Positions 1 to 48,128 of a DNA stretch of 48,128 nt are shown here, one piece after another. How positions within the stretch are numbered: the stretch's first letter is position 1; every line of letters begins with the position of its first letter. Source of the stretch: an uncultured Chitinophagales bacterium (GTDB lineage Bacteria > Bacteroidota > Bacteroidia > Chitinophagales > JAHDHT01); contig CALHDG010000210.1 in assembly GCA_938023075.1 (NCBI GenBank), forward strand, positions 1 through 48,128, in the 5' to 3' direction. The position numbers and the translations under genes are program-made. The notes under the pieces were generated by a model. That model saw only the letters and a list, made by a program, of their open reading frames with translations. It was not told the origin of the DNA and made no database searches.

Positions 1-630
1 AAAACGCCTCACCATCTTCAACATAGTTGGCAACATGCGTTTAATTTCTTGTTGACGACTGCCGGGTAACAAGGCAATGATGGGTTTGTTGTATTTTGAT
101 GTTAGGGTGTCATTTTTTTCAACCAACGGTACATCTAATAAAGGATGCCCTACAAAATCAACTTCATAACGATATCGGTCATAAAAGGCTTTTTCAAAAG
201 GTAAAATAACCAGCATTTTATCGACGTATTTTTTTATATGATGAACCCGCTTACTTTTCCACGCCCACACTTGTGGCGAAATGTAATAGATGATTTTGAT
301 GCCTAACTTTTTGCCAAATTCCGCCATCCGTAAATTAAAACCCGGATAATCAATTAAGATCAATACATCGGGTTGCCATTGTTTAATATCAGCTTTGCAA
401 AAATCAAATAGGTGTTTAATGGTTTTGATATTTTTCACTACTTCTACAAAACCCATAAAAGCAGTATTGCGATAATGTTTAACCAACGTAGCACCGGCAG
501 CCTTCATTTGGTCGCCACCCCAAGCTCTACAAGCTACCGTTTTATCCACTTGCTGTAAGGCTTTAATTAAGTTTGCCCCATGTATATCGCCCGATGCTTC
601 GCCTGCTATTATGTAGTATTTGGTTTTCAC
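1..630 (-). CDS. lpxB: Lipid-A-disaccharide synthase LpxB, N-terminal 210 residues (gene runs off the left edge)
   Basis: Reading from a GTG at 630-628, the minus strand gives 210 uninterrupted codons to base 1. The protein begins MKTKYYIIAGEASGDIHGAN, the usual LpxB N-terminus, and continues with family blocks WGGDQMKAAGA, LIDYPGFNLRMA, YYISPQVWAWK, VGHPLLD and LLPGSRQQEI. LpxB is the GT-B glycosyltransferase (GT19) that joins UDP-2,3-diacylglucosamine to lipid X to make the lipid A disaccharide at the inner face of the inner membrane. The family is about 370 residues, so roughly the C-terminal 160 lie outside the window. The GTG overlaps the stop codon of the upstream rloB (GTGA, bases 630-627), so translation may be coupled. 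No ATG competes near this start. In related genomes I recall surE lying just upstream of lpxB; here the defence pair occupies that place. Confidence 0.95.
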   Translation of the reverse strand, partial: MKTKYYIIAGEASGDIHGANLIKALQQVDKTVACRAWGGDQMKAAGATLVKHYRNTAFMGFVEVVKNIKTIKHLFDFCKADIKQWQPDVLILIDYPGFNLRMAEFGKKLGIKIIYYISPQVWAWKSKRVHHIKKYVDKMLVILPFEKAFYDRYRYEVDFVGHPLLDVPLVEKNDTLTSKYNKPIIALLPGSRQQEIKRMLPTMLKMVRRF

Positions 631-1718
631 AACGAATGGACAGGTAAACTCGCTATAATTTTTTCATTCTCGTATTGAAAAGAAGCATACTTATATTGTT
701 GAAAATTATCTAATGAAACTTCAATTTTTTTGTTTTCTGAAGATTGCAGAACTATTCTTTTTCCGACTTCAACTTTGTTGTGGTTATCATCTTCTAAACA
801 AATCGCTTCTTTTTCAATGATTTCAGTAGCCTGACTTTCATTTGCAATTTTGACAACTATTTTGTTTTTGTCTGATTCAAATCTAATCTTCAAAGTTTTT
901 TTTATTAGGAAGTCATTATTAAATCCTATCCACTTGATTAAGTCATTTCGATTGAATAAACGCTTAACAAGATAATCAACGTCAGTATAAGCAGTTAATT
1001 TATCAAGTGATTGACTAAGGTTATATTGCTTTCTTAACCAAGCAGCGTTGTGAAAAGCAAATTCCAAACTATTTTCTAATTTAGGATAGAGTGAGATTGT
1101 TTCTTTAGTAGATTCAATCAGATATTCTTTTTTTCTCAAATACCCTGAAATACATTTTGAACCATAACAATCATTTAGGTGAATCCCCGAATTACAATTT
1201 AATATTTCTTTTTTTTCTCTGCACTCGCTTGCTGAAAAAGCTGTTTTGTTTTTCTCAAAATGCATCAACACCCACATTTCAAATGAATAATTACTGTAAG
1301 CTATTTTCACTTTTTTATCGCCCGAATTGGCTAAATCAAAGGCTGCATGAATGCAATTTCTATTATCATAATCGAAAACAGCCCAAGCTTCGTCAAAGGC
1401 ACCGTCTTTTAAACCTAATTGCGCTTCACGTACAAAGCGAATAGGTTCAGCTTTATATTTATCTTCAATTTCATTTTGTGTTAATGTGCGAGCAGCTTGC
1501 AGTTTTCTTTGCTTTCTTTTCTTTTTGTGGTTGATTTTGTGGCTTGTATTGAAATCTTCTTTTTCATTGGTTCGAAGAATTGGACTTATTGTAATATTGA
1601 TTCCCTCTGTCCAAACAACGGAATTGTTTTGAGCCAAATCACTAATACTTTGGAAATATGCACGTTCAGTATTTTCACCTTCACACACTATAAGCAGGGT
1701 ATAATTATCCTTCCTCAT
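627..1718 (-). CDS. rloB: RloB-family protein, second gene of an RloA/RloB (AbiL-like) anti-phage pair
   Basis: 363 residues. The N-terminus LLIVCEGENTERAYF (residues 9-23) and FDYDN (115-119) look like the acidic motifs of a TOPRIM-type nuclease core. YSNYSFEMWVLMHFEKN (141-157) is the block I associate with RloB proteins. RloB partners the RloA ATPase, and the pair is related to the AbiL abortive-infection system, so a nuclease effector held by the ATPase is the likely role; that mechanism is inferred from the family. There is a Lys/Arg-rich insertion at about residues 60-76. Residues from about 275 form an extra C-terminal part with alternating charged and hydrophobic residues, probably a beta-sandwich; RloB proteins as I know them are nearer 200-230 residues. 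Its start overlaps the rloA end by 14 bases and its stop overlaps the lpxB start. Confidence 0.82.
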   Translation of the reverse strand: MRKDNYTLLIVCEGENTERAYFQSISDLAQNNSVVWTEGINITISPILRTNEKEDFNTSHKINHKKKRKQRKLQAARTLTQNEIEDKYKAEPIRFVREAQLGLKDGAFDEAWAVFDYDNRNCIHAAFDLANSGDKKVKIAYSNYSFEMWVLMHFEKNKTAFSASECREKKEILNCNSGIHLNDCYGSKCISGYLRKKEYLIESTKETISLYPKLENSLEFAFHNAAWLRKQYNLSQSLDKLTAYTDVDYLVKRLFNRNDLIKWIGFNNDFLIKKTLKIRFESDKNKIVVKIANESQATEIIEKEAICLEDDNHNKVEVGKRIVLQSSENKKIEVSLDNFQQYKYASFQYENEKIIASLPVHSL

Positions 1719-2991
1719 TTTCTCCGTCTAATATTTTTTCGATAGATTGTATTTTAGGAATAGCTCCAAATTTACCAGCCATATACCAACTATTAAAAGG
1801 CGTATATTCGTTTACTTTTTCAAAATCTTGCATAGAATACAATTCGGTTTCACCAAATTTATTCTTTTCAGTAAACCAGTATTGATCTCTTCTATATAAA
1901 TTATGGTTCAACACATTCATATCGTGTGTAGTAAAAACAACTTGTGCATTTTTAGGGTTTAACTTTTTTGATTGGACTAATTCTAATAAGGTTTTTACTA
2001 ACAATGGATGTAAGCTGGAATCTATTTCGTCTATAAATAAAATACCTCCCTGATCTAATACGTCTAAGATTAGACCGCCAATATAAAGCAATTGTTGAGT
2101 GCCATCTGATTCTTCTTGTATGTTTAAGATATCTGTACCTACTTTTTCTCTGTCGTTAAAAACTTCGTGGACTATATCAATAATATCTTTTTCATCAATT
2201 ACAGTACGAAGTTGTTTTTTGTTCTCTTTAATCGTTTCAAAATAGCTATTTATAGTAATATTATATAGTTTAGTATCTGCTAGTCTTAATAGGTTTACTA
2301 ACTTTTTTTTAACCTTTGGTTTATCCTTAACTTCTTTAGTAAAATAGTTTTCAGCATAAGATTTAAATTTTTCAAGATAAACATATACAGGAGCATATCG
2401 CTTAAAATATGTAAAAATAGATGTAATTGTTTCGTGAGGCACATCTTTTCCAAACTTTGACAGAAAAAGCTGATTATGAAATACTTTGAATTGCTTATTG
2501 CTTTCACTTAATTTTCCAATATGAACATCATTTTTTTCTTTTTCTCTATATAAAGCAATTTCAGGACTTTTAGAAATGCCATTTAAATAAAACTCAAGTT
2601 TTTCTTCTACAATATGAAGCCAATCAAATGAAAATGAATACTTATACTTATATTCATTTGGACCAACAAATGACATCCAAAAAGAAATGGGTTGTTCCCT
2701 TGTTTCCATGTTGAATTTAAAAGGATTGTAATATTCAATTTCCTCTCCAGCCTCAATATGGTTTTGATGTATCATAAAGAGAAATGTCGAAAGTGCTTTC
2801 AATACGTTTGACTTCCCCGAAGCATTAGCCCCAAATATAGCCGCACTTTTCAACAACCTGATTTCTTCACCCGTTGCCAACTTGTGTGTAAATACGTTAG
2901 CCAACTTACTTACATTATCGTTGGCAATTAATGAAAAGACTGCCTCATCTTTTATAGACCTGAAATTTTTTACACCAAATTCTAAAAGCAC
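1705..2991 (-). CDS. rloA: RloA-family AAA/ABC-type ATPase, first gene of the RloA/RloB defence pair
   Basis: 428 residues from a GTG start; an in-frame TAA lies two codons upstream and no ATG is available. The protein opens with MLLEFGVKNFRSIKDEAVFS, typical of AAA_15/AAA_21 (OLD/RecF-like) ATPases. Visible motifs are Walker A GANASGKS (54-61), an ABC-type signature EESDGT (293-298), Walker B ILFIDE (317-322) and the H-loop TTHD (354-357), so the ATPase appears intact. In RloAB/AbiL and the related PARIS system, such an ATPase senses infection and controls a partner nuclease. It is the first gene of a rloA-rloB-lpxB run. About 85 bases separate it from the preceding minus-strand gene, which leaves room for a promoter, although I see no clear one. 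Confidence 0.85.
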   Translation of the reverse strand: MLLEFGVKNFRSIKDEAVFSLIANDNVSKLANVFTHKLATGEEIRLLKSAAIFGANASGKSNVLKALSTFLFMIHQNHIEAGEEIEYYNPFKFNMETREQPISFWMSFVGPNEYKYKYSFSFDWLHIVEEKLEFYLNGISKSPEIALYREKEKNDVHIGKLSESNKQFKVFHNQLFLSKFGKDVPHETITSIFTYFKRYAPVYVYLEKFKSYAENYFTKEVKDKPKVKKKLVNLLRLADTKLYNITINSYFETIKENKKQLRTVIDEKDIIDIVHEVFNDREKVGTDILNIQEESDGTQQLLYIGGLILDVLDQGGILFIDEIDSSLHPLLVKTLLELVQSKKLNPKNAQVVFTTHDMNVLNHNLYRRDQYWFTEKNKFGETELYSMQDFEKVNEYTPFNSWYMAGKFGAIPKIQSIEKILDGENEEG

Positions 2992-3075
2992 AATAGTTTA
3001 CTTTTGGTTAAAAGTATTAAAAATTTAATTGGAATGGTAGTATTATTAATAAAGAACAATTGAAATTCAGTTATT

Positions 3076-3624
3076 TTAAGTACAACTTTTGCTTTCGCGA
3101 ATCACCTTTAAAGCAAACGCAGATGATTCAATTAAGCCCTCATTACCCATAACTTTGTGTAATTCGAGGGCTTTACAAATGCAGGTCTCCGCTAATTCAT
3201 ATTGCTGTTGATCAAAATAGTTTTTGCCGTTATGCTGATATACAAAATGAAGCAAATTTTTATGCGAGGGATGTTTCGTAATATAGTCTTCAATGTGTTG
3301 GTAACAAGCATCGGCTTGTTCAAATTGTTTTAAAAATTGAAAGGTATGGGCAAGGCGAATTTCATTAATTAAAAATAAGTGTTGATGATTACTTTCTTCC
3401 AATAGTTGTTTGGCTTTTTTTAAATGTAGAAGCGAGGCATTAAAAAAACCAGCTATCCTTTGGTAAGTTCCAATTTTAGAAAGTAGTTTGGCTTGTTCAA
3501 TCACTTCCTCTTTTTGTTCAAGCTGTTTTATTAGATAATCAATCCCTTTTTTAAACGCTATTTTATCTTCAGGATGTTCTCGTAAGTCATTACCAAAATA
3601 ATAATTCATATTGTGTGGATTCAT
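3076..3624 (-). CDS. Tetratricopeptide-repeat-like protein of unknown function
   Basis: 182 residues with no signal peptide or membrane segment, so probably cytoplasmic. Helical repeats are visible, such as AKLLSKIGTYQRIAGFFNAS (about 45-64) and EQADACYQHIEDYITKHPSH (about 102-121). A typical TPR block, AETCICKALELHKVMG, lies near the C-terminus. TPR folds mediate protein-protein contact; no partner can be named from context. Downstream is the rloA start region and upstream is a divergent lipoprotein gene about 60 bases away. A second Met at residue 6 is an alternative start. Confidence 0.6.
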   Translation of the reverse strand: MNPHNMNYYFGNDLREHPEDKIAFKKGIDYLIKQLEQKEEVIEQAKLLSKIGTYQRIAGFFNASLLHLKKAKQLLEESNHQHLFLINEIRLAHTFQFLKQFEQADACYQHIEDYITKHPSHKNLLHFVYQHNGKNYFDQQQYELAETCICKALELHKVMGNEGLIESSAFALKVIRESKSCT

Positions 3625-3687
3625 TGTTTCATTCTTTTATTAGCTATTGTTTTTCTATTTTTGAAAAAAGAAAGGTAAACCAAACGT

Positions 3688-4164
3688 ATGACAATTTTTT
3701 TAAAAAAGCATATCCATTTATATACAAACAGTAGCAAAGTATTTATGGTTAGTTGGATCGTTTTGTTAAGTGCGTGTAGTTCGAACTTAGAACGCATCTC
3801 TGCCGAACAGATCAACAAACCAGAACAGCTGTTTGCCGAACAGATGGCAAATTTAATTTTAGATAGATGCAGTAGTTATGATTATAGTGCCTTACCTGTA
3901 GAACATGCAAACGAAGCTATGGTGAATGGTTTTGATGCTGGTGTTTTTCGGCAGACTTGCGAATTTTTAAAAGACAAATACGGCAGATTTAGAGGTTTGG
4001 AATTTGTTGAGGCGATGCGACCACCCGAATCGAACGAATATACGATTTACCGGTTTAAAGGTAATTTTAAAGAAGCGATCAAATTTCCGGAAATTAGAAT
4101 TACGATTGATCAATCGGGAAAATTAGCCGGTTTTTATACGGTTAAGTGGAGCGATAATTTATAA
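3688..4164 (+). CDS. Putative lipoprotein with a DUF3887-like C-terminal part
   Basis: 158 residues. A Lys/His-containing N-terminus is followed by a hydrophobic stretch ending in the lipobox LLSAC, with the cysteine at residue 30, so export and lipid anchoring are expected. Acidic residues soon after the cysteine would fit either membrane. The C-terminal half (YTIYRFKGNFKEAIKFPEI, then RITIDQSGKLAGFYTVKW) resembles the small DUF3887-type cystatin-like fold; this is resemblance by eye only. A later Met at residue 20 would leave only a short signal sequence, so the first ATG is preferred. It is divergent from the TPR gene and is followed by a repeat element rather than another gene. Confidence 0.6.
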   Translation: MTIFLKKHIHLYTNSSKVFMVSWIVLLSACSSNLERISAEQINKPEQLFAEQMANLILDRCSSYDYSALPVEHANEAMVNGFDAGVFRQTCEFLKDKYGRFRGLEFVEAMRPPESNEYTIYRFKGNFKEAIKFPEIRITIDQSGKLAGFYTVKWSDNL

Positions 4165-4170
4165 ATGAGT

Positions 4171-4330
4171 AATACCAATTTGATTATAAAAAGTGACACT
4201 AAAATTTTGAATTTATTTTGGTGAGATTCAAACGCAGGCATAGCCAGCAGCTATGGCGAGTATTTTTAACGAAAATATCGCCAACAATAAAACGAAATTT
4301 GTGTTACATTTTATGGTCAATTTGGTATAA
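4171..4330. mobile_element. MITE-like element M1 with imperfect terminal inverted repeats
   Basis: The left end (from 4171, AATACCAATTTGATTATAAA) matches the reverse complement of the right end (to 4330, TTATACCAAATTGACCATAA). Similarity runs inward for about 38 bases, through GTGACAC on the left and GTAACAC on the right. The middle holds further palindromes: GGCATAGCC with GCTATGGC at about 4236-4256, and CGAGTATTTT with AAAATATCG just after. There is no credible coding sequence; an 80-codon minus-strand reading frame across it is antisense to nothing and looks accidental. I recall closely similar intergenic sequences from other Bacteroidota, which fits a non-autonomous element. Confidence 0.65.
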
Positions 4331-4355
4331 GTTTGATGGGGCGAGGTTAGAAGCC

Positions 4356-4466
4356 TAGCCCCGATTGCAGTGGTTATGCAGTTTTGCGCAGGCTTTGTGT
4401 ATTGGCAAACTGCATTTGAACGGAAAGCGGGACTACCGCCTCTGCAAGTGAGTAGGTTTCGCTTCA
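4356..4466 (+). repeat. Dispersed nested-hairpin repeat (AGCCC family), copy 1
   Basis: The core starts TAGCCCCGATTGCAGTGG (4356-4373) and ends CGGAAAGCGGGACT (about 4421-4434), followed by a GTTTCGCTTC tail. The outer arms pair (AG.CCCG with CGGG.CT). Inside, ATGCAGTTTTGC pairs with GCAAACTGCAT (about 4376-4415). The same outer sequences recur at 6955, 14023, 14142, 23121 and 36534 with different inner hairpins. Its role is unknown. Confidence 0.75.
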
Positions 4467-4556
4467 AAGAAAAAAATAGTACTTACTGATATTTTAGAAA
4501 ACGATTAAATTTTATGAGATAAACCCCTAAAATCGTGGTTTTTAAGGGCATATTCG

Positions 4557-4564
4557 TATTTTTG
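4557..4564 (+). promoter_or_regulatory. Possible -7 box (TATTTTTG) of the ECF sigma operon
   Basis: TATTTTTG matches the Bacteroidota -7 consensus TAnnTTTG, only 5 bases before the sigma-factor ATG. Transcription from it would give an almost leaderless mRNA. No good -33 TTG lies 18-21 bases upstream, so this is weak. Confidence 0.3.
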
Positions 4565-4568
4565 TTGC

Positions 4569-5117
4569 ATGAAGCAAATAACCGACGAACAAATTTTTGC
4601 TAAATGGGATGTCGAAGCCACCAAAGAAGAAGCATTTAAACTAATTATAACCACCTATCAAGAAAAATTGTATTGGCACATCCGTAGAATGGTTCATTTT
4701 CATGATGATGCAGATGATGTGGTGCAGAATACCTTTATTAAGGTGTGGAAAAATTTAGACAAGTTTAAGCGGCAATCGAAGCTGTATACTTGGCTATATA
4801 GAATTGCTACCAACGAAAGCCTCACTTTTTTACAAAAGAAAAAGAAAAAAGGTACGGTTGCTTTAGAAACCGATGATTATGATTTGAGTGCCGAGCTTAA
4901 AGCCGACCCCTATTTTGAAGGTGATGACATACAAATAAAATTACAGCAAGCTATTGAATCGTTACCCGAAAAGCAGAAGGTCGTTTTTACGTTAAGATAT
5001 TATGAAGAAATGAAATATGACGATATGTCGCAAGTGTTGGATACTTCGGTAGGTGCTTTAAAGGCATCTTATCACCATGCTGTTAAAAAAATTGAAAAAT
5101 TCTTAATAGTTGATTAA
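4569..5117 (+). CDS. ECF-type RNA polymerase sigma factor
   Basis: 182 residues, normal for an ECF sigma-70 factor. Region 2 is visible as DDADDVVQNTFIKVWKNLDKF (about 46-66) followed by SKLYTWLYRIATNESLTFL. Region 4 is SLPEKQKVVFTLRYYEEMKYDDMSQVLDTSVGALKASYHHAVKKI. It directs RNA polymerase to stress- or surface-responsive promoters. The next two genes (34 bases downstream, then a 23-base overlap) code for a one-helix membrane protein and a small exported protein, an arrangement consistent with an envelope-sensing circuit. A Lys-rich linker (KKKKKK) separates the two domains. Confidence 0.9.
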   Translation: MKQITDEQIFAKWDVEATKEEAFKLIITTYQEKLYWHIRRMVHFHDDADDVVQNTFIKVWKNLDKFKRQSKLYTWLYRIATNESLTFLQKKKKKGTVALETDDYDLSAELKADPYFEGDDIQIKLQQAIESLPEKQKVVFTLRYYEEMKYDDMSQVLDTSVGALKASYHHAVKKIEKFLIVD

Positions 5118-5151
5118 ACTATTATAGTCAGTATACATCAATATTATACCA

Positions 5152-6096
5152 GTGAAAATTAATGATGACATATTACAAGAGTTAGCCGCCATTGCCCCTA
5201 AACTCGCTTCCATTGACCGGACAAATTGTTTTGCCGTTCCAGAAGGATATTTTATTGATGGCTTACCCGAATCGTTTACCTTAAACGACTTGGAAAATGT
5301 GGGTTTAGATCCGGCCAATAAAAACAAAGTATTTGTAAAACCGGTTGAAGACGATGCTGATTTAACGTACTTAAATGTGATTAGCGAAATTATTATAGAG
5401 CCCTATCAATATTTGAAAGACGAAGCCTTATACACGATACCAGAACATTATTTCGATATATTGCCGACCTTAATTATGAATGAGCTTAACGGGGAAGTGT
5501 TGTTGCCAAATCAGCTTAATCAAAACCTGCATCAGTCAGAATATAAAATACCGGCAAACTATTTTAAGGAGTTGCCGCAAAACATTTTACAAAAAGTTAA
5601 GCAAGAAAGTGAAGAAGCCATTGAATTAAACGCCTTGTTAAAGCAAATGCAACAGGAAGGGGTTTACCAAGTTCCGCCGCAGTATTTTGCTACATTGGGT
5701 GAAACCATATGGTCAAACATTACCAAAGTTCCTGCAACAACTACCACTGCCAAACGTATTACTTTACAACCTTTTAAACGAGTATTCGCTTTGGCAGCTA
5801 TGTTTGCTTTGTTTGTTGCCGGCTTTTGGTTAATACAAACTAATCAATCAGCCAGCTTTGATATGGCTACGCAATTTGCCCAGTTAAACAACCAAGATAT
5901 AAAAGAGTATATTTCCGAAAATTCTTTTAACTTTAACGAAAGTAATTTGGTAGAAGTAACCGGTAATATAGAAGATGACCTATTTCAAAATATAGAAATA
6001 CTTCCGGAAGACTATGAATTTTACTTAGATTTAGACGATTTAGACGTTAACTTAATAAATAATAATTATAACAATGAGCGTACATTTGATATTTAA
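5152..6096 (+). CDS. Single-pass membrane protein, probable anti-sigma or signalling partner of the ECF factor
   Basis: 314 residues from GTG at 5152; there is no in-frame ATG close by. A cytoplasmic-looking N-terminal region of about 210 residues carries three or four loosely repeated blocks with the pattern Y.IPE.YF..LP (YTIPEHYFDILP, YKIPANYFKELP, YQVPPQYFATLG, and near the start FAVPEGYFIDGLP). One membrane helix follows at about 213-231 (RVFALAAMFALFVAGFWLI), then an acidic outer tail rich in Asn and Asp. It does not show a zinc-binding anti-sigma motif. Position directly after the sigma gene suggests it holds or releases that factor; this is inference. Confidence 0.6.
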   Translation: MKINDDILQELAAIAPKLASIDRTNCFAVPEGYFIDGLPESFTLNDLENVGLDPANKNKVFVKPVEDDADLTYLNVISEIIIEPYQYLKDEALYTIPEHYFDILPTLIMNELNGEVLLPNQLNQNLHQSEYKIPANYFKELPQNILQKVKQESEEAIELNALLKQMQQEGVYQVPPQYFATLGETIWSNITKVPATTTTAKRITLQPFKRVFALAAMFALFVAGFWLIQTNQSASFDMATQFAQLNNQDIKEYISENSFNFNESNLVEVTGNIEDDLFQNIEILPEDYEFYLDLDDLDVNLINNNYNNERTFDI

Positions 6097-6490
6097 AACC
6101 TTTTTAATTGCTATCGCGGTTTTTTGCATCAACCTTTCGGGCTTTGCTCAAACTGATGATAACAACAAGAAAAAAGGAGCTACCGATGTTGAGAAAGTAA
6201 AAGTAGGCTTTATTACAAAAGGCTTAAATTTAGATAAGCAAGAAGCCGAAAAGTTTTGGCCCGTTTATAACAAACATCAAAAACGCTTAAAAGACAATCA
6301 TAGTAAAAAACAAAAAAGCAATATGAGTGCAGATGATAAAATGAAGTTAGAAGAAGAACAGCTTAAAATTAAAAAAGAAAAACTGAAAGATTTAAAAACC
6401 GTATTGCCCAACGAAAAAGTTAGCGAATACTATAAACTAGAAGAAGACTTTAAAAAAGAATTGCTGAAAAAATTGAAGAATAATAATTAG
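6074..6490 (+). CDS. Small exported helical protein, Spy/CpxP-like, of the ECF operon
   Basis: 138 residues. Residues 1-26 are a signal peptide ending GFAQ. The mature part is highly charged and helical (KVGFITKGLNLDKQEAEKFW, then KMKLEEEQLKIKKEKLKDLK), with coiled-coil character, ending in KLKNNN. Proteins like this are often annotated as sensor of ECF-type sigma factor and resemble the periplasmic Spy/CpxP chaperones, but no LTxxQ motif is obvious. The start overlaps the previous gene by 23 bases, indicating one operon. A terminator lies about 30 bases after the stop. Confidence 0.65.
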   Translation: MSVHLIFKTFLIAIAVFCINLSGFAQTDDNNKKKGATDVEKVKVGFITKGLNLDKQEAEKFWPVYNKHQKRLKDNHSKKQKSNMSADDKMKLEEEQLKIKKEKLKDLKTVLPNEKVSEYYKLEEDFKKELLKKLKNNN

Positions 6491-6522
6491 ACCTTTCAGT
6501 TAAACGGCTTAAGTATATAAAT

Positions 6523-6553
6523 AAAAAGCTCATCGATTCCGGTGGGCTTTTTT
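6523..6553 (+). terminator. Rho-independent terminator of the ECF sigma operon
   Basis: AAAAAGCTCA (6523-6532) pairs with TGGGCTTTTT (6543-6552) around a 10-base loop, giving a 10-bp stem ending in a run of six T. It lies 33 bases after the stop of the last operon gene. Confidence 0.8.
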
Positions 6554-7097
6554 GTTGTTAAACACATATTATTTCAAACAAATTTGTCAAGCTTACCTAA
6601 GTATTCAGTCAAGCTCAAACTGTCGGTTAATTTGGCAAAATTAGAACGATTACTTCGTTTTAGAGAACACCAAGCATAGCTTTGGCTATGCTTGATAACT
6701 TCCGCCTCGTACTCGTCCAAATTTCATTCAAATTTATTCGAGCACTAAGGTGCATTGGGTTGTTTAGCAGCTAAATGTTGTTTTTCGAATGGAAAAATTC
6801 GTCATTCAATATTCAATATTCAATATTCAATATTCGGTGTTCGATATTTTTCGGATGACTATTTAACGAATATCGATTAACGAATAATGAATGTTGATTT
6901 ATTTTTAATGTATAAATAAATGACATTGAATATACCGAAAGACACTTAGATAGAACAGTAGCGGTTATGCTCTTCACAGCATGACGGCATTTGAGCGGAT
7001 GGCGGGCTGCGCCTTTATACGAGGTTTATGGTTTCGCTTCTAAAAAAAAGGATACCAACAATTGATGTTTTTATGCATTGGGGGCTAATTCATTTAG
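6554..7097. repeat. Gene-free stretch with a perfect hairpin, an ATTCAAT tandem repeat and AGCCC-family copy 2
   Basis: No coding sequence is credible here. CAAGCATAGC (6671-6680), a TTTG loop and GCTATGCTTG (6685-6694) form a perfect 10-bp hairpin. Four exact ATTCAAT units occupy 6804-6831 and continue into degenerate TTCGATATT-type repeats. From about 6955 to 7041 lies a degenerate copy of the AGCCC repeat (AGCGGTTATGC, GCATTTGAGCGGATGGCGGG, tail GTTTCGCTTC at 7031-7040); its left outer arm is lost. Confidence 0.6.
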
Positions 7098-8843
7098 CTA
7101 AAACCCTAAAGCTGCGCCTTCGCCGCGGTTATCACTGTAGCCTTCTAACATGCCATTAGGCTTTACCAAAATGGCATCTACCCTGCCGATGCTGCTTCTC
7201 GCTTTAGTGGTGTGTTGCATAGCGGTTAACGTGTTTATGGTATGTTGTGGTAGTGCGTTATCTGCTTCATAATATATTTGATCGGGTAACCATTGGTGAT
7301 GAAAGCGGGGGCTTTCAATAGCCTCCTTTAAAGTCATCTGAAATTCAACTACATTTAAAATGGTTTGCATAACCGAAGTGATAATGGTAGACCCTCCCGG
7401 CGAACCAACGACCATAAACAACTCTCCATTTTTTTCAATAATGGTGGGTGTCATAGAGCTGAGCATGCGTTTGCCGGGTTCAATGGCATTGGCTTCACCG
7501 CCAACTAATCCGAATAAATTAGGCACGCCAGGTTTGGCACTAAAGTCGTCCATTTCGTTGTTTAACAAAAAGCCGGCACCACTAACCAACACTTTTGAAC
7601 CATAAGCAGCATTTAATGTGGTAGTAACTGAAACTGCATTTCCTTCGGCATCTACTATCGAAAAATGCGTGGTTTCTTCACTTTCTGCCGGATTAAAATT
7701 GCCCGCTTCAATCTGATTACTCGGCGTTGCAGCAGTTTCAGAAAAATTATTCAATCGCTCTTTCAGGTATTTTACATTCAATAATTTTTTTGTGGGAACC
7801 TCCCAATAATCCATATCGCCTAAATGGGTTGCCCGGTCGGCATAAGCCCGGCGCTCTACTTCTGCCAATAAATGAACATAGTTTTTTTGGTTATGCTTTA
7901 AGGTAGATAAACCATAATCTTCTAACATCGTTAACATTTGGCTTAAGGCAATTCCTCCGCTAGAAGGTGGTCCCATAGAAATAATGGTATAGTCTTTTTT
8001 ATATTTTGATAAGATGGGTTTACGCCAAACCGGTTGATAGTTGGTTAGATCTTCTAAAGAAATAATGCCATTAGCTCGCTCCATTTCTCGCACGATTAAA
8101 CCAGCGGTTATCCCTTCATAAAATCCTTTTTGCCCATCAACTTGAATGCGTTCTAAGGTTTTGGCTAAATCAGTAAGCACCAAAGTATCGCCGGTTTCCC
8201 AATTTTCTTTTGCTCTTAAATAGCTATTGCCAGGATTGTATTGTTGAAAATCTGAGCGAAACTTATTAAGCTTTTTGGCTTCTTTGGCTAAGAGGGGAAA
8301 ACCGTTTGCTGCTAAATCAATAGCCGGTTGAATTAGTTTTGACATAGCTATACCCGAACCAAATTTTTCCTGCGCTTCAAACATACCGGCAACGCTGCCG
8401 GGTACACCGGCTGCCAAATGACCATAGCGGCTTAGCTCCGAAATCGCATTGCCTTCTTCATCAAGATACATATCTTTATGTGCGCGTGCTGGTGCCATTT
8501 CGCGATAATCTAAGGTAGTAGTTGTGCCATCTTTTAAGCGAATAACCATAAACCCACCACCGCCTATATTACCGGCTGAAGGATAAACTACTGCCAAAGC
8601 AAATTGAACGGCAATTGCCGCATCAATAGCATTGCCGCCGTTTTTTAAAATTGTCAAGCCCACTTTAGTAGCCAATGGATGTGCCGATGAGACCATGGCA
8701 TTTTCTGCCAGTGTGCCTTCCTCTTTTTGTTCGGTTAGTTCAATTGTTGGAGTTAGCTCAACTTTTTCAGGTAAGCTTTGCTTGGTTTTGCAAGCCGTTA
8801 AGCACACAATTAAGGTGATTAAGCATGTTATATATTGGTTCAT
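7098..8843 (-). CDS. ggt: Gamma-glutamyltransferase, lipoprotein form
   Basis: 581 residues, the usual length of the proenzyme. The N-terminus has a lipobox LTAC (Cys18), so the enzyme is probably membrane-anchored outside the cytoplasm. Family blocks include SSAHPLATKVGLTILKNGGN (about 52-71), PSAGNIGGGGFMV (88-100) and PPSSGGIAL (292-300). TTHFSIVDAEGNAVSVTTTL begins at Thr391, the predicted autocleavage site and nucleophile. LLNNEMDDF (426-434) supplies the substrate-loop residues and GSPGGSTI the oxyanion region. It hydrolyses or transfers the gamma-glutamyl group of glutathione and related compounds. It is followed on the same strand side by a secreted metalloprotease gene 43 bases upstream of its start, with no sign of a shared function. 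Confidence 0.95.
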   Translation of the reverse strand: MNQYITCLITLIVCLTACKTKQSLPEKVELTPTIELTEQKEEGTLAENAMVSSAHPLATKVGLTILKNGGNAIDAAIAVQFALAVVYPSAGNIGGGGFMVIRLKDGTTTTLDYREMAPARAHKDMYLDEEGNAISELSRYGHLAAGVPGSVAGMFEAQEKFGSGIAMSKLIQPAIDLAANGFPLLAKEAKKLNKFRSDFQQYNPGNSYLRAKENWETGDTLVLTDLAKTLERIQVDGQKGFYEGITAGLIVREMERANGIISLEDLTNYQPVWRKPILSKYKKDYTIISMGPPSSGGIALSQMLTMLEDYGLSTLKHNQKNYVHLLAEVERRAYADRATHLGDMDYWEVPTKKLLNVKYLKERLNNFSETAATPSNQIEAGNFNPAESEETTHFSIVDAEGNAVSVTTTLNAAYGSKVLVSGAGFLLNNEMDDFSAKPGVPNLFGLVGGEANAIEPGKRMLSSMTPTIIEKNGELFMVVGSPGGSTIITSVMQTILNVVEFQMTLKEAIESPRFHHQWLPDQIYYEADNALPQHTINTLTAMQHTTKARSSIGRVDAILVKPNGMLEGYSDNRGEGAALGF

Positions 8844-8886
8844 ATTTGATAAATGATTTTGGATAGCAGAATAATTCCAAAGCTAA

Positions 8887-11190
8887 CTAATCTTTAACAA
8901 ATTTTTGAATTGATTGTTTGCCATCTACAAAAAGCGCTACAAAATAAATGCCTGATGACCGGTTTTGAAGGTCAAGTACATAATTGTTATAAGCCAATGT
9001 TTCTTGTTGTAATACTTTTCCGTTGATATCTTTCAAAATAAAATAGGCATGTAAAAAGCCGGTTTGTTTTAGATTAATACTTATACTTGTTTTTGCGGGA
9101 TTTGGCGCAAGTAAGAAGCCATGGTCATTTCTTTCGTCTGTAAATTTGTCGCCATCGCAATCGGTTTTAAGCGTTCTTATAGAAGAAAAATTCGAAATTT
9201 CATTGTCACAATAAATTCTTATCCTGTATTGTACAGCCGTGCATTCGGGCAAGCCATATAAAACCACAAAGGGGTAAACAGACTGATAATATTTCCATTC
9301 ACCCGTATAATCTATTCGATATTGCATTTCATAATTGCGGCGATTGGGTACTACATCCCAATTTAAAAAAGCCGAGTTGGTAGATACGCCAGTAAAAAAC
9401 AACTCACCCGGAGGATCGCAATTAACACAACCACTCGTTTCAAATAAAATAGTTCCTCTATCATTAAATTGAGCGTCTTCATCACTTTTACAAGCCTCAC
9501 TTACTTGAACTTGATAACTGGCACAAGCCTCCAAATTACTTAATACCGCATTGGTATTATTTGTTGAAAGCTCAATCCAATCTTGGTGTCCAAATTTTCG
9601 ATAACGCAACTTTACAGTAGTATTGCTTTGGCTATGTTCAAAATTAATAACAGCCGATTGATTTCGAATGTAGTTAACCGTTAAGCTATTTAAGGGGCTA
9701 CAACAAAAGCCATCATTAAAAGTGCTTACAGGTTTAAAGTTTGTACAAGCATTTTGATTTTTACTTTCCAATAAAATCTGTTCGCCTCCTTTTTTATTAT
9801 TTTCTACCAACTCCTTTTTAGTCGCCGTTCTTTGAACAATGGGGAATAGAATATCTTCATTATTTAAAACGTGCCCTAATACGTGGGCGTGCCCAATTTC
9901 GTGCAAAATGGTAGAAGCAAAATCAGATTTTCCAATAGGGGTTTCTACCAAATCAAAACTCCAATTTTTGTCGCGATTTATAATAATGTCTAAGTCTCTT
10001 AAATACACATCATTTCTTGAAGAACAAGTACTTACCAACAAACGGGTGAACCCCAACTGACTAATAGAGCAGCCATCATCATAACTAATTACGTTTTTAT
10101 TATCTACTTTATAACAAGTTTCATCAACGGTGCCCTCAATTGAAAATTTAATGCCGGTTTCACAATACCATAAATCCATAGCTCTTTCAATAGCCGGCAA
10201 AGCACCATCATCAATTAATCTTTTCGAAATATAAAAGGGCATGTCTCCAGTATTGTTATGCGAAATCATATCAATATTTTGAACGCCTAATTTTTTATGG
10301 TTGTATGAAATAGTTATTCTTTGGGTAGAAGTAATTTCTTCTCCATTAGCCATACGAATTCGCACTAAACCCGATCCAACACCAGGAAAACCTGTTTGAA
10401 TATCAAAACCCGGCACTTTTATTTGAATAATGTTGTTGCTCCACCGGCTAATATAATTTTCAGGAATCTTTAAATAAGACACACCGCTGGGTTGGTTGCA
10501 ATTGGGCATATAAATGGCAGCCTCACCGGTAAATGTACCAAAACCGCTACCGCTAATACTTAACTCCTGGTTTCCATCAGCTGGTAAATTGATAGGATTT
10601 ATATTGCTGATCGTCGCCGATGTTTTATTAGACCTTATCTGACTTGAGGAATTCGAAGAATAAACAAAGGTACTTTTAGCAGCCGATTCAATTTTTTGAT
10701 AAACTTGTTGAAGGGTGAAATTCTCTTCACCAATGGTATGTTTTGCTGTATGATGATTTAAAAAATTAGTTTGACTATTAATTAAACAAACATAATGTTC
10801 TTGGTTTTTTTTATGTATATTTTGCTTAGATGATTGAGTGAAAAAAACGCCTTTATCTCCAATTTGAAAATGTGGTGCACCGCTAAACGACATGTAGTCG
10901 TTATTTACATGTCCACCTTTGGTTAGCAATATTGTATTTCCGAGTGTTTTAGATGTTTCTAAATTAGTTTTCAAAGATACCTTTTGAGATATTTGAATAG
11001 TATGTGCCGTTAATATATTCAGACTGTCCATATCCCAAAAAGTGTGCTGTGCAATTATCGTTCCCTCAAAAATATAATCTGCTTGTTGAATCGCTTCATC
11101 TAATGAATGAATGGGCAACATACAATTGTTGGCAGATAAACTACAGGGAAGCCATAGGGTTATTAGTAGCTTTAAATAAAACTTGATCAA
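8887..11190 (-). CDS. Secreted zinc metalloprotease with IPT/TIG and fibronectin-III-like domains and a type-IX sorting tail
   Basis: 767 residues. The reading frame has no ATG before residue 23, so TTG at 11190 is taken as the start because it places a good signal peptide (MIKFYLKLLITLWLPCSLSA) at the N-terminus. An IPT/TIG-like domain spans about 190-290 (TISNINPINLPADGNQELSI). The protease motif HEIGHAHVLGH is at 430-440, with three His zinc ligands as in metzincins. The block where a Met-turn is expected reads NNEDILFPI, with Leu instead of Met. Fibronectin-III-like repeats follow (about 520-680). The end is a type A sorting domain (LAPNPAKTSISINL to IYFVALFVDGKQSIQKFVKD). It should be exported through the Sec and T9SS routes. 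The substrate is unknown. Confidence 0.85.
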   Translation of the reverse strand: MIKFYLKLLITLWLPCSLSANNCMLPIHSLDEAIQQADYIFEGTIIAQHTFWDMDSLNILTAHTIQISQKVSLKTNLETSKTLGNTILLTKGGHVNNDYMSFSGAPHFQIGDKGVFFTQSSKQNIHKKNQEHYVCLINSQTNFLNHHTAKHTIGEENFTLQQVYQKIESAAKSTFVYSSNSSSQIRSNKTSATISNINPINLPADGNQELSISGSGFGTFTGEAAIYMPNCNQPSGVSYLKIPENYISRWSNNIIQIKVPGFDIQTGFPGVGSGLVRIRMANGEEITSTQRITISYNHKKLGVQNIDMISHNNTGDMPFYISKRLIDDGALPAIERAMDLWYCETGIKFSIEGTVDETCYKVDNKNVISYDDGCSISQLGFTRLLVSTCSSRNDVYLRDLDIIINRDKNWSFDLVETPIGKSDFASTILHEIGHAHVLGHVLNNEDILFPIVQRTATKKELVENNKKGGEQILLESKNQNACTNFKPVSTFNDGFCCSPLNSLTVNYIRNQSAVINFEHSQSNTTVKLRYRKFGHQDWIELSTNNTNAVLSNLEACASYQVQVSEACKSDEDAQFNDRGTILFETSGCVNCDPPGELFFTGVSTNSAFLNWDVVPNRRNYEMQYRIDYTGEWKYYQSVYPFVVLYGLPECTAVQYRIRIYCDNEISNFSSIRTLKTDCDGDKFTDERNDHGFLLAPNPAKTSISINLKQTGFLHAYFILKDINGKVLQQETLAYNNYVLDLQNRSSGIYFVALFVDGKQSIQKFVKD

Positions 11191-11390
11191 AACTAATTGG
11201 TTTAAGAAATTACAAAATGTACTAGTAGTTTATGGAGCGGAATAAGACATTGATAATTTTGCTTACAGGTTTTTTAAGAACTAATAGTATGGTTTGAAGT
11301 TATTGAACTAAGTTTGAAAGGTAAGGTAAAAATATAAATTTGCTTTATAATTATCAATTTTTTTTGAGTAAATTAAAGTTTCAATAGCTA

Positions 11391-11555
11391 TTAGTAATGC
11401 GGAGAAAATAAATCTACTTTTTATGTAAAAGTCATTTTTTGATAGACGAGGCGAAAAACATAGTTATAGTGGGGAACCAAGACGAGGCTTTTCAAGGAAG
11501 TATATCGAAAAATGGCAAAGACAGAAATGTAGATTTATTTATGTAGCATTACTTA
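11391..11555. mobile_element. MITE-like element M2 with imperfect terminal inverted repeats
   Basis: The left end TTAGTAATGC and AAATAAATCTAC (11391-11420) recurs in reverse complement at the right end (GTAGATTTATTT and GCATTACTTA, about 11528-11555). The interior has GACGAGGCGAAAAAC and CAAGACGAGGC but no gene. Bases 11391-11454 reappear almost unchanged in reverse orientation at 19729-19792. The remainder of the gap from 11191 holds nothing I can identify. Confidence 0.6.
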
Positions 11556-11645
11556 GTTTCAATCTCATTCGTTTCGTTCCAAAATTATATTACTCAGGTT
11601 TTGGCAATAATTTTTACGCAGCCACTATTTGATTAGACATCTTCT

Positions 11646-11766
11646 TCCAAGTGAACCTGTTGACTTATTTGGATATATTCTTTCAAGTGAACAGGTTCCA
11701 TTGGAGCACCTTGTTTAAATATTTATTTTAATAACGTTTTCTTTAGTGTAGAAACTTAAGTTATAT
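11646..11766. repeat. Partial M3 (REPIN-like) element with an altered hairpin pair
   Basis: CAAGTGAACCTGTT at 11648 starts a palindrome whose right arm is changed. CAAGTGAACAGGTTCCATTG at 11684-11703 joins the left half of one M3 palindrome to the right half of the other. The right end GAAACTTAAGTTAT (about 11750-11764) matches the M3 terminal repeat. The left terminal repeat is missing. It ends 33 bases before trmO. Confidence 0.55.
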
Positions 11767-11798
11767 TATATCTTAACAGCTTAATTAAAACAGTGTAA

Positions 11799-12263
11799 AT
11801 GAATATGAACTTAAAACCAATTGCCTACGTACATAATACCCGAAAGGAAGCCTTGGATGACCATTGGAATTCAATTAGCTCAACTGTTGAGTTGGTCGAC
11901 GATTTGCCTGAAAGCACCTTAGAGGGTATTGAACAATTTTCGCATATAGAGGTGGTGTTTTATTTTCATCAATCAACTAAAGTAATATTGGGTAGTGAAC
12001 ATCCTCGTGAAGACAAAACGTTGCCCAAAGTTGGTATTTTTGCTCAGCGTAAAAAAGATCGCCCCAATCATATTGGTGTAACGATTGTTCAGTTGATACG
12101 CAAAGAAGGGAAGTGTTTAATAGTTGCTGGTTTAGATGCTATTGATAGAACACCTGTTTTAGATATTAAACCGGTAATGAAAGAATTTTTACCCAAAGGA
12201 AGCATCAAACAACCCAATTGGGTTAGCCAACTGATGAAAAACTACTGGAGTAAGAATATTTAG
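11799..12263 (+). CDS. trmO: tRNA (N6-threonylcarbamoyladenosine37-N6)-methyltransferase TrmO (TsaA/YaeB family)
   Basis: 154 residues, a single TsaA-like domain. Recognisable blocks are KPIAYVHNTRKEALDDHW (residues 6-23), FSHIEVVFYFH, GIFAQRKKDRPNHIGVTIVQ (about 78-97) and GLDAIDRTPVLDIKPVMKEF. The GIFAxRxxxRPNxIG motif is the family hallmark and part of the SAM site. TrmO adds a methyl group to t6A37 of tRNA-Thr. The bacterial enzyme often carries a further C-terminal domain (about 235 residues in E. coli); this is the short form. It is monocistronic or loosely linked to the SPOR gene 54 bases on. Confidence 0.88.
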   Translation: MNMNLKPIAYVHNTRKEALDDHWNSISSTVELVDDLPESTLEGIEQFSHIEVVFYFHQSTKVILGSEHPREDKTLPKVGIFAQRKKDRPNHIGVTIVQLIRKEGKCLIVAGLDAIDRTPVLDIKPVMKEFLPKGSIKQPNWVSQLMKNYWSKNI

Positions 12264-12298
12264 TATGTGTCCAATGTATCAGTATTCGTCTAAATGTA

Positions 12299-12306
12299 TA
12301 CCTTTG
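12299..12306 (+). promoter_or_regulatory. Probable -7 box (TACCTTTG) of the SPOR-domain gene
   Basis: TACCTTTG fits TAnnTTTG. Initiation about 6-7 bases downstream would begin just before the ATG at 12318 and after the alternative ATG at 12294. This supports the later start. Confidence 0.5.
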
Positions 12307-12317
12307 CAGATAAGAAT

Positions 12318-12728
12318 ATGAAAGCAATTACAAGTATTTTGTGCACCTTAATAATCGTATTAATCGCTTTGCCAAAAGCACAGGCGCAAACTTTTAATGA
12401 AGTGGGTTCTTTAAATATTATCGCAACCTACGATATTGAAAAGTTGGTGCGTAAGCACATTTATATGAACGAAAATAACCGCCAAACAAGGGGTTATCGA
12501 ATACAAGTGATTCAAAGTAGTGAGCGCGATAAAATTTATGAAAAAAAGGCTAAATTTTTAAATAAGTTTCCTGATGTAAAAACCTACGAGTCGTATAATA
12601 TGCCTTATTATATTTTACATGCCGGCGATTTTGAAAACCGCTTAGAAGCCTATTCTTTTTATACGCAGGTATTGCGTATTTTTAGCAGTGCAAGATTGGT
12701 GCCTGACATAGTTAATATACAATTGTAA
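12318..12728 (+). CDS. Exported SPOR-domain protein
   Basis: 136 residues from ATG 12318. This start gives a clean signal peptide (MKAITSILCTLIIVLIALPK, then AQAQ) and lies downstream of a -7 box; the longer frame from 12294 adds eight residues before the signal. The C-terminal half (YRIQVIQSSERDKIYEKKAK, then MPYYILHAGDFENRLEAYSF) is a SPOR/Sporulation-related repeat fold, which binds peptidoglycan lacking stem peptides, typically at division sites. The whole protein is little more than one SPOR domain, so it is likely periplasmic. The M20 gene starts 9 bases after its stop, suggesting an operon. Confidence 0.75.
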   Translation: MKAITSILCTLIIVLIALPKAQAQTFNEVGSLNIIATYDIEKLVRKHIYMNENNRQTRGYRIQVIQSSERDKIYEKKAKFLNKFPDVKTYESYNMPYYILHAGDFENRLEAYSFYTQVLRIFSSARLVPDIVNIQL

Positions 12729-12737
12729 AAAAATTAC

Positions 12738-13931
12738 ATGAGTTTACTGAATAAAGTAAAAGACTTATCGAATAATTATTTCGATGAAGCTGTTAAACAT
12801 CGCCGTCACTTACACGCCAATCCTGAGCTTTCTTTTGAAGAGGAAAATACAGCAAAATATGTACAAAGTGTTTTAAAAGAAAATGGGGTGCCCTTTAAAG
12901 CGAATATTGCCGGACACGGTGTGGTGGCTTTAATTGAAGGCAATAATCCTGATAAAAAAACCATTGCTTTGCGTGGTGATATGGATGCCTTGCCTATTAC
13001 AGAAGAAAATGAAATTGACTATAAATCGACCAAAGAAGGGGTAATGCATGCCTGTGGACACGATGCACATACTACGTCTATTTTGGGGGCAGCTCATATA
13101 TTAAATCAACTAAAAAACGAATTTGAAGGAACGGTTAAACTCATTTTTCAACCGGCAGAAGAAAAATTTCCGGGCGGTGCCAGCTTAATGATTAAAGAAG
13201 GTATATTAAAAAATCCAGAGCCTTCGGGTATTATTGGTCAGCATGTTTTGCCAGAATTAGAAGTGGGCAAAGTAGGTTTTCGTCCAGGTATTTTTATGGC
13301 TTCTGCTGATGAAATTACCATAACAGTGAACGGGAAAGGTGGACACGCCGCACAACCTCATAAATTTACCGATTCCATTTTAATGACTGCTCAAATTATA
13401 GTCGCCTTGCAGCAAGTAGTTAGTAGAAGAGCTAACCCTGATACCCCATGCGTATTGTCATTTGGCCATATTGAAACTAAGGGTTATTATAACATCATCC
13501 CCGATACCGTAACCGTGTTGGGTACGTTTAGAACGATGAATGAAGATTGGCGTATGGAAGCCCATCAGATAATTAAAGATATCACCACACAAACAGCAAA
13601 AGCTTTTGGTGGTACGGCAGAAGCTCAAATTACTGTTGGCTATCCTTTTTTGATTAACGATGAAGAGCTCACACAAAATGCTATTCATTTTGCCAAAGAA
13701 TATATGGGAGAAGAAAACGTACTGGAAGTACCCATTAGAATGGGTGCCGAAGATTTTGCTTATTATACGCATCATACCAAAGGTTGCTTTTATCGATTGG
13801 GAACCGGCAATAAGGCTTTAGATACCGAGTATGGTTTACACACCCCGAAATTCAATATTGATGAATCGGCTTTAAACACCGGTATGGGTTTAATGAGTTG
13901 GTTAGCCTTGCGCAATTTGGGGGCAGCATAG
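12738..13931 (+). CDS. M20-family metal-dependent amidohydrolase (N-acyl-amino-acid / hippurate hydrolase type)
   Basis: 397 residues, full length for M20D peptidases. Visible are RRHLHANPELSFEEENTAKY (about 22-41), the metal-binding blocks LRGDMDALP and MHACGHDAHT, the catalytic pair in QPAEEK, and GGHAAQPH of the dimerisation domain. MGAEDFAYY near the end is also typical. Enzymes of this group remove acyl groups from N-acyl amino acids or aminoacyl conjugates, and sequence alone does not give the substrate. No signal peptide is present, so it is cytoplasmic. It lies 9 bases after the SPOR gene. Confidence 0.88.
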   Translation: MSLLNKVKDLSNNYFDEAVKHRRHLHANPELSFEEENTAKYVQSVLKENGVPFKANIAGHGVVALIEGNNPDKKTIALRGDMDALPITEENEIDYKSTKEGVMHACGHDAHTTSILGAAHILNQLKNEFEGTVKLIFQPAEEKFPGGASLMIKEGILKNPEPSGIIGQHVLPELEVGKVGFRPGIFMASADEITITVNGKGGHAAQPHKFTDSILMTAQIIVALQQVVSRRANPDTPCVLSFGHIETKGYYNIIPDTVTVLGTFRTMNEDWRMEAHQIIKDITTQTAKAFGGTAEAQITVGYPFLINDEELTQNAIHFAKEYMGEENVLEVPIRMGAEDFAYYTHHTKGCFYRLGTGNKALDTEYGLHTPKFNIDESALNTGMGLMSWLALRNLGAA

Positions 13932-13989
13932 TTGTTTAATCAAGTTTATCAATACAATAAAGTAGTTGCCACATTCACATTATTTTTTT

Positions 13990-14266
13990 GAAGCGAAACC
14001 TTTTAACTTTATAATAACTTCAGTCCCGCTTTCCGCTCAAATGCTGCAGCTATGCGACAAAAGCCCACGCTTCAGTCAGCATAACCGCTGCAATCGGGGC
14101 TAGTTTGCCAGCTTCGGTGCTTCGTAGAAAGAAAAAAAACAGCCGCCTTTCCGCTCAAATGCTGCAGCTATGCGACAAAAGCCCACGCTTCAGTCAGCAT
14201 AACCGCTGCAATCGGGGCTAGTTTGCAAACTTCGGTGCTTCGTAGAAAGAAAAAAAACAGCCGCCT
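13990..14266 (-). repeat. AGCCC-family copies 3 and 4, duplicated in tandem (118-bp unit)
   Basis: Read on the minus strand, the core runs from TAGCCCCGATTGCAGCGG (ends at 14102) to AGCGGAAAGCGGGAC (14023), with a GTTTCGCTTC tail at 13990-13999. Inner arms are ATGCTG and CAGCAT. Bases 14029-14146 are repeated as 14147-14264 with two substitutions near the 3' part (GCCAGC versus GCAAAC). The junction between the units carries a run of eight A after GAAAG. It follows the amidohydrolase gene. Confidence 0.75.
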
Positions 14267-14733
14267 TGCACTTTCTAGATGTTTTTTTATAAATAGCGAT
14301 TTTGAAAATTACCAAAATGTTTTGACCAAAATTACACTTGAAAAGGAGGTCAGCTTGAATGAATAATATTTTAATAAAATATGTATAAAGTAAATTATAT
14401 ACTTTTACGAACTAAATATCCAAACAATTGCTAAACAAAAGTGGAATGTTTTACGTAGAAAAGTAAAGAAATTCAACATTAAACATGTTGCTTTAGTTGT
14501 ATCATTTCTTCATGTTTTTCGAAAAAAGAAGGGGTAGACCGTGTTTTGTGACTGATAATTTGTTTTGTAATAGAGCGTCAAACAAATACATATAATACTT
14601 TCAACTTGATAATTGGTCGTTATAGAACTACACACTAAAATCTTATGCCGAAGTGTTAATACTGGCACTTTTTTTGACTTTTTATGTTTAAACATTTCAG
14701 AGAAAAAACATATTTACAAATAATATTAAATAT
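14267..14733. other. Gene-free AT-rich stretch before the CotH-type gene
   Basis: No convincing coding sequence is present. AAAAGGAGGTCAGCTTGAAT at 14340-14359 looks like a ribosome binding site but is followed by only a 9-codon frame. A 61-codon minus-strand frame at 14510-14695 has no recognisable content. I see no clear -7 box close to the gene at 14734. Confidence 0.4.
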
Positions 14734-17700
14734 ATGAACAAAATAATTACACTAGTTCAATTTACTTTTTTATTCACTCTAATTCTTTCAATTAAAACTA
14801 CAATCGCTCAAAATTGCACCAGCATCAATTTTAACGATTTTACAATTTTGTCTTCAAATGGCAATCAAGATAATGGAGTTTTCCAAATACAAAATAATGG
14901 CGCTACGTTATACATTGCTAACAATGCATGGAAAGCTATTGAAGTTAACTACCCAGTATTAAGCAATACAATTCTCGAGTTTGAATTTAAAAGTACTGTT
15001 AAAGGAGAAATCCACGGGATTGGACTGAATAATTTGTTAACAAGTATTATACCTTCAAATGTTTTAAATATTTATGGAACGCAAAATATTTCAACTGATA
15101 ATATTGCTAGTGATGATTATAACTTAAACGGAAATTGGCAATCTTTTAGAGTTGATTTAGGAACTTATGTTTCAGGTACTTTCAATTATCTGGTATTTAT
15201 TGCCGATGATGATGCCAATGCCAATGGCAACTCTTTTTTCAGAAATGTAAAAATATACGAACCAACTACCTACGCTCAGGTAAATTCCAATTTAGTAATT
15301 AACGAAATACAAGCTTCTAATAATAACACCATTTTAGATAATTTTTTAGAGTATGATGATTGGATAGAAATTTACAATACGTCAAACAATCCAATTGATT
15401 TAGCGGGGTACTATTTATCAGATGACGTCTTCCAACTCAATAAGTTTCAAATCCCCAATTCTGATGCTCTACTTACAACTATTCCTGCAAACGGACATCT
15501 ATTGTTTTGGGCAGATAATGACGTTGCACAAGGAATTAATCATAGTAATTTTAAATTGAGTTCTTCTGGTGAACGTGTTTTTTTAGTGGCTCAAGATGGA
15601 ACGACCATTATTGACTCCATTATGTATACCCCCTTAAAATCTGGTCAAACTTATAAAAGAATACCAGATGGAACCGTTAATTTAGCCAAAAGCGCTATGG
15701 CATCTCCAGCAAATACAAATGATGATGATTTTGGATTTCTTGAGCCGCCCGTATTTAGTCTTTCATCCGGAACTTACAATGGCAATCAAACCATTTCACT
15801 ATTCAATGCTGGCGGTGCAACAATTTATTATACAACTGATGGCTCTGCGCCTAATACTAATAGCCCTATATACAATACACCAATCACCATTACACAAAAC
15901 ACTTCCATTAGGGCAATAGCTGCTAAATGTGGTTTTGAAAACAGTGATATTATAACACAAGCATATATAATTGGAGTTAATCACGACTTGCCAATATTAA
16001 CCTTAAATATAAATGATGAATATTTGTATAGTGACACTCAAGGGATGTTGGTAGTAGGTACCAATGGTATAGAAGGTTGTGGCGGTGTTGCTAATTATCA
16101 TCAAGAGTGGGAATATCCGGGCAATGTAACTTTGTTAAATACGGCAGGTAACGAAGCCTTTAATGTAGAAGGTGGGCTATCCGTTTTTGGCAATTGTAGC
16201 AGACGGTATGCGCAGAAGAGTTTGGCTTTAAAAACTAAAGATATTTATCAAAGTAAAAACATACCGTACAAAGTATTTCCAACGCAAACGCAAGATGAAT
16301 TTAGAAGACTGAGGTTTAGAAATGGAGGAAATCATTGGAAAAATTCTATGATAGCAGATTTGATTTTTCATCAATTAATTGAGAAAACCACCAATGCTGA
16401 TGTGCAAAGTACAACTCCGGTAGTTAGCTATATAAATGGTGATTATAATGGCATTTTTAATATTCGACACGCTTATAGCAAGCACTACTTTAGATACAAT
16501 CATAAAAAATATGAAAATAGCGATTTTGATATTCTTAGAATGGCAAAAAGTTATAAAGAGTATTCTGTGGTAGATGGAGATTCAACCGATTTTAAAAATT
16601 TATTTGAAAGCTTTGAAAATACTAATTTGTTTACACCACAAAAAATAGATTTAATTTATAACACAATAGACATCGATAATTTTATTGATTATTATTCGAG
16701 TATGATGTGGGTGTGGACTTTAGATTGGCCAGCCACCTATTCACCGTCAAATCAAATTTTTTGGAAACCGAAAGAGCAAAACACAAAATGGCGGATAGCT
16801 GTTTTAGATGTAGATGGTGGATTTAGCAACGTAAGCCACAACACTTATTCTTATATGAATATACCGGATAGCTTAGGTAGAAACACCGAAGAAGCCACAA
16901 GACTATTCCGTAGATTAAATCAAGACATCCCAAAATTTAATGAAGAGTTTGTTCAAAGAGCATTTACTTATTGTAATATAATTTTTAATAAAGATTCGGT
17001 AGCAAAAAAAATTAACAATTATAAAAGCTTAATTGAAAATGAAATGCATCAGCACATTAATAAATGGGGAAATCAGGGAGGAGTTCCATCTTATAATGTT
17101 TGGTTAGATGAGGTTGAAATATTAAAAACTTATGCAAACGGCAGAAGTGATACCCTCAAAAATCATATTGCCAACTATCATAACAAATCCATTATTAATT
17201 TAGCCTTTAACTTTAATCAAAATACCAATGGGTACGTTGCTCTTAACAGCAACTTTTTTAAAGTTCCAGAAAACTATGTCGGAGAATATTTGGAAGACAT
17301 ACCTATGTGGCTTCATGCAATACCCAACCCTGGCTATCGATTTGTGGAATGGCAAGGTATGGATAATACTGCTTATAAATATCAGCAAAGCGTTTATAGG
17401 GCATTTAACACCAATAAAAACATCACCCCAATTTTTGAGCCTGCTTTAGATGTTGTAATTAATGAAATACACTATAATCCTTTAGGCACCAGCGAGGCTG
17501 AAGAATTTATAGAATTATACAATCCTGACAATAAAGCTAAACCACTTTTTGGTTATCAATTTAACAATGGAGTTGAGTTTTCTTTCCCCGAAAACGTGGT
17601 AATTAATCCTAACGAATATATAATAATTGCGAATGATGCATCCATATATGAAAACAACGGTTACCAGGTTTTTCAATGGACATGTGGCAATCTGAACAAC

Positions 17701-19251
17701 GATGGAGAAATGATACAATTTAGTAACGCAGCCAATGTAGTAATTGATTCTGTTAGATATAATGATAATATTGATTGGAATCAAGATGCCGATGGCTTAG
17801 GTTATTCCTTAGCTTTAATTGACCATTCTGATGACAATGCCCAACCTGCTGCCTGGACAAGTCAAGCTATTGAAAAAATAACCCCTGGCGCCAAAAACCA
17901 GTTTTGCATTCCCATAAGCATAAATACTTTTTCTGCCGATGTAAGTTGTTACCAGGCAAATGATGGTTTTATTGCTACTCAAATTAGCGGTGGAACATCG
18001 CCTTATAATTATAGTTGGAGCAATGGAGATACCGGTAATACCATTAGCAATCTATCCGTAGGCCAATATACCCTTACCGTTACTGATTTTTTTAATTGTG
18101 CGCATGCCGAAACCTACAACATTAACCAACCAACACCACTTCAAGCAATAACTAATTCAAGCAACCAAACTTATTACAACACAAATAACGGCACCGCTTC
18201 TGTAAATGTAATTGGAGGCATTGCACCTTATAGTTACAATTGGTCAAACGGAGCTAATACCGCCTCAATTACCGGTTTAGCACCATTGAGCTACACCGTA
18301 AATATAACAGATGCTAATAATTGTTCTATTACTGAAACGATTCATGTTCAAGCAATTGATTGTAGTACGTTAACTGCTTCAATTACTAAAACCGACCAAA
18401 CTTATTATCAAACTAATAATGGTAGCGCCACAGCGAATGTAGTTGGTGGTTTTGCACCTTATAGTTACAATTGGTCAAACGGAGCTTCTGTACCTTCTAT
18501 AAATAATTTACCAGCCGGAAGTTACAATATTAATGTTGTTGATGCGATAGGATGCATAGCTCAAGACTCGGTTATAGTTAATGGGATAACATGCAATACT
18601 TTGCAAGTTGATGTAAGTGTAAGCCACGAAAGTTGTTTTGGCGAAGAAGACGGCTTATTACAAATTAACAATATTCAAAATGGAATGACACCCTATTCTG
18701 TTTTATGGTCAACTGCAGTTGAAGATACAGTAATCAATAATTTAACTGCCGGTGATTATCAACTAAATATTACCGACAACTTGGGTTGCCCTTTTGAAGA
18801 TAGCTATACCATTAATGCAGCTACGGAAATTTCTGTTAATACTATTGTTACTGATGCCAGTTCAAATAGTGTTCAAGATGGTTCAATTGAATTAATAGTT
18901 AATGGAGGGATGCCACCGTATACTTTTAATTGGTTAACTTTAGCATCCAGTCAAAATATTGGCAACTTATTACCAGGCAATTATTCGGTGAGTATATCAG
19001 ATGCAAACAATTGCCAGGTACAAATAAATAATATAGTTGTTGGTAACAATTGTTTGTCAAGTATTGTTCAACAAAATTATCCACCAATAACAACGGCGGT
19101 ATTTCAAGTTGCCGATTTTATCCAATCAAATGGAATAGTGCTCAACAATGAACAAGTGAGTTTTAAAGCTGGCAGCTACATTGAATTAACTGATAGTTTT
19201 GAAGTAAAACAAGATGCCGCATTCGAAGCCAAAATAGATGGATGTGATTAA
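14734..19251 (+). CDS. Large secreted protein with lamin-tail, CotH kinase-like and five SprB-type domains
   Basis: 1505 residues with a signal peptide ending TIAQ (about 1-25). In order: a lamin-tail domain (about 185-330, LVINEIQASNNNT), a chitobiase C-terminal-like domain (about 338-410, ATIYYTTDGSAPNTNSPIYN), and a CotH kinase-like domain (about 417-800). CotH features are GLSVFGNCSRRYAQKSLALK, RRLRFRNGGNHWKNSMIADL and the metal-binding-like LDVDGGFSN near 692. A second lamin-tail domain follows (about 905-1065, VVINEIHYNPLGTSEAEEF), then five SprB-type repeats (about 1069-1425, pattern GG..PY.Y.WSNG). The end is an apparent coathanger-stack domain (VSFKAGSYIELTDSFEVKQD). It is a cell-surface or secreted protein; kinase activity is not established for this subgroup. 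Two SprB repeats share an exact 35-base segment (18221-18255 and 18452-18486). Confidence 0.85.
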   Translation: MNKIITLVQFTFLFTLILSIKTTIAQNCTSINFNDFTILSSNGNQDNGVFQIQNNGATLYIANNAWKAIEVNYPVLSNTILEFEFKSTVKGEIHGIGLNNLLTSIIPSNVLNIYGTQNISTDNIASDDYNLNGNWQSFRVDLGTYVSGTFNYLVFIADDDANANGNSFFRNVKIYEPTTYAQVNSNLVINEIQASNNNTILDNFLEYDDWIEIYNTSNNPIDLAGYYLSDDVFQLNKFQIPNSDALLTTIPANGHLLFWADNDVAQGINHSNFKLSSSGERVFLVAQDGTTIIDSIMYTPLKSGQTYKRIPDGTVNLAKSAMASPANTNDDDFGFLEPPVFSLSSGTYNGNQTISLFNAGGATIYYTTDGSAPNTNSPIYNTPITITQNTSIRAIAAKCGFENSDIITQAYIIGVNHDLPILTLNINDEYLYSDTQGMLVVGTNGIEGCGGVANYHQEWEYPGNVTLLNTAGNEAFNVEGGLSVFGNCSRRYAQKSLALKTKDIYQSKNIPYKVFPTQTQDEFRRLRFRNGGNHWKNSMIADLIFHQLIEKTTNADVQSTTPVVSYINGDYNGIFNIRHAYSKHYFRYNHKKYENSDFDILRMAKSYKEYSVVDGDSTDFKNLFESFENTNLFTPQKIDLIYNTIDIDNFIDYYSSMMWVWTLDWPATYSPSNQIFWKPKEQNTKWRIAVLDVDGGFSNVSHNTYSYMNIPDSLGRNTEEATRLFRRLNQDIPKFNEEFVQRAFTYCNIIFNKDSVAKKINNYKSLIENEMHQHINKWGNQGGVPSYNVWLDEVEILKTYANGRSDTLKNHIANYHNKSIINLAFNFNQNTNGYVALNSNFFKVPENYVGEYLEDIPMWLHAIPNPGYRFVEWQGMDNTAYKYQQSVYRAFNTNKNITPIFEPALDVVINEIHYNPLGTSEAEEFIELYNPDNKAKPLFGYQFNNGVEFSFPENVVINPNEYIIIANDASIYENNGYQVFQWTCGNLNNDGEMIQFSNAANVVIDSVRYNDNIDWNQDADGLGYSLALIDHSDDNAQPAAWTSQAIEKITPGAKNQFCIPISINTFSADVSCYQANDGFIATQISGGTSPYNYSWSNGDTGNTISNLSVGQYTLTVTDFFNCAHAETYNINQPTPLQAITNSSNQTYYNTNNGTASVNVIGGIAPYSYNWSNGANTASITGLAPLSYTVNITDANNCSITETIHVQAIDCSTLTASITKTDQTYYQTNNGSATANVVGGFAPYSYNWSNGASVPSINNLPAGSYNINVVDAIGCIAQDSVIVNGITCNTLQVDVSVSHESCFGEEDGLLQINNIQNGMTPYSVLWSTAVEDTVINNLTAGDYQLNITDNLGCPFEDSYTINAATEISVNTIVTDASSNSVQDGSIELIVNGGMPPYTFNWLTLASSQNIGNLLPGNYSVSISDANNCQVQINNIVVGNNCLSSIVQQNYPPITTAVFQVADFIQSNGIVLNNEQVSFKAGSYIELTDSFEVKQDAAFEAKIDGCD

Positions 19252-19869
19252 ATCTTAAATCTGGTAAAATTTAATTTTGTAATTAAAGCTATTTAAACTT
19301 ACTTTTTTTAGGGATGTTATTCATTTTTTAACTAAATAGTTAAGAAAGTGTATGGAATAAGTTCGTAAAATTAGGCTAATGGTTTAGGCACTAAGTTTAA
19401 CTCATCATTCTATATAAACCTACTGTACAAAGATAACCCCAGAGGGATGACAGCTTGCTAGCATAAAAGGCTACACACTAGTGAAGCTCCGTAGGAGTGC
19501 TACCGCCGAAAGTTATTAGAAGTGTCGCTCCTTCGTAGCTCAATTAAATTAAATTGCTTAGCAACCAAAATGTAGCACTTCCAGTGCTTGCATTGAACAT
19601 ATAAAATATATTTTAAATAAAATAAAGTGTACTGGTTTATTTAGTTCTTAAAGCACTAACTTATTTTGTTCTTAATCTTGGCTTTGAAAAAGGAGTTCAC
19701 CATTAATATTTTCTAATGCTAAATTCATTCGCCTCGTCTATCAAAAAATGACTTTGACATAAAAAGTAGGTTTATTTTCTCCGCATTACTAAGGTTTACA
19801 CTAGTGTACAAATAAAAAAAATAAGCCATGCCATTGTATAAATAGTAGAATAATTTTTATCTTAAAGTA
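19252..19869. repeat. Gene-free stretch with repeat fragments, including a reversed partial copy of M2 (19729-19792)
   Basis: The section 19729-19792 is the reverse complement of the left 64 bases of M2 at 11391, with only about three differences. Further back, CTCCGTAGGAGTGCTACCG and GTGTCGCTCCTTCGTAGCTC (about 19486-19545) and GTAGCACTTCCAGTGCTTG (about 19573-19591) form small inverted arms of a type I have seen between genes in Bacteroidota. No coding sequence or clear promoter for the next gene was found. Confidence 0.5.
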
Positions 19870-21470
19870 ATGTTTAAATTAAGGCAAAAGATTTATTTAG
19901 GAGATTGGTTATTGTTAAAACCATATAAAAGCCAGGTTTCATCAGATGTTTTTTATCTGCAACTAAGCAATCAAATTAAATCATCAATTACCAAACAGAT
20001 AGATGTTGAAACGTTAGAGCGTTTTTTTGATGATGCACTTAATTTGTATGCTTGTTTTATAGTATCCTATCTGGAGGATAATATTTCGGAAACTAACTTG
20101 TGGAATACCTTTGTTAAAATTCATAAGCAGTTGTATGGCTTTCAAATTCCACTTTATGATTTAAGTGAACATTATGAAGACGAAATTAATTTACAAGATG
20201 TTCAATTTTTGACTTGGTACTTTGTAAAAACAGTTGATAACGAAGCCGAAATTGAACCTAATAACGATATTGTTGTACAGGTTTCTACTATAGTGATGAA
20301 TATTTTAGATGATGCTTGGGATGATGCACCAGAAAACAACAAACTACAAGCTGCTTATCAATTAGACGAAACCACTGAAATCGATTTTGAAGCAGTACAG
20401 TATTTAATAGAAAATATTTTATATGAATCATATTTATTTTACATTGATACCGGTAGTCGCTTTGTGAATTTAGTAAGAGACCAAACAGAGAAAGAACAAC
20501 TTGATGCTACCGCTTTCTTAATTATCTCATCAGAAATTAAAGATATATTAACTTTTACCGAAAATACAAAGCTATTAGCATTGAAAGGGAAAATTTGGGC
20601 TGCTGAACTAGTGGGCAATAAGCACCCACAATATCAAAATTTAATTAATGTTTCAGAAAGATATTCAAACCACTTTTACTACACGGGTAAAGATGAACAT
20701 CATTTCTTTTTCGAGCGCGTTCTATCAGAAAGAAAAATTAATATTAATAAAACAGATTTTGAACACGATGTGTTTTTAAAAAAAACAGGTACACAATTTT
20801 TATTAACTATTTTTCAATGTAACAATAAATTCATTGCTCCTAAAATTCCCATAAAAAATAATGTAAGTAAAAGCGAGATTGCTAAAGATAATAACATATT
20901 TAATGACTTTGAAGTCTCACTTTTTGTAAGCAATGAAAAAGATACAATTGAAGCTATACTAAACGACCAGTTAGAAGCATTTTGTGCAATAAACGATGGG
21001 CAACAAATACTATTTATACTTTCAGAAGATGTTGAAGATTGCTTGAACAATTTTTATGAGTGCTACAATAGTTTATTTTCAAAGCCCCAAAACCAGCACT
21101 CGAAATTTTGCATTAAAGACAATTTAACCTATTATGATTATAAAATTGAAGATAGTGCAGACTTACCTGCACTAATATATTTTAATCCAAAACGGGGAAT
21201 TGAAGTTCAGGTTTTGATAAATAGTGCTTTCCCATTGGATGATAATCCTTTTTATTTTGAAGAAGACAGTGAAGAAGAATTTATATTTATGATTGAACAA
21301 ACAAACACCTCACAGAGTTGCTTGAATTTTGCATAAAACATGGTAAAGATAAACTTCCGTTTTTTAAAACTAAGCGAGGTGAATTGTATTTAAAACATTA
21401 TGGCTTTATCCACCGCTTTCATTTCCACGAAAGTTATAGTCCTGTTCCTTATTTGGCGTACAAAAATTAG
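19870..21470 (+). CDS. DUF3843-family protein, frame broken near the 3' end (first frame stops at 21336)
   Basis: The first frame codes 488 residues beginning MFKLRQKIYLGDWLLLKPYK, with DVFYLQLSNQI, LYACFIVSYLEDNISETNLW and DEINLQDVQFLTWYFVKTVD, which I recognise as DUF3843, a Bacteroidota family of unknown function. The frame ends QTNTSQSCLNFA at 21336. The -1 frame continues smoothly as KHLTELLEFCIKHGKDKLPF and ends at TAG 21468-21470, adding about 54 plausible residues. The break falls in three AACA units at 21296-21307; one more unit would join the frames. It may be a slippage mutation, a contingency switch or an assembly indel. No signal peptide or membrane helix is seen. Confidence 0.7.
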
Positions 21471-21476
21471 TTAATT

Positions 21477-21818
21477 TTATACGGAGCGCCGTGCATCTCT
21501 AAAACTTTTAATAAAAACAACCAATGCCACAATACAACTTACAAGCATAGTTGCTACCCGTATAATGGCTAAGGTATCTCCTCTAGCGATGGAGCCCCTT
21601 AGCGGCATAACAAAGCCAATAAGTGCTAACACAGTCAACACCACTACAATATGAGCAACTATTTTGTTTTGTTGCCTCATAAAAGGCGTACAGATTAAAA
21701 AAATAACACCAAACGCTAATGGTATAAATGCGGTGCCAGAATCACTAGTTAAACCAGCCCATAAACCTAAAACAGATAAGATTAATCCGTTAATAAAATT
21801 TGCTCGCCAAGGTTGCAT
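21477..21818 (-). CDS. Small four-helix membrane protein of unknown function
   Basis: 113 residues with four hydrophobic segments: about 9-25 (FINGLILSVLGLWAGL), 30-47 (AFIPLAFGVIFLICTPFM), 53-74 (IVAHIVVVLTVLALIGFVM) and 84-105 (AIIRVATMLVSCIVALVVFI). The tail is basic (KSFRDARRSV), fitting a cytoplasmic C-terminus. The N-terminus MQPWRANFINGL is reminiscent of a small conserved membrane family in Bacteroidota, but I know no function. It converges with the DUF3843 gene, and the two stops are only 6 bases apart if the extended frame is real. Confidence 0.65.
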   Translation of the reverse strand: MQPWRANFINGLILSVLGLWAGLTSDSGTAFIPLAFGVIFLICTPFMRQQNKIVAHIVVVLTVLALIGFVMPLRGSIARGDTLAIIRVATMLVSCIVALVVFIKSFRDARRSV

Positions 21819-21880
21819 AATTAAAACTTTAACACAAGATTAATCAATTTTCTCATCATCACAAAAAGAATGTGTGGCAA

Positions 21881-22258
21881 TTAACCAAAAGTTTCTTCAA
21901 CTACTACTTTTGCTAATTGAACTTGCCCGTTTAACGGTGGATTTAGTTTAGCCACTTCTACCTTTAAGGCATACAATCGGTCAAATTTATTTTTGATGGC
22001 TTCTATAATTTTACCGGCAACATGTTCAATTAGTTTGGCGGATTCAGCCATAACAGCTTTGCAAATTTCGTGAATGATGGCATAATCAATAGTTAATTCT
22101 AATTGATCTTTTACCATCGCGTTTTCAAAAAAAGTACCGACATACACATTTACGGTATAGTTGCCGCCTACTTTTTGTTCTTCTGGTGTAACGCCGTGGT
22201 GGGCGTAAAATTCCATGCCTTCTAAAGCTACCCAATGGCGTTTGGTTGTGTTACTCAT
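21881..22258 (-). CDS. folB: Dihydroneopterin aldolase FolB
   Basis: 125 residues, standard for FolB. MEFYAHHGVTPEEQKVGGNY (about 15-34) carries the family H-H-G-V and E-E-Q motif. TIDYAIIHEICKAVMAESAK (about 57-76) supplies the tyrosine region, IEHVAGKIIEAI the next helix, and KLNPPLNGQV the C-terminal block. It cleaves 7,8-dihydroneopterin to 6-hydroxymethyl-7,8-dihydropterin and glycolaldehyde in folate synthesis. It stands between a small membrane protein and a repeat-rich region, with no other folate gene beside it. Confidence in the assignment is high. Confidence 0.92.
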   Translation of the reverse strand: MSNTTKRHWVALEGMEFYAHHGVTPEEQKVGGNYTVNVYVGTFFENAMVKDQLELTIDYAIIHEICKAVMAESAKLIEHVAGKIIEAIKNKFDRLYALKVEVAKLNPPLNGQVQLAKVVVEETFG

Positions 22259-22308
22259 ATACTAAATATTTCAGCATCAAATTAACGCATATTTTTTTTA
22301 TTTTGGAA

Positions 22309-22757
22309 TTGTTTACTGAAATTTCGGTAGTAGCTATTTGTATCAAAAATATGATTTTCAATTATTTGTAAAGATTCAATTTTCATTGTTTTACTTGAAA
22401 TTTGAGTTTTGTGATATTTTTCAAGTAGTTTAAATAGTTTATCCAAACAATAAAGTAGTTGATACTTTGAAAAACTCCAAAAGCTTGTAATACCCGCTGC
22501 CGTCATTGCAGAAAATGTGGAGAGCAGCGGAACATTTATCAGCAATCTCTCTTAAGGTTTCCCCCCTAGTTTAAATGTTTAGTAGGGTGTTTTTAGGAGA
22601 GATGCCGGATAATCTGTTCCGCAAGCTCAGATACTGGATCGAGTCCAGCACAAATTTCCGGCATGACGTTTATTACGTTTACCTCTATCTTAGTTCAACT
22701 GCCTTGATAAACTTGTCGATAACTTCGAACATTATTTTACAGCCGAAACTTAAGTTG
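22309..22757. repeat. Composite repeat region with M3-like ends and a GATGCCGG inverted repeat
   Basis: The left end has AATTTCGGTAGTAGCTA (from about 22319). The right end ATTATTTTACAGCCGAAACT (22730-22749) differs at two positions from the M3 right end. Between them, GATGCCGGATAATCTG (22601-) and TTTCCGGCATGACG (to about 22667) form long inverted arms around GATACTGGATCGAGTCCAGC. An 87-codon minus-strand frame within it looks accidental. This may be an older M3 copy with other repeats inserted. Confidence 0.45.
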
Positions 22758-22822
22758 TTTATTTAAAGTTAGCCAACGGGCTTTCCATTTTCTTATTGGT
22801 TGGTTGATGCCTGTTATTTTAT

Positions 22823-23049
22823 TAACTTAAGTTTCGGTAGTAGTATTCATTTTATAATAACTTGAATGTAAATTATTTATGGAAATTGAAGTACTCTATA
22901 AGGTTAAGTAAACTTAATTCAACATATAAAGCATAAAATCATCCAAGTGAACCTGTTCACTTGTTGTAGTAAAGTGCCCTTGCTTTTGTTGACACAATGG
23001 AACAGGTTCCATTGGAACAGCCATTATTTTACTACCGAAACTTAAGTTA
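22823..23049. mobile_element. MITE/REPIN-like element M3, complete copy
   Basis: The 20-bp ends are a perfect inverted repeat: TAACTTAAGTTTCGGTAGTA at 22823-22842 and TACTACCGAAACTTAAGTTA at 23030-23049. Inside are two 20-base palindromes, CAAGTGAACCTGTTCACTTG (22944-22963) and CAATGGAACAGGTTCCATTG (22995-23014), each with 9-bp arms. There is no gene. Partial relatives lie at 11646, 22309 and 27047, and a related palindrome pair at 27889. Confidence 0.75.
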
Positions 23050-23120
23050 TTAAGCACCACAATTTATGTAAAGAGTGGGCAGCTATGGTACGGTATTGAA
23101 GCGGTGCGCCCTTGGCAATA

Positions 23121-23231
23121 TAACCCTGATTGCAACGGTTATGCTGCCTGCAGCCTTGGGCTTGTGCGTTGGCGCAGCATTTGAGTGGAAAGCAGGCTGC
23201 GCCTTTCTAATTATTCTTTGTGTTTCGTTTC
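23121..23231 (+). repeat. AGCCC-family copy 5, with a compensatory stem change
   Basis: The left arm reads AACCCTGATTGCAACGG (from 23122) and the right arm AGTGGAAAGCAGGCT (to about 23198). The C-to-T change on the left is matched by G-to-A on the right, relative to other copies. The inner arms ATGCTGC and GCAGCAT pair. The tail is GTTTCGTTTC at 23222-23231. Confidence 0.7.
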
Positions 23232-23291
23232 TAAAAAACAATTGGTTTTACTACTAATTTAGTGAGAAGTATTGAAAAGTCCTTTATAAGT

Positions 23292-23378
23292 TTTTAAACT
23301 ACCCCGACCTTTTTCTTTCGAAAAAGCCCACCTACCGATGTGTCGATACAGGCTCTTCAACATTTGAAGGGGAATTAG
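23292..23378 (+). repeat. Dispersed ACCCCGACC-family repeat, copy 1
   Basis: It runs from TTTTAAACTACCCCGACC through CTTTCGAAAAAGCCCA to GAAGGGGAATTAG. The ends resemble the reverse complement of 36439-36502. CTTCAACATTTGAAG forms a short hairpin near its end. No gene is present. It lies between an AGCCC-family copy and the PiT-like gene. Confidence 0.65.
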
Positions 23379-23502
23379 TCCGGCTTACCATATATTATAT
23401 ATACTGTTCCCATTAAAATGATAGTAGTTCCAAATAATTTAATAATTATGTAAATGAGCAGCCAAATCAATACCCAACTTAACCTTAAGTAAACCATAAC
23501 TT

Positions 23503-23536
23503 TTTGCTGTGTTAATCGTATTGCCATGTAGTTTTG
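23503..23536 (+). promoter_or_regulatory. Probable promoter of the PiT-like gene
   Basis: TTTG at about 23503-23506 and TAGTTTTG at 23529-23536 match the TTTG / TAnnTTTG pattern with a 22-base spacer. This is slightly longer than usual. The ATG is 38 bases downstream. Confidence 0.5.
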
Positions 23537-23573
23537 TTACCTTGCTGACCAAACTAAAACTAATATTTAATAT

Positions 23574-24605
23574 ATGGATTTTACGGCTATTGTTATGTGG
23601 CTCGGCTTCATTTTGGCATCCTATTCTGTAGTGGGTAATGATGTGATACAAACGCTAGGTACCTTTTTAACCTCAAACGAGAAAAGGGTAAAGTGGTATA
23701 TTTTATGGGCGTTTGCGGCTTCTATATTATGCGTTACCTTAATTATTGGCTATGTGCAGGCAGATATTGATTACGGGCGCTTGGATAACTTTGATTTAGA
23801 CGCCATTCAGTATAATTGGTATTATGTTTTACCACCTTTAGTGCTGCTGCTTATTACCCGTTCGGGCATACCGGTTAGTACCACTTTTATGGTGCTTACT
23901 TTGTTTTCGTTAAACAAAATTCCCAACGATTTGAGCAGTATGGTTTCCTCTGTTTTTGATATGGAACAAAAGTTGGGTGGAATGATTCAGAAGTCGATTA
24001 TGGGCTATATTGTTGCATTTGTTTCGGCTATTGTTATTTATGTGTTGGTTACCCGCTTAACGGAAAAACGGTTTATGGAGAAACCCATCAGCGACCAAAG
24101 TCGCCCGTTTTGGATTGGCGCGCAATGGTTTACTACCGGATTTTTATGGTATCAATGGTTAACGCAAGATTTAGCAAATATCTATGTGTATTTAAGAGGG
24201 GGTACCGAGCTTTCTGTTTTTGGGTTCATTTGTTCTTTACTGATTTTGGTGGGTTTGTTAGCTTATATATTTTACAGTAGAGGAGGCAAAGTGCAAAATG
24301 TGGTACGCGAAAAAACCAACACCGCTGATATACGTGCGGCAACATTTGTGGATTTGATTTATGGCATTATTCTCTATATTTTTAAATATAATTATCTCGG
24401 TTTGTTTGAAGCTAAATTGCCGATGAGTACCACTTGGGTATTTATTGGTTTGTTAGCGGGCAGAGAAATTGGCATCCGCTTAAACTTAGACAGAAAGATT
24501 ACGAAGCAAACCGCACGCATGGTTTTTTCCGATCTCGGTAAAGTGTTTTTTGGTTTGTTGGTTAGTGTAGTGTTGGTGTTTATTATTAAGTTGATTGGGG
24601 GCTAG
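23574..24605 (+). CDS. PiT-like inorganic phosphate (or related anion) transporter
   Basis: 343 residues, with about nine hydrophobic segments and no signal peptide. Two internal repeats carry motifs like those of the PiT family: GNDVIQTLGTFLTS (about 22-35) with GIPVSTTFMVLTLF (about 97-110), and KLPMSTTWVFIGLLAGREIG (about 280-299). In PiT transporters the GxNDxxxxxGT and PxSTT motifs line the substrate path, and both are present here in slightly changed form. Known PiT proteins are usually longer (400-500 residues) with a central loop, so this is a compact relative. The substrate is inferred from the family. Its end overlaps the repaired reading frame of the convergent gene by about 20 bases. 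Confidence 0.7.
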   Translation: MDFTAIVMWLGFILASYSVVGNDVIQTLGTFLTSNEKRVKWYILWAFAASILCVTLIIGYVQADIDYGRLDNFDLDAIQYNWYYVLPPLVLLLITRSGIPVSTTFMVLTLFSLNKIPNDLSSMVSSVFDMEQKLGGMIQKSIMGYIVAFVSAIVIYVLVTRLTEKRFMEKPISDQSRPFWIGAQWFTTGFLWYQWLTQDLANIYVYLRGGTELSVFGFICSLLILVGLLAYIFYSRGGKVQNVVREKTNTADIRAATFVDLIYGIILYIFKYNYLGLFEAKLPMSTTWVFIGLLAGREIGIRLNLDRKITKQTARMVFSDLGKVFFGLLVSVVLVFIIKLIGG

Positions 24606-25091
24606 TTGCTTTTCTTTTTCCTCTAAAAATTCCGATTGGGATATTTAAGATAAAAATGATTTGGCTTGCGAATAAAATAAGCAGGGTATAGACATTATGT
24701 TTGTGATTAGTTCAAGTTTTCCAAATGCCTTACTCTCTTCATTAACTATATCAAAATTGCTATTTATTAGGTTGGATGTTACAAAGTTGTTTAAATTTTG
24801 ATGGACAATTAATAAAATACTAATTACAATAATAGGTAAAATTGTCAATAAACAGTGTGTAACCTTCATCCATTTAATAAGCCTGTAATTTCTTAAGCTC
24901 CAATATATAAAACCAATCAACATAATTATATATACTATGAATATAGCCATATGGAAGGGAGCAATTAAAAAATAAACATCGTGTAATTGTAAGTCAAATG
25001 CACTATCGGGAATTGATGAAATTAGTATTAATAGAATTGGTGTACTTAACCAAAAAATTATATGCGTTTTGTGTTGTAAATAGTGTATCAT
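24586..25091 (-). CDS. Small membrane protein resembling a cytochrome oxidase subunit I fragment; frame apparently broken (first frame ends at 24645)
   Basis: The first frame gives 148 residues with three membrane helices. The motif LQLHDVYFLIAPFHMAIFIV (about 34-53) resembles the DTYFVVAHFHYV region of heme-copper oxidase subunit I. This is a family of small stand-alone proteins in Bacteroidota whose role is unclear. Family members, as I recall them, end in a fourth helix plus a basic tail. Here the -1 frame supplies this as NVYTLLILFASQIIFILNIP followed by IGIFRGKRKATS, ending at TAA 24588-24586. The first frame instead ends CLFYSQAKSFLS. A one-base-equivalent shift near 24690-24720 would join them. 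It could be a real mutation or an assembly indel. Confidence 0.55.
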
Positions 25092-25211
25092 TTATTTGCT
25101 CAGTGTTTTTAATTTGAAATGAAGGTTCATAGCACTACAAAATAAAGGTTTTTTCAGAACTCTTAACCTTTCATAAATTGAAATACCACCTAAACAAGTA
25201 AATAATAACAA

Positions 25212-25376
25212 TTGAAAATTTCATCAGGTCTCTCAGGTTTAGTTGATAGCAGTTGTATCTACACAATAGATGAGTTAGCCTATTTCTCAAAAAATAAAAC
25301 CTTTCACCTAATTGCGGATTTAAATAATAATCAACCTTATGATATGGAAGCTCCTGAAGCTATGCGGAGATGGTGA
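25212..25376 (+). CDS. Possible small protein or gene remnant with a TTG start
   Basis: 54 codons from TTG 25212, an in-frame TAA being two codons upstream. The product runs MKISSGLSGLVDSSCIYTID, then ELAYFSKNKTFHLIADLNNN, ending MEAPEAMRRW. Amino-acid use looks like a real protein, but I recognise no family. It may be the tail of a lost gene. It lies just upstream of the hipBA promoter. The rest of 25092-25430 shows nothing else. Confidence 0.25.
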   Translation: MKISSGLSGLVDSSCIYTIDELAYFSKNKTFHLIADLNNNQPYDMEAPEAMRRW

Positions 25377-25411
25377 ATACAATATCATAGAACTAAATAT
25401 ATTTCCACAAC

Positions 25412-25458
25412 GTTCAATATGTTGAACATTTACACTATATTTGTTCAATATTATGAAC
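25412..25458 (+). promoter_or_regulatory. hipBA promoter and paired operator-like inverted repeats
   Basis: GTTCAATATGTTGAAC (25412-25427) and GTTCAATATTATGAAC (25443-25458) are two 16-base inverted repeats starting 31 bases apart, about three helical turns. A TATATTTG -7 box (25436-25443) lies between them, and the hipB ATG (25453) is inside the second. HipB-type repressors bind such repeats, so autorepression is the natural reading. Confidence 0.7.
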
Positions 25459-25770
25459 ATTAAGCAGCAACACGTAAAACTTTCTTTAAAAGAACAGCGG
25501 GTATTAAAACAGTTAGGTGAAAATCTTAAATTGGCAAGGTTGAGAAGAAAATTTTCTGCCGATTTGGTAGCAGAACGTGCCCAAATTAGTAGAACAACGC
25601 TTTGGCATTTAGAAAAAGGCAAAGCTACTGTTTCTTTAAGCACGTTGTTACGGGTGTTGTCGGTTTATGGTATGCAACAAGATATACTAAAACTGGCAGA
25701 GGATGATGTTTTGGGACGTAAACTGCAAGATGCTAACTTGAAAGTGAATAAACGAGCTACTAAAAAATAA
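25453..25770 (+). CDS. hipB: HipB-type antitoxin, XRE-family HTH repressor
   Basis: 105 residues from ATG 25453. A frame from TTG 25441 would begin upstream of the likely transcription start, so the ATG is chosen. The helix-turn-helix is LGENLKLARLRRKFSADLVA followed by ERAQISRTTLWHLEKGKATV SLSTLL, a normal XRE pattern. HipB binds and inhibits HipA and represses the operon. The C-terminal tail is basic (NLKVNKRATKK). hipA follows after three bases. Confidence 0.88.
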   Translation: MNIKQQHVKLSLKEQRVLKQLGENLKLARLRRKFSADLVAERAQISRTTLWHLEKGKATVSLSTLLRVLSVYGMQQDILKLAEDDVLGRKLQDANLKVNKRATKK

Positions 25771-25773
25771 AAA

Positions 25774-27036
25774 ATGTCAACTATTTTTGTATATGCTGAT
25801 TGGCTAGGCTTGCCTGCCATACAATTAATGGGGGTGTTGAGAACAGAAATTTCAAAAGGCGAAGAAATTTTTTCTTTTGAATACAACCACGAATGGTTGC
25901 AAAGTGCTTATGCACAAGATATTGATCCTGATTTGAAACTGTATGCTGGTCCGCAATATTTGAGTGATGAAAAACCTAATTTTGGTTTATTCTCCGATTC
26001 TTCGCCTGATAGATGGGGCAGAATGTTAATGAAAAAAAGGGAAGCTATAAGAGCAAGAGAAACTGGTGTATCCATTCAAAAACTATACGAATCTGATTTT
26101 TTATTGGGCGTAAATGATGCGGTTAGAATGGGTGCGCTACGTTTTAAAACTGCTTTGGAGGGAAACTTTTTAGAATACGATGAACATGTGAAAGTGCCAC
26201 CAATTTCTAGCATCAGAACTTTAGAACAAGCGAGTTTACGTATTGAAGAAGATGATTTTTTAAATGATAAAAAAGCTAAAACCTGGCTAAAATTGTTGAT
26301 GGCACCCGGCTCTTCGTTGGGTGGTGCGCGACCTAAAGCGAGTGTGGTAAATACAGACGGCAGCTTGTGGATTGCAAAATTTCCAAGTAAAAACGATGAC
26401 AAAGATGCGGGAATATGGGAGCTATTAGCCAACCGGCTTGCTCAAAAAGTAGGCATAAATGTAGCCGTTGCCAAAGCAGCTATCTTTTCGCAAAAACAAC
26501 ATACTTTTTTAACCAAACGATTTGATCGACCGAATACCAACCAACGCTACCATTTTGCCTCAGCCATCACTTTGTTGGGTTACAAAGATGGAAATAGTCA
26601 CAAAGAAGGCGTAAGCTATCTTGAACTGGTCGATTTTATAGAACGATACGGTGCAATGCCAAAGGCAGATATTCAAGAGCTTTGGAGAAGAATTGTTTTT
26701 TCAGTCGCTATTTCTAATACCGACGATCATTTGAGAAACCATGGATTTATTTTAAGTCGAAAAGGTTGGCTGTTATCGCCTGCTTACGATATAAACCCCA
26801 ACGAAGATGGTACAGGTTTGAGCCTTAACATTTCAGAAGAGGATAACAGCCTAAGTTTTGAGTTATGTTTATCAGTAGCTCCTTTTTTTAGATGGGCTTT
26901 ACAAGATGCCAAAGCTTATATTAGCACCACAAAAAAAACAGTCAGCCAATGGAAGCAATTGGCAAAGCAGTTTAATATTTCAAATAGCCAACAGAGTTTA
27001 ATGGCAAGGGCTTTTGATATGGGTTTGAAAATTTAA
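25774..27036 (+). CDS. hipA: HipA-family toxin, serine/threonine protein kinase
   Basis: 420 residues, full length. Visible are the N-terminal subdomain (FGLFSDSSPDRWGRMLM, about 70-86), the glycine-rich loop with the expected regulatory serines (GSSLGGARPKA, 179-189) and the ATP-binding lysine in WIAKFP (Lys202). The catalytic loop SNTDDHLRNHGF (314-325) and the metal site SPAYDINP (335-342) follow. In E. coli HipA phosphorylates GltX and stops translation, leading to persistence; the target here is unknown. All key residues are present, so it should be active. It forms an operon with hipB and is followed by an M3 fragment. Confidence 0.93.
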   Translation: MSTIFVYADWLGLPAIQLMGVLRTEISKGEEIFSFEYNHEWLQSAYAQDIDPDLKLYAGPQYLSDEKPNFGLFSDSSPDRWGRMLMKKREAIRARETGVSIQKLYESDFLLGVNDAVRMGALRFKTALEGNFLEYDEHVKVPPISSIRTLEQASLRIEEDDFLNDKKAKTWLKLLMAPGSSLGGARPKASVVNTDGSLWIAKFPSKNDDKDAGIWELLANRLAQKVGINVAVAKAAIFSQKQHTFLTKRFDRPNTNQRYHFASAITLLGYKDGNSHKEGVSYLELVDFIERYGAMPKADIQELWRRIVFSVAISNTDDHLRNHGFILSRKGWLLSPAYDINPNEDGTGLSLNISEEDNSLSFELCLSVAPFFRWALQDAKAYISTTKKTVSQWKQLAKQFNISNSQQSLMARAFDMGLKI

Positions 27037-27046
27037 GTATTAGATT

Positions 27047-27146
27047 ACCTGTTCATTTGTTGTAGCAAAGTTGTCATACTTTAGTTTAAATAATGGAGCA
27101 AGCTTAATGTGCACCTCAATTACTTTATATACCGAAACTTAAGTAA
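27047..27146. repeat. Partial M3 element between hipBA and the next toxin-antitoxin pair
   Basis: ACCTGTTCATTTGTTGTAGC at 27047 matches the M3 interior from 22951, and TACCGAAACTTAAGT (27130-27144) is the M3 right end. The left part is missing. Confidence 0.55.
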
Positions 27147-27153
27147 TTTTACT

Positions 27154-27161
27154 TATCTTTG
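27154..27161 (+). promoter_or_regulatory. Probable -7 box (TATCTTTG) of the RelE-type toxin-antitoxin pair
   Basis: TATCTTTG fits TAnnTTTG and is 5 bases before the antitoxin ATG at 27167. It directly follows the M3 right end, so the repeat contributes the upstream promoter region. Confidence 0.45.
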
Positions 27162-27166
27162 AATCA

Positions 27167-27403
27167 ATGAGTATGCAACAGCAAAAGTCAAATCTCATCA
27201 ATTGGATTGAAAGTGTGCAAGACGAATCATTGCTTGAAAAGATAATTTCCTATAAAGATTTATTGGTTAACACCGATAAAGATTGGTGGCAAGAAATTCC
27301 AGAAAGGCATAAAGATTCAATTGCTAAAGGTATGCAAGAAGCTGAAAATGACAAGGTGATGAGTTTAGAAGAATTTCGCAAACTCTATACCGCAAGAATA
27401 TAA
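27167..27403 (+). CDS. Antitoxin-like protein of a RelE/ParE-type toxin-antitoxin pair
   Basis: 78 residues (an internal Met at residue 3 is an alternative start). NLINWIESVQDESLLEKIIS is followed by DKDWWQEIPERHKDSIAKGM and NDKVMSLEEFRKLY. This pattern is typical of the small acidic proteins encoded just before RelE/ParE toxins in Bacteroidota. The C-terminal helix would bind the toxin. No clear DNA-binding fold can be named. Its stop overlaps the toxin frame by about 17 bases. Confidence 0.7.
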   Translation: MSMQQQKSNLINWIESVQDESLLEKIISYKDLLVNTDKDWWQEIPERHKDSIAKGMQEAENDKVMSLEEFRKLYTARI

Positions 27404-27683
27404 ACTTTTTGTTACGCCTAACGCAACTGCCGGCTTAGCTAATATTGTCAGTTACATCGAAGGTCGCTTTTCGGTTAACATTGCTAATAAATTTTTAAGT
27501 GATTTTGACGAAATTTTATTTTTGATAAAAACACAACCAACCATGTTTCCTACTTCAAAAACTTCCAACAGGGTAAGAAGAGCTTTAGTAAACCGGTTAA
27601 CCTCTATCTATTTTAAAATTGATCAGGATATTATTGTTATTTTGGCAATTGAAGATAACAGAAAACAACAGCCAAGGTTTTAA
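27387..27683 (+). CDS. RelE/ParE-family toxin without a standard start codon
   Basis: The open frame runs from after TAG 27366-27368 to TAA 27681-27683 and has no ATG, GTG or TTG in its first part. The first candidate with the right position is ATA at 27387, giving about 98 residues. It reads EYKLFVTPNATAGLANIVSY, then RFSVNIANKFLSDFDEILFL and VNRLTSIYFKIDQDIIVILA, ending IEDNRKQQPRF. This is the RelE/ParE fold, with the usual basic strand and final D-x-R. ParE-type toxins block gyrase and RelE-type toxins cut mRNA; which applies is not clear. The true start is uncertain: a rare ATA/ATT codon, re-initiation after the antitoxin stop, or a lost start. Confidence 0.65.
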   Translation: MPQEYKLFVTPNATAGLANIVSYIEGRFSVNIANKFLSDFDEILFLIKTQPTMFPTSKTSNRVRRALVNRLTSIYFKIDQDIIVILAIEDNRKQQPRF

Positions 27684-27710
27684 TAGTGATCATTACATAC
27701 TTACTTTTTT

Positions 27711-27872
27711 ATGGGCACACGAGTACCGATAAAAAATTTGTTTGATTATTTGGGAGGAGGCGAACCTTTATCAGAATTTTTAGATGATTTTCCCACCGTT
27801 AATAAAGAGCAAGTTGAAAAGGTGATACAAATGGCACTTCAATCATTGATGCGTGTAACCAAAGTTGGCTGA
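27711..27872 (+). CDS. Short DUF433-like protein, probably N-terminally truncated
   Basis: 53 residues: GTRVPIKNLFDYLGGGEPLS, then EFLDDFPTVNKEQVEKVIQM. This is the helix-turn-helix core of DUF433 proteins (GTRVxVxxxxxxLxxGxxxxxxLxxFP), which are often antitoxins. Full-length members have about 15-20 more residues before GTR (the IxGGKPxIK strand), and these are missing; an in-frame stop lies 8 codons upstream. It starts 28 bases after the RelE-type toxin. A PIN-type partner would be expected nearby, but none is present. Confidence 0.6.
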   Translation: MGTRVPIKNLFDYLGGGEPLSEFLDDFPTVNKEQVEKVIQMALQSLMRVTKVG

Positions 27873-27888
27873 TGAAAATGATTTAAAG

Positions 27889-27938
27889 AAATGACATTGC
27901 TCCAGGAAATGTCATTTTCAATGGAACATGTTCCATTG
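27889..27938. repeat. Paired palindromes related to those of M3
   Basis: AAATGACATT (27889-27898) pairs with AATGTCATTT (27908-27917). CAATGGAACATGTTCCATTG (27919-27938) is a perfect 20-base palindrome differing by one base from an M3 palindrome. They sit between the DUF433 stop and the LRR remnant stop, and may also terminate transcription. Confidence 0.65.
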
Positions 27939-27944
27939 GAGTAT

Positions 27945-28828
27945 CTACTGATTGGTAGCTAATTTATAATTACGAATTTCTAAATTTTTCAGATGCTTTA
28001 AAGGGCTCACATCTACCGCTTTATCACAATAAAGAATTTTCAAATTTTTCAAAGGACTTAAATTGTTAACATTTGTACCCTTAAAACTCAGTGTTTGTAA
28101 ATTTTGCAAATTTTTTAAAGGGCTTAAATCGCTGACTTGGGTGTTGAAAAAAAATAATTCTTTTAATTGCCATAAATCTTCTAACGGGCTTAAATCATCA
28201 ATTCAGTTTCCATTACTTCGTTATTATTTATACCTAATAACTCTTCTCTGTTGGCACAAAATTTTGTCAGTGTTCCTAAAAAATCCTCATAATAAAACAA
28301 AGCTGTATAAATTTCTGAATGATATGCATACAAATAAGTGACCACTATTAATGAGCAAATATCCTGTTCAGTAATAGTACCTTGTTTCTCATTTCCCAAT
28401 TCATTTTTAGATTCCAGTAAAGCAAATAACGAATTCACAAATATTTTAATACTTCTTGGTATAGGAGGGAGAAAATCATATGCTTCTAAATGTTTCAACA
28501 CTTCGTTATACACCAATTGATTTAAGCTGCCTAAATCTTCTGCTAATTTTTTAAAATACTTTACTTTTTGCTCTCTATCCAACAGCGGAATGTGAAAAAC
28601 ATCCTGAACAATTTTTTCCAAATACAATTTAGAAGTCGCTTTGGTATTTTCTTTTTCATATTTTAATTGGATAATCCGTTCAATCGCTTTTTGATCAATA
28701 CTCAACAAAAAAATACAATTGTCGAAATTGAGGTAGAGCTTCATCGCTTCAAAAATAGCGAAGGCTACTTCCGGTTCGCAGCGGTCTAAGTCGTCGATGA
28801 TGATGACAAGTTTGGTCTTAAAACACAA
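27945..28828 (-). pseudogene. Decayed KAP-family P-loop NTPase with C-terminal leucine-rich repeats
   Basis: The frame 28828-28190 (TTG start, 212 codons) opens inside a KAP NTPase domain at KLVIIIDDLDRCEPEVAFAI, which is the Walker B region. The Walker A half is absent and no start lies upstream. It ends NEVMETELMI at a stop, but the -1 frame continues at once as DDLSPLEDLWQLKELFFFNT, then QVSDLSPLKNLQNLQTLSFK and further DLSPLKNL leucine-rich repeats, ending at TAG 27947-27945. A gene of the KAP-LRR type has therefore lost its 5' part and gained a frameshift. KAP NTPases include phage-exclusion proteins such as PifA, so the ancestor may have been a defence protein; that is inference. Confidence 0.75.
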
Positions 28829-28966
28829 AATAAAAAAAGTGTCAACTACTTTTAGTATTAGATAAACTTGTCAAAAATTTGAACCGTTAACTTCACAACA
28901 CCCGACTCCAACTTCAATAACCCACACTTCCAGTCAATTATTTCGTAAAGTAAAACACCATCTTTT

Positions 28967-29000
28967 AAAGATGACACCTTTTTAAAAAGATGTCACCTTT
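28967..29000. terminator. 34-base near-palindrome, likely terminator of the gnt operon
   Basis: AAAGATGACACCTTTTT pairs with AAAAAGATGTCACCTTT, a stem of about 17 bp with two A-C mismatches. It lies 9 bases after the gntP stop (minus strand) and has T runs on either side. It also resembles the REP-type palindromes elsewhere in the window. The stretch 28830-28966 holds nothing else. Confidence 0.55.
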
Positions 29001-29008
29001 CCTTGAGC

Positions 29009-30364
29009 TTAAATAACCAACCAAAGCAAGCCAATAAACACCATACTCGAAAGAGATAACACAAGGGTCATCATCGACCAGCTTCGAAAGGTTTGTTGTT
29101 CGCTTAAGCCTAAGTATTTGCTCACTAACCAAAAGCCGCTATCGTTTACATGCGAAAGAATGCTGGCACCAGAGGCAATAGCAATTACCAATACAGCTAA
29201 GGCAGTTGGACTGTACTGTTCACCCAACAGGGGAGCGGTTAATCCGGCAGCGGTAATCATGGCTACCGTGGCTGAACCTTGTAAAACACGAACCAACACC
29301 GCCGATAAAAATGCAAAAAACAATATGCTGACTTGTTGCTGCGCAAAATAATTGGCTAACATTTCGCCCACGCCGGTGGTAATTAACACTTGCTTAAAAA
29401 CACCGCCGGCACCAGTCAGTAAGATGATGATGCCTGCCGGACCAAGTGAAGCAGTCGTAATATCCAACAATTGTTTTCTACTAAAATTTCTTCGGATGCC
29501 GAGATAATACCAGGCAATTAAATTGGCGATAATTAACGCCATAAAAGGATGACCAATCAATTGAATGATGTCTTTTGTAAAACCAGGCATGCCTAAATTT
29601 GCCAACAATGGACTGCTTAAAAAGGTGTTGAGTAAAATCAATACAATGGGGATGGTAATGATTGCCAATATGGAGAAGGGAGAAGGAATATTTTCGGTGT
29701 TGATGTTGTTTAATTGTTTGCTGTCTAACAATTCAGGGGCTGCAATAAATAATTTGTTGGCAATGTATTTTCCAAACAATGGTCCGGCAATGATGGCAGT
29801 GGGTACGCCTACAATAAAGCCAAAAAATATAACCAAACCAAGATCAGCTTTTAAAATATCAGCTACTGCAACCGGACCGGGTGTAGGAGGAATGAAAGCA
29901 TGAGTAATCGCCAAACCTGCCAAAAGTGGAATAGCATAATACAATAACGACAAACCGCTGCGCCTTTGTAATGCATACACTAAGGGTACTAATAATATAA
30001 ACGCCACATCAAAAAAAACTGGAATAGAAACGAAAAATCCAACCACTACGATTGCCCAGTTGGCTCGTTTTTCACCAAACAACTTTAGCAGGTAGGCTGC
30101 CAGAGATTCTGCTCCACCCGAATGTTCTAAAATAGCACCAAACATGGCACCCAAGCCAACTACAACGGCAACAAACCCTAAAGTGTCGCCCATGCCTTTT
30201 TTAATTAGATTCATGGTTTCGGCAGGTGAAACGCCAGCTAACAAGGCAACGGTAATACTACTAATTAACAAGGCGATAAATGCTTGCATTTTTAACCGCA
30301 AGATTAAAAACAGCAGTACGGCAATGCCAATACCCACATAAAGTAACAGACTAAAATCGATCAT
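29009..30364 (-). CDS. gntP: Gluconate:H+ symporter, GntP family
   Basis: 451 residues from the ATG at 30364, which overlaps the gnd stop as ATGA; a longer frame adds four residues (MEKA) at 30376. About 12 hydrophobic segments span the protein. Typical GntP blocks are KKGMGDTLGFVAVVVGLGAM, FFVSIPVFFDVAFILLVPLV, ITHAFIPPTPGPVAVADILK and SHVNDSGFWLVSKYLGLSEQ. It imports gluconate with protons across the inner membrane. Together with gntK and gnd it forms a complete uptake-to-pentose-phosphate route, and the tight overlaps indicate one transcript. Confidence 0.93.
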   Translation of the reverse strand: MIDFSLLLYVGIGIAVLLFLILRLKMQAFIALLISSITVALLAGVSPAETMNLIKKGMGDTLGFVAVVVGLGAMFGAILEHSGGAESLAAYLLKLFGEKRANWAIVVVGFFVSIPVFFDVAFILLVPLVYALQRRSGLSLLYYAIPLLAGLAITHAFIPPTPGPVAVADILKADLGLVIFFGFIVGVPTAIIAGPLFGKYIANKLFIAAPELLDSKQLNNINTENIPSPFSILAIITIPIVLILLNTFLSSPLLANLGMPGFTKDIIQLIGHPFMALIIANLIAWYYLGIRRNFSRKQLLDITTASLGPAGIIILLTGAGGVFKQVLITTGVGEMLANYFAQQQVSILFFAFLSAVLVRVLQGSATVAMITAAGLTAPLLGEQYSPTALAVLVIAIASGASILSHVNDSGFWLVSKYLGLSEQQTFRSWSMMTLVLSLSSMVFIGLLWLVI

Positions 30365-31767
30365 GGCTTTTTCCAATTGGTATGAAAATGTTGGTCTTCG
30401 GCTTGGTCGGTACGTTGGTAGGTGTGTGCTCCAAAATAATCTCTTTGGGCTTGAATTAAATTAGCCGGTAAGCGGGCAGTATTCATCATTTGCCAATAAG
30501 TTTGGGCTGCCTGAAAACAAGGTAAACCAACGTTGTGTTCAACTCCAAAAAGTATCAACGCTTTAAGAGATTCTTCTTGATTATAAATGGACATAAACGT
30601 AGCTTCGTGCGCTAACAAAGAAGAAGTTTGTTTAAAAATGTCTACACATTGTTGCATCAGGCTTGAGCGGATGATACAACCATTAGTCCAAATGCGCGCT
30701 AATGCGGATAAATTGATCGCCCAATCATGTTGATTTGAAGCGGCTTTCACCAATTCAAAACCTTGATGGTGGTTAATGCTTCTGGCTGCGGTATAAGCCC
30801 GTTCTAAAATTTCAGGATTGAGTGAATTATTTTTTACGAAGTCTACATGTCGTTTGGCGGCTATGCTTAGTCTTTCTTTTTTTTGTGCAGAAACATAACG
30901 CGCAAACAGCGCAGCTGCCATCATGGTGTTGACCGTTCCAATATCTAAAGCGGCTTTTACTGACCAAGCTCCGGTCCCTTTGTTCGCGGCTTTATCTAAA
31001 ATAAGATCAAGTGTGAAATTTTCTCCTGTTTTGTGGCGCAAAATATCAACACTACATTGTAATAAATAACTCGATAGGTCACCTGAATTCCATTGCTCAA
31101 ACATGTCGGCAATTGCTTCATTGCTTTTGCAGGGTTTGAGTAAGGCATACAGTTCAGCCAATAATTGCATTTCAGCATATTCGATACCATTGTGTACCAT
31201 TTTTACAAAATGTCCGGCACCATTAGCTCCAATGTGTGTGCAACAAGCTTGCTGCTTTTCGTCTTTTGCAGCTATTGATTCGAATAATTCACTTAAAATA
31301 CTGTAGCTGTAAGCAGTTCCACCAACCATCATTGAAGGACCAAATCTTGCGCCTTCTTCTCCGCCAGAAACACCCATGCCAACATAGTTGATTTCTTTTT
31401 CCTGACAAAATTTTTCACGACGAATGGTATCTTCATATTGACTGTTGCCTCCGTCAATCACAATATCTCCCGTTTCTAAATGGGGTAACAAATTGGCTAA
31501 TAAATGATCAATTGCAGCACCTGCCTTAATCATCAATAAAATTTTTCTGGGCTTATCTAAGGAGCTTATAAATGTTGACAGATCGGTAAAGCCCTTTAAA
31601 GCATGCTTATCATCGCGCTCTTTTAAAAAATCCGTGACTATATGTTCTTCATCTTTGGCAATTCTATTGTAAACAGAAAGCGCATAATTATTGTCGAGAA
31701 TGTTCAAAGCTAAATTGCGCCCCATTACCCCCAAACCAATTATACCGATAAATGATTGATCATTCAT
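30361..31767 (-). CDS. gnd: 6-phosphogluconate dehydrogenase (decarboxylating)
   Basis: 468 residues, normal length. The NADP-binding fold begins IGIIGLGVMGRNLALN (7-22). The substrate blocks are GVSGGEEGARFGPSMM (about 133-148) and FVKMVHNGIEYAEMQ (about 187-201), with the catalytic lysine in KMVHNG. The C-terminal signature is RDYFGAHTYQRTD. It converts 6-phosphogluconate to ribulose 5-phosphate with CO2 and NADPH. Its start overlaps gntK by 8 bases and its stop overlaps the gntP ATG, so it is the middle gene of gntK-gnd-gntP. Confidence 0.97.
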   Translation of the reverse strand: MNDQSFIGIIGLGVMGRNLALNILDNNYALSVYNRIAKDEEHIVTDFLKERDDKHALKGFTDLSTFISSLDKPRKILLMIKAGAAIDHLLANLLPHLETGDIVIDGGNSQYEDTIRREKFCQEKEINYVGMGVSGGEEGARFGPSMMVGGTAYSYSILSELFESIAAKDEKQQACCTHIGANGAGHFVKMVHNGIEYAEMQLLAELYALLKPCKSNEAIADMFEQWNSGDLSSYLLQCSVDILRHKTGENFTLDLILDKAANKGTGAWSVKAALDIGTVNTMMAAALFARYVSAQKKERLSIAAKRHVDFVKNNSLNPEILERAYTAARSINHHQGFELVKAASNQHDWAINLSALARIWTNGCIIRSSLMQQCVDIFKQTSSLLAHEATFMSIYNQEESLKALILFGVEHNVGLPCFQAAQTYWQMMNTARLPANLIQAQRDYFGAHTYQRTDQAEDQHFHTNWKKP

Positions 31768-32245
31768 TATTTATTTTTATAAGAATTTTATTGATGATTA
31801 CTTGTGGGCTTTGATCGATATTGATGTGCATGCCATAAGTAGGAATTTCAAGCGTATCCAATTGTGATTGTAGTAAATGATTGCTCATAAAATGACCTTT
31901 TCGTTGTTTCATGCGTTCAAGAATCAACTCAAAACTCCCTTCTAAAAAAATGAATTCAATATCAATGTTCTCTTCTTTTAGAAAACGGCGATAAGTCTCT
32001 TTTAAAGCACTACAAGCCAATACGGCTCCTCCTCTTTCACGCCAAACAATAAACTGTTTTCTCATTTTTGCTAACCAAGGCTGCCGGTCTGCATCGTTAA
32101 GCGGAATACCTTTGCGCATCTTTTCAATATTTTTGGTTGGATGAAAATCGTCTGCATCGTAAAAATCGACTTGTAATTTTGTAGCCAACAGTTTACCAAT
32201 AGTTGATTTGCCACATCCACTTACGCCCATTACAATATAGATCAT
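31760..32245 (-). CDS. gntK: Gluconokinase
   Basis: 161 residues. The P-loop is MGVSGCGKST (6-15), followed by FYDADDFHPTKNIEKMRKGI (about 28-47), PLNDADRQPWL and ACSALKETYRRFL, all hallmarks of the GntK family. GHFMSNHLLQSQLDTLE is the conserved lid region. It phosphorylates gluconate to 6-phosphogluconate, the substrate of the next gene. It is the first gene of the operon. I see no GntR-type regulator gene in the window. Confidence 0.95.
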   Translation of the reverse strand: MIYIVMGVSGCGKSTIGKLLATKLQVDFYDADDFHPTKNIEKMRKGIPLNDADRQPWLAKMRKQFIVWRERGGAVLACSALKETYRRFLKEENIDIEFIFLEGSFELILERMKQRKGHFMSNHLLQSQLDTLEIPTYGMHINIDQSPQVIINKILIKINNE

Positions 32246-32294
32246 TAGGGCGTACTTTTGAAATGATGACTAATTGAATCTTTCACACGTTAGA

Positions 32295-32678
32295 TTAAGC
32301 ATTTGCATGCAAAGCCATGCGATTACCTTCGCTATCGTTAAAGAAACACATATATCCAATTTCCGGCGAGATTTGTGTTTTTGCAATTAATATTTTACCA
32401 CCTGCACCTTCAATGCGGTCTATTACTTTGTCAATGTTGGGATTCGCATTCAAGTAAAGTGTTACCCCATCCATTTTTGAAATGGCGTTGGCATCTTCAA
32501 CCAACGCACCACTTACCGTACTACTACCCGGCTCATATGGAAAGGTATACATTTTTTGATCGGGCATTTCCATCGTACCCATTTCCATATCAAAAATGGC
32601 TTCATAAAATTTTTTGGCGCGTTCTAAATCGGCAACCGGTATTTCAAACCAATTTAATGCATGTTCTGTTGCGTTCAT
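32295..32678 (-). CDS. VOC (glyoxalase/bleomycin-resistance) family protein
   Basis: 127 residues forming one VOC domain of two beta-alpha-beta-beta-beta modules: LNWFEIPVADLERAKKFYEA (8-27) and VTLYLNANPNIDKVIDRIEG (about 72-91). It ends GYMCFFNDSEGNRMALHA. The candidate metal or substrate ligands (His/Glu) are not all evident, so it may not be a glyoxalase. Similar proteins are annotated as lactoylglutathione lyase-like. It is 49 bases from gntK on the same strand but with no functional link. Confidence 0.75.
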   Translation of the reverse strand: MNATEHALNWFEIPVADLERAKKFYEAIFDMEMGTMEMPDQKMYTFPYEPGSSTVSGALVEDANAISKMDGVTLYLNANPNIDKVIDRIEGAGGKILIAKTQISPEIGYMCFFNDSEGNRMALHANA

Positions 32679-32717
32679 AAGTTGTTGTTATTTTTATTTG
32701 TATGTGATGATCTGTAA

Positions 32718-33113
32718 TTAACTTTCACTTTGAGCTAATAAAGATTCTAAAATATTTTTAGTACTTTCTTTTGACAGTATATTTTTCAAGGCAGCTTCAA
32801 ACTCTTCTTTTGAATGAACCTGTTGAGGTTCATCATCAGTGTAGTAAACGATGGTGGCAGGGTAAACAACCACTAAATCGTGGATGACATAAAATAACAT
32901 AAATTTAAAATTATCCATGTGCGGTGCATTAATATAAAAATCATACCTCATCGCTTTGCCAGACTGTGCGCCTTTTTTTTCTGTAGGTTTTTTATTGATA
33001 TGATAAGTTAATACCCCCGATGTATGCTCTTCTAAAAATTTGCCTTGTTGTTTAATTAAAGCTAAGGGCGTATCGGTTTTTGTTTTGGTTATTTTTGGCC
33101 AAAAATTTTCCAT
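32718..33113 (-). CDS. Unknown protein paired with the EEP-family gene
   Basis: 131 residues with no signal peptide or membrane helix. FLEEHTSGVLTYHINKKPTE (about 27-46), AMRYDFYINAPHMDNFKFML (about 54-73) and VVVYPATIVYYTDDEPQQVH suggest an alpha/beta fold of alternating strands. The C-terminus is helical with KEEFEAALKNILSKESTKNI. I do not recognise the family. It starts 3 bases after the stop of the EEP-family gene, so the two are surely co-transcribed and may act together. Confidence 0.6.
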   Translation of the reverse strand: MENFWPKITKTKTDTPLALIKQQGKFLEEHTSGVLTYHINKKPTEKKGAQSGKAMRYDFYINAPHMDNFKFMLFYVIHDLVVVYPATIVYYTDDEPQQVHSKEEFEAALKNILSKESTKNILESLLAQSES

Positions 33114-33116
33114 ATG

Positions 33117-33935
33117 TTAAAATATATTTGGTTTAAGATAAAATCGAATAGGTAAATGATCAGATATTTTTTCATTGATCAATCCGTTAGGTTTTAAAAG
33201 ATTTAAATGGGTTGTTTTGGCAATTATATCAAGTGAATCCATTGGCACACTATCTGCAATTTCGGGGCTTAAAATTACCTGATCAAAAATACTCCAATCG
33301 GTATTAACGTGTTGTGATGATTTATAATAGTAAGTGCCCGGTACTGCACCAATACTTTGATCACCAAAAAAATTCCACATCGGGTTATAAAAATACCGGT
33401 AACTTTTTCCTTGCACTGTTCTGGCAGAAGCTTTAGCTAAGTTTAAATCTTGCGTTGCATGAAATGCCGTGGTAGCAGTTAAGCCCGGTTCAAAAGGGTT
33501 CATGTTAAAGTCTCCAACCGTTATTATTTTGTCAATGCCTTTTTCTATTCGGGCAGTTTCAATAGCGTCTCTAAATATAGTAGTTTCTATTAACTGCGAT
33601 TCTGCCTGCCAATGAAGTTTGCTGGGTAAATGAGCGGCACCTAATAAAAAATTATCATAAAAAGGGTGATCGACTTGCCAAATAGAAAACCGTTTTGATT
33701 CGCTGACTAACTTAAAAAATGGCAACCTCCATCTGGTAAACAAGTGTATTTTATTGTTGCTAATGGCAGGCAAATATTTATAAATAGATCGATCAGTATT
33801 TAAAGCTTTTAAAAATTCGGGTATATCTTCTTTAAACTCGCATAAAATTAAATGATCAATATCAAATTCTTCTGAAAGAATTTGTAGTTCTTTAACCAAG
33901 TTATTTTTGCCTATATTCCAGAATAAAAAATTCAT
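33117..33935 (-). CDS. Endonuclease/exonuclease/phosphatase (EEP) superfamily protein
   Basis: 272 residues. Catalytic positions of the EEP fold are present: Asn7 (WNIGKNN), Glu33 (LCEF), His102 (AHLPSK), Asp142 and Asn144 (GDFNMNP), and Asp259-His260 (SDHLPI). It should therefore be an active Mg2+-dependent phosphodiesterase or phosphatase, acting on nucleic acid, phospholipid or a small molecule; sequence alone does not say which. No signal peptide is present, so it is intracellular. The 131-residue unknown protein follows after 3 bases. The gene is divergent from fdhD. Confidence 0.8.
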   Translation of the reverse strand: MNFLFWNIGKNNLVKELQILSEEFDIDHLILCEFKEDIPEFLKALNTDRSIYKYLPAISNNKIHLFTRWRLPFFKLVSESKRFSIWQVDHPFYDNFLLGAAHLPSKLHWQAESQLIETTIFRDAIETARIEKGIDKIITVGDFNMNPFEPGLTATTAFHATQDLNLAKASARTVQGKSYRYFYNPMWNFFGDQSIGAVPGTYYYKSSQHVNTDWSIFDQVILSPEIADSVPMDSLDIIAKTTHLNLLKPNGLINEKISDHLPIRFYLKPNIF

Positions 33936-33995
33936 ATTTACTGATCGGATGTTTTCTTGTTTATAGTTTACCCTAAAAAATCAGATGTAATCAAA

Positions 33996-34024
33996 TTGAT
34001 AAACCTAAACAATTGCTATTTTTG
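33996..34024 (+). promoter_or_regulatory. Probable fdhD promoter
   Basis: TTG at 33996-33998 and TATTTTTG at 34017-34024 are separated by 18 bases. The ATG of fdhD is 56 bases after the box. Confidence 0.5.
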
Positions 34025-34079
34025 ATTGAAATGTACGATAATTAGTTATAAATAGAAGAATAAAGATAGATTTTATCTT

Positions 34080-34922
34080 ATGATTGAAAAAATTAAAAAT
34101 ATATCTGCACAGAAGAAAATTATCTATACCGTAGATCAAACGGAAACAACCGAAAGGGTGGATTATCTGGCAACAGAAGAACCCGTGGAGATGGCTATAG
34201 AATTTGGGAAGCCAAACAACAGACAAACACAAAACATTGCCATTACTATGCGCACCCCCGGTTATGATGATTTGTTATGTACAGGCTTTTTATTAACAGA
34301 AGGCATCATACAAAAATATGAAGACATAAAAGCCGTTCGATTGGATGATCTCAATAATAAAGTTGAAGTGAGCTTGCACCCCGATTGTAACTTTGAACCC
34401 AATAAACTAAGCCGGCATTTGTTTACTTCTTCTAGTTGCGGAGTTTGCGGTAAAACCTCTATTGATCATTTAAAAACAACCATACCGTATCAATTGAGAA
34501 TTGATGAACCGTTGATAAAAAAAGAAACCTTGTATAATTTACCGGCTACCCTAAAAGCCAATCAACAATTGTTTGACCAAACAGGCGGCATTCACGCAAC
34601 CGGTTTGTTTACAGCGCAAGGTGAATTTGTCAAACTATTTGAAGATGTAGGCAGACACAATGCTTTAGATAAATTGCTCGGTTGGGCTTTAAAACAAGGT
34701 TTGTTGCCCTTAAGCAACGCCATCATTTTGGTAAGCGGGCGAGCTAGTTTTGAATTGGTACAAAAAGCCTTAATGGCAGGTGGCAGCATTATGGCAGCAG
34801 TCGGCGCCCCATCATCGCTCGCAGTAGAGTTAGCCGAAGAATATAAGATGACCTTGGTCGGTTTTTTAAAACAACAACAGTTTAATGTGTATAGCGGTTT
34901 TGACAGGATAGAAAAAGCATGA
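34080..34922 (+). CDS. fdhD: Formate dehydrogenase accessory sulfurtransferase FdhD
   Basis: 280 residues. The motif CGVC (Cys120 and Cys123) in SSSCGVCGK is the sulfur-carrying pair. Other family blocks are RTPGYDDLLCTGFLLTEGII (58-77), TGGIHATGLF and FEDVGRHNALDKLLGWA, followed by SGRASFELVQKA. FdhD passes sulfur from the IscS-type desulfurase to the molybdenum or tungsten bis-MGD cofactor of formate dehydrogenase and related oxidoreductases. No molybdoenzyme gene lies in the window, so its client is encoded elsewhere. A weak AAGCAT/ATGCTT stem follows the gene (34915-34936). Confidence 0.94.
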   Translation: MIEKIKNISAQKKIIYTVDQTETTERVDYLATEEPVEMAIEFGKPNNRQTQNIAITMRTPGYDDLLCTGFLLTEGIIQKYEDIKAVRLDDLNNKVEVSLHPDCNFEPNKLSRHLFTSSSCGVCGKTSIDHLKTTIPYQLRIDEPLIKKETLYNLPATLKANQQLFDQTGGIHATGLFTAQGEFVKLFEDVGRHNALDKLLGWALKQGLLPLSNAIILVSGRASFELVQKALMAGGSIMAAVGAPSSLAVELAEEYKMTLVGFLKQQQFNVYSGFDRIEKA

Positions 34923-34997
34923 TTGAAAAGATGCTTAGATTTTACTATTGTATATCTTAAACAATTGATGTACTTTTACGTGTGAATTTAATTACCT

Positions 34998-35258
34998 ATG
35001 AATTCTAAACTAACTTTATTAATTAATCAAATAGTTATTGAAGAGGCAAAGGCGTATGCCAAATCAAGCGGTAAAAGTTTATCTAATATAGTGGAAGAAT
35101 ATTTGAAATCGCTGACTAAAAAAGAGTTGGCAGATAAAAAAGAAACTTCATTAAAGATTGTAAAAGAATTGAAGGGTTCAGTTAAACTACCGAAAGATTT
35201 TACCACTTACAAAAGCATTCTTGAAGATGCGCTGATTGAAAAGTATATTGGTCAATGA
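34998..35258 (+). CDS. DUF6364-type antitoxin
   Basis: 86 residues: MNSKLTLLINQIVIEEAKAY, then AKSSGKSLSNIVEEYLKSLT. This is the ribbon-helix-helix pattern of DUF6364 antitoxins, usually paired with a PIN-domain (VapC-type) toxin. The C-terminal part (LKGSVKLPKDFTTYKSILED) is the expected toxin-binding tail. Its stop overlaps the ATG of the toxin stub (ATGA at 35255-35258). The gene looks intact although its partner is not. Confidence 0.8.
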   Translation: MNSKLTLLINQIVIEEAKAYAKSSGKSLSNIVEEYLKSLTKKELADKKETSLKIVKELKGSVKLPKDFTTYKSILEDALIEKYIGQ

Positions 35259-35326
35259 AAAAACTATTTTTAGATTCTGATGTATTGCTTGATTTGACTG
35301 ACTGCATAAGTTCATTCAATCAATAA
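35255..35326 (+). pseudogene. Stub of a PIN-domain (VapC-type) toxin gene
   Basis: The frame begins MKKLFLDSDVLLDL, the N-terminus of a PIN toxin with its first acidic residue (DSDV), then runs into unrelated TDCISSFNQ and stops after 23 residues. Real VapC toxins have about 130. The sequence after residue 14 is lost, and the thiL stop follows 2 bases later on the other strand. A deletion removed nearly all of the toxin and brought thiL close. Confidence 0.75.
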
Positions 35327-35327
35327 T

Positions 35328-36374
35328 TCAATCAATTTCACGAAAAGACTGCCAACCCTGCGCCTTCAACTCATATGCTTTGCCCGACTTCGTAATTAAC
35401 TGCATACCTTCTTCCTTATCTACCATGTTGCCGATTACACTAACATCAGGCATTAATTCTATGGCTTCCAACCGGTCTTTGTCGATGGTAAAGAGGAGTT
35501 CATAATCTTCCCCGCCGTTTAAGGCAGTAGTAGTGGGGTCAATATTAAATTGTATAGCCGTTTGTATGGCTTCGTTATGGATGGGTATATTTTCATCGTA
35601 CACCTTACAGCCCACTTGCGATTGGGTACACAAATGCATCAACTCTGAACTTAAGCCATCCGAAATATCAATCATACTGGTAGGAGTGAGGTTGTTGGTT
35701 TTTAAATGTCGCACAATATCGCGGCGGGCTTCGGGTTTTAAAATGCGCTCCACCAAATATTTATTTTTATCTAACTCCGGTTGAATGTTTTTGTTTTCTA
35801 AATAGATTTGCTTTTCCCGTTCTAAAATTTGCAAACCCAAATAAGCCGCACCCAAATCACCCGACACACAAATTAAATCACCCGATTTTGCGGTGTGCCT
35901 TTTTACGGCTTTGCCGTTTTCAACTGTACCCAAAGCCGTAACCGAAAGGCATAAACCCGTTAAGGAGGCAGAGGTATCTCCACCAATTAAATCGACCTCA
36001 TAAAAATTACATGCCGTTTCAATACCTTTATATAACTCTTTAATCGCTTCTACACTAAACCGGTTAGAGATGCCAAGAGAAACCGTTACCGAAGTTGGCG
36101 TGCCCATCATCGCATAAATATCGGACAGGTTGACTACGATGGCTTTATAACCCAAGTGTTTTAAAGGCGTATACACCAAATCAAAATGAATACCCTCTAA
36201 TAATAAATCAGTAGTTACAATAGTCTGTAAACCAGCATGTTCTATAATAGCCGCATCATCACCAATACCTAAAATGGTGCTGTTGTTTTGCTTTCGGGCA
36301 AAGTTGCTTAGTTCGGTAATCAATCCAAATTCACCTAAATCGTTAATTTCTGTTGCCTTACTGTTGGTTTGCAT
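35328..36374 (-). CDS. thiL: Thiamine-monophosphate kinase ThiL
   Basis: 348 residues, full length. The N-terminal block GEFGLITELSNFA, then LGIGDDAAIIEHAGLQTIVT, TTDLLLEGIHFD and YKAIVVNLSDIYAMMGTP, match ThiL. Further blocks are DLIGGDTSAS, SGDLGAAYLGLQ, MIDISDGLSSELMHL and NGGEDYELLFT. It phosphorylates thiamine monophosphate to the active cofactor thiamine diphosphate using ATP. No other thiamine gene or TPP riboswitch is seen nearby. Its 3' end abuts the truncated PIN toxin gene. Confidence 0.96.
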   Translation of the reverse strand: MQTNSKATEINDLGEFGLITELSNFARKQNNSTILGIGDDAAIIEHAGLQTIVTTDLLLEGIHFDLVYTPLKHLGYKAIVVNLSDIYAMMGTPTSVTVSLGISNRFSVEAIKELYKGIETACNFYEVDLIGGDTSASLTGLCLSVTALGTVENGKAVKRHTAKSGDLICVSGDLGAAYLGLQILEREKQIYLENKNIQPELDKNKYLVERILKPEARRDIVRHLKTNNLTPTSMIDISDGLSSELMHLCTQSQVGCKVYDENIPIHNEAIQTAIQFNIDPTTTALNGGEDYELLFTIDKDRLEAIELMPDVSVIGNMVDKEEGMQLITKSGKAYELKAQGWQSFREID

Positions 36375-36438
36375 AATTATTTATTTTCTTTGCAAAGTAA
36401 CGAATTAATAAATTGTGCAGGTAAAATGGAATACCGAA

Positions 36439-36502
36439 CTAAATTCCCCTTCTCGTAGAAGGGTTGGGCTTTTTCGAGAGAAAAAGGTCGGGGTAGTTTA
36501 AA
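36439..36502 (-). repeat. Dispersed ACCCCGACC-family repeat, copy 2
   Basis: Read on the minus strand it gives TTTAAACTACCCCGACC, CTCTCGAAAAAGCCCA and CTTCTACGAGAAGGGGAATT. The arms match the copy at 23292-23378. CCCCTTCTCGTAGAAGGG forms a strong hairpin at one end. Confidence 0.65.
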
Positions 36503-36533
36503 TTAGTTAATTGAAGAGGGCGAACCTGGCAAT

Positions 36534-36635
36534 CTAGCCCCGATTGCAGCGGTATCCTTTCCCGTTCACGAAGTGACGGGAAAGATTTAGCGGAAAGCGG
36601 GCTGCTCCTTTCCAAGTACAATTATACTTTCGCTT
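36534..36635 (+). repeat. AGCCC-family copy 6 with a strong inner hairpin
   Basis: TAGCCCCGATTGCAGCGG (36534-36551) and AGCGGAAAGCGGGCT (about 36588-36602) are the outer arms. The inner CTTTCCCGTTCAC pairs with GTGACGGGAAAG with one bulge. The tail CTTTCGCTTC ends at 36635, 42 bases before the next gene. Confidence 0.75.
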
Positions 36636-36677
36636 CAAAAAAAATAAAACACCAACAAACATTGAAAACAATAAACA

Positions 36678-37709
36678 TTGAAAAGAAATAATTTAATCTA
36701 TTTAAGCCTCAATTGGATATTAGTGGTTGCCCTGCTGTCAGGTTGCGCCCGTATTGACGACCAATATTTTCAATATCCATTAAACAGTTATTCTTCGCCC
36801 GATTATAATTTGGAAAGCAATTGGGCAGCTTTACCAGCAAAGGCAGATTTTGCGGATGCTACTCCATCGTACCAATTTGAGGACAATCAGGCAAGTGCTA
36901 GGGTAGACGTATTCTTTATCCACCCCACTACCTTTAGAAGCAAAAAAGAGTGGAACGCCAGTATGAATAAAGGCTTTTTAAATTGGACAACCGATAGAAC
37001 GACCATTAAGCATCAAGCGAGTGTTTTTAATGGGAGTTGCCGAATATATGCACCCCGTTACCGGCAAGCCACTATACAAGCCTATTTTAGCAAAACCGAC
37101 CGCGCTAACAAAGCTTTTGAATTGGCTTATAACGATGTAAAAGCCGCATTTTTAAAATATCTGGAAGTATATAATAATGGGCGACCGTTTATTTTAGCCG
37201 GTCATAGTCAAGGCAGTTCGCACCTCATTAGTTTGTTAATGGAGTTTGAAGAAACCGATGTGATAAAAAATCAAATGGTTACCGCTTACATAGCCGGCAT
37301 GCCCGTTTTTGAAGACTATTTTAAACACCTAACACCTTGCAAAAATGCCAGCGAAACCGGTTGCTACAACGCTTGGAGTACCTATTTAAACGGCTATTTT
37401 CCAGCAGATTATTATAAAGGTGCGGTTAGCACCAACCCTTTAAATTGGAAGATAGATAGCGACTATGCCTCCTACGATGAAAACAAAGGCGGCATTGTAT
37501 TTCGATACAAACGAAAGCCTAAACCGAATTTGGTAGATGCCAAAAATGTAGATGGCGTAGTGTGGGTAAAAAAACCCAACTATTGGATGAGTAAACTCAT
37601 CAAAATCAAAAATTTTCACATTGCCGATTATAATTTGTTTTGGGTGAATATTCGGGAAAATGTGGCTGAGCGGATTGCGGCTTTTGAGGAGGAGAAGGCG
37701 CAACAATGA
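36678..37709 (+). CDS. DUF3089-family alpha/beta-hydrolase lipoprotein
   Basis: 343 residues from TTG 36678; no ATG precedes the signal sequence, and TTG places Lys-Arg directly before the hydrophobic stretch. The lipobox LLSGC marks a lipoprotein. VDVFFIHPTTF (about 76-86) and CRIYAPRYRQAT are DUF3089 blocks. The nucleophile elbow GHSQGS has Ser177. DUF3089 proteins are predicted esterases or lipases of unknown substrate. The C-terminal KNFHIADYNLFWVNIRENVA carries a probable catalytic His. The gene follows two dispersed repeats. Confidence 0.85.
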   Translation: MKRNNLIYLSLNWILVVALLSGCARIDDQYFQYPLNSYSSPDYNLESNWAALPAKADFADATPSYQFEDNQASARVDVFFIHPTTFRSKKEWNASMNKGFLNWTTDRTTIKHQASVFNGSCRIYAPRYRQATIQAYFSKTDRANKAFELAYNDVKAAFLKYLEVYNNGRPFILAGHSQGSSHLISLLMEFEETDVIKNQMVTAYIAGMPVFEDYFKHLTPCKNASETGCYNAWSTYLNGYFPADYYKGAVSTNPLNWKIDSDYASYDENKGGIVFRYKRKPKPNLVDAKNVDGVVWVKKPNYWMSKLIKIKNFHIADYNLFWVNIRENVAERIAAFEEEKAQQ

Positions 37710-37771
37710 TTTTCTTAAACTGATTTAATAAAACGTATATTTACAGGCTATTAGAAAAGTGCAAATATATT

Positions 37772-40700
37772 GTGAAAAAATATTTTATTTATTGTTGTCT
37801 TTTTTGGTCTATTGCCAACATACATTGCAATACTGAAAGCACTGAAAGTGAAACAAATTTAGAAATCAATCGAAAGAAAGTAAATTCACAAAAAGAAAAA
37901 AATGATTTATTCATAAAGAAACTTCCTTCCCATACTAATATTACGTTCAATAATACAATTAATGATAATATTTCATCTCGCTACAATGCACTCACTTTTC
38001 AATATATTTTTAATGGGGGTGGAGTAGGAGTCGCTGACATAAATAACGATGGCTTGCAAGACCTTTATTTGACTGGCAATATGGTTCCAGATGAACTATA
38101 TCTTAACAAAGGTAATTTCAAATTTGAAAATGTTTCAAAAACAGCAGGTATACAAACAAAAGGTTGGTCCAATGGTGTTTCTTTTGTTGATATTAATAAT
38201 GATGGTTGGTTGGATATTTATGTTTGTAAAGGTGGTCCTGAGTTAGATGCAGTCATTAAGCAAAATAAACTATTCATTAACCAAAAAAACAACACTTTTA
38301 AAGAAGCAGCAAAGCAATATGGTTTAGCAGATGATAGAATTTCAACTCAATCTGCATTTTTCGACTATGATAAAGATGGCGATCTTGATTGCTTTGTAAT
38401 GAACAATGCAGTATATAATTCTGGCAGAGTAAATGAAAATCAAGAACGTTTAAAAAAAGACAAAACCTTTTTAATAGAGAATACATCAAACTTTTATCAA
38501 AACATCAATGGGAGTTTTATTAATATAACTCAAAAAACAGGACTGGAATCTTTTAGCTATGGTTTAGGTTTATTGATTCAAGATTTTAATGAAGACAATT
38601 GGCCAGATATCTACGTTGCAAACGATTACTATATTCCAGACAGGATGTACATTAACAATCGTAACGGTACTTTTACAGATCAAATAAAACAGCGGACCAG
38701 GCAAACTTCATTTTATGGAATGGGTGCAGATGCAGCTGACATCAACAACGACGGAAAGATTGATATTGCAGTGTTAGATATGTCATCAAATGATCACGTA
38801 TTAAATAAAACACTAATGCCCACTATGAATGTGAATATGTTTTTCACGCTAGTAGCTCATTATGGCTTTCAGCATCAATATATGTTTAATAGCCTTCAGC
38901 TAAACTTGGGTAATGGATTGTATAGTAATATAGCTCAAATGGCAGGTATTGCAAATACGGAATGGAGTTGGTCCGTTCTTGCGGCTGATTTTGATTTAAA
39001 TGGATGGCAAGATCTGCACATAACAAATGGTTTAAAAAGGTATATAAGCGACAATGATTTTAGGCGGCGCATTGAAGCTTTAAATGTAAAAGCCAATGCG
39101 GGGCAAACTATTTCAAGTGAAGAAAAAAGAAATTTGTATGCGAGCATCCCTACGCATAAAATAGCAAACATCTTATACAAAAATAAAACCGACTTAACAT
39201 TTGAGTCTGTAGAATGGGGCATAAATGAGAAGTTAAATAGCAACGGTGCTGCATATGCTGATTTAGATAACGATGGTGACCTAGATTTGATTACCAACAA
39301 CATAGATGCACTGGCTTCCATTTTTGAAAATAGGGCATCTGAAAAAAACAATTTTATTACAATTGATGTAGGTTATCAAAATGTTAATACCCTTGTAAAA
39401 GTTTACATGGCAGGTAAAGTTCAAACTAAAGAATATCATCCGGTACGGGGTTACCAATCAAGTCAAGACCATCGTTTAAATTTCGGTTTGGCTAAGGAAA
39501 AAAAAGCAGATTCAATAATTGTTAAATGGAGTAACGAAACTTATACCAAATTGACCAACATAAAGTCAAACCAAATGTTAAAAATACAAAAAGAAAAAAC
39601 GTACAAAATAAATCCAAAGCCTAAGCAAGCACTTTTTACAGCAGTTGATGCTGCAAAAGCAGGTATTTCTTTCAGACATCAGGAAAACAAATACAATGAT
39701 TACAAAAAGGAAGTATTACTTCCCTATCTGCAATCAACATTGGGCCCTAAAATTTCAAAAGCCGATATTAATAACGATGGCTTAGATGATTTTTACATTG
39801 GTGGTGCTGCCGGGCAAAACGGAGAACTATACATCCAACAACAAAATACAAAATTTAAAAATGTACCAGGTCCCTGGCAAAATGATGCAGAATGTGAAGA
39901 TATGGGAAGCCTGTTTTTTGATGCTGATTCTGATGGAGATTTGGATTTATACGTTTGCAGCGGAGGTAATGCTTTCAACCTTAATCATCCTCTTTTAGAA
40001 GATCGCCTGTACATTAACAATGGAAATTATCGTTTTACTAAATCGAATGAACTACCAAACATTAAAAAAGTAAGCACCATTGTAACTACTACCGATATTG
40101 ACAATGATGGAGACCTAGATCTTTTTGTAGGAGCACGCCACCAACCCCAAAAGTACCCACTTGCTGAAACCTCCTATTTTTTAATAAATCAAAATGGAAA
40201 ATTTACTTACAACAAAGAAATTACAAATGATGTTAGAGATATTGGTTTGGTAAACGATGCTACTTGGGCAGATATAGATAACGATAATGATGAAGACTTA
40301 ATTATTGCAACCGAATGGGGTCCAATACATATTTTCGAAAACGAAAATGGAAAGCTGACTAATCAAAATACCAAGTGGAATACCTCAACTTACAAAGGCT
40401 GGTGGCAAAGCATTTTAATTGAAGATATTGACAATGATAACGACCTAGATATTATAGCTGGTAACCTCGGCTTGAATAGTAAATATAAAGCTTCACCAGA
40501 AAAACCACTTAAAGTTTATACTGGCGATTTTGATAATAACGGAACACACGACCTGTTTTTAAGCAAAAAATATAAAGATGAATATGTGCCCGTGCGAGGC
40601 TTTCAGTGCTCGTCTGAACAAATGCCCGGCTTACAACAAAAATTTAGTAGTTACCAAAGCTATGCTAATGCGGATATTCAGCAAATTTTGGGTAATGCAG

Positions 40701-41092
40701 AAAGTAAAACAGAATTCGAAAGTACTACATTTCAATCCGGTATTTTTGTTAATAATCGTAGCGGTTTCACCTTTAATCCATTACCGAACATGGCGCAAAT
40801 TTGCCCAATATTGGCAATGCAAAGTATTGATGTAGATAATAATGGATTAAAAGATATAATTATAACAGGTAATATATATAATACTGAACCTGAGACCCCA
40901 AGTTTAGATGCGCTATCAACTCAACTACTTATCAATAAAGGAAAATGCCGCTTTAAGCAATTGGATAAGCCTGTAAGCGGATTAGATGTCTTTGCAGATA
41001 TAAAAGATATGCAAATACTACAATCTAAAAATTCAAATATATTAATATATGGTGCAAATAATAATAATATATTTGTTTATAGTAAACAATGA
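37772..41092 (+). CDS. FG-GAP/VCBS-repeat protein with an ASPIC/UnbV domain
   Basis: 1106 residues from GTG 37772, with a signal sequence ending near IANIHC; the cysteine may be lipidated, but the lipobox is imperfect. At least ten calcium-binding FG-GAP motifs are seen, for example DINNDGLQDLYLTG, DINNDGWLDIYVCKG, DYDKDGDLDCFVMN and DIDNDGDLDLFVGAR. An ASPIC/UnbV-type segment at about 530-610 includes YHPVRGYQSSQDHRLNFGLA. Such proteins form beta-propellers outside the cell, often near polysaccharide-use genes in Bacteroidota, though no SusCD pair is in this window. The precise ligand is unknown. The frame is intact. Confidence 0.85.
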   Translation: MKKYFIYCCLFWSIANIHCNTESTESETNLEINRKKVNSQKEKNDLFIKKLPSHTNITFNNTINDNISSRYNALTFQYIFNGGGVGVADINNDGLQDLYLTGNMVPDELYLNKGNFKFENVSKTAGIQTKGWSNGVSFVDINNDGWLDIYVCKGGPELDAVIKQNKLFINQKNNTFKEAAKQYGLADDRISTQSAFFDYDKDGDLDCFVMNNAVYNSGRVNENQERLKKDKTFLIENTSNFYQNINGSFINITQKTGLESFSYGLGLLIQDFNEDNWPDIYVANDYYIPDRMYINNRNGTFTDQIKQRTRQTSFYGMGADAADINNDGKIDIAVLDMSSNDHVLNKTLMPTMNVNMFFTLVAHYGFQHQYMFNSLQLNLGNGLYSNIAQMAGIANTEWSWSVLAADFDLNGWQDLHITNGLKRYISDNDFRRRIEALNVKANAGQTISSEEKRNLYASIPTHKIANILYKNKTDLTFESVEWGINEKLNSNGAAYADLDNDGDLDLITNNIDALASIFENRASEKNNFITIDVGYQNVNTLVKVYMAGKVQTKEYHPVRGYQSSQDHRLNFGLAKEKKADSIIVKWSNETYTKLTNIKSNQMLKIQKEKTYKINPKPKQALFTAVDAAKAGISFRHQENKYNDYKKEVLLPYLQSTLGPKISKADINNDGLDDFYIGGAAGQNGELYIQQQNTKFKNVPGPWQNDAECEDMGSLFFDADSDGDLDLYVCSGGNAFNLNHPLLEDRLYINNGNYRFTKSNELPNIKKVSTIVTTTDIDNDGDLDLFVGARHQPQKYPLAETSYFLINQNGKFTYNKEITNDVRDIGLVNDATWADIDNDNDEDLIIATEWGPIHIFENENGKLTNQNTKWNTSTYKGWWQSILIEDIDNDNDLDIIAGNLGLNSKYKASPEKPLKVYTGDFDNNGTHDLFLSKKYKDEYVPVRGFQCSSEQMPGLQQKFSSYQSYANADIQQILGNAESKTEFESTTFQSGIFVNNRSGFTFNPLPNMAQICPILAMQSIDVDNNGLKDIIITGNIYNTEPETPSLDALSTQLLINKGKCRFKQLDKPVSGLDVFADIKDMQILQSKNSNILIYGANNNNIFVYSKQ

Positions 41093-41342
41093 TATTGATA
41101 ATGGATATATTTATTTTCGTTTGACCAAACAAAGACTTATTCCAGCTGTTTTATAATATTCGAACAGTTTTTTGATTTATTTTCTTAACGATAAATTCAG
41201 CATTCTAATAAAACATACTCGTTAATAATGGTAAGCTATTTTACCAAGTAATTATAAAGGCTGAAAAATGCAAGCATACTACTGTACAAAATCTTCAATT
41301 CCCATTCCCTAACATTTAATTTTACGCCATAAACTTCCTATA

Positions 41343-41374
41343 TTGCACAAGCTAAAAATGTATAGGTAAGTTTG
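41343..41374 (+). promoter_or_regulatory. Probable promoter of the small-basic / giant-acidic protein operon
   Basis: TTG at 41343-41345 and TAAGTTTG at 41367-41374 are 21 bases apart. The predicted leader to the ATG at 41477 is about 95 bases. The remaining bases of 41093-41476 show nothing further. Confidence 0.5.
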
Positions 41375-41476
41375 GATAGATGAAATTAATAGGTTCGTCT
41401 TATATCTATTTCATTACCAATGCCTAATAAATATTTTTTTGAAAAATAATTAATAAATAATAAGCTATATATAATT

Positions 41477-41917
41477 ATGAAAAAATTAATTTTTACACTG
41501 CTCATTTCATTTTTCAGCTGTACTTTGGCTTTAAATGCGCAAAATTCTGGTAATAAACCTGACAATCCTCAAAATATACTAAGCCAACAAATTGTTAAAC
41601 CAGGCACTCAATTGACGAAACAAAAAATGGTTAGAAAGTATTCTAGCAAAATTTATAAAAATGTGGGCGTTTTAAAAACCGCTCCAGTTGTAGTTGATGA
41701 TAAACTTAAATCAATCCAAAAGGTAAATATTATTAAACCCAATGAAACCAATTTGGCTGTTCACTTGACTTTCGAAGAAAGCTTGCAAGCCATGAGTTTG
41801 GAACAGCGAAATAACACACTGCAAGAGCTAACACTCCGTTTAAGTCAGGTTGAAGCCGGTTCGCCTGAACATCAAAAGTTAATAAAAATAACAACCCTTC
41901 TCAAAGGGTTGAAATAA
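41477..41917 (+). CDS. Small basic secreted protein of unknown function
   Basis: 146 residues with a signal peptide ending LNAQ (about 1-22). The mature chain is rich in Lys and Gln (TKQKMVRKYSSKIYKNVGVL), with a helical C-terminal half (FEESLQAMSLEQRNNTLQEL, then EHQKLIKITTLLKGLK). I recognise no family. It lies 40 bases before a giant, extremely acidic secreted protein and shares its probable promoter, so a partnership is likely. A hairpin overlaps its last codons. It has no sorting domain of its own. Confidence 0.65.
   Translation: MKKLIFTLLISFFSCTLALNAQNSGNKPDNPQNILSQQIVKPGTQLTKQKMVRKYSSKIYKNVGVLKTAPVVVDDKLKSIQKVNIIKPNETNLAVHLTFEESLQAMSLEQRNNTLQELTLRLSQVEAGSPEHQKLIKITTLLKGLK
41892..41911 (+). 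promoter_or_regulatory. Hairpin over the 3' end of the small basic gene, possible attenuator
   Basis: CAACCCTT (41892-41899) pairs with AAGGGTTG (41904-41911) around a CTCA loop, ending 3 bases before the stop codon. There is no good T run after it, so it is more likely an mRNA-processing or attenuation element than a full terminator. Confidence 0.45.
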
Positions 41918-41957
41918 TTAAACTTTCTTCTTGAAAAATAATTTTTAAATATTGATT

Positions 41958-44900
41958 ATGAAAAAATATATAGGGTTTTTAATTTTTTATCTACTGGTCT
42001 TTGCCAGTCCGCTCCTCGCTCAGGATTTTGCGGATTGTGGTACTGACGTCTGTGCACCAATCTGCCCTGATTGCGTCATTACAACAAGAACAGTGACCGA
42101 AACTGGTACTTTGCCTTATAGTATCGTTTATGATGCAGCCACTAATGGGCAAAACAATCAGACTTTAGCAGTAGCAATTGCTGAACCAAATGTACCTCCT
42201 TGTTCTAATGTTACATTTGACTATGAATTGAACTATACCATTGATCCATTTACTCCGGATATGGGTATTTCCTGGACAAGCGAAGCTTCTTTCACCATTA
42301 CTGATTTGGCGGGAGGGGTGATAGCCGCTGGCGGGCCAGGCTTGCCAGGCTCTGCCAATAATGGTAATCCTATTAATGGAACTGAAATGGGTAGTGCTAC
42401 CACACCCGCAGGTAGTTTTAATGGTGGTGTTATTCTTGATATTCAGGATAGTTTTGATGATGCTAATGCAGATGGTACTTTTTCTGGTGAATTAATTTAT
42501 ACATTAACTATAGAAGTGCTTGAATTTGAACCGGCACCAGCTTGTGCAGATATAGCACCTTTAGCTTGCGGTTGCCCCGCACCAGAGGTAGATTGTGCAG
42601 AAAGCTGCGCCGAAGTTGACGGAGCTGGTTGTGTATACAACTATTTCCCTAATGGTACATCTCCTGGTCCTTCTCCTGGAGGAGATCCAACATCTTGTAC
42701 AGTTACAGGTGGTGCTTCAGACTTTACTTTATGTTACGAGTTTGTACCGCAAGGTGAAGTTGCTTTTTTCTCTACCTTTATACAAGGTGGTGTTGGCGGT
42801 GTTTTGTGCGATCCTGTTTTAACAGTTTTTGATGAAAATTGTCAGGATGCTACAACAGTTGCAGGAAATAATGGTTCAACTAATGGTGTACAGATATTTC
42901 CTGGTGGTGCTGGTATTGCGCCTTCGGCTTCAAATTTAGTACCTGATAAAGAATATCATGTTTGTCTAGATTTTACAGGCTGTATGATAATAGAAGAGGT
43001 TTGTTTAACAATTGGTGAAAACTGTACTTCGGGTGAAGCAGGTTCATTGGCTATTGATAATCAGTATTTATGTGCAGGTGAAAATATGTCTGTAAATGTA
43101 AATGGTGGAGTGCTTTTTCCTATAAATGGCGCAACAGGTGAAGACGGAGATCCAACTACAGGCCAATATTTCTTTGATTTCTTTACTGGTCCTTGTGTGG
43201 GTGGTTTAGAAGCCGATCCCAATCAGCCATATTGTGGTATGTTTGGTCCAGGTGGTGCGCCGAATTTCGGAGATTTGGGATTTTTCGCTGCAGCTGGCTT
43301 GCCGCTTAGTCCAAATCCGTTTGAATTTTATTATGATGCTTCAAGCGGTCTTTTAATTGATGCTGGCACTGGTGCTCCTTTTGCAGCTGCCCCTCCATGT
43401 ACTGAAATTTGTATAGTTGGTTCTGTTTGGGATGAATTGGGTTCCACCGAGGCAGATCCAAATACTGGTCAATCAATATGTACAGACAATACCAATCAGG
43501 TGTGTTTTACCATATTGCCTCCAATTACTTATGATGATGCACACACCTATACTTGTTCCAGTTATTTTGCCAACAATGATGATGAGTGGGTTCAACTTAC
43601 TTTAGGCGCTTTTGCAGGTGGCGCAGTTGAATGTGGCATTGATGTTAATTATAATGTCTGTGGAGGCACTGGTATTTATTTTGATATAACGGGTGTTGGC
43701 TTATCTGATGTTGATTTTGATGGTAATGCAGATGCTATTGATATTGATGGTGATGGTTTTATAGATTATGTTGATTTAAACCAGGCACCAATTCTTGCAA
43801 GCAGTGGAGCTTTTGATCCTATTACTTTTGGTTATGCCGTTAAATCAAACCAGCCATGGAGTTTAACTATTTGTGATTCTCAAGGCTGTGAATTTACTAT
43901 TACAGATGAATATGATTTTCCTGAGCCAGATATTATTATGCCTTCTTTTGCTTGTTCAAATGGAGAACCTATTGATGGATTATATTTCACTGGCTTATTT
44001 AACGACCCGGCATTTATTAATGGAAATATTACGTCCGTTTTAAATGCTAATGGTATTGTTGGTGTAACAGATAATGCTGATGGAACATTTTCGTTCGATC
44101 CAGTAGCTTTTGTTGCGGCAAATGGCGGACCTGGTCAAGCTATTATTGATTATACAATAACTGATGCTGTAACTGGTTGTTCCCGCACGGTTTTACAAGC
44201 CATAAATGTTGGTGCATGTGCACCTGAATGTTCTTCTATTATAATGGACTTAAGTTTGCAGGAAGATGACGTATGTGACGGTGAAACAACCGATCTGTCA
44301 ATTTCCTTAACCAACCAAATGACAGAACTGTTCGATCTTGATGGTGATGGACAAATTGATCCGGGCTTTGAAGCTTGCTTCTTATTTGGTATTAATGCTA
44401 ATCCAAATTCATTTACTGACGATCCGTATTTAGCACCACCCGCAAATATTACGCCGGGTATTGCTGGTTTTGGACCAGCAGGCAGTACAAATGTTTTCAC
44501 TAACTTTACTTTTACGCATAGTGGTTTAACTTGTTCACCGGAAGAGTATATAGTATATGCATTTATTGATGAAGCTTGTAAAGAATCAGCGGGCGGTTTA
44601 ATACCGGATTCCTGTTTCCCATGGGTAGCAGAAGTAGTTACGGTTTATCCTGATCCAGCAAATATTAACGCTACGGTAAACTTTGTAGGCGACTGCGAAG
44701 TTGATGTAATATTAGACTTAGCTGGTGATCTTTGTTCAGATTATGAAATTTTCTTAACCGATGGTGCTGGAGGTATTATTGGTCAGGGTACTAATGCAGA
44801 TATTGATTTCTTATCAAATAATTTTGGTCAGTTAGGTGTTTTAATTAGTGCACCAGATGATGCTGATGACCCATTTAATGGGACTTGTTTAGAGGCAGAA

Positions 44901-47900
44901 ATACCATTTGCCTTACCACCAATTATGGATGGTGCTCCAGCGGCAACAACTTACGCCTGCACGGGTATTCAAGATCAAAATGGTGATGAATATGCGGTTG
45001 CTTCTATTCCTTTCTTAGGCGGAGGCTTTCCTGTTGACGGTATTAGTTTATATGAAATTTGTAGTGGTTCTGGCATTTATTTAGATCCACGTGCTAATGG
45101 AACTCCAGAACCTTTCGATTTTAACCAAAATTTCACTTCATTTTTTGACGGAGCTGCAGGTACCGTCGATGTTTTAGTGTTATGTAATCAACCATGGTCT
45201 GTAACGGTTTGTGACGGCGCAGGCTGTGAAATTACTTTTGAAGGCGTTTACAACTGCCCATTGGATCCAGAACTTGAAGGTTTAGATGAGGCTTACTGTA
45301 TTACTGATCCTGCAGATATTCTTCAAATTAATGATGAATTCTTCACCAATTCTAATCTGGCTGATGAAGTTATTTTAATAGATGAAGGTGAAACTGCTGA
45401 TGCTTTTGGACTTTCTTCTGTTCCAGCATCTGTTTCTGGTGGTTTAACTGACTTAACCGGTGGTCTTGCTGGTTTCGATCCTGGTGTTGCAGGTCCTGGT
45501 GACCACGCAGTGTGGATTTATGCGCAGGATCCTAATACGCTTTGCTTGAATGCTTCCCAAGAATTAATTACAGTATATCCAGAGTTTACTTGTGCTTTAG
45601 ATGAACAAATGGTTATTTGTAATGCATCTGGACCGATTAGTTTAGATTTAACTAATTTTACGACGGCATTTGATGCTACACTAGCTTCACCTGCTGTTGA
45701 TGACATTTTAGGTGGCACAACAGATGTAGCAACTTTCTTTGGTGCTCCAAGTGTTATCTTTTCAGGTACTGCTATTACTGATGATTATGTAAATTCAGGT
45801 TCTGTTACCTTCGATCCTACTGGCTTAAATCCAGGTGTTTACACAGTAACAGTAGATGTTGGTTACGACCAATGTAAAACCGCATGCTCAATGAATATTG
45901 TAGTAGTTGAACAGGTAAGTGGCTGTATACAAGGTGCTTCAGCTTGTGTTTGCGGTTGTGGTCAATATGATTTAACTGCCCTCTTCTGCGATGCTACTAC
46001 TACGCTTGGTGGTATATTCTGTTTAGATCCGAATGTTGCACCAAATGTTAATCCACCAAATAGTTCTATTATCGTAACTGGCGATATTTTAGAATATGAT
46101 CCGGCTACAATAACAGATGTTACAACTGTAAGTGTGAAATATTCTGTTGGTGATGCGGCTGGTGGACCAGATTGCATAGATGTTGGTACTACAACTATTA
46201 CCTTAGTACCTAAACCAATTGTTGACTTTGATTTCCCTGATGGTCCATTTTGTAGTACCAGCGATCCGGTTACTGCAGCGAATTATTTAACAGATCAAAA
46301 TGGAATGCCTTTAACCACTTTCCCTGCAGATGCCGACCTTCTCTTAGATGGCACTTCTGTTGCTATGGGTGCAGCTATTGGCACTTATATGGTTGATATT
46401 GCTTCTTTAGCAGTGGGTACACATTCAATTACTTATACTGAAGTGTATACTGACGGAGCTGAACTAAATTGCACGGATACTCAAACAGAATATTTTGAAA
46501 TTCTTCCTGGTGGTGACCCATCTTGGGAAAATCCAGGACCCCTATGTATAGATGAAGTTCCAGTTGTTTTAGGTCCCGTTGGCGGAACCTGGACTGGTCC
46601 TTTTGTAGACCCTGTTTCGGGTGAATTTAACCCAACAGTATCTGGTGTATTTACAATAACTTATTGCGTTGGTGAGGGCGTTTGTCAAGAATGCTTAACT
46701 CAGGCAATTGAAGTGTTTGATTGTGTTGACGGCACGTTAACTCCAGATGATATTGTATGTTTATCCTCTTCTAATTGTTATGATTTGGAGCAACAATATA
46801 CAGATTCTACAACACCAGGTGGTGTATGGGGAGATGTTGACGGCTCTGGTTTTCCAGATGGTGTAACTTTAAATGGAACAAATATCTGTTATAATCCTGC
46901 TGAAATTACAACTGCAACTACAGTTACGGTTGATTATTCTGTGGTGGCTTATCCAGGTGCTGCTGGTTGTTGTATTGGAATGAGTTCAACAACAATTACC
47001 CTAGTTCCTCAACCAGTAGTTGATTTAGATTTGCCAAGTGCATTCTGTACAGTGGAAACAGATATTAATTTATACGATTACGTTGTATCACCATCATCTG
47101 GCACAGGTACTTGGACGAGTGATCAAGCAGATTTTGTTATCGCAGCAGATGGAAGCGTAACTATAAATAACGATTTTACTGGTCAGGTAGAGGTTTGTTA
47201 TACGGAAACTGAAAGTGGTACTTCTGCTAGTGGCGAAGCATTAGATTGTATAGGTACTGATTGTGAAGTGGTCACAGTTGGTAATATAAGTGCCGACATC
47301 CAACCTTGCGATATAACTTGCCTTTCCAGCAGCAATTGTTACGATTTAGAACAATTGTTTAACAATACGGATACTAATGTAAATGATACCGACCCAACGC
47401 CAGGTCCAACTACCTCAGGTGGTATCTGGTTCCCAACGGGTGGTGTTACATTACCTGATGGTACAACAATAGATGGAACAAATTTATGTTATGATCCGTC
47501 AGAAATCACAGCACCTACAACAATAGATATTTCTTATTCGGTAGCTGGGGCAGATTTAGGTTCAGGTGAAACGTGTATCAGAATTGAGGAAACCAGTATT
47601 ACCTTAGTTCCACAACCAGAAGTTGATCTCGATTTACCAAGCTCATTCTGTACTTTAGAAAGCGACATTAATTTATATGATTATGTGGTAGATCCATCTT
47701 TAGGTGGTGGTACTTGGACAAGCGATCAGACAGACTTTATGATCAATGCAGATGGTTCTGTTCAAATCAGCAACAACTTTACGGGCAATGTAGAAGTATG
47801 TTATACCGAAGCAGTAATGGGTACAGAATGCGGAGGTCTTACCTGCGATGATACCGATTGCGAAGTAGTAGCCATAGGCGACATCTCTGCCGACATCACG

Positions 47901-48128
47901 CCAAAAGACATTGTCTGTTTATCCAGCAGCGAATGTTATGATTTAGAACAATTATTCAACAATACAACCGATAATATAAACGATACTGATCCAGATACAC
48001 CAGGTCCTACAACAAGCGGTGGTATTTGGTTCCCAGCGGGCGGCGGCGACTTGCCGGCTGGAACTAGTATAGACGGAACAAACTTATGTTACGATCCGGG
48101 CAGCATTACTGCACCGGTAACAGTAAAT
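41958..48128 (+). CDS. Giant secreted, acidic, cysteine-rich repeat protein (5' part; runs off the right edge)
   Basis: 2057 uninterrupted codons from ATG 41958 to the window edge. Residues 1-22 are a signal peptide (FASPLLAQ). The mature protein is rich in Asp, Gly, Thr and Cys and, counted by eye, has only about 9 Lys and 4 Arg in total. Calcium-type motifs occur, such as DLDGDGQIDPG and DIDGDGFIDYVD. Repeated modules are visible: NQPWSLTICDSQGCEFTI (about 43850-43905) and NQPWSVTVCDGAGCEITF (about 45187-45243). A longer unit beginning CLSSSNCYDLEQ occurs from 46758. It is probably a surface adhesin or matrix protein exported by type IX secretion, whose sorting domain would lie beyond the edge. 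No catalytic domain is recognised. Confidence 0.8.
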   Translation, partial: MKKYIGFLIFYLLVFASPLLAQDFADCGTDVCAPICPDCVITTRTVTETGTLPYSIVYDAATNGQNNQTLAVAIAEPNVPPCSNVTFDYELNYTIDPFTPDMGISWTSEASFTITDLAGGVIAAGGPGLPGSANNGNPINGTEMGSATTPAGSFNGGVILDIQDSFDDANADGTFSGELIYTLTIEVLEFEPAPACADIAPLACGCPAPEVDCAESCAEVDGAGCVYNYFPNGTSPGPSPGGDPTSCTVTGGASDFTLCYEFVPQGEVAFFSTFIQGGVGGVLCDPVLTVFDENCQDATTVAGNNGSTNGVQIFPGGAGIAPSASNLVPDKEYHVCLDFTGCMIIEEVCLTIGENCTSGEAGSLAIDNQYLCAGENMSVNVNGGVLFPINGATGEDGDPTTGQYFFDFFTGPCVGGLEADPNQPYCGMFGPGGAPNFGDLGFFAAAGLPLSPNPFEFYYDASSGLLIDAGTGAPFAAAPPCTEICIVGSVWDELGSTEADPNTGQSICTDNTNQVCFTILPPITYDDAHTYTCSSYFANNDDEWVQLTLGAFAGGAVECGIDVNYNVCGGTGIYFDITGVGLSDVDFDGNADAIDIDGDGFIDYVDLNQAPILASSGAFDPITFGYAVKSNQPWSLTICDSQGCEFTITDEYDFPEPDIIMPSFACSNGEPIDGLYFTGLFNDPAFINGNITSVLNANGIVGVTDNADGTFSFDPVAFVAANGGPGQAIIDYTITDAVTGCSRTVLQAINVGACAPECSSIIMDLSLQEDDVCDGETTDLSISLTNQMTELFDLDGDGQIDPGFEACFLFGINANPNSFTDDPYLAPPANITPGIAGFGPAGSTNVFTNFTFTHSGLTCSPEEYIVYAFIDEACKESAGGLIPDSCFPWVAEVVTVYPDPANINATVNFVGDCEVDVILDLAGDLCSDYEIFLTDGAGGIIGQGTNADIDFLSNNFGQLGVLISAPDDADDPFNGTCLEAEIPFALPPIMDGAPAATTYACTGIQDQNGDEYAVASIPFLGGGFPVDGISLYEICSGSGIYLDPRANGTPEPFDFNQNFTSFFDGAAGTVDVLVLCNQPWSVTVCDGAGCEITFEGVYNCPLDPELEGLDEAYCITDPADILQINDEFFTNSNLADEVILIDEGETADAFGLSSVPASVSGGLTDLTGGLAGFDPGVAGPGDHAVWIYAQDPNTLCLNASQELITVYPEFTCALDEQMVICNASGPISLDLTNFTTAFDATLASPAVDDILGGTTDVATFFGAPSVIFSGTAITDDYVNSGSVTFDPTGLNPGVYTVTVDVGYDQCKTACSMNIVVVEQVSGCIQGASACVCGCGQYDLTALFCDATTTLGGIFCLDPNVAPNVNPPNSSIIVTGDILEYDPATITDVTTVSVKYSVGDAAGGPDCIDVGTTTITLVPKPIVDFDFPDGPFCSTSDPVTAANYLTDQNGMPLTTFPADADLLLDGTSVAMGAAIGTYMVDIASLAVGTHSITYTEVYTDGAELNCTDTQTEYFEILPGGDPSWENPGPLCIDEVPVVLGPVGGTWTGPFVDPVSGEFNPTVSGVFTITYCVGEGVCQECLTQAIEVFDCVDGTLTPDDIVCLSSSNCYDLEQQYTDSTTPGGVWGDVDGSGFPDGVTLNGTNICYNPAEITTATTVTVDYSVVAYPGAAGCCIGMSSTTITLVPQPVVDLDLPSAFCTVETDINLYDYVVSPSSGTGTWTSDQADFVIAADGSVTINNDFTGQVEVCYTETESGTSASGEALDCIGTDCEVVTVGNISADIQPCDITCLSSSNCYDLEQLFNNTDTNVNDTDPTPGPTTSGGIWFPTGGVTLPDGTTIDGTNLCYDPSEITAPTTIDISYSVAGADLGSGETCIRIEETSITLVPQPEVDLDLPSSFCTLESDINLYDYVVDPSLGGGTWTSDQTDFMINADGSVQISNNFTGNVEVCYTEAVMGTECGGLTCDDTDCEVVAIGDISADITPKDIVCLSSSECYDLEQLFNNTTDNINDTDPDTPGPTTSGGIWFPAGGGDLPAGTSIDGTNLCYDPGSITAPVTVN
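46758..48128 (+). repeat. Protein-level tandem repeats (187-199 residues) within the giant protein
   Basis: Units begin at CLSSS(N/E)CYDLEQ: 46758, 47319 and 47916 (the last cut by the window edge), with periods of 561 and 597 bases. Each has TSITLVPQPEVDLDLPSSFC, DINLYDYVV and GTWTSDQxDF in the same order. A more diverged unit precedes them from about 45947 (CGCGQYDLTALFC to TTTITLVPKPIVDFDF). Confidence 0.8.

Follow-up and report, generated by a model that had tools for sequence, protein, structure and literature searches.

A KAP ATPase fragment beside leucine-rich repeats in a Chitinophagales genome is probably the deletion scar of a paired KAP and NACHT-LRR gene unit

On the minus strand of the window, by which we mean the whole 48,128-nucleotide stretch analyzed here from an uncultured Chitinophagales bacterium, a fragment of a KAP NTPase gene is followed by a short run of leucine-rich repeats (LRRs). 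We read this arrangement, with a probability of roughly 0.7, as the dead scar of deletions in a two-gene unit, kap followed by nacht-lrr, whose intact form would work in the way proposed further below. The apparent fusion of KAP to LRRs in the window is most likely a deletion junction. The window copy matters only in that it points to the family and illustrates how its members decay. The features concerned are as follows:

28190..28828, minus strand: KAP NTPase remnant, about residues 220-415 of a KAP of about 487 residues, with Walker B and the helical part kept, and with Walker A, the N-terminus, and the C-terminal tail lost relative to such a protein
28814..28828, minus strand: approximate 5' breakpoint, where similarity to full-length KAPs starts, just before Walker B
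28215..28250, minus strand: approximate position of the putative internal deletion junction, with the KAP tail and the NACHT core missing and a change of frame
27945..28202, minus strand: LRR tail remnant of four internalin-type repeats, with a stop codon at 27945

The KAP part lies in a 226-codon open frame (28193-28870, minus strand), which places it in the P-loop domain family PF07693 with an E-value of 2.7e-21, the match covering no more than profile positions 150-286 of 293. The fragment retains the Walker B stretch (IIIDDLDRCEPEVAF), whereas Walker A, the P-loop on which the ability to bind nucleotide depends, is absent from the window and present in the unbroken paired relatives. The fragment shares 45% identity over 204 columns with the KAPs of loci L016 and L035, and in L035 (487 residues) the similarity extends no further than residue 415, so that the C-terminal tail is missing as well. 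In tblastn comparisons, the matches of 10 KAP proteins begin at 28813-28828, with K99 at 28819. The LRR part (27948-28202, minus strand) matches PF12799 LRR_4 above the cut-off (E 2.3e-9), and its four repeats start DLSPLEDL, DLSPLKNL, NLSPLKNL, and DVSPLKHL. The codon starts of the KAP part (28813) and the LRR part (28202) are 611 nt apart, and the two fall in tblastn frames -2 and -1; this spacing puts the LRRs in the -1 frame relative to KAP. Taken as sequence statistics, the E-values rule out a chance origin of the two matches. An earlier note on this DNA had described a remnant at 27945-28828 made of a KAP domain that keeps Walker B, has lost its Walker A half, and is followed in the -1 frame by about four LRRs, and its coordinates and its anatomy are both borne out. 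At the junction, similarity to KAP ends at 28250-28256 for the best matches and at 28232 with L039, and similarity to LRR tails starts at 28214. Both remnant frames are open apart from the frame shift at this point. The direct repeats found there give no sign of a simple repeat-mediated loss, and the search for a NACHT core in the window gave no match better than E 0.4, so that no NACHT module was found beside the window LRRs.

Intact relatives exist elsewhere, as the earlier note had anticipated, in the form of full-length KAPs with a NACHT gene behind them. A search of 99 related genomes with the window fragment gave matches at E 0.001 or better in 12, its own genome included. The best non-self match, in genome G097 (46% identity, E 1.5e-41), is to a KAP of 487 aa with Walker A present, and the next gene, separate and overlapping, encodes a NACHT protein with LRRs at its end, at which point the contig runs out. 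A first scan of genome_contigs with the window fragment alone yielded 42 pattern matches and no confirmed locus; a scan with an alignment of two KAPs yielded 44 loci, which were found via two short peptide patterns and are not an exhaustive sample. Of the 44, 11 (L035-L044 and L056) have a NACHT gene directly downstream of KAP and in the same orientation, at a start-to-stop distance of -40 to +4; they comprise L056, in which the KAP frame is broken, and the ten rows that score best in tblastn. Their hosts are Chitinophagales MAGs, Methylococcales, Pseudoalteromonas, and Nitrospirota, with L039 coming from Methylomonas fluvii and L041 from Pseudoalteromonas sp. EB27. The pairing count is to be read with its method in mind: since the paired loci themselves supplied the sequences for the KAP and NACHT profiles, other KAPs could have neighbors from a different NACHT family that escape detection, and many search loci come with a flank of only 1.5 kb. 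L043 and L044 belong to one genome, and L035 and contig C421 of G097 are apparently the same contig.

The partner genes are consistent in their anatomy. Pfam NACHT was found above the cut-off in all 10 partners scanned (L016, L036-L042, L044, and L099), with the partners of L043 and L056 outside the scan. All eight of the scanned partners from the LRR clade (L016, L036-L041, and L099) carry NACHT and LRRs in one protein, the LRR of L041 being below the Pfam cut-off, and the Nitrospirota partners L042 and L044 gave no Pfam LRR match. Intact KAPs measure 439-533 aa, and the intact nacht-lrr product measures about 700-940 aa. The latter has the layout of an NLR, with about 85-110 residues without a recognized domain, then NACHT, a helical part, and the LRRs; no N-terminal effector domain was recognized in the NACHT-LRR partners. 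The contigs of the two closest relatives, L035 and L036, end inside LRR arrays. The KAPs have no clear transmembrane segments (top 19-residue mean hydropathy 1.54). In Crenothrix (L040), the LRR array consists of many near-identical units, which suggests, from the sequence, a recent expansion of the sensor. In Nitrospirota, the NACHT partners of at least L043 and L044 terminate in long AMDM-rich repeats, which may have taken the place of the sensor part.

The earlier note had proposed a single KAP-LRR fusion protein, and a true fusion that later suffered a frameshift and a 5' truncation would account for the mere 50 or so bases that separate KAP from the LRRs in the window. KAP can also replace STAND NTPases in other conflict proteins (PMC8195603), a substitution likewise described in PMC10907252. 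However, the partner LRR profile matches none of the KAP ORFs (72 distinct sequences among 81 entries; best E 0.26), KAP and NACHT-LRR are two adjacent genes in all close intact relatives, and the window KAP does not have the C-terminal tail of intact KAPs, so that we regard a decayed fusion as highly improbable. As a control, six partner proteins match the same profile at 3e-6 or better, which is partly circular as the profile was built from those six. Of the NLR-like sensor in the earlier note, then, the sensor survives, in the NACHT-LRR partner gene, and the single chain does not.

The pairing was also examined in further genomes: among 395 that belong to the window's class, the KAP profile matched 10 at E 1e-25 or better. 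With the window itself set aside, one KAP, in G1031, stands at 426 bits and the next at 157. The gene that follows the G1031 KAP, about 260 bases away and in the same orientation, encodes a NACHT protein of 700 aa whose LRRs are of the window type (Pfam KAP 2.3e-23, NACHT 2.1e-8, LRR_4 8.5e-9). In nine other KAP loci of this search, as well as in one from a plasmid, all of which score 85-164 bits in a profile made for this analysis, the available flanks contain no such NACHT, and G1031 is thus the sole new locus with a NACHT gene as well as the sole one with a KAP score in the high band. A maximum-likelihood tree of the shared KAP region was computed from 64 sequences, leaving out the duplicates (L001, L004, L005, L007, L016, L019, L020, L032, and L033), the broken L056 and L059, and five sequences with fewer than 80 aligned columns (69 reduced to 64); L099 was added after the tree. 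The window groups with L035 and L036 with a support of 100, and then with L037-L041 with a support of 99. The partners of all seven of these tree neighbors are NACHT-LRR proteins. The next node (support 99) adds L030, L063, and L068, in which no NACHT was detected, the flank of L030 being too short to tell. The Nitrospirota pairs, without LRRs, fall elsewhere in the tree, and the NACHT pairing therefore spans more than one KAP clade.

With these relatives as reference, the history of the window copy can be proposed. The ancestral unit would have consisted of kap (about 440-530 aa) and, directly behind it, nacht-lrr (about 700-940 aa). About the first 219 KAP residues, Walker A included, would have been lost, and a second deletion would have taken the KAP tail and about 600 residues of the NACHT-LRR protein, joining the last LRRs to the KAP remnant out of frame. 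The position of the LRRs, 3' of KAP on the same strand, is explained by the gene order of the pair, and the LRR tail at 27945..28202 is read as the putative 3' end of the lost NACHT-LRR gene. Its homology to this particular family cannot be proven from 85 residues, as LRRs are common. The window repeats are of the same type as those of the NACHT-LRR proteins of L035-L040 and L099. Against a scar of the pair stand the missing letters of a NACHT core in the window and the missing intact pair in the same genome; in its favor we count a second decayed KAP copy of this family, in Methylococcales (L059, 5992-6586), of which the N-terminal portion remains, spread over two frames and breaking off just past Walker B. 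Its second piece is up to 91% identical to the Crenothrix KAP, and no NACHT match was found in this locus. The same missing NACHT core would fit a different history, in which the two remnants are unrelated and an LRR tail from elsewhere was moved beside the KAP fragment by rearrangement; LRRs are widespread, and the genome has other LRR proteins (in L085). We consider this unlikely, since strand and order are those of the pair, the repeat type is that of its NACHT-LRR proteins and visibly unlike that of the L085 protein, and the 85-aa LRR segment matches only itself in its own genome at E 0.01 or better.

Own-genome searches also bear on whether the contig is to be trusted at this place. The genome (6.1 Mb) is in 288 contigs, and the contigs of L035 and L036, which end in LRR arrays, indicate that such arrays break assemblies; the organism could therefore have an intact pair, two parts of which were misjoined in the contig. 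But the junction does not lie between near-identical repeats, and neither the KAP N-terminus nor the NACHT core of the family, nor an intact pair, was found elsewhere in the genome, which makes a misassembly very unlikely. The genome does encode one other NACHT protein (contig C137, E 1.2e-7), and the NACHT query of L016 returned only LRR matches in this genome. A deletion scar remains our preferred reading, and its surroundings have the character of an accessory patch, judging by its neighbors. On the plus strand, an HTH protein and a HipA-like kinase (25441-27036; HipA_C E 5.5e-48) form a HipBA-like toxin-antitoxin pair next to the scar, a small gene precedes an overlapping ParE-like toxin frame (27167-27683; PF05016 E 6.7e-6, above the cut-off), and a DUF433 fragment follows (27711-27872, E 1.5e-8). 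The sole Rfam match within the window is a Flavo-1 RNA (36532-36608, plus strand; RF01705, 60.6 bits). Two further loci of the same genome may be mentioned here. L018 (contig C159, 525-6663) encodes a weak KAP-like ATPase, a TPR protein, a DUF4062-like protein (below the cut-off), and an NB-ARC protein truncated where the contig ends, a gene row that looks like a further NLR-like conflict locus. In L017 (contig C55, 6644-10095), a gene for an nSTAND6/KAP-like ATPase adjoins one for an AAA ATPase with TPR, and the two are possibly another paired-ATPase unit.

Structure models relate both proteins of the pair to known folds. The AlphaFold2 model of the L036 KAP (pLDDT 69.3, pTM 0.73) aligns with RdrA of RADAR at Z 20.7 (rmsd 4.5, 369 aligned), the best other family being ORC at Z 14.6, and Foldseek gives RdrA with E 1.5e-8 at a TM of only 0.46. 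Among PDB sequences, the sole match of the KAP profile is RdrA (8fnu, E 4.7e-4). The ATPase part of KAP is accordingly predicted, at the level of the model, to have the RdrA fold. For the NACHT-LRR protein of L038 (pLDDT 83.7, pTM 0.77), NOD2 comes first in Foldseek with E 1.1e-14, with a poor overall superposition (TM 0.31, rmsd 13.7); the LRRs of internalins score nearly as well, and a second structure aligner lists only LRR proteins.

Alongside the observed anatomy, pairing, clade, and fold resemblance, we infer that the pair is probably an antiviral two-gene system. The C-terminal LRRs of the NACHT protein would sense an infection-related molecule, upon which the NACHT NTPase would switch and assemble. 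KAP, as an RdrA-like AAA+ ATPase, would form a ring that serves as the effector or as an effector platform; we assign it this role because the NACHT protein has no recognized N-terminal effector domain, and it is the natural candidate since RdrA and QatA, to which it is related, assemble into seven- or eight-membered rings. The two proteins would be in contact, and execution may proceed through the KAP ring, with nucleic acid or another protein as its target. In its fullest form, which we advance tentatively and hold to be possible rather than probable, the proposal is that KAP and NACHT-LRR make up an undescribed two-component immune system, in which an effector-less NLR-type receptor activates a separate RdrA-like KAP ring ATPase and in which lineages differ by exchange or expansion of the LRR sensor. 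Should the pair prove to be an immune system, it would join two classes of phage-defense ATPases, the NLR-type NACHT-LRR and the RdrA/QatA-type KAP, in a minimal two-gene unit, and would offer a simple route to understanding the action of bacterial NLRs that have no fused effector. The earlier note had suggested that intact copies could be an undescribed defense protein; the intact relatives look like an undescribed pair of genes with a putative role in defense. The intact pairs lie in unrelated neighborhoods with little sign of defense islands, and the check for enrichment near known defense genes that the earlier note had suggested yields little: PADLOC, run on a few neighbors, returned one DNA methyltransferase (next to L040) and one weak PDC-S09 match (next to L039). 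No third gene is common to the 12 pair loci (69 neighbor ORFs, with only two cross-locus matches, of peripheral genes), and in G001 the neighboring permease was not found in synteny.

KAP ATPases with roles in defense are known, as are NLR-like proteins of bacteria, and what may be new is the pairing. Bacteria have been reported to encode NACHT modules with LRRs, termed “bona fide bacterial NLRs” (PLoS Biol 2025, PMC12169576). The partner of the pair resembles these and bNACHT proteins in its NACHT NTPase and C-terminal LRRs, but differs in the lack of a recognized N-terminal effector domain and in the position of its gene beside a KAP ATPase gene. It reaches only 33.7 of 1000 bits with EruA, the NCBIfam antiphage NACHT model, far under the cut-off. 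RADAR is likewise a two-gene unit with a KAP ATPase, whose RdrA assembles as a heptameric ring (PMC9994260) and is closest to our KAP model. However, in the 10 partners scanned with Pfam, the gene adjacent to KAP encodes NACHT and not the RdrB adenosine deaminase, and the KAPs (439-533 aa) do not have most of the C-terminal lobe of RdrA (aligned chains 781-852 residues). Qat shares with the pair a KAP NTPase in a multi-gene defense operon, and QatA, which binds DNA and assembles as a heptamer or octamer (PMC13279940), is the NCBIfam match and is among the best PADLOC matches; here, the gene adjacent to KAP is NACHT, and the QatA equivalog scores of 89.5, 94, and 90.1 bits are well below the cut-off of 600. 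The KAP of L016 matches PADLOC PDC-S20 (E 7e-26) over part of the model only. Another related arrangement is an operon type that combines Orc/CDC6, KAP, and STAND NTPases, is related to Dnd, and is predicted to counter invaders (PMC10853773). It has KAP and NACHT in one operon as well, but there the STAND NTPase is fused to Orc/CDC6, whereas here NACHT-LRR stands alone as the second gene. With bacterial NLRs, KAP defense ATPases, and related KAP/STAND operons already in print, the likely novelty is the pairing: the literature searches made here did not turn up a KAP and NACHT-LRR pair. The supplementary clades of a 2023 Cell paper on NLR-related proteins of bacteria could include the family.

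KAPs were also looked for in viral contigs, phages, and plasmids. No NACHT partner was found beside the 6 KAP loci of viral contigs, and a phage search returned 4 records without a lead. The plasmid matches are distant (88, 73, and 44 records, all below 60% identity). Another instance of a KAP beside a repeat protein occurs on the Acaryochloris plasmid pREC4 (L087, 5989-7934), the one plasmid neighborhood examined, where a KAP NTPase gene is followed by a gene for a pentapeptide-repeat protein.

Follow-up and report, generated by a model that had tools for sequence, protein, structure and literature searches.

The window, the whole stretch of DNA analyzed here (48,128 bp), is an entire contig (C210), and the two genes of interest lie at its 3' end, where a giant open reading frame (ORF) runs to the last base at 48128. 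The features of this region are as follows.

41343-41374, + strand: promoter-like site of the Bacteroidota type, TTG-N21-TAAGTTTG, a pattern match in a 384-bp intergenic stretch
41477-41917, + strand: small gene, an ORF of 146 aa
41958-48128, + strand: 5' part of the giant gene, an ORF with its ATG at 41958 and 2057 codons without a stop
42030-42515, + strand: N-terminal module of the giant (aa 25-186), also found inside a G357 protein at 55% and 48% identity
42594-44258, + strand: aa 213-767 of the giant, common to the G369:C42 giant at 59% identity over 561 columns
46734-48128, + strand: tandem units of ~190-200 aa, two complete and a third cut off, from profile matches

The small gene ends 40 bp before the giant ATG, and the two look like one transcription unit. 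A single promoter-like site stands 5' of the small gene, a type of match found in ~2.4% of mononucleotide shuffles, and no site of this pattern lies between the genes, in agreement with the shared promoter proposed in an earlier sequence-only reading. The gene order, positions, and composition given there for the pair were all confirmed by a recount of ORFs and residues. Ending 384 bp upstream of the pair, 36678-41092 encodes a DUF3089 protein and then a 1106-aa FG-GAP/ASPIC-UnbV repeat protein. At 14734-19251 the window encodes a second large surface protein, an exported chain of 1505 aa in which Lamin Tail, CotH kinase, and SprB repeat domains were recognized.

The 2057 visible residues of the giant (pI 4.05) contain 9 Lys, 4 Arg, and 5 His alongside 196 Asp, 95 Glu, and 91 Cys, so that the count of 13 Lys/Arg and 291 Asp/Glu bears out the earlier description of a Cys-rich chain with about 13 Lys/Arg and very many Asp/Glu. 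Lys and Arg together make up 0.63% of the residues, as compared to ~11% expected from base composition and ~5-15% in thirteen other proteins of the window. The calcium-type DxDGDG motifs that had also been reported are present but few, with only four in the 2057 residues (DFDGNA at 586, DIDGDG at 595, DLDGDG at 793, and DVDGSG at 1626). EF-hand matches score under the Pfam cut-off, and apart from these weak matches no known family was matched in the Pfam search. Calcium-dependent RTX adhesins are likewise giant and repetitive with some calcium-type motifs, but they use a different export route, and four motifs over such a length set the window giant apart from them.

The giant is a mosaic of uncharacterized modules. 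Because the G357 copy of the N-terminal module is internal to its protein, pairing cannot be judged from that genome. Similarity to the G369:C42 giant rises to 63% identity over aa 213-677, and the C-terminal units of ~190-200 aa are common to a paralogue in the same genome (C279) and to giants of three other genomes (G001, G115, and G137); a profile search with the repeat unit found nothing significant in the PDB. The last 141 bp of the window (47988-48128) are identical, on the same strand and within the giant gene, to the end of the paralogue's contig (G000:C279, L018). The two contig ends are an assembly break in a repeat common to two giants, and no third contig carrying the shared stretch was found, so the giant gene could not be extended past the end of C210.

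Inspection of the translation by eye identified an N-terminal Sec signal peptide, MKKYIGFLIFYLLVFASPLLAQ. A TIGR04183 type A sorting domain scores above cut-off in the G001, G115, and G137 giants (8547 aa in G115 and 3595 aa in G137), all three of the relatives whose 3' ends are complete. In the window's own genome (G000), the type B sorting domain gave 30 matches, and a profile containing a type A sorting domain gave 70. From the relatives' type A domains and the many sorting-domain proteins of its own genome, we infer that the window giant would be exported by the type IX route and then displayed at the surface or released. Very large and built as a mosaic, it is best read as a surface protein, one more member of a common kind. 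Like type IX type A giants, it pairs a signal peptide with a very long, Cys-rich, modular chain; it differs in that the window copy is truncated, with its own sorting domain not visible, and in the small exported gene directly upstream.

The near-absence of Lys and Arg had been taken as a special mark of the pair, a view that does not hold up against related giants. Most of these have 0.11-1.4% Lys plus Arg, many of them without a small upstream neighbor, and the medians for N-terminal stretches of control giants are 2.71% (type B) and 1.35% (type A). Poverty in Lys/Arg is thus general among such giants of the order rather than special to the window pair. One giant of G001 (C396, L074) is more extreme than the window giant, with 0.11% Lys/Arg over 1872 residues. 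As a clear and measurable trait of many giants in the order, this poverty calls for an explanation.

The small protein has 18 Lys and 3 Arg against 3 Asp and 7 Glu (pI 9.9), and its 21 Lys/Arg in 146 residues match the exported protein with about 20 basic residues that had been described. A single-sequence AlphaFold model predicts a signal-peptide helix, a disordered Lys-rich stretch (residues 23-87), and helices over residues 88-146, with block-mean pLDDT values of ~77-93 from residue 100 onward. The G001 small protein is modeled with the same layout and one long helix (62-107), so that in both models a signal peptide is followed by a disordered stretch and a C-terminal helix. Searches for its affiliation found neither a Pfam family (E up to 1) nor a type IX sorting domain, and they gave no PDB sequence match and no Foldseek match to the model at E 0.001 or better. 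No credible homologue was found in its own genome, in 98 relatives, or in the genome contig collection, nor, with a two-sequence profile, in 396 genomes of the order; a single match in G372 was rejected, as its sequence looks unrelated. Pairwise alignments among the small proteins of different loci are no better than shuffles. With an export signal and no sorting domain, the small protein probably remains in the periplasm.

The opposite charges of the window pair, together with the disordered Lys-rich stretch, are what the earlier reading built on in proposing that the small protein binds the giant outside the cell as an anchor or matrix cross-linker. Across loci, the mature net charge of the small proteins is uneven, at +9 (window), +1 (G001), +12 (G115), and +12 (G137), and it would take ~31 copies of the window small protein to neutralize the giant as far as it is visible. 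Taken by itself, charge thus explains the pairing poorly, and charge-driven binding is not supported as a common principle, given the G001 value and the number of copies. A protein that is predicted to end in helices and lacks a type IX sorting domain also has no visible route out of the periplasm. We consider an extracellular partnership unlikely.

The recurrence of a small gene before giants was surveyed by reading the upstream genes of 28 giants with the common repeat, 70 type B giants, and 27 type A giants, and counting same-strand genes of ≤170 aa with a hydrophobic N-terminus, a precursor pI ≥8.8, and a gap of ≤150 bp. Within the repeat set, such genes stand before the window giant and those of G001:C498 (30 bp), G115:C278 (32 bp), and G011:C157 (a lipoprotein, 81 bp). 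G137:C8 was also counted as positive, although an acidic 366-aa gene, which starts 27 bp after the small gene, stands between it and the giant. Taking the five loci nearest by repeat, four have a small exported protein with a precursor pI >9 encoded 27-40 bp upstream, as compared to one of 97 control giants, and the sequence of that sole control match (L161) looks like a membrane protein. Fisher tests gave p ~8e-6 for the nearest loci against the rest and p ~0.002 for the repeat set against controls, values that serve as a guide only, since the criterion was set after the first cases, pI was computed with the signal peptide still attached, and related genomes do not count as independent samples. 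The contrast is weaker against non-giant genes of the same loci, 2 of ~80 of which have such a neighbor with the G137 case set aside.

The search of other genomes suggested by the sequence-only reading thus recovered a small exported protein upstream of the nearest giant relatives in three further genomes. Strict pairing, on the other hand, did not survive, as the small gene is absent beside the C279 paralogue and the G369 homologue, whose giant is 59-63% identical; the expectation that homologues would have the small gene failed for these two and held for three others. Simple descent does not account for which loci have the gene, since the G001:C498 giant resembles the C279 paralogue more closely than it does the window giant. 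Overall, the association exceeds chance without being universal.

It is nonetheless quite possible that the small gene encodes an ordinary exported protein of unrelated function, a neighbor by chance, and that the neighbors in other genomes are unrelated small genes. The small proteins have no sequence similarity to one another, two homologues (C279 and G369) do without, and two non-giant genes also have such a neighbor, among them the gene beside window 12294-12728. Against this stand the excess at the nearest relatives over the 97 control giants and the similarly short distances (27-40 bp) seen in four genomes. The window 12294-12728 gene encodes a small, exported-looking basic protein (144 aa, pI 9.3) located 9 bp before a 397-aa gene, and its product matched no Pfam family.

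Cys-rich lipoproteins encoded before giants in G011:C207 and G040:C85 are a separate family and were left out of the count. These small proteins (L022 12027-12494 and 11257-11622; L023 16385-16771; mutual E 1e-7 to 1e-10) stand 247-504 bp before the giants in G011 and G040. Related giants in G011:C157 (L021 8641-8982, - strand) and G103:C102 (L054) are also preceded by similar small lipoproteins, with two in a row in G103:C102.

The small gene consistently comes first, is short, and is followed by a gap of 27-40 bp, while its sequence is not conserved. This pattern would also fit a role in expression, in which a short first gene tunes the translation or timing of a long second gene and its product is secondary. 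Although the sequence has diverged, the signal peptide and helical C-terminus have been retained, which suggests that the exported product matters, and a role confined to expression seems quite improbable.

Over a surface partner or a chance neighbor, we tentatively favor a dedicated export or folding helper of the giant, at somewhat less than even confidence. The 40-bp gap and single promoter-like site, the small exported gene in four of the five nearest loci as compared to one of 97 controls, and the helical C-terminus modeled for the window and G001 small proteins all point this way. So does the type A sorting domain of the three 3'-complete relatives, given that type A substrates cross the periplasm after Sec and before sorting-domain recognition (PMC10202324). 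In the proposed mechanism, the giant would be exported by Sec and then by the type IX secretion system, while the small protein, translated just ahead of it from a shared transcript, would use its own signal peptide to reach the periplasm and, lacking a sorting domain, stay there. It may then aid the giant toward the outer-membrane channel, with the helical C-terminus as its structured part and the flexible Lys-rich stretch contacting the acidic, Cys-rich chain, and this contact could prevent the giant from aggregating or folding too early. Several observations speak against such a helper: the small proteins are not alignable, the C279 paralogue and G369 homologue do without one, a mature net charge of +1 to +12 is far too low for 1:1 neutralization, no likeness to a known chaperone was found by Pfam or Foldseek, and the first cases were already known when the census criterion was chosen.

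Two known systems invite comparison with such a helper. Skp/OmpH periplasmic chaperones are small, basic, exported, and helical, and the small protein resembles them in these respects, although it has no match to that family (Pfam, E up to 1) and no significant structural match (Foldseek). SprB belongs to type B and depends on a PorP/SprF-family carrier. SprB of Flavobacterium johnsoniae is a giant adhesin exported by type IX secretion and encoded with accessory genes (PMC10202324). The likeness to the window pair lies in a giant of this kind with accessory genes, but the relatives of the window giant carry a type A sorting domain, and SprF is an outer-membrane barrel whereas the small partner is a short exported protein predicted to be helical. 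The SprB repeat (PF13573) is not among the Pfam matches of the giant's visible 2057 residues, and no PorP/SprF carrier gene lies directly upstream of the giant, the downstream side being past the contig end.

More broadly, a subset of type IX type A giants may have, immediately upstream, a gene for an exported helper that is dedicated to them and evolves fast, much as type B substrates have their carriers, although we regard this generalization as rather doubtful. A literature search returned no described system of such a form among the matches listed, and the recurrent small upstream gene would be new should the association persist in a census that is larger and specified in advance. To our knowledge, it is unsettled by what means proteins thousands of residues long and containing tens of Cys traverse the periplasm ahead of type IX export. 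If true, a dedicated helper would offer a testable answer to the periplasmic transit of giants, in parallel to the carriers of type B proteins.
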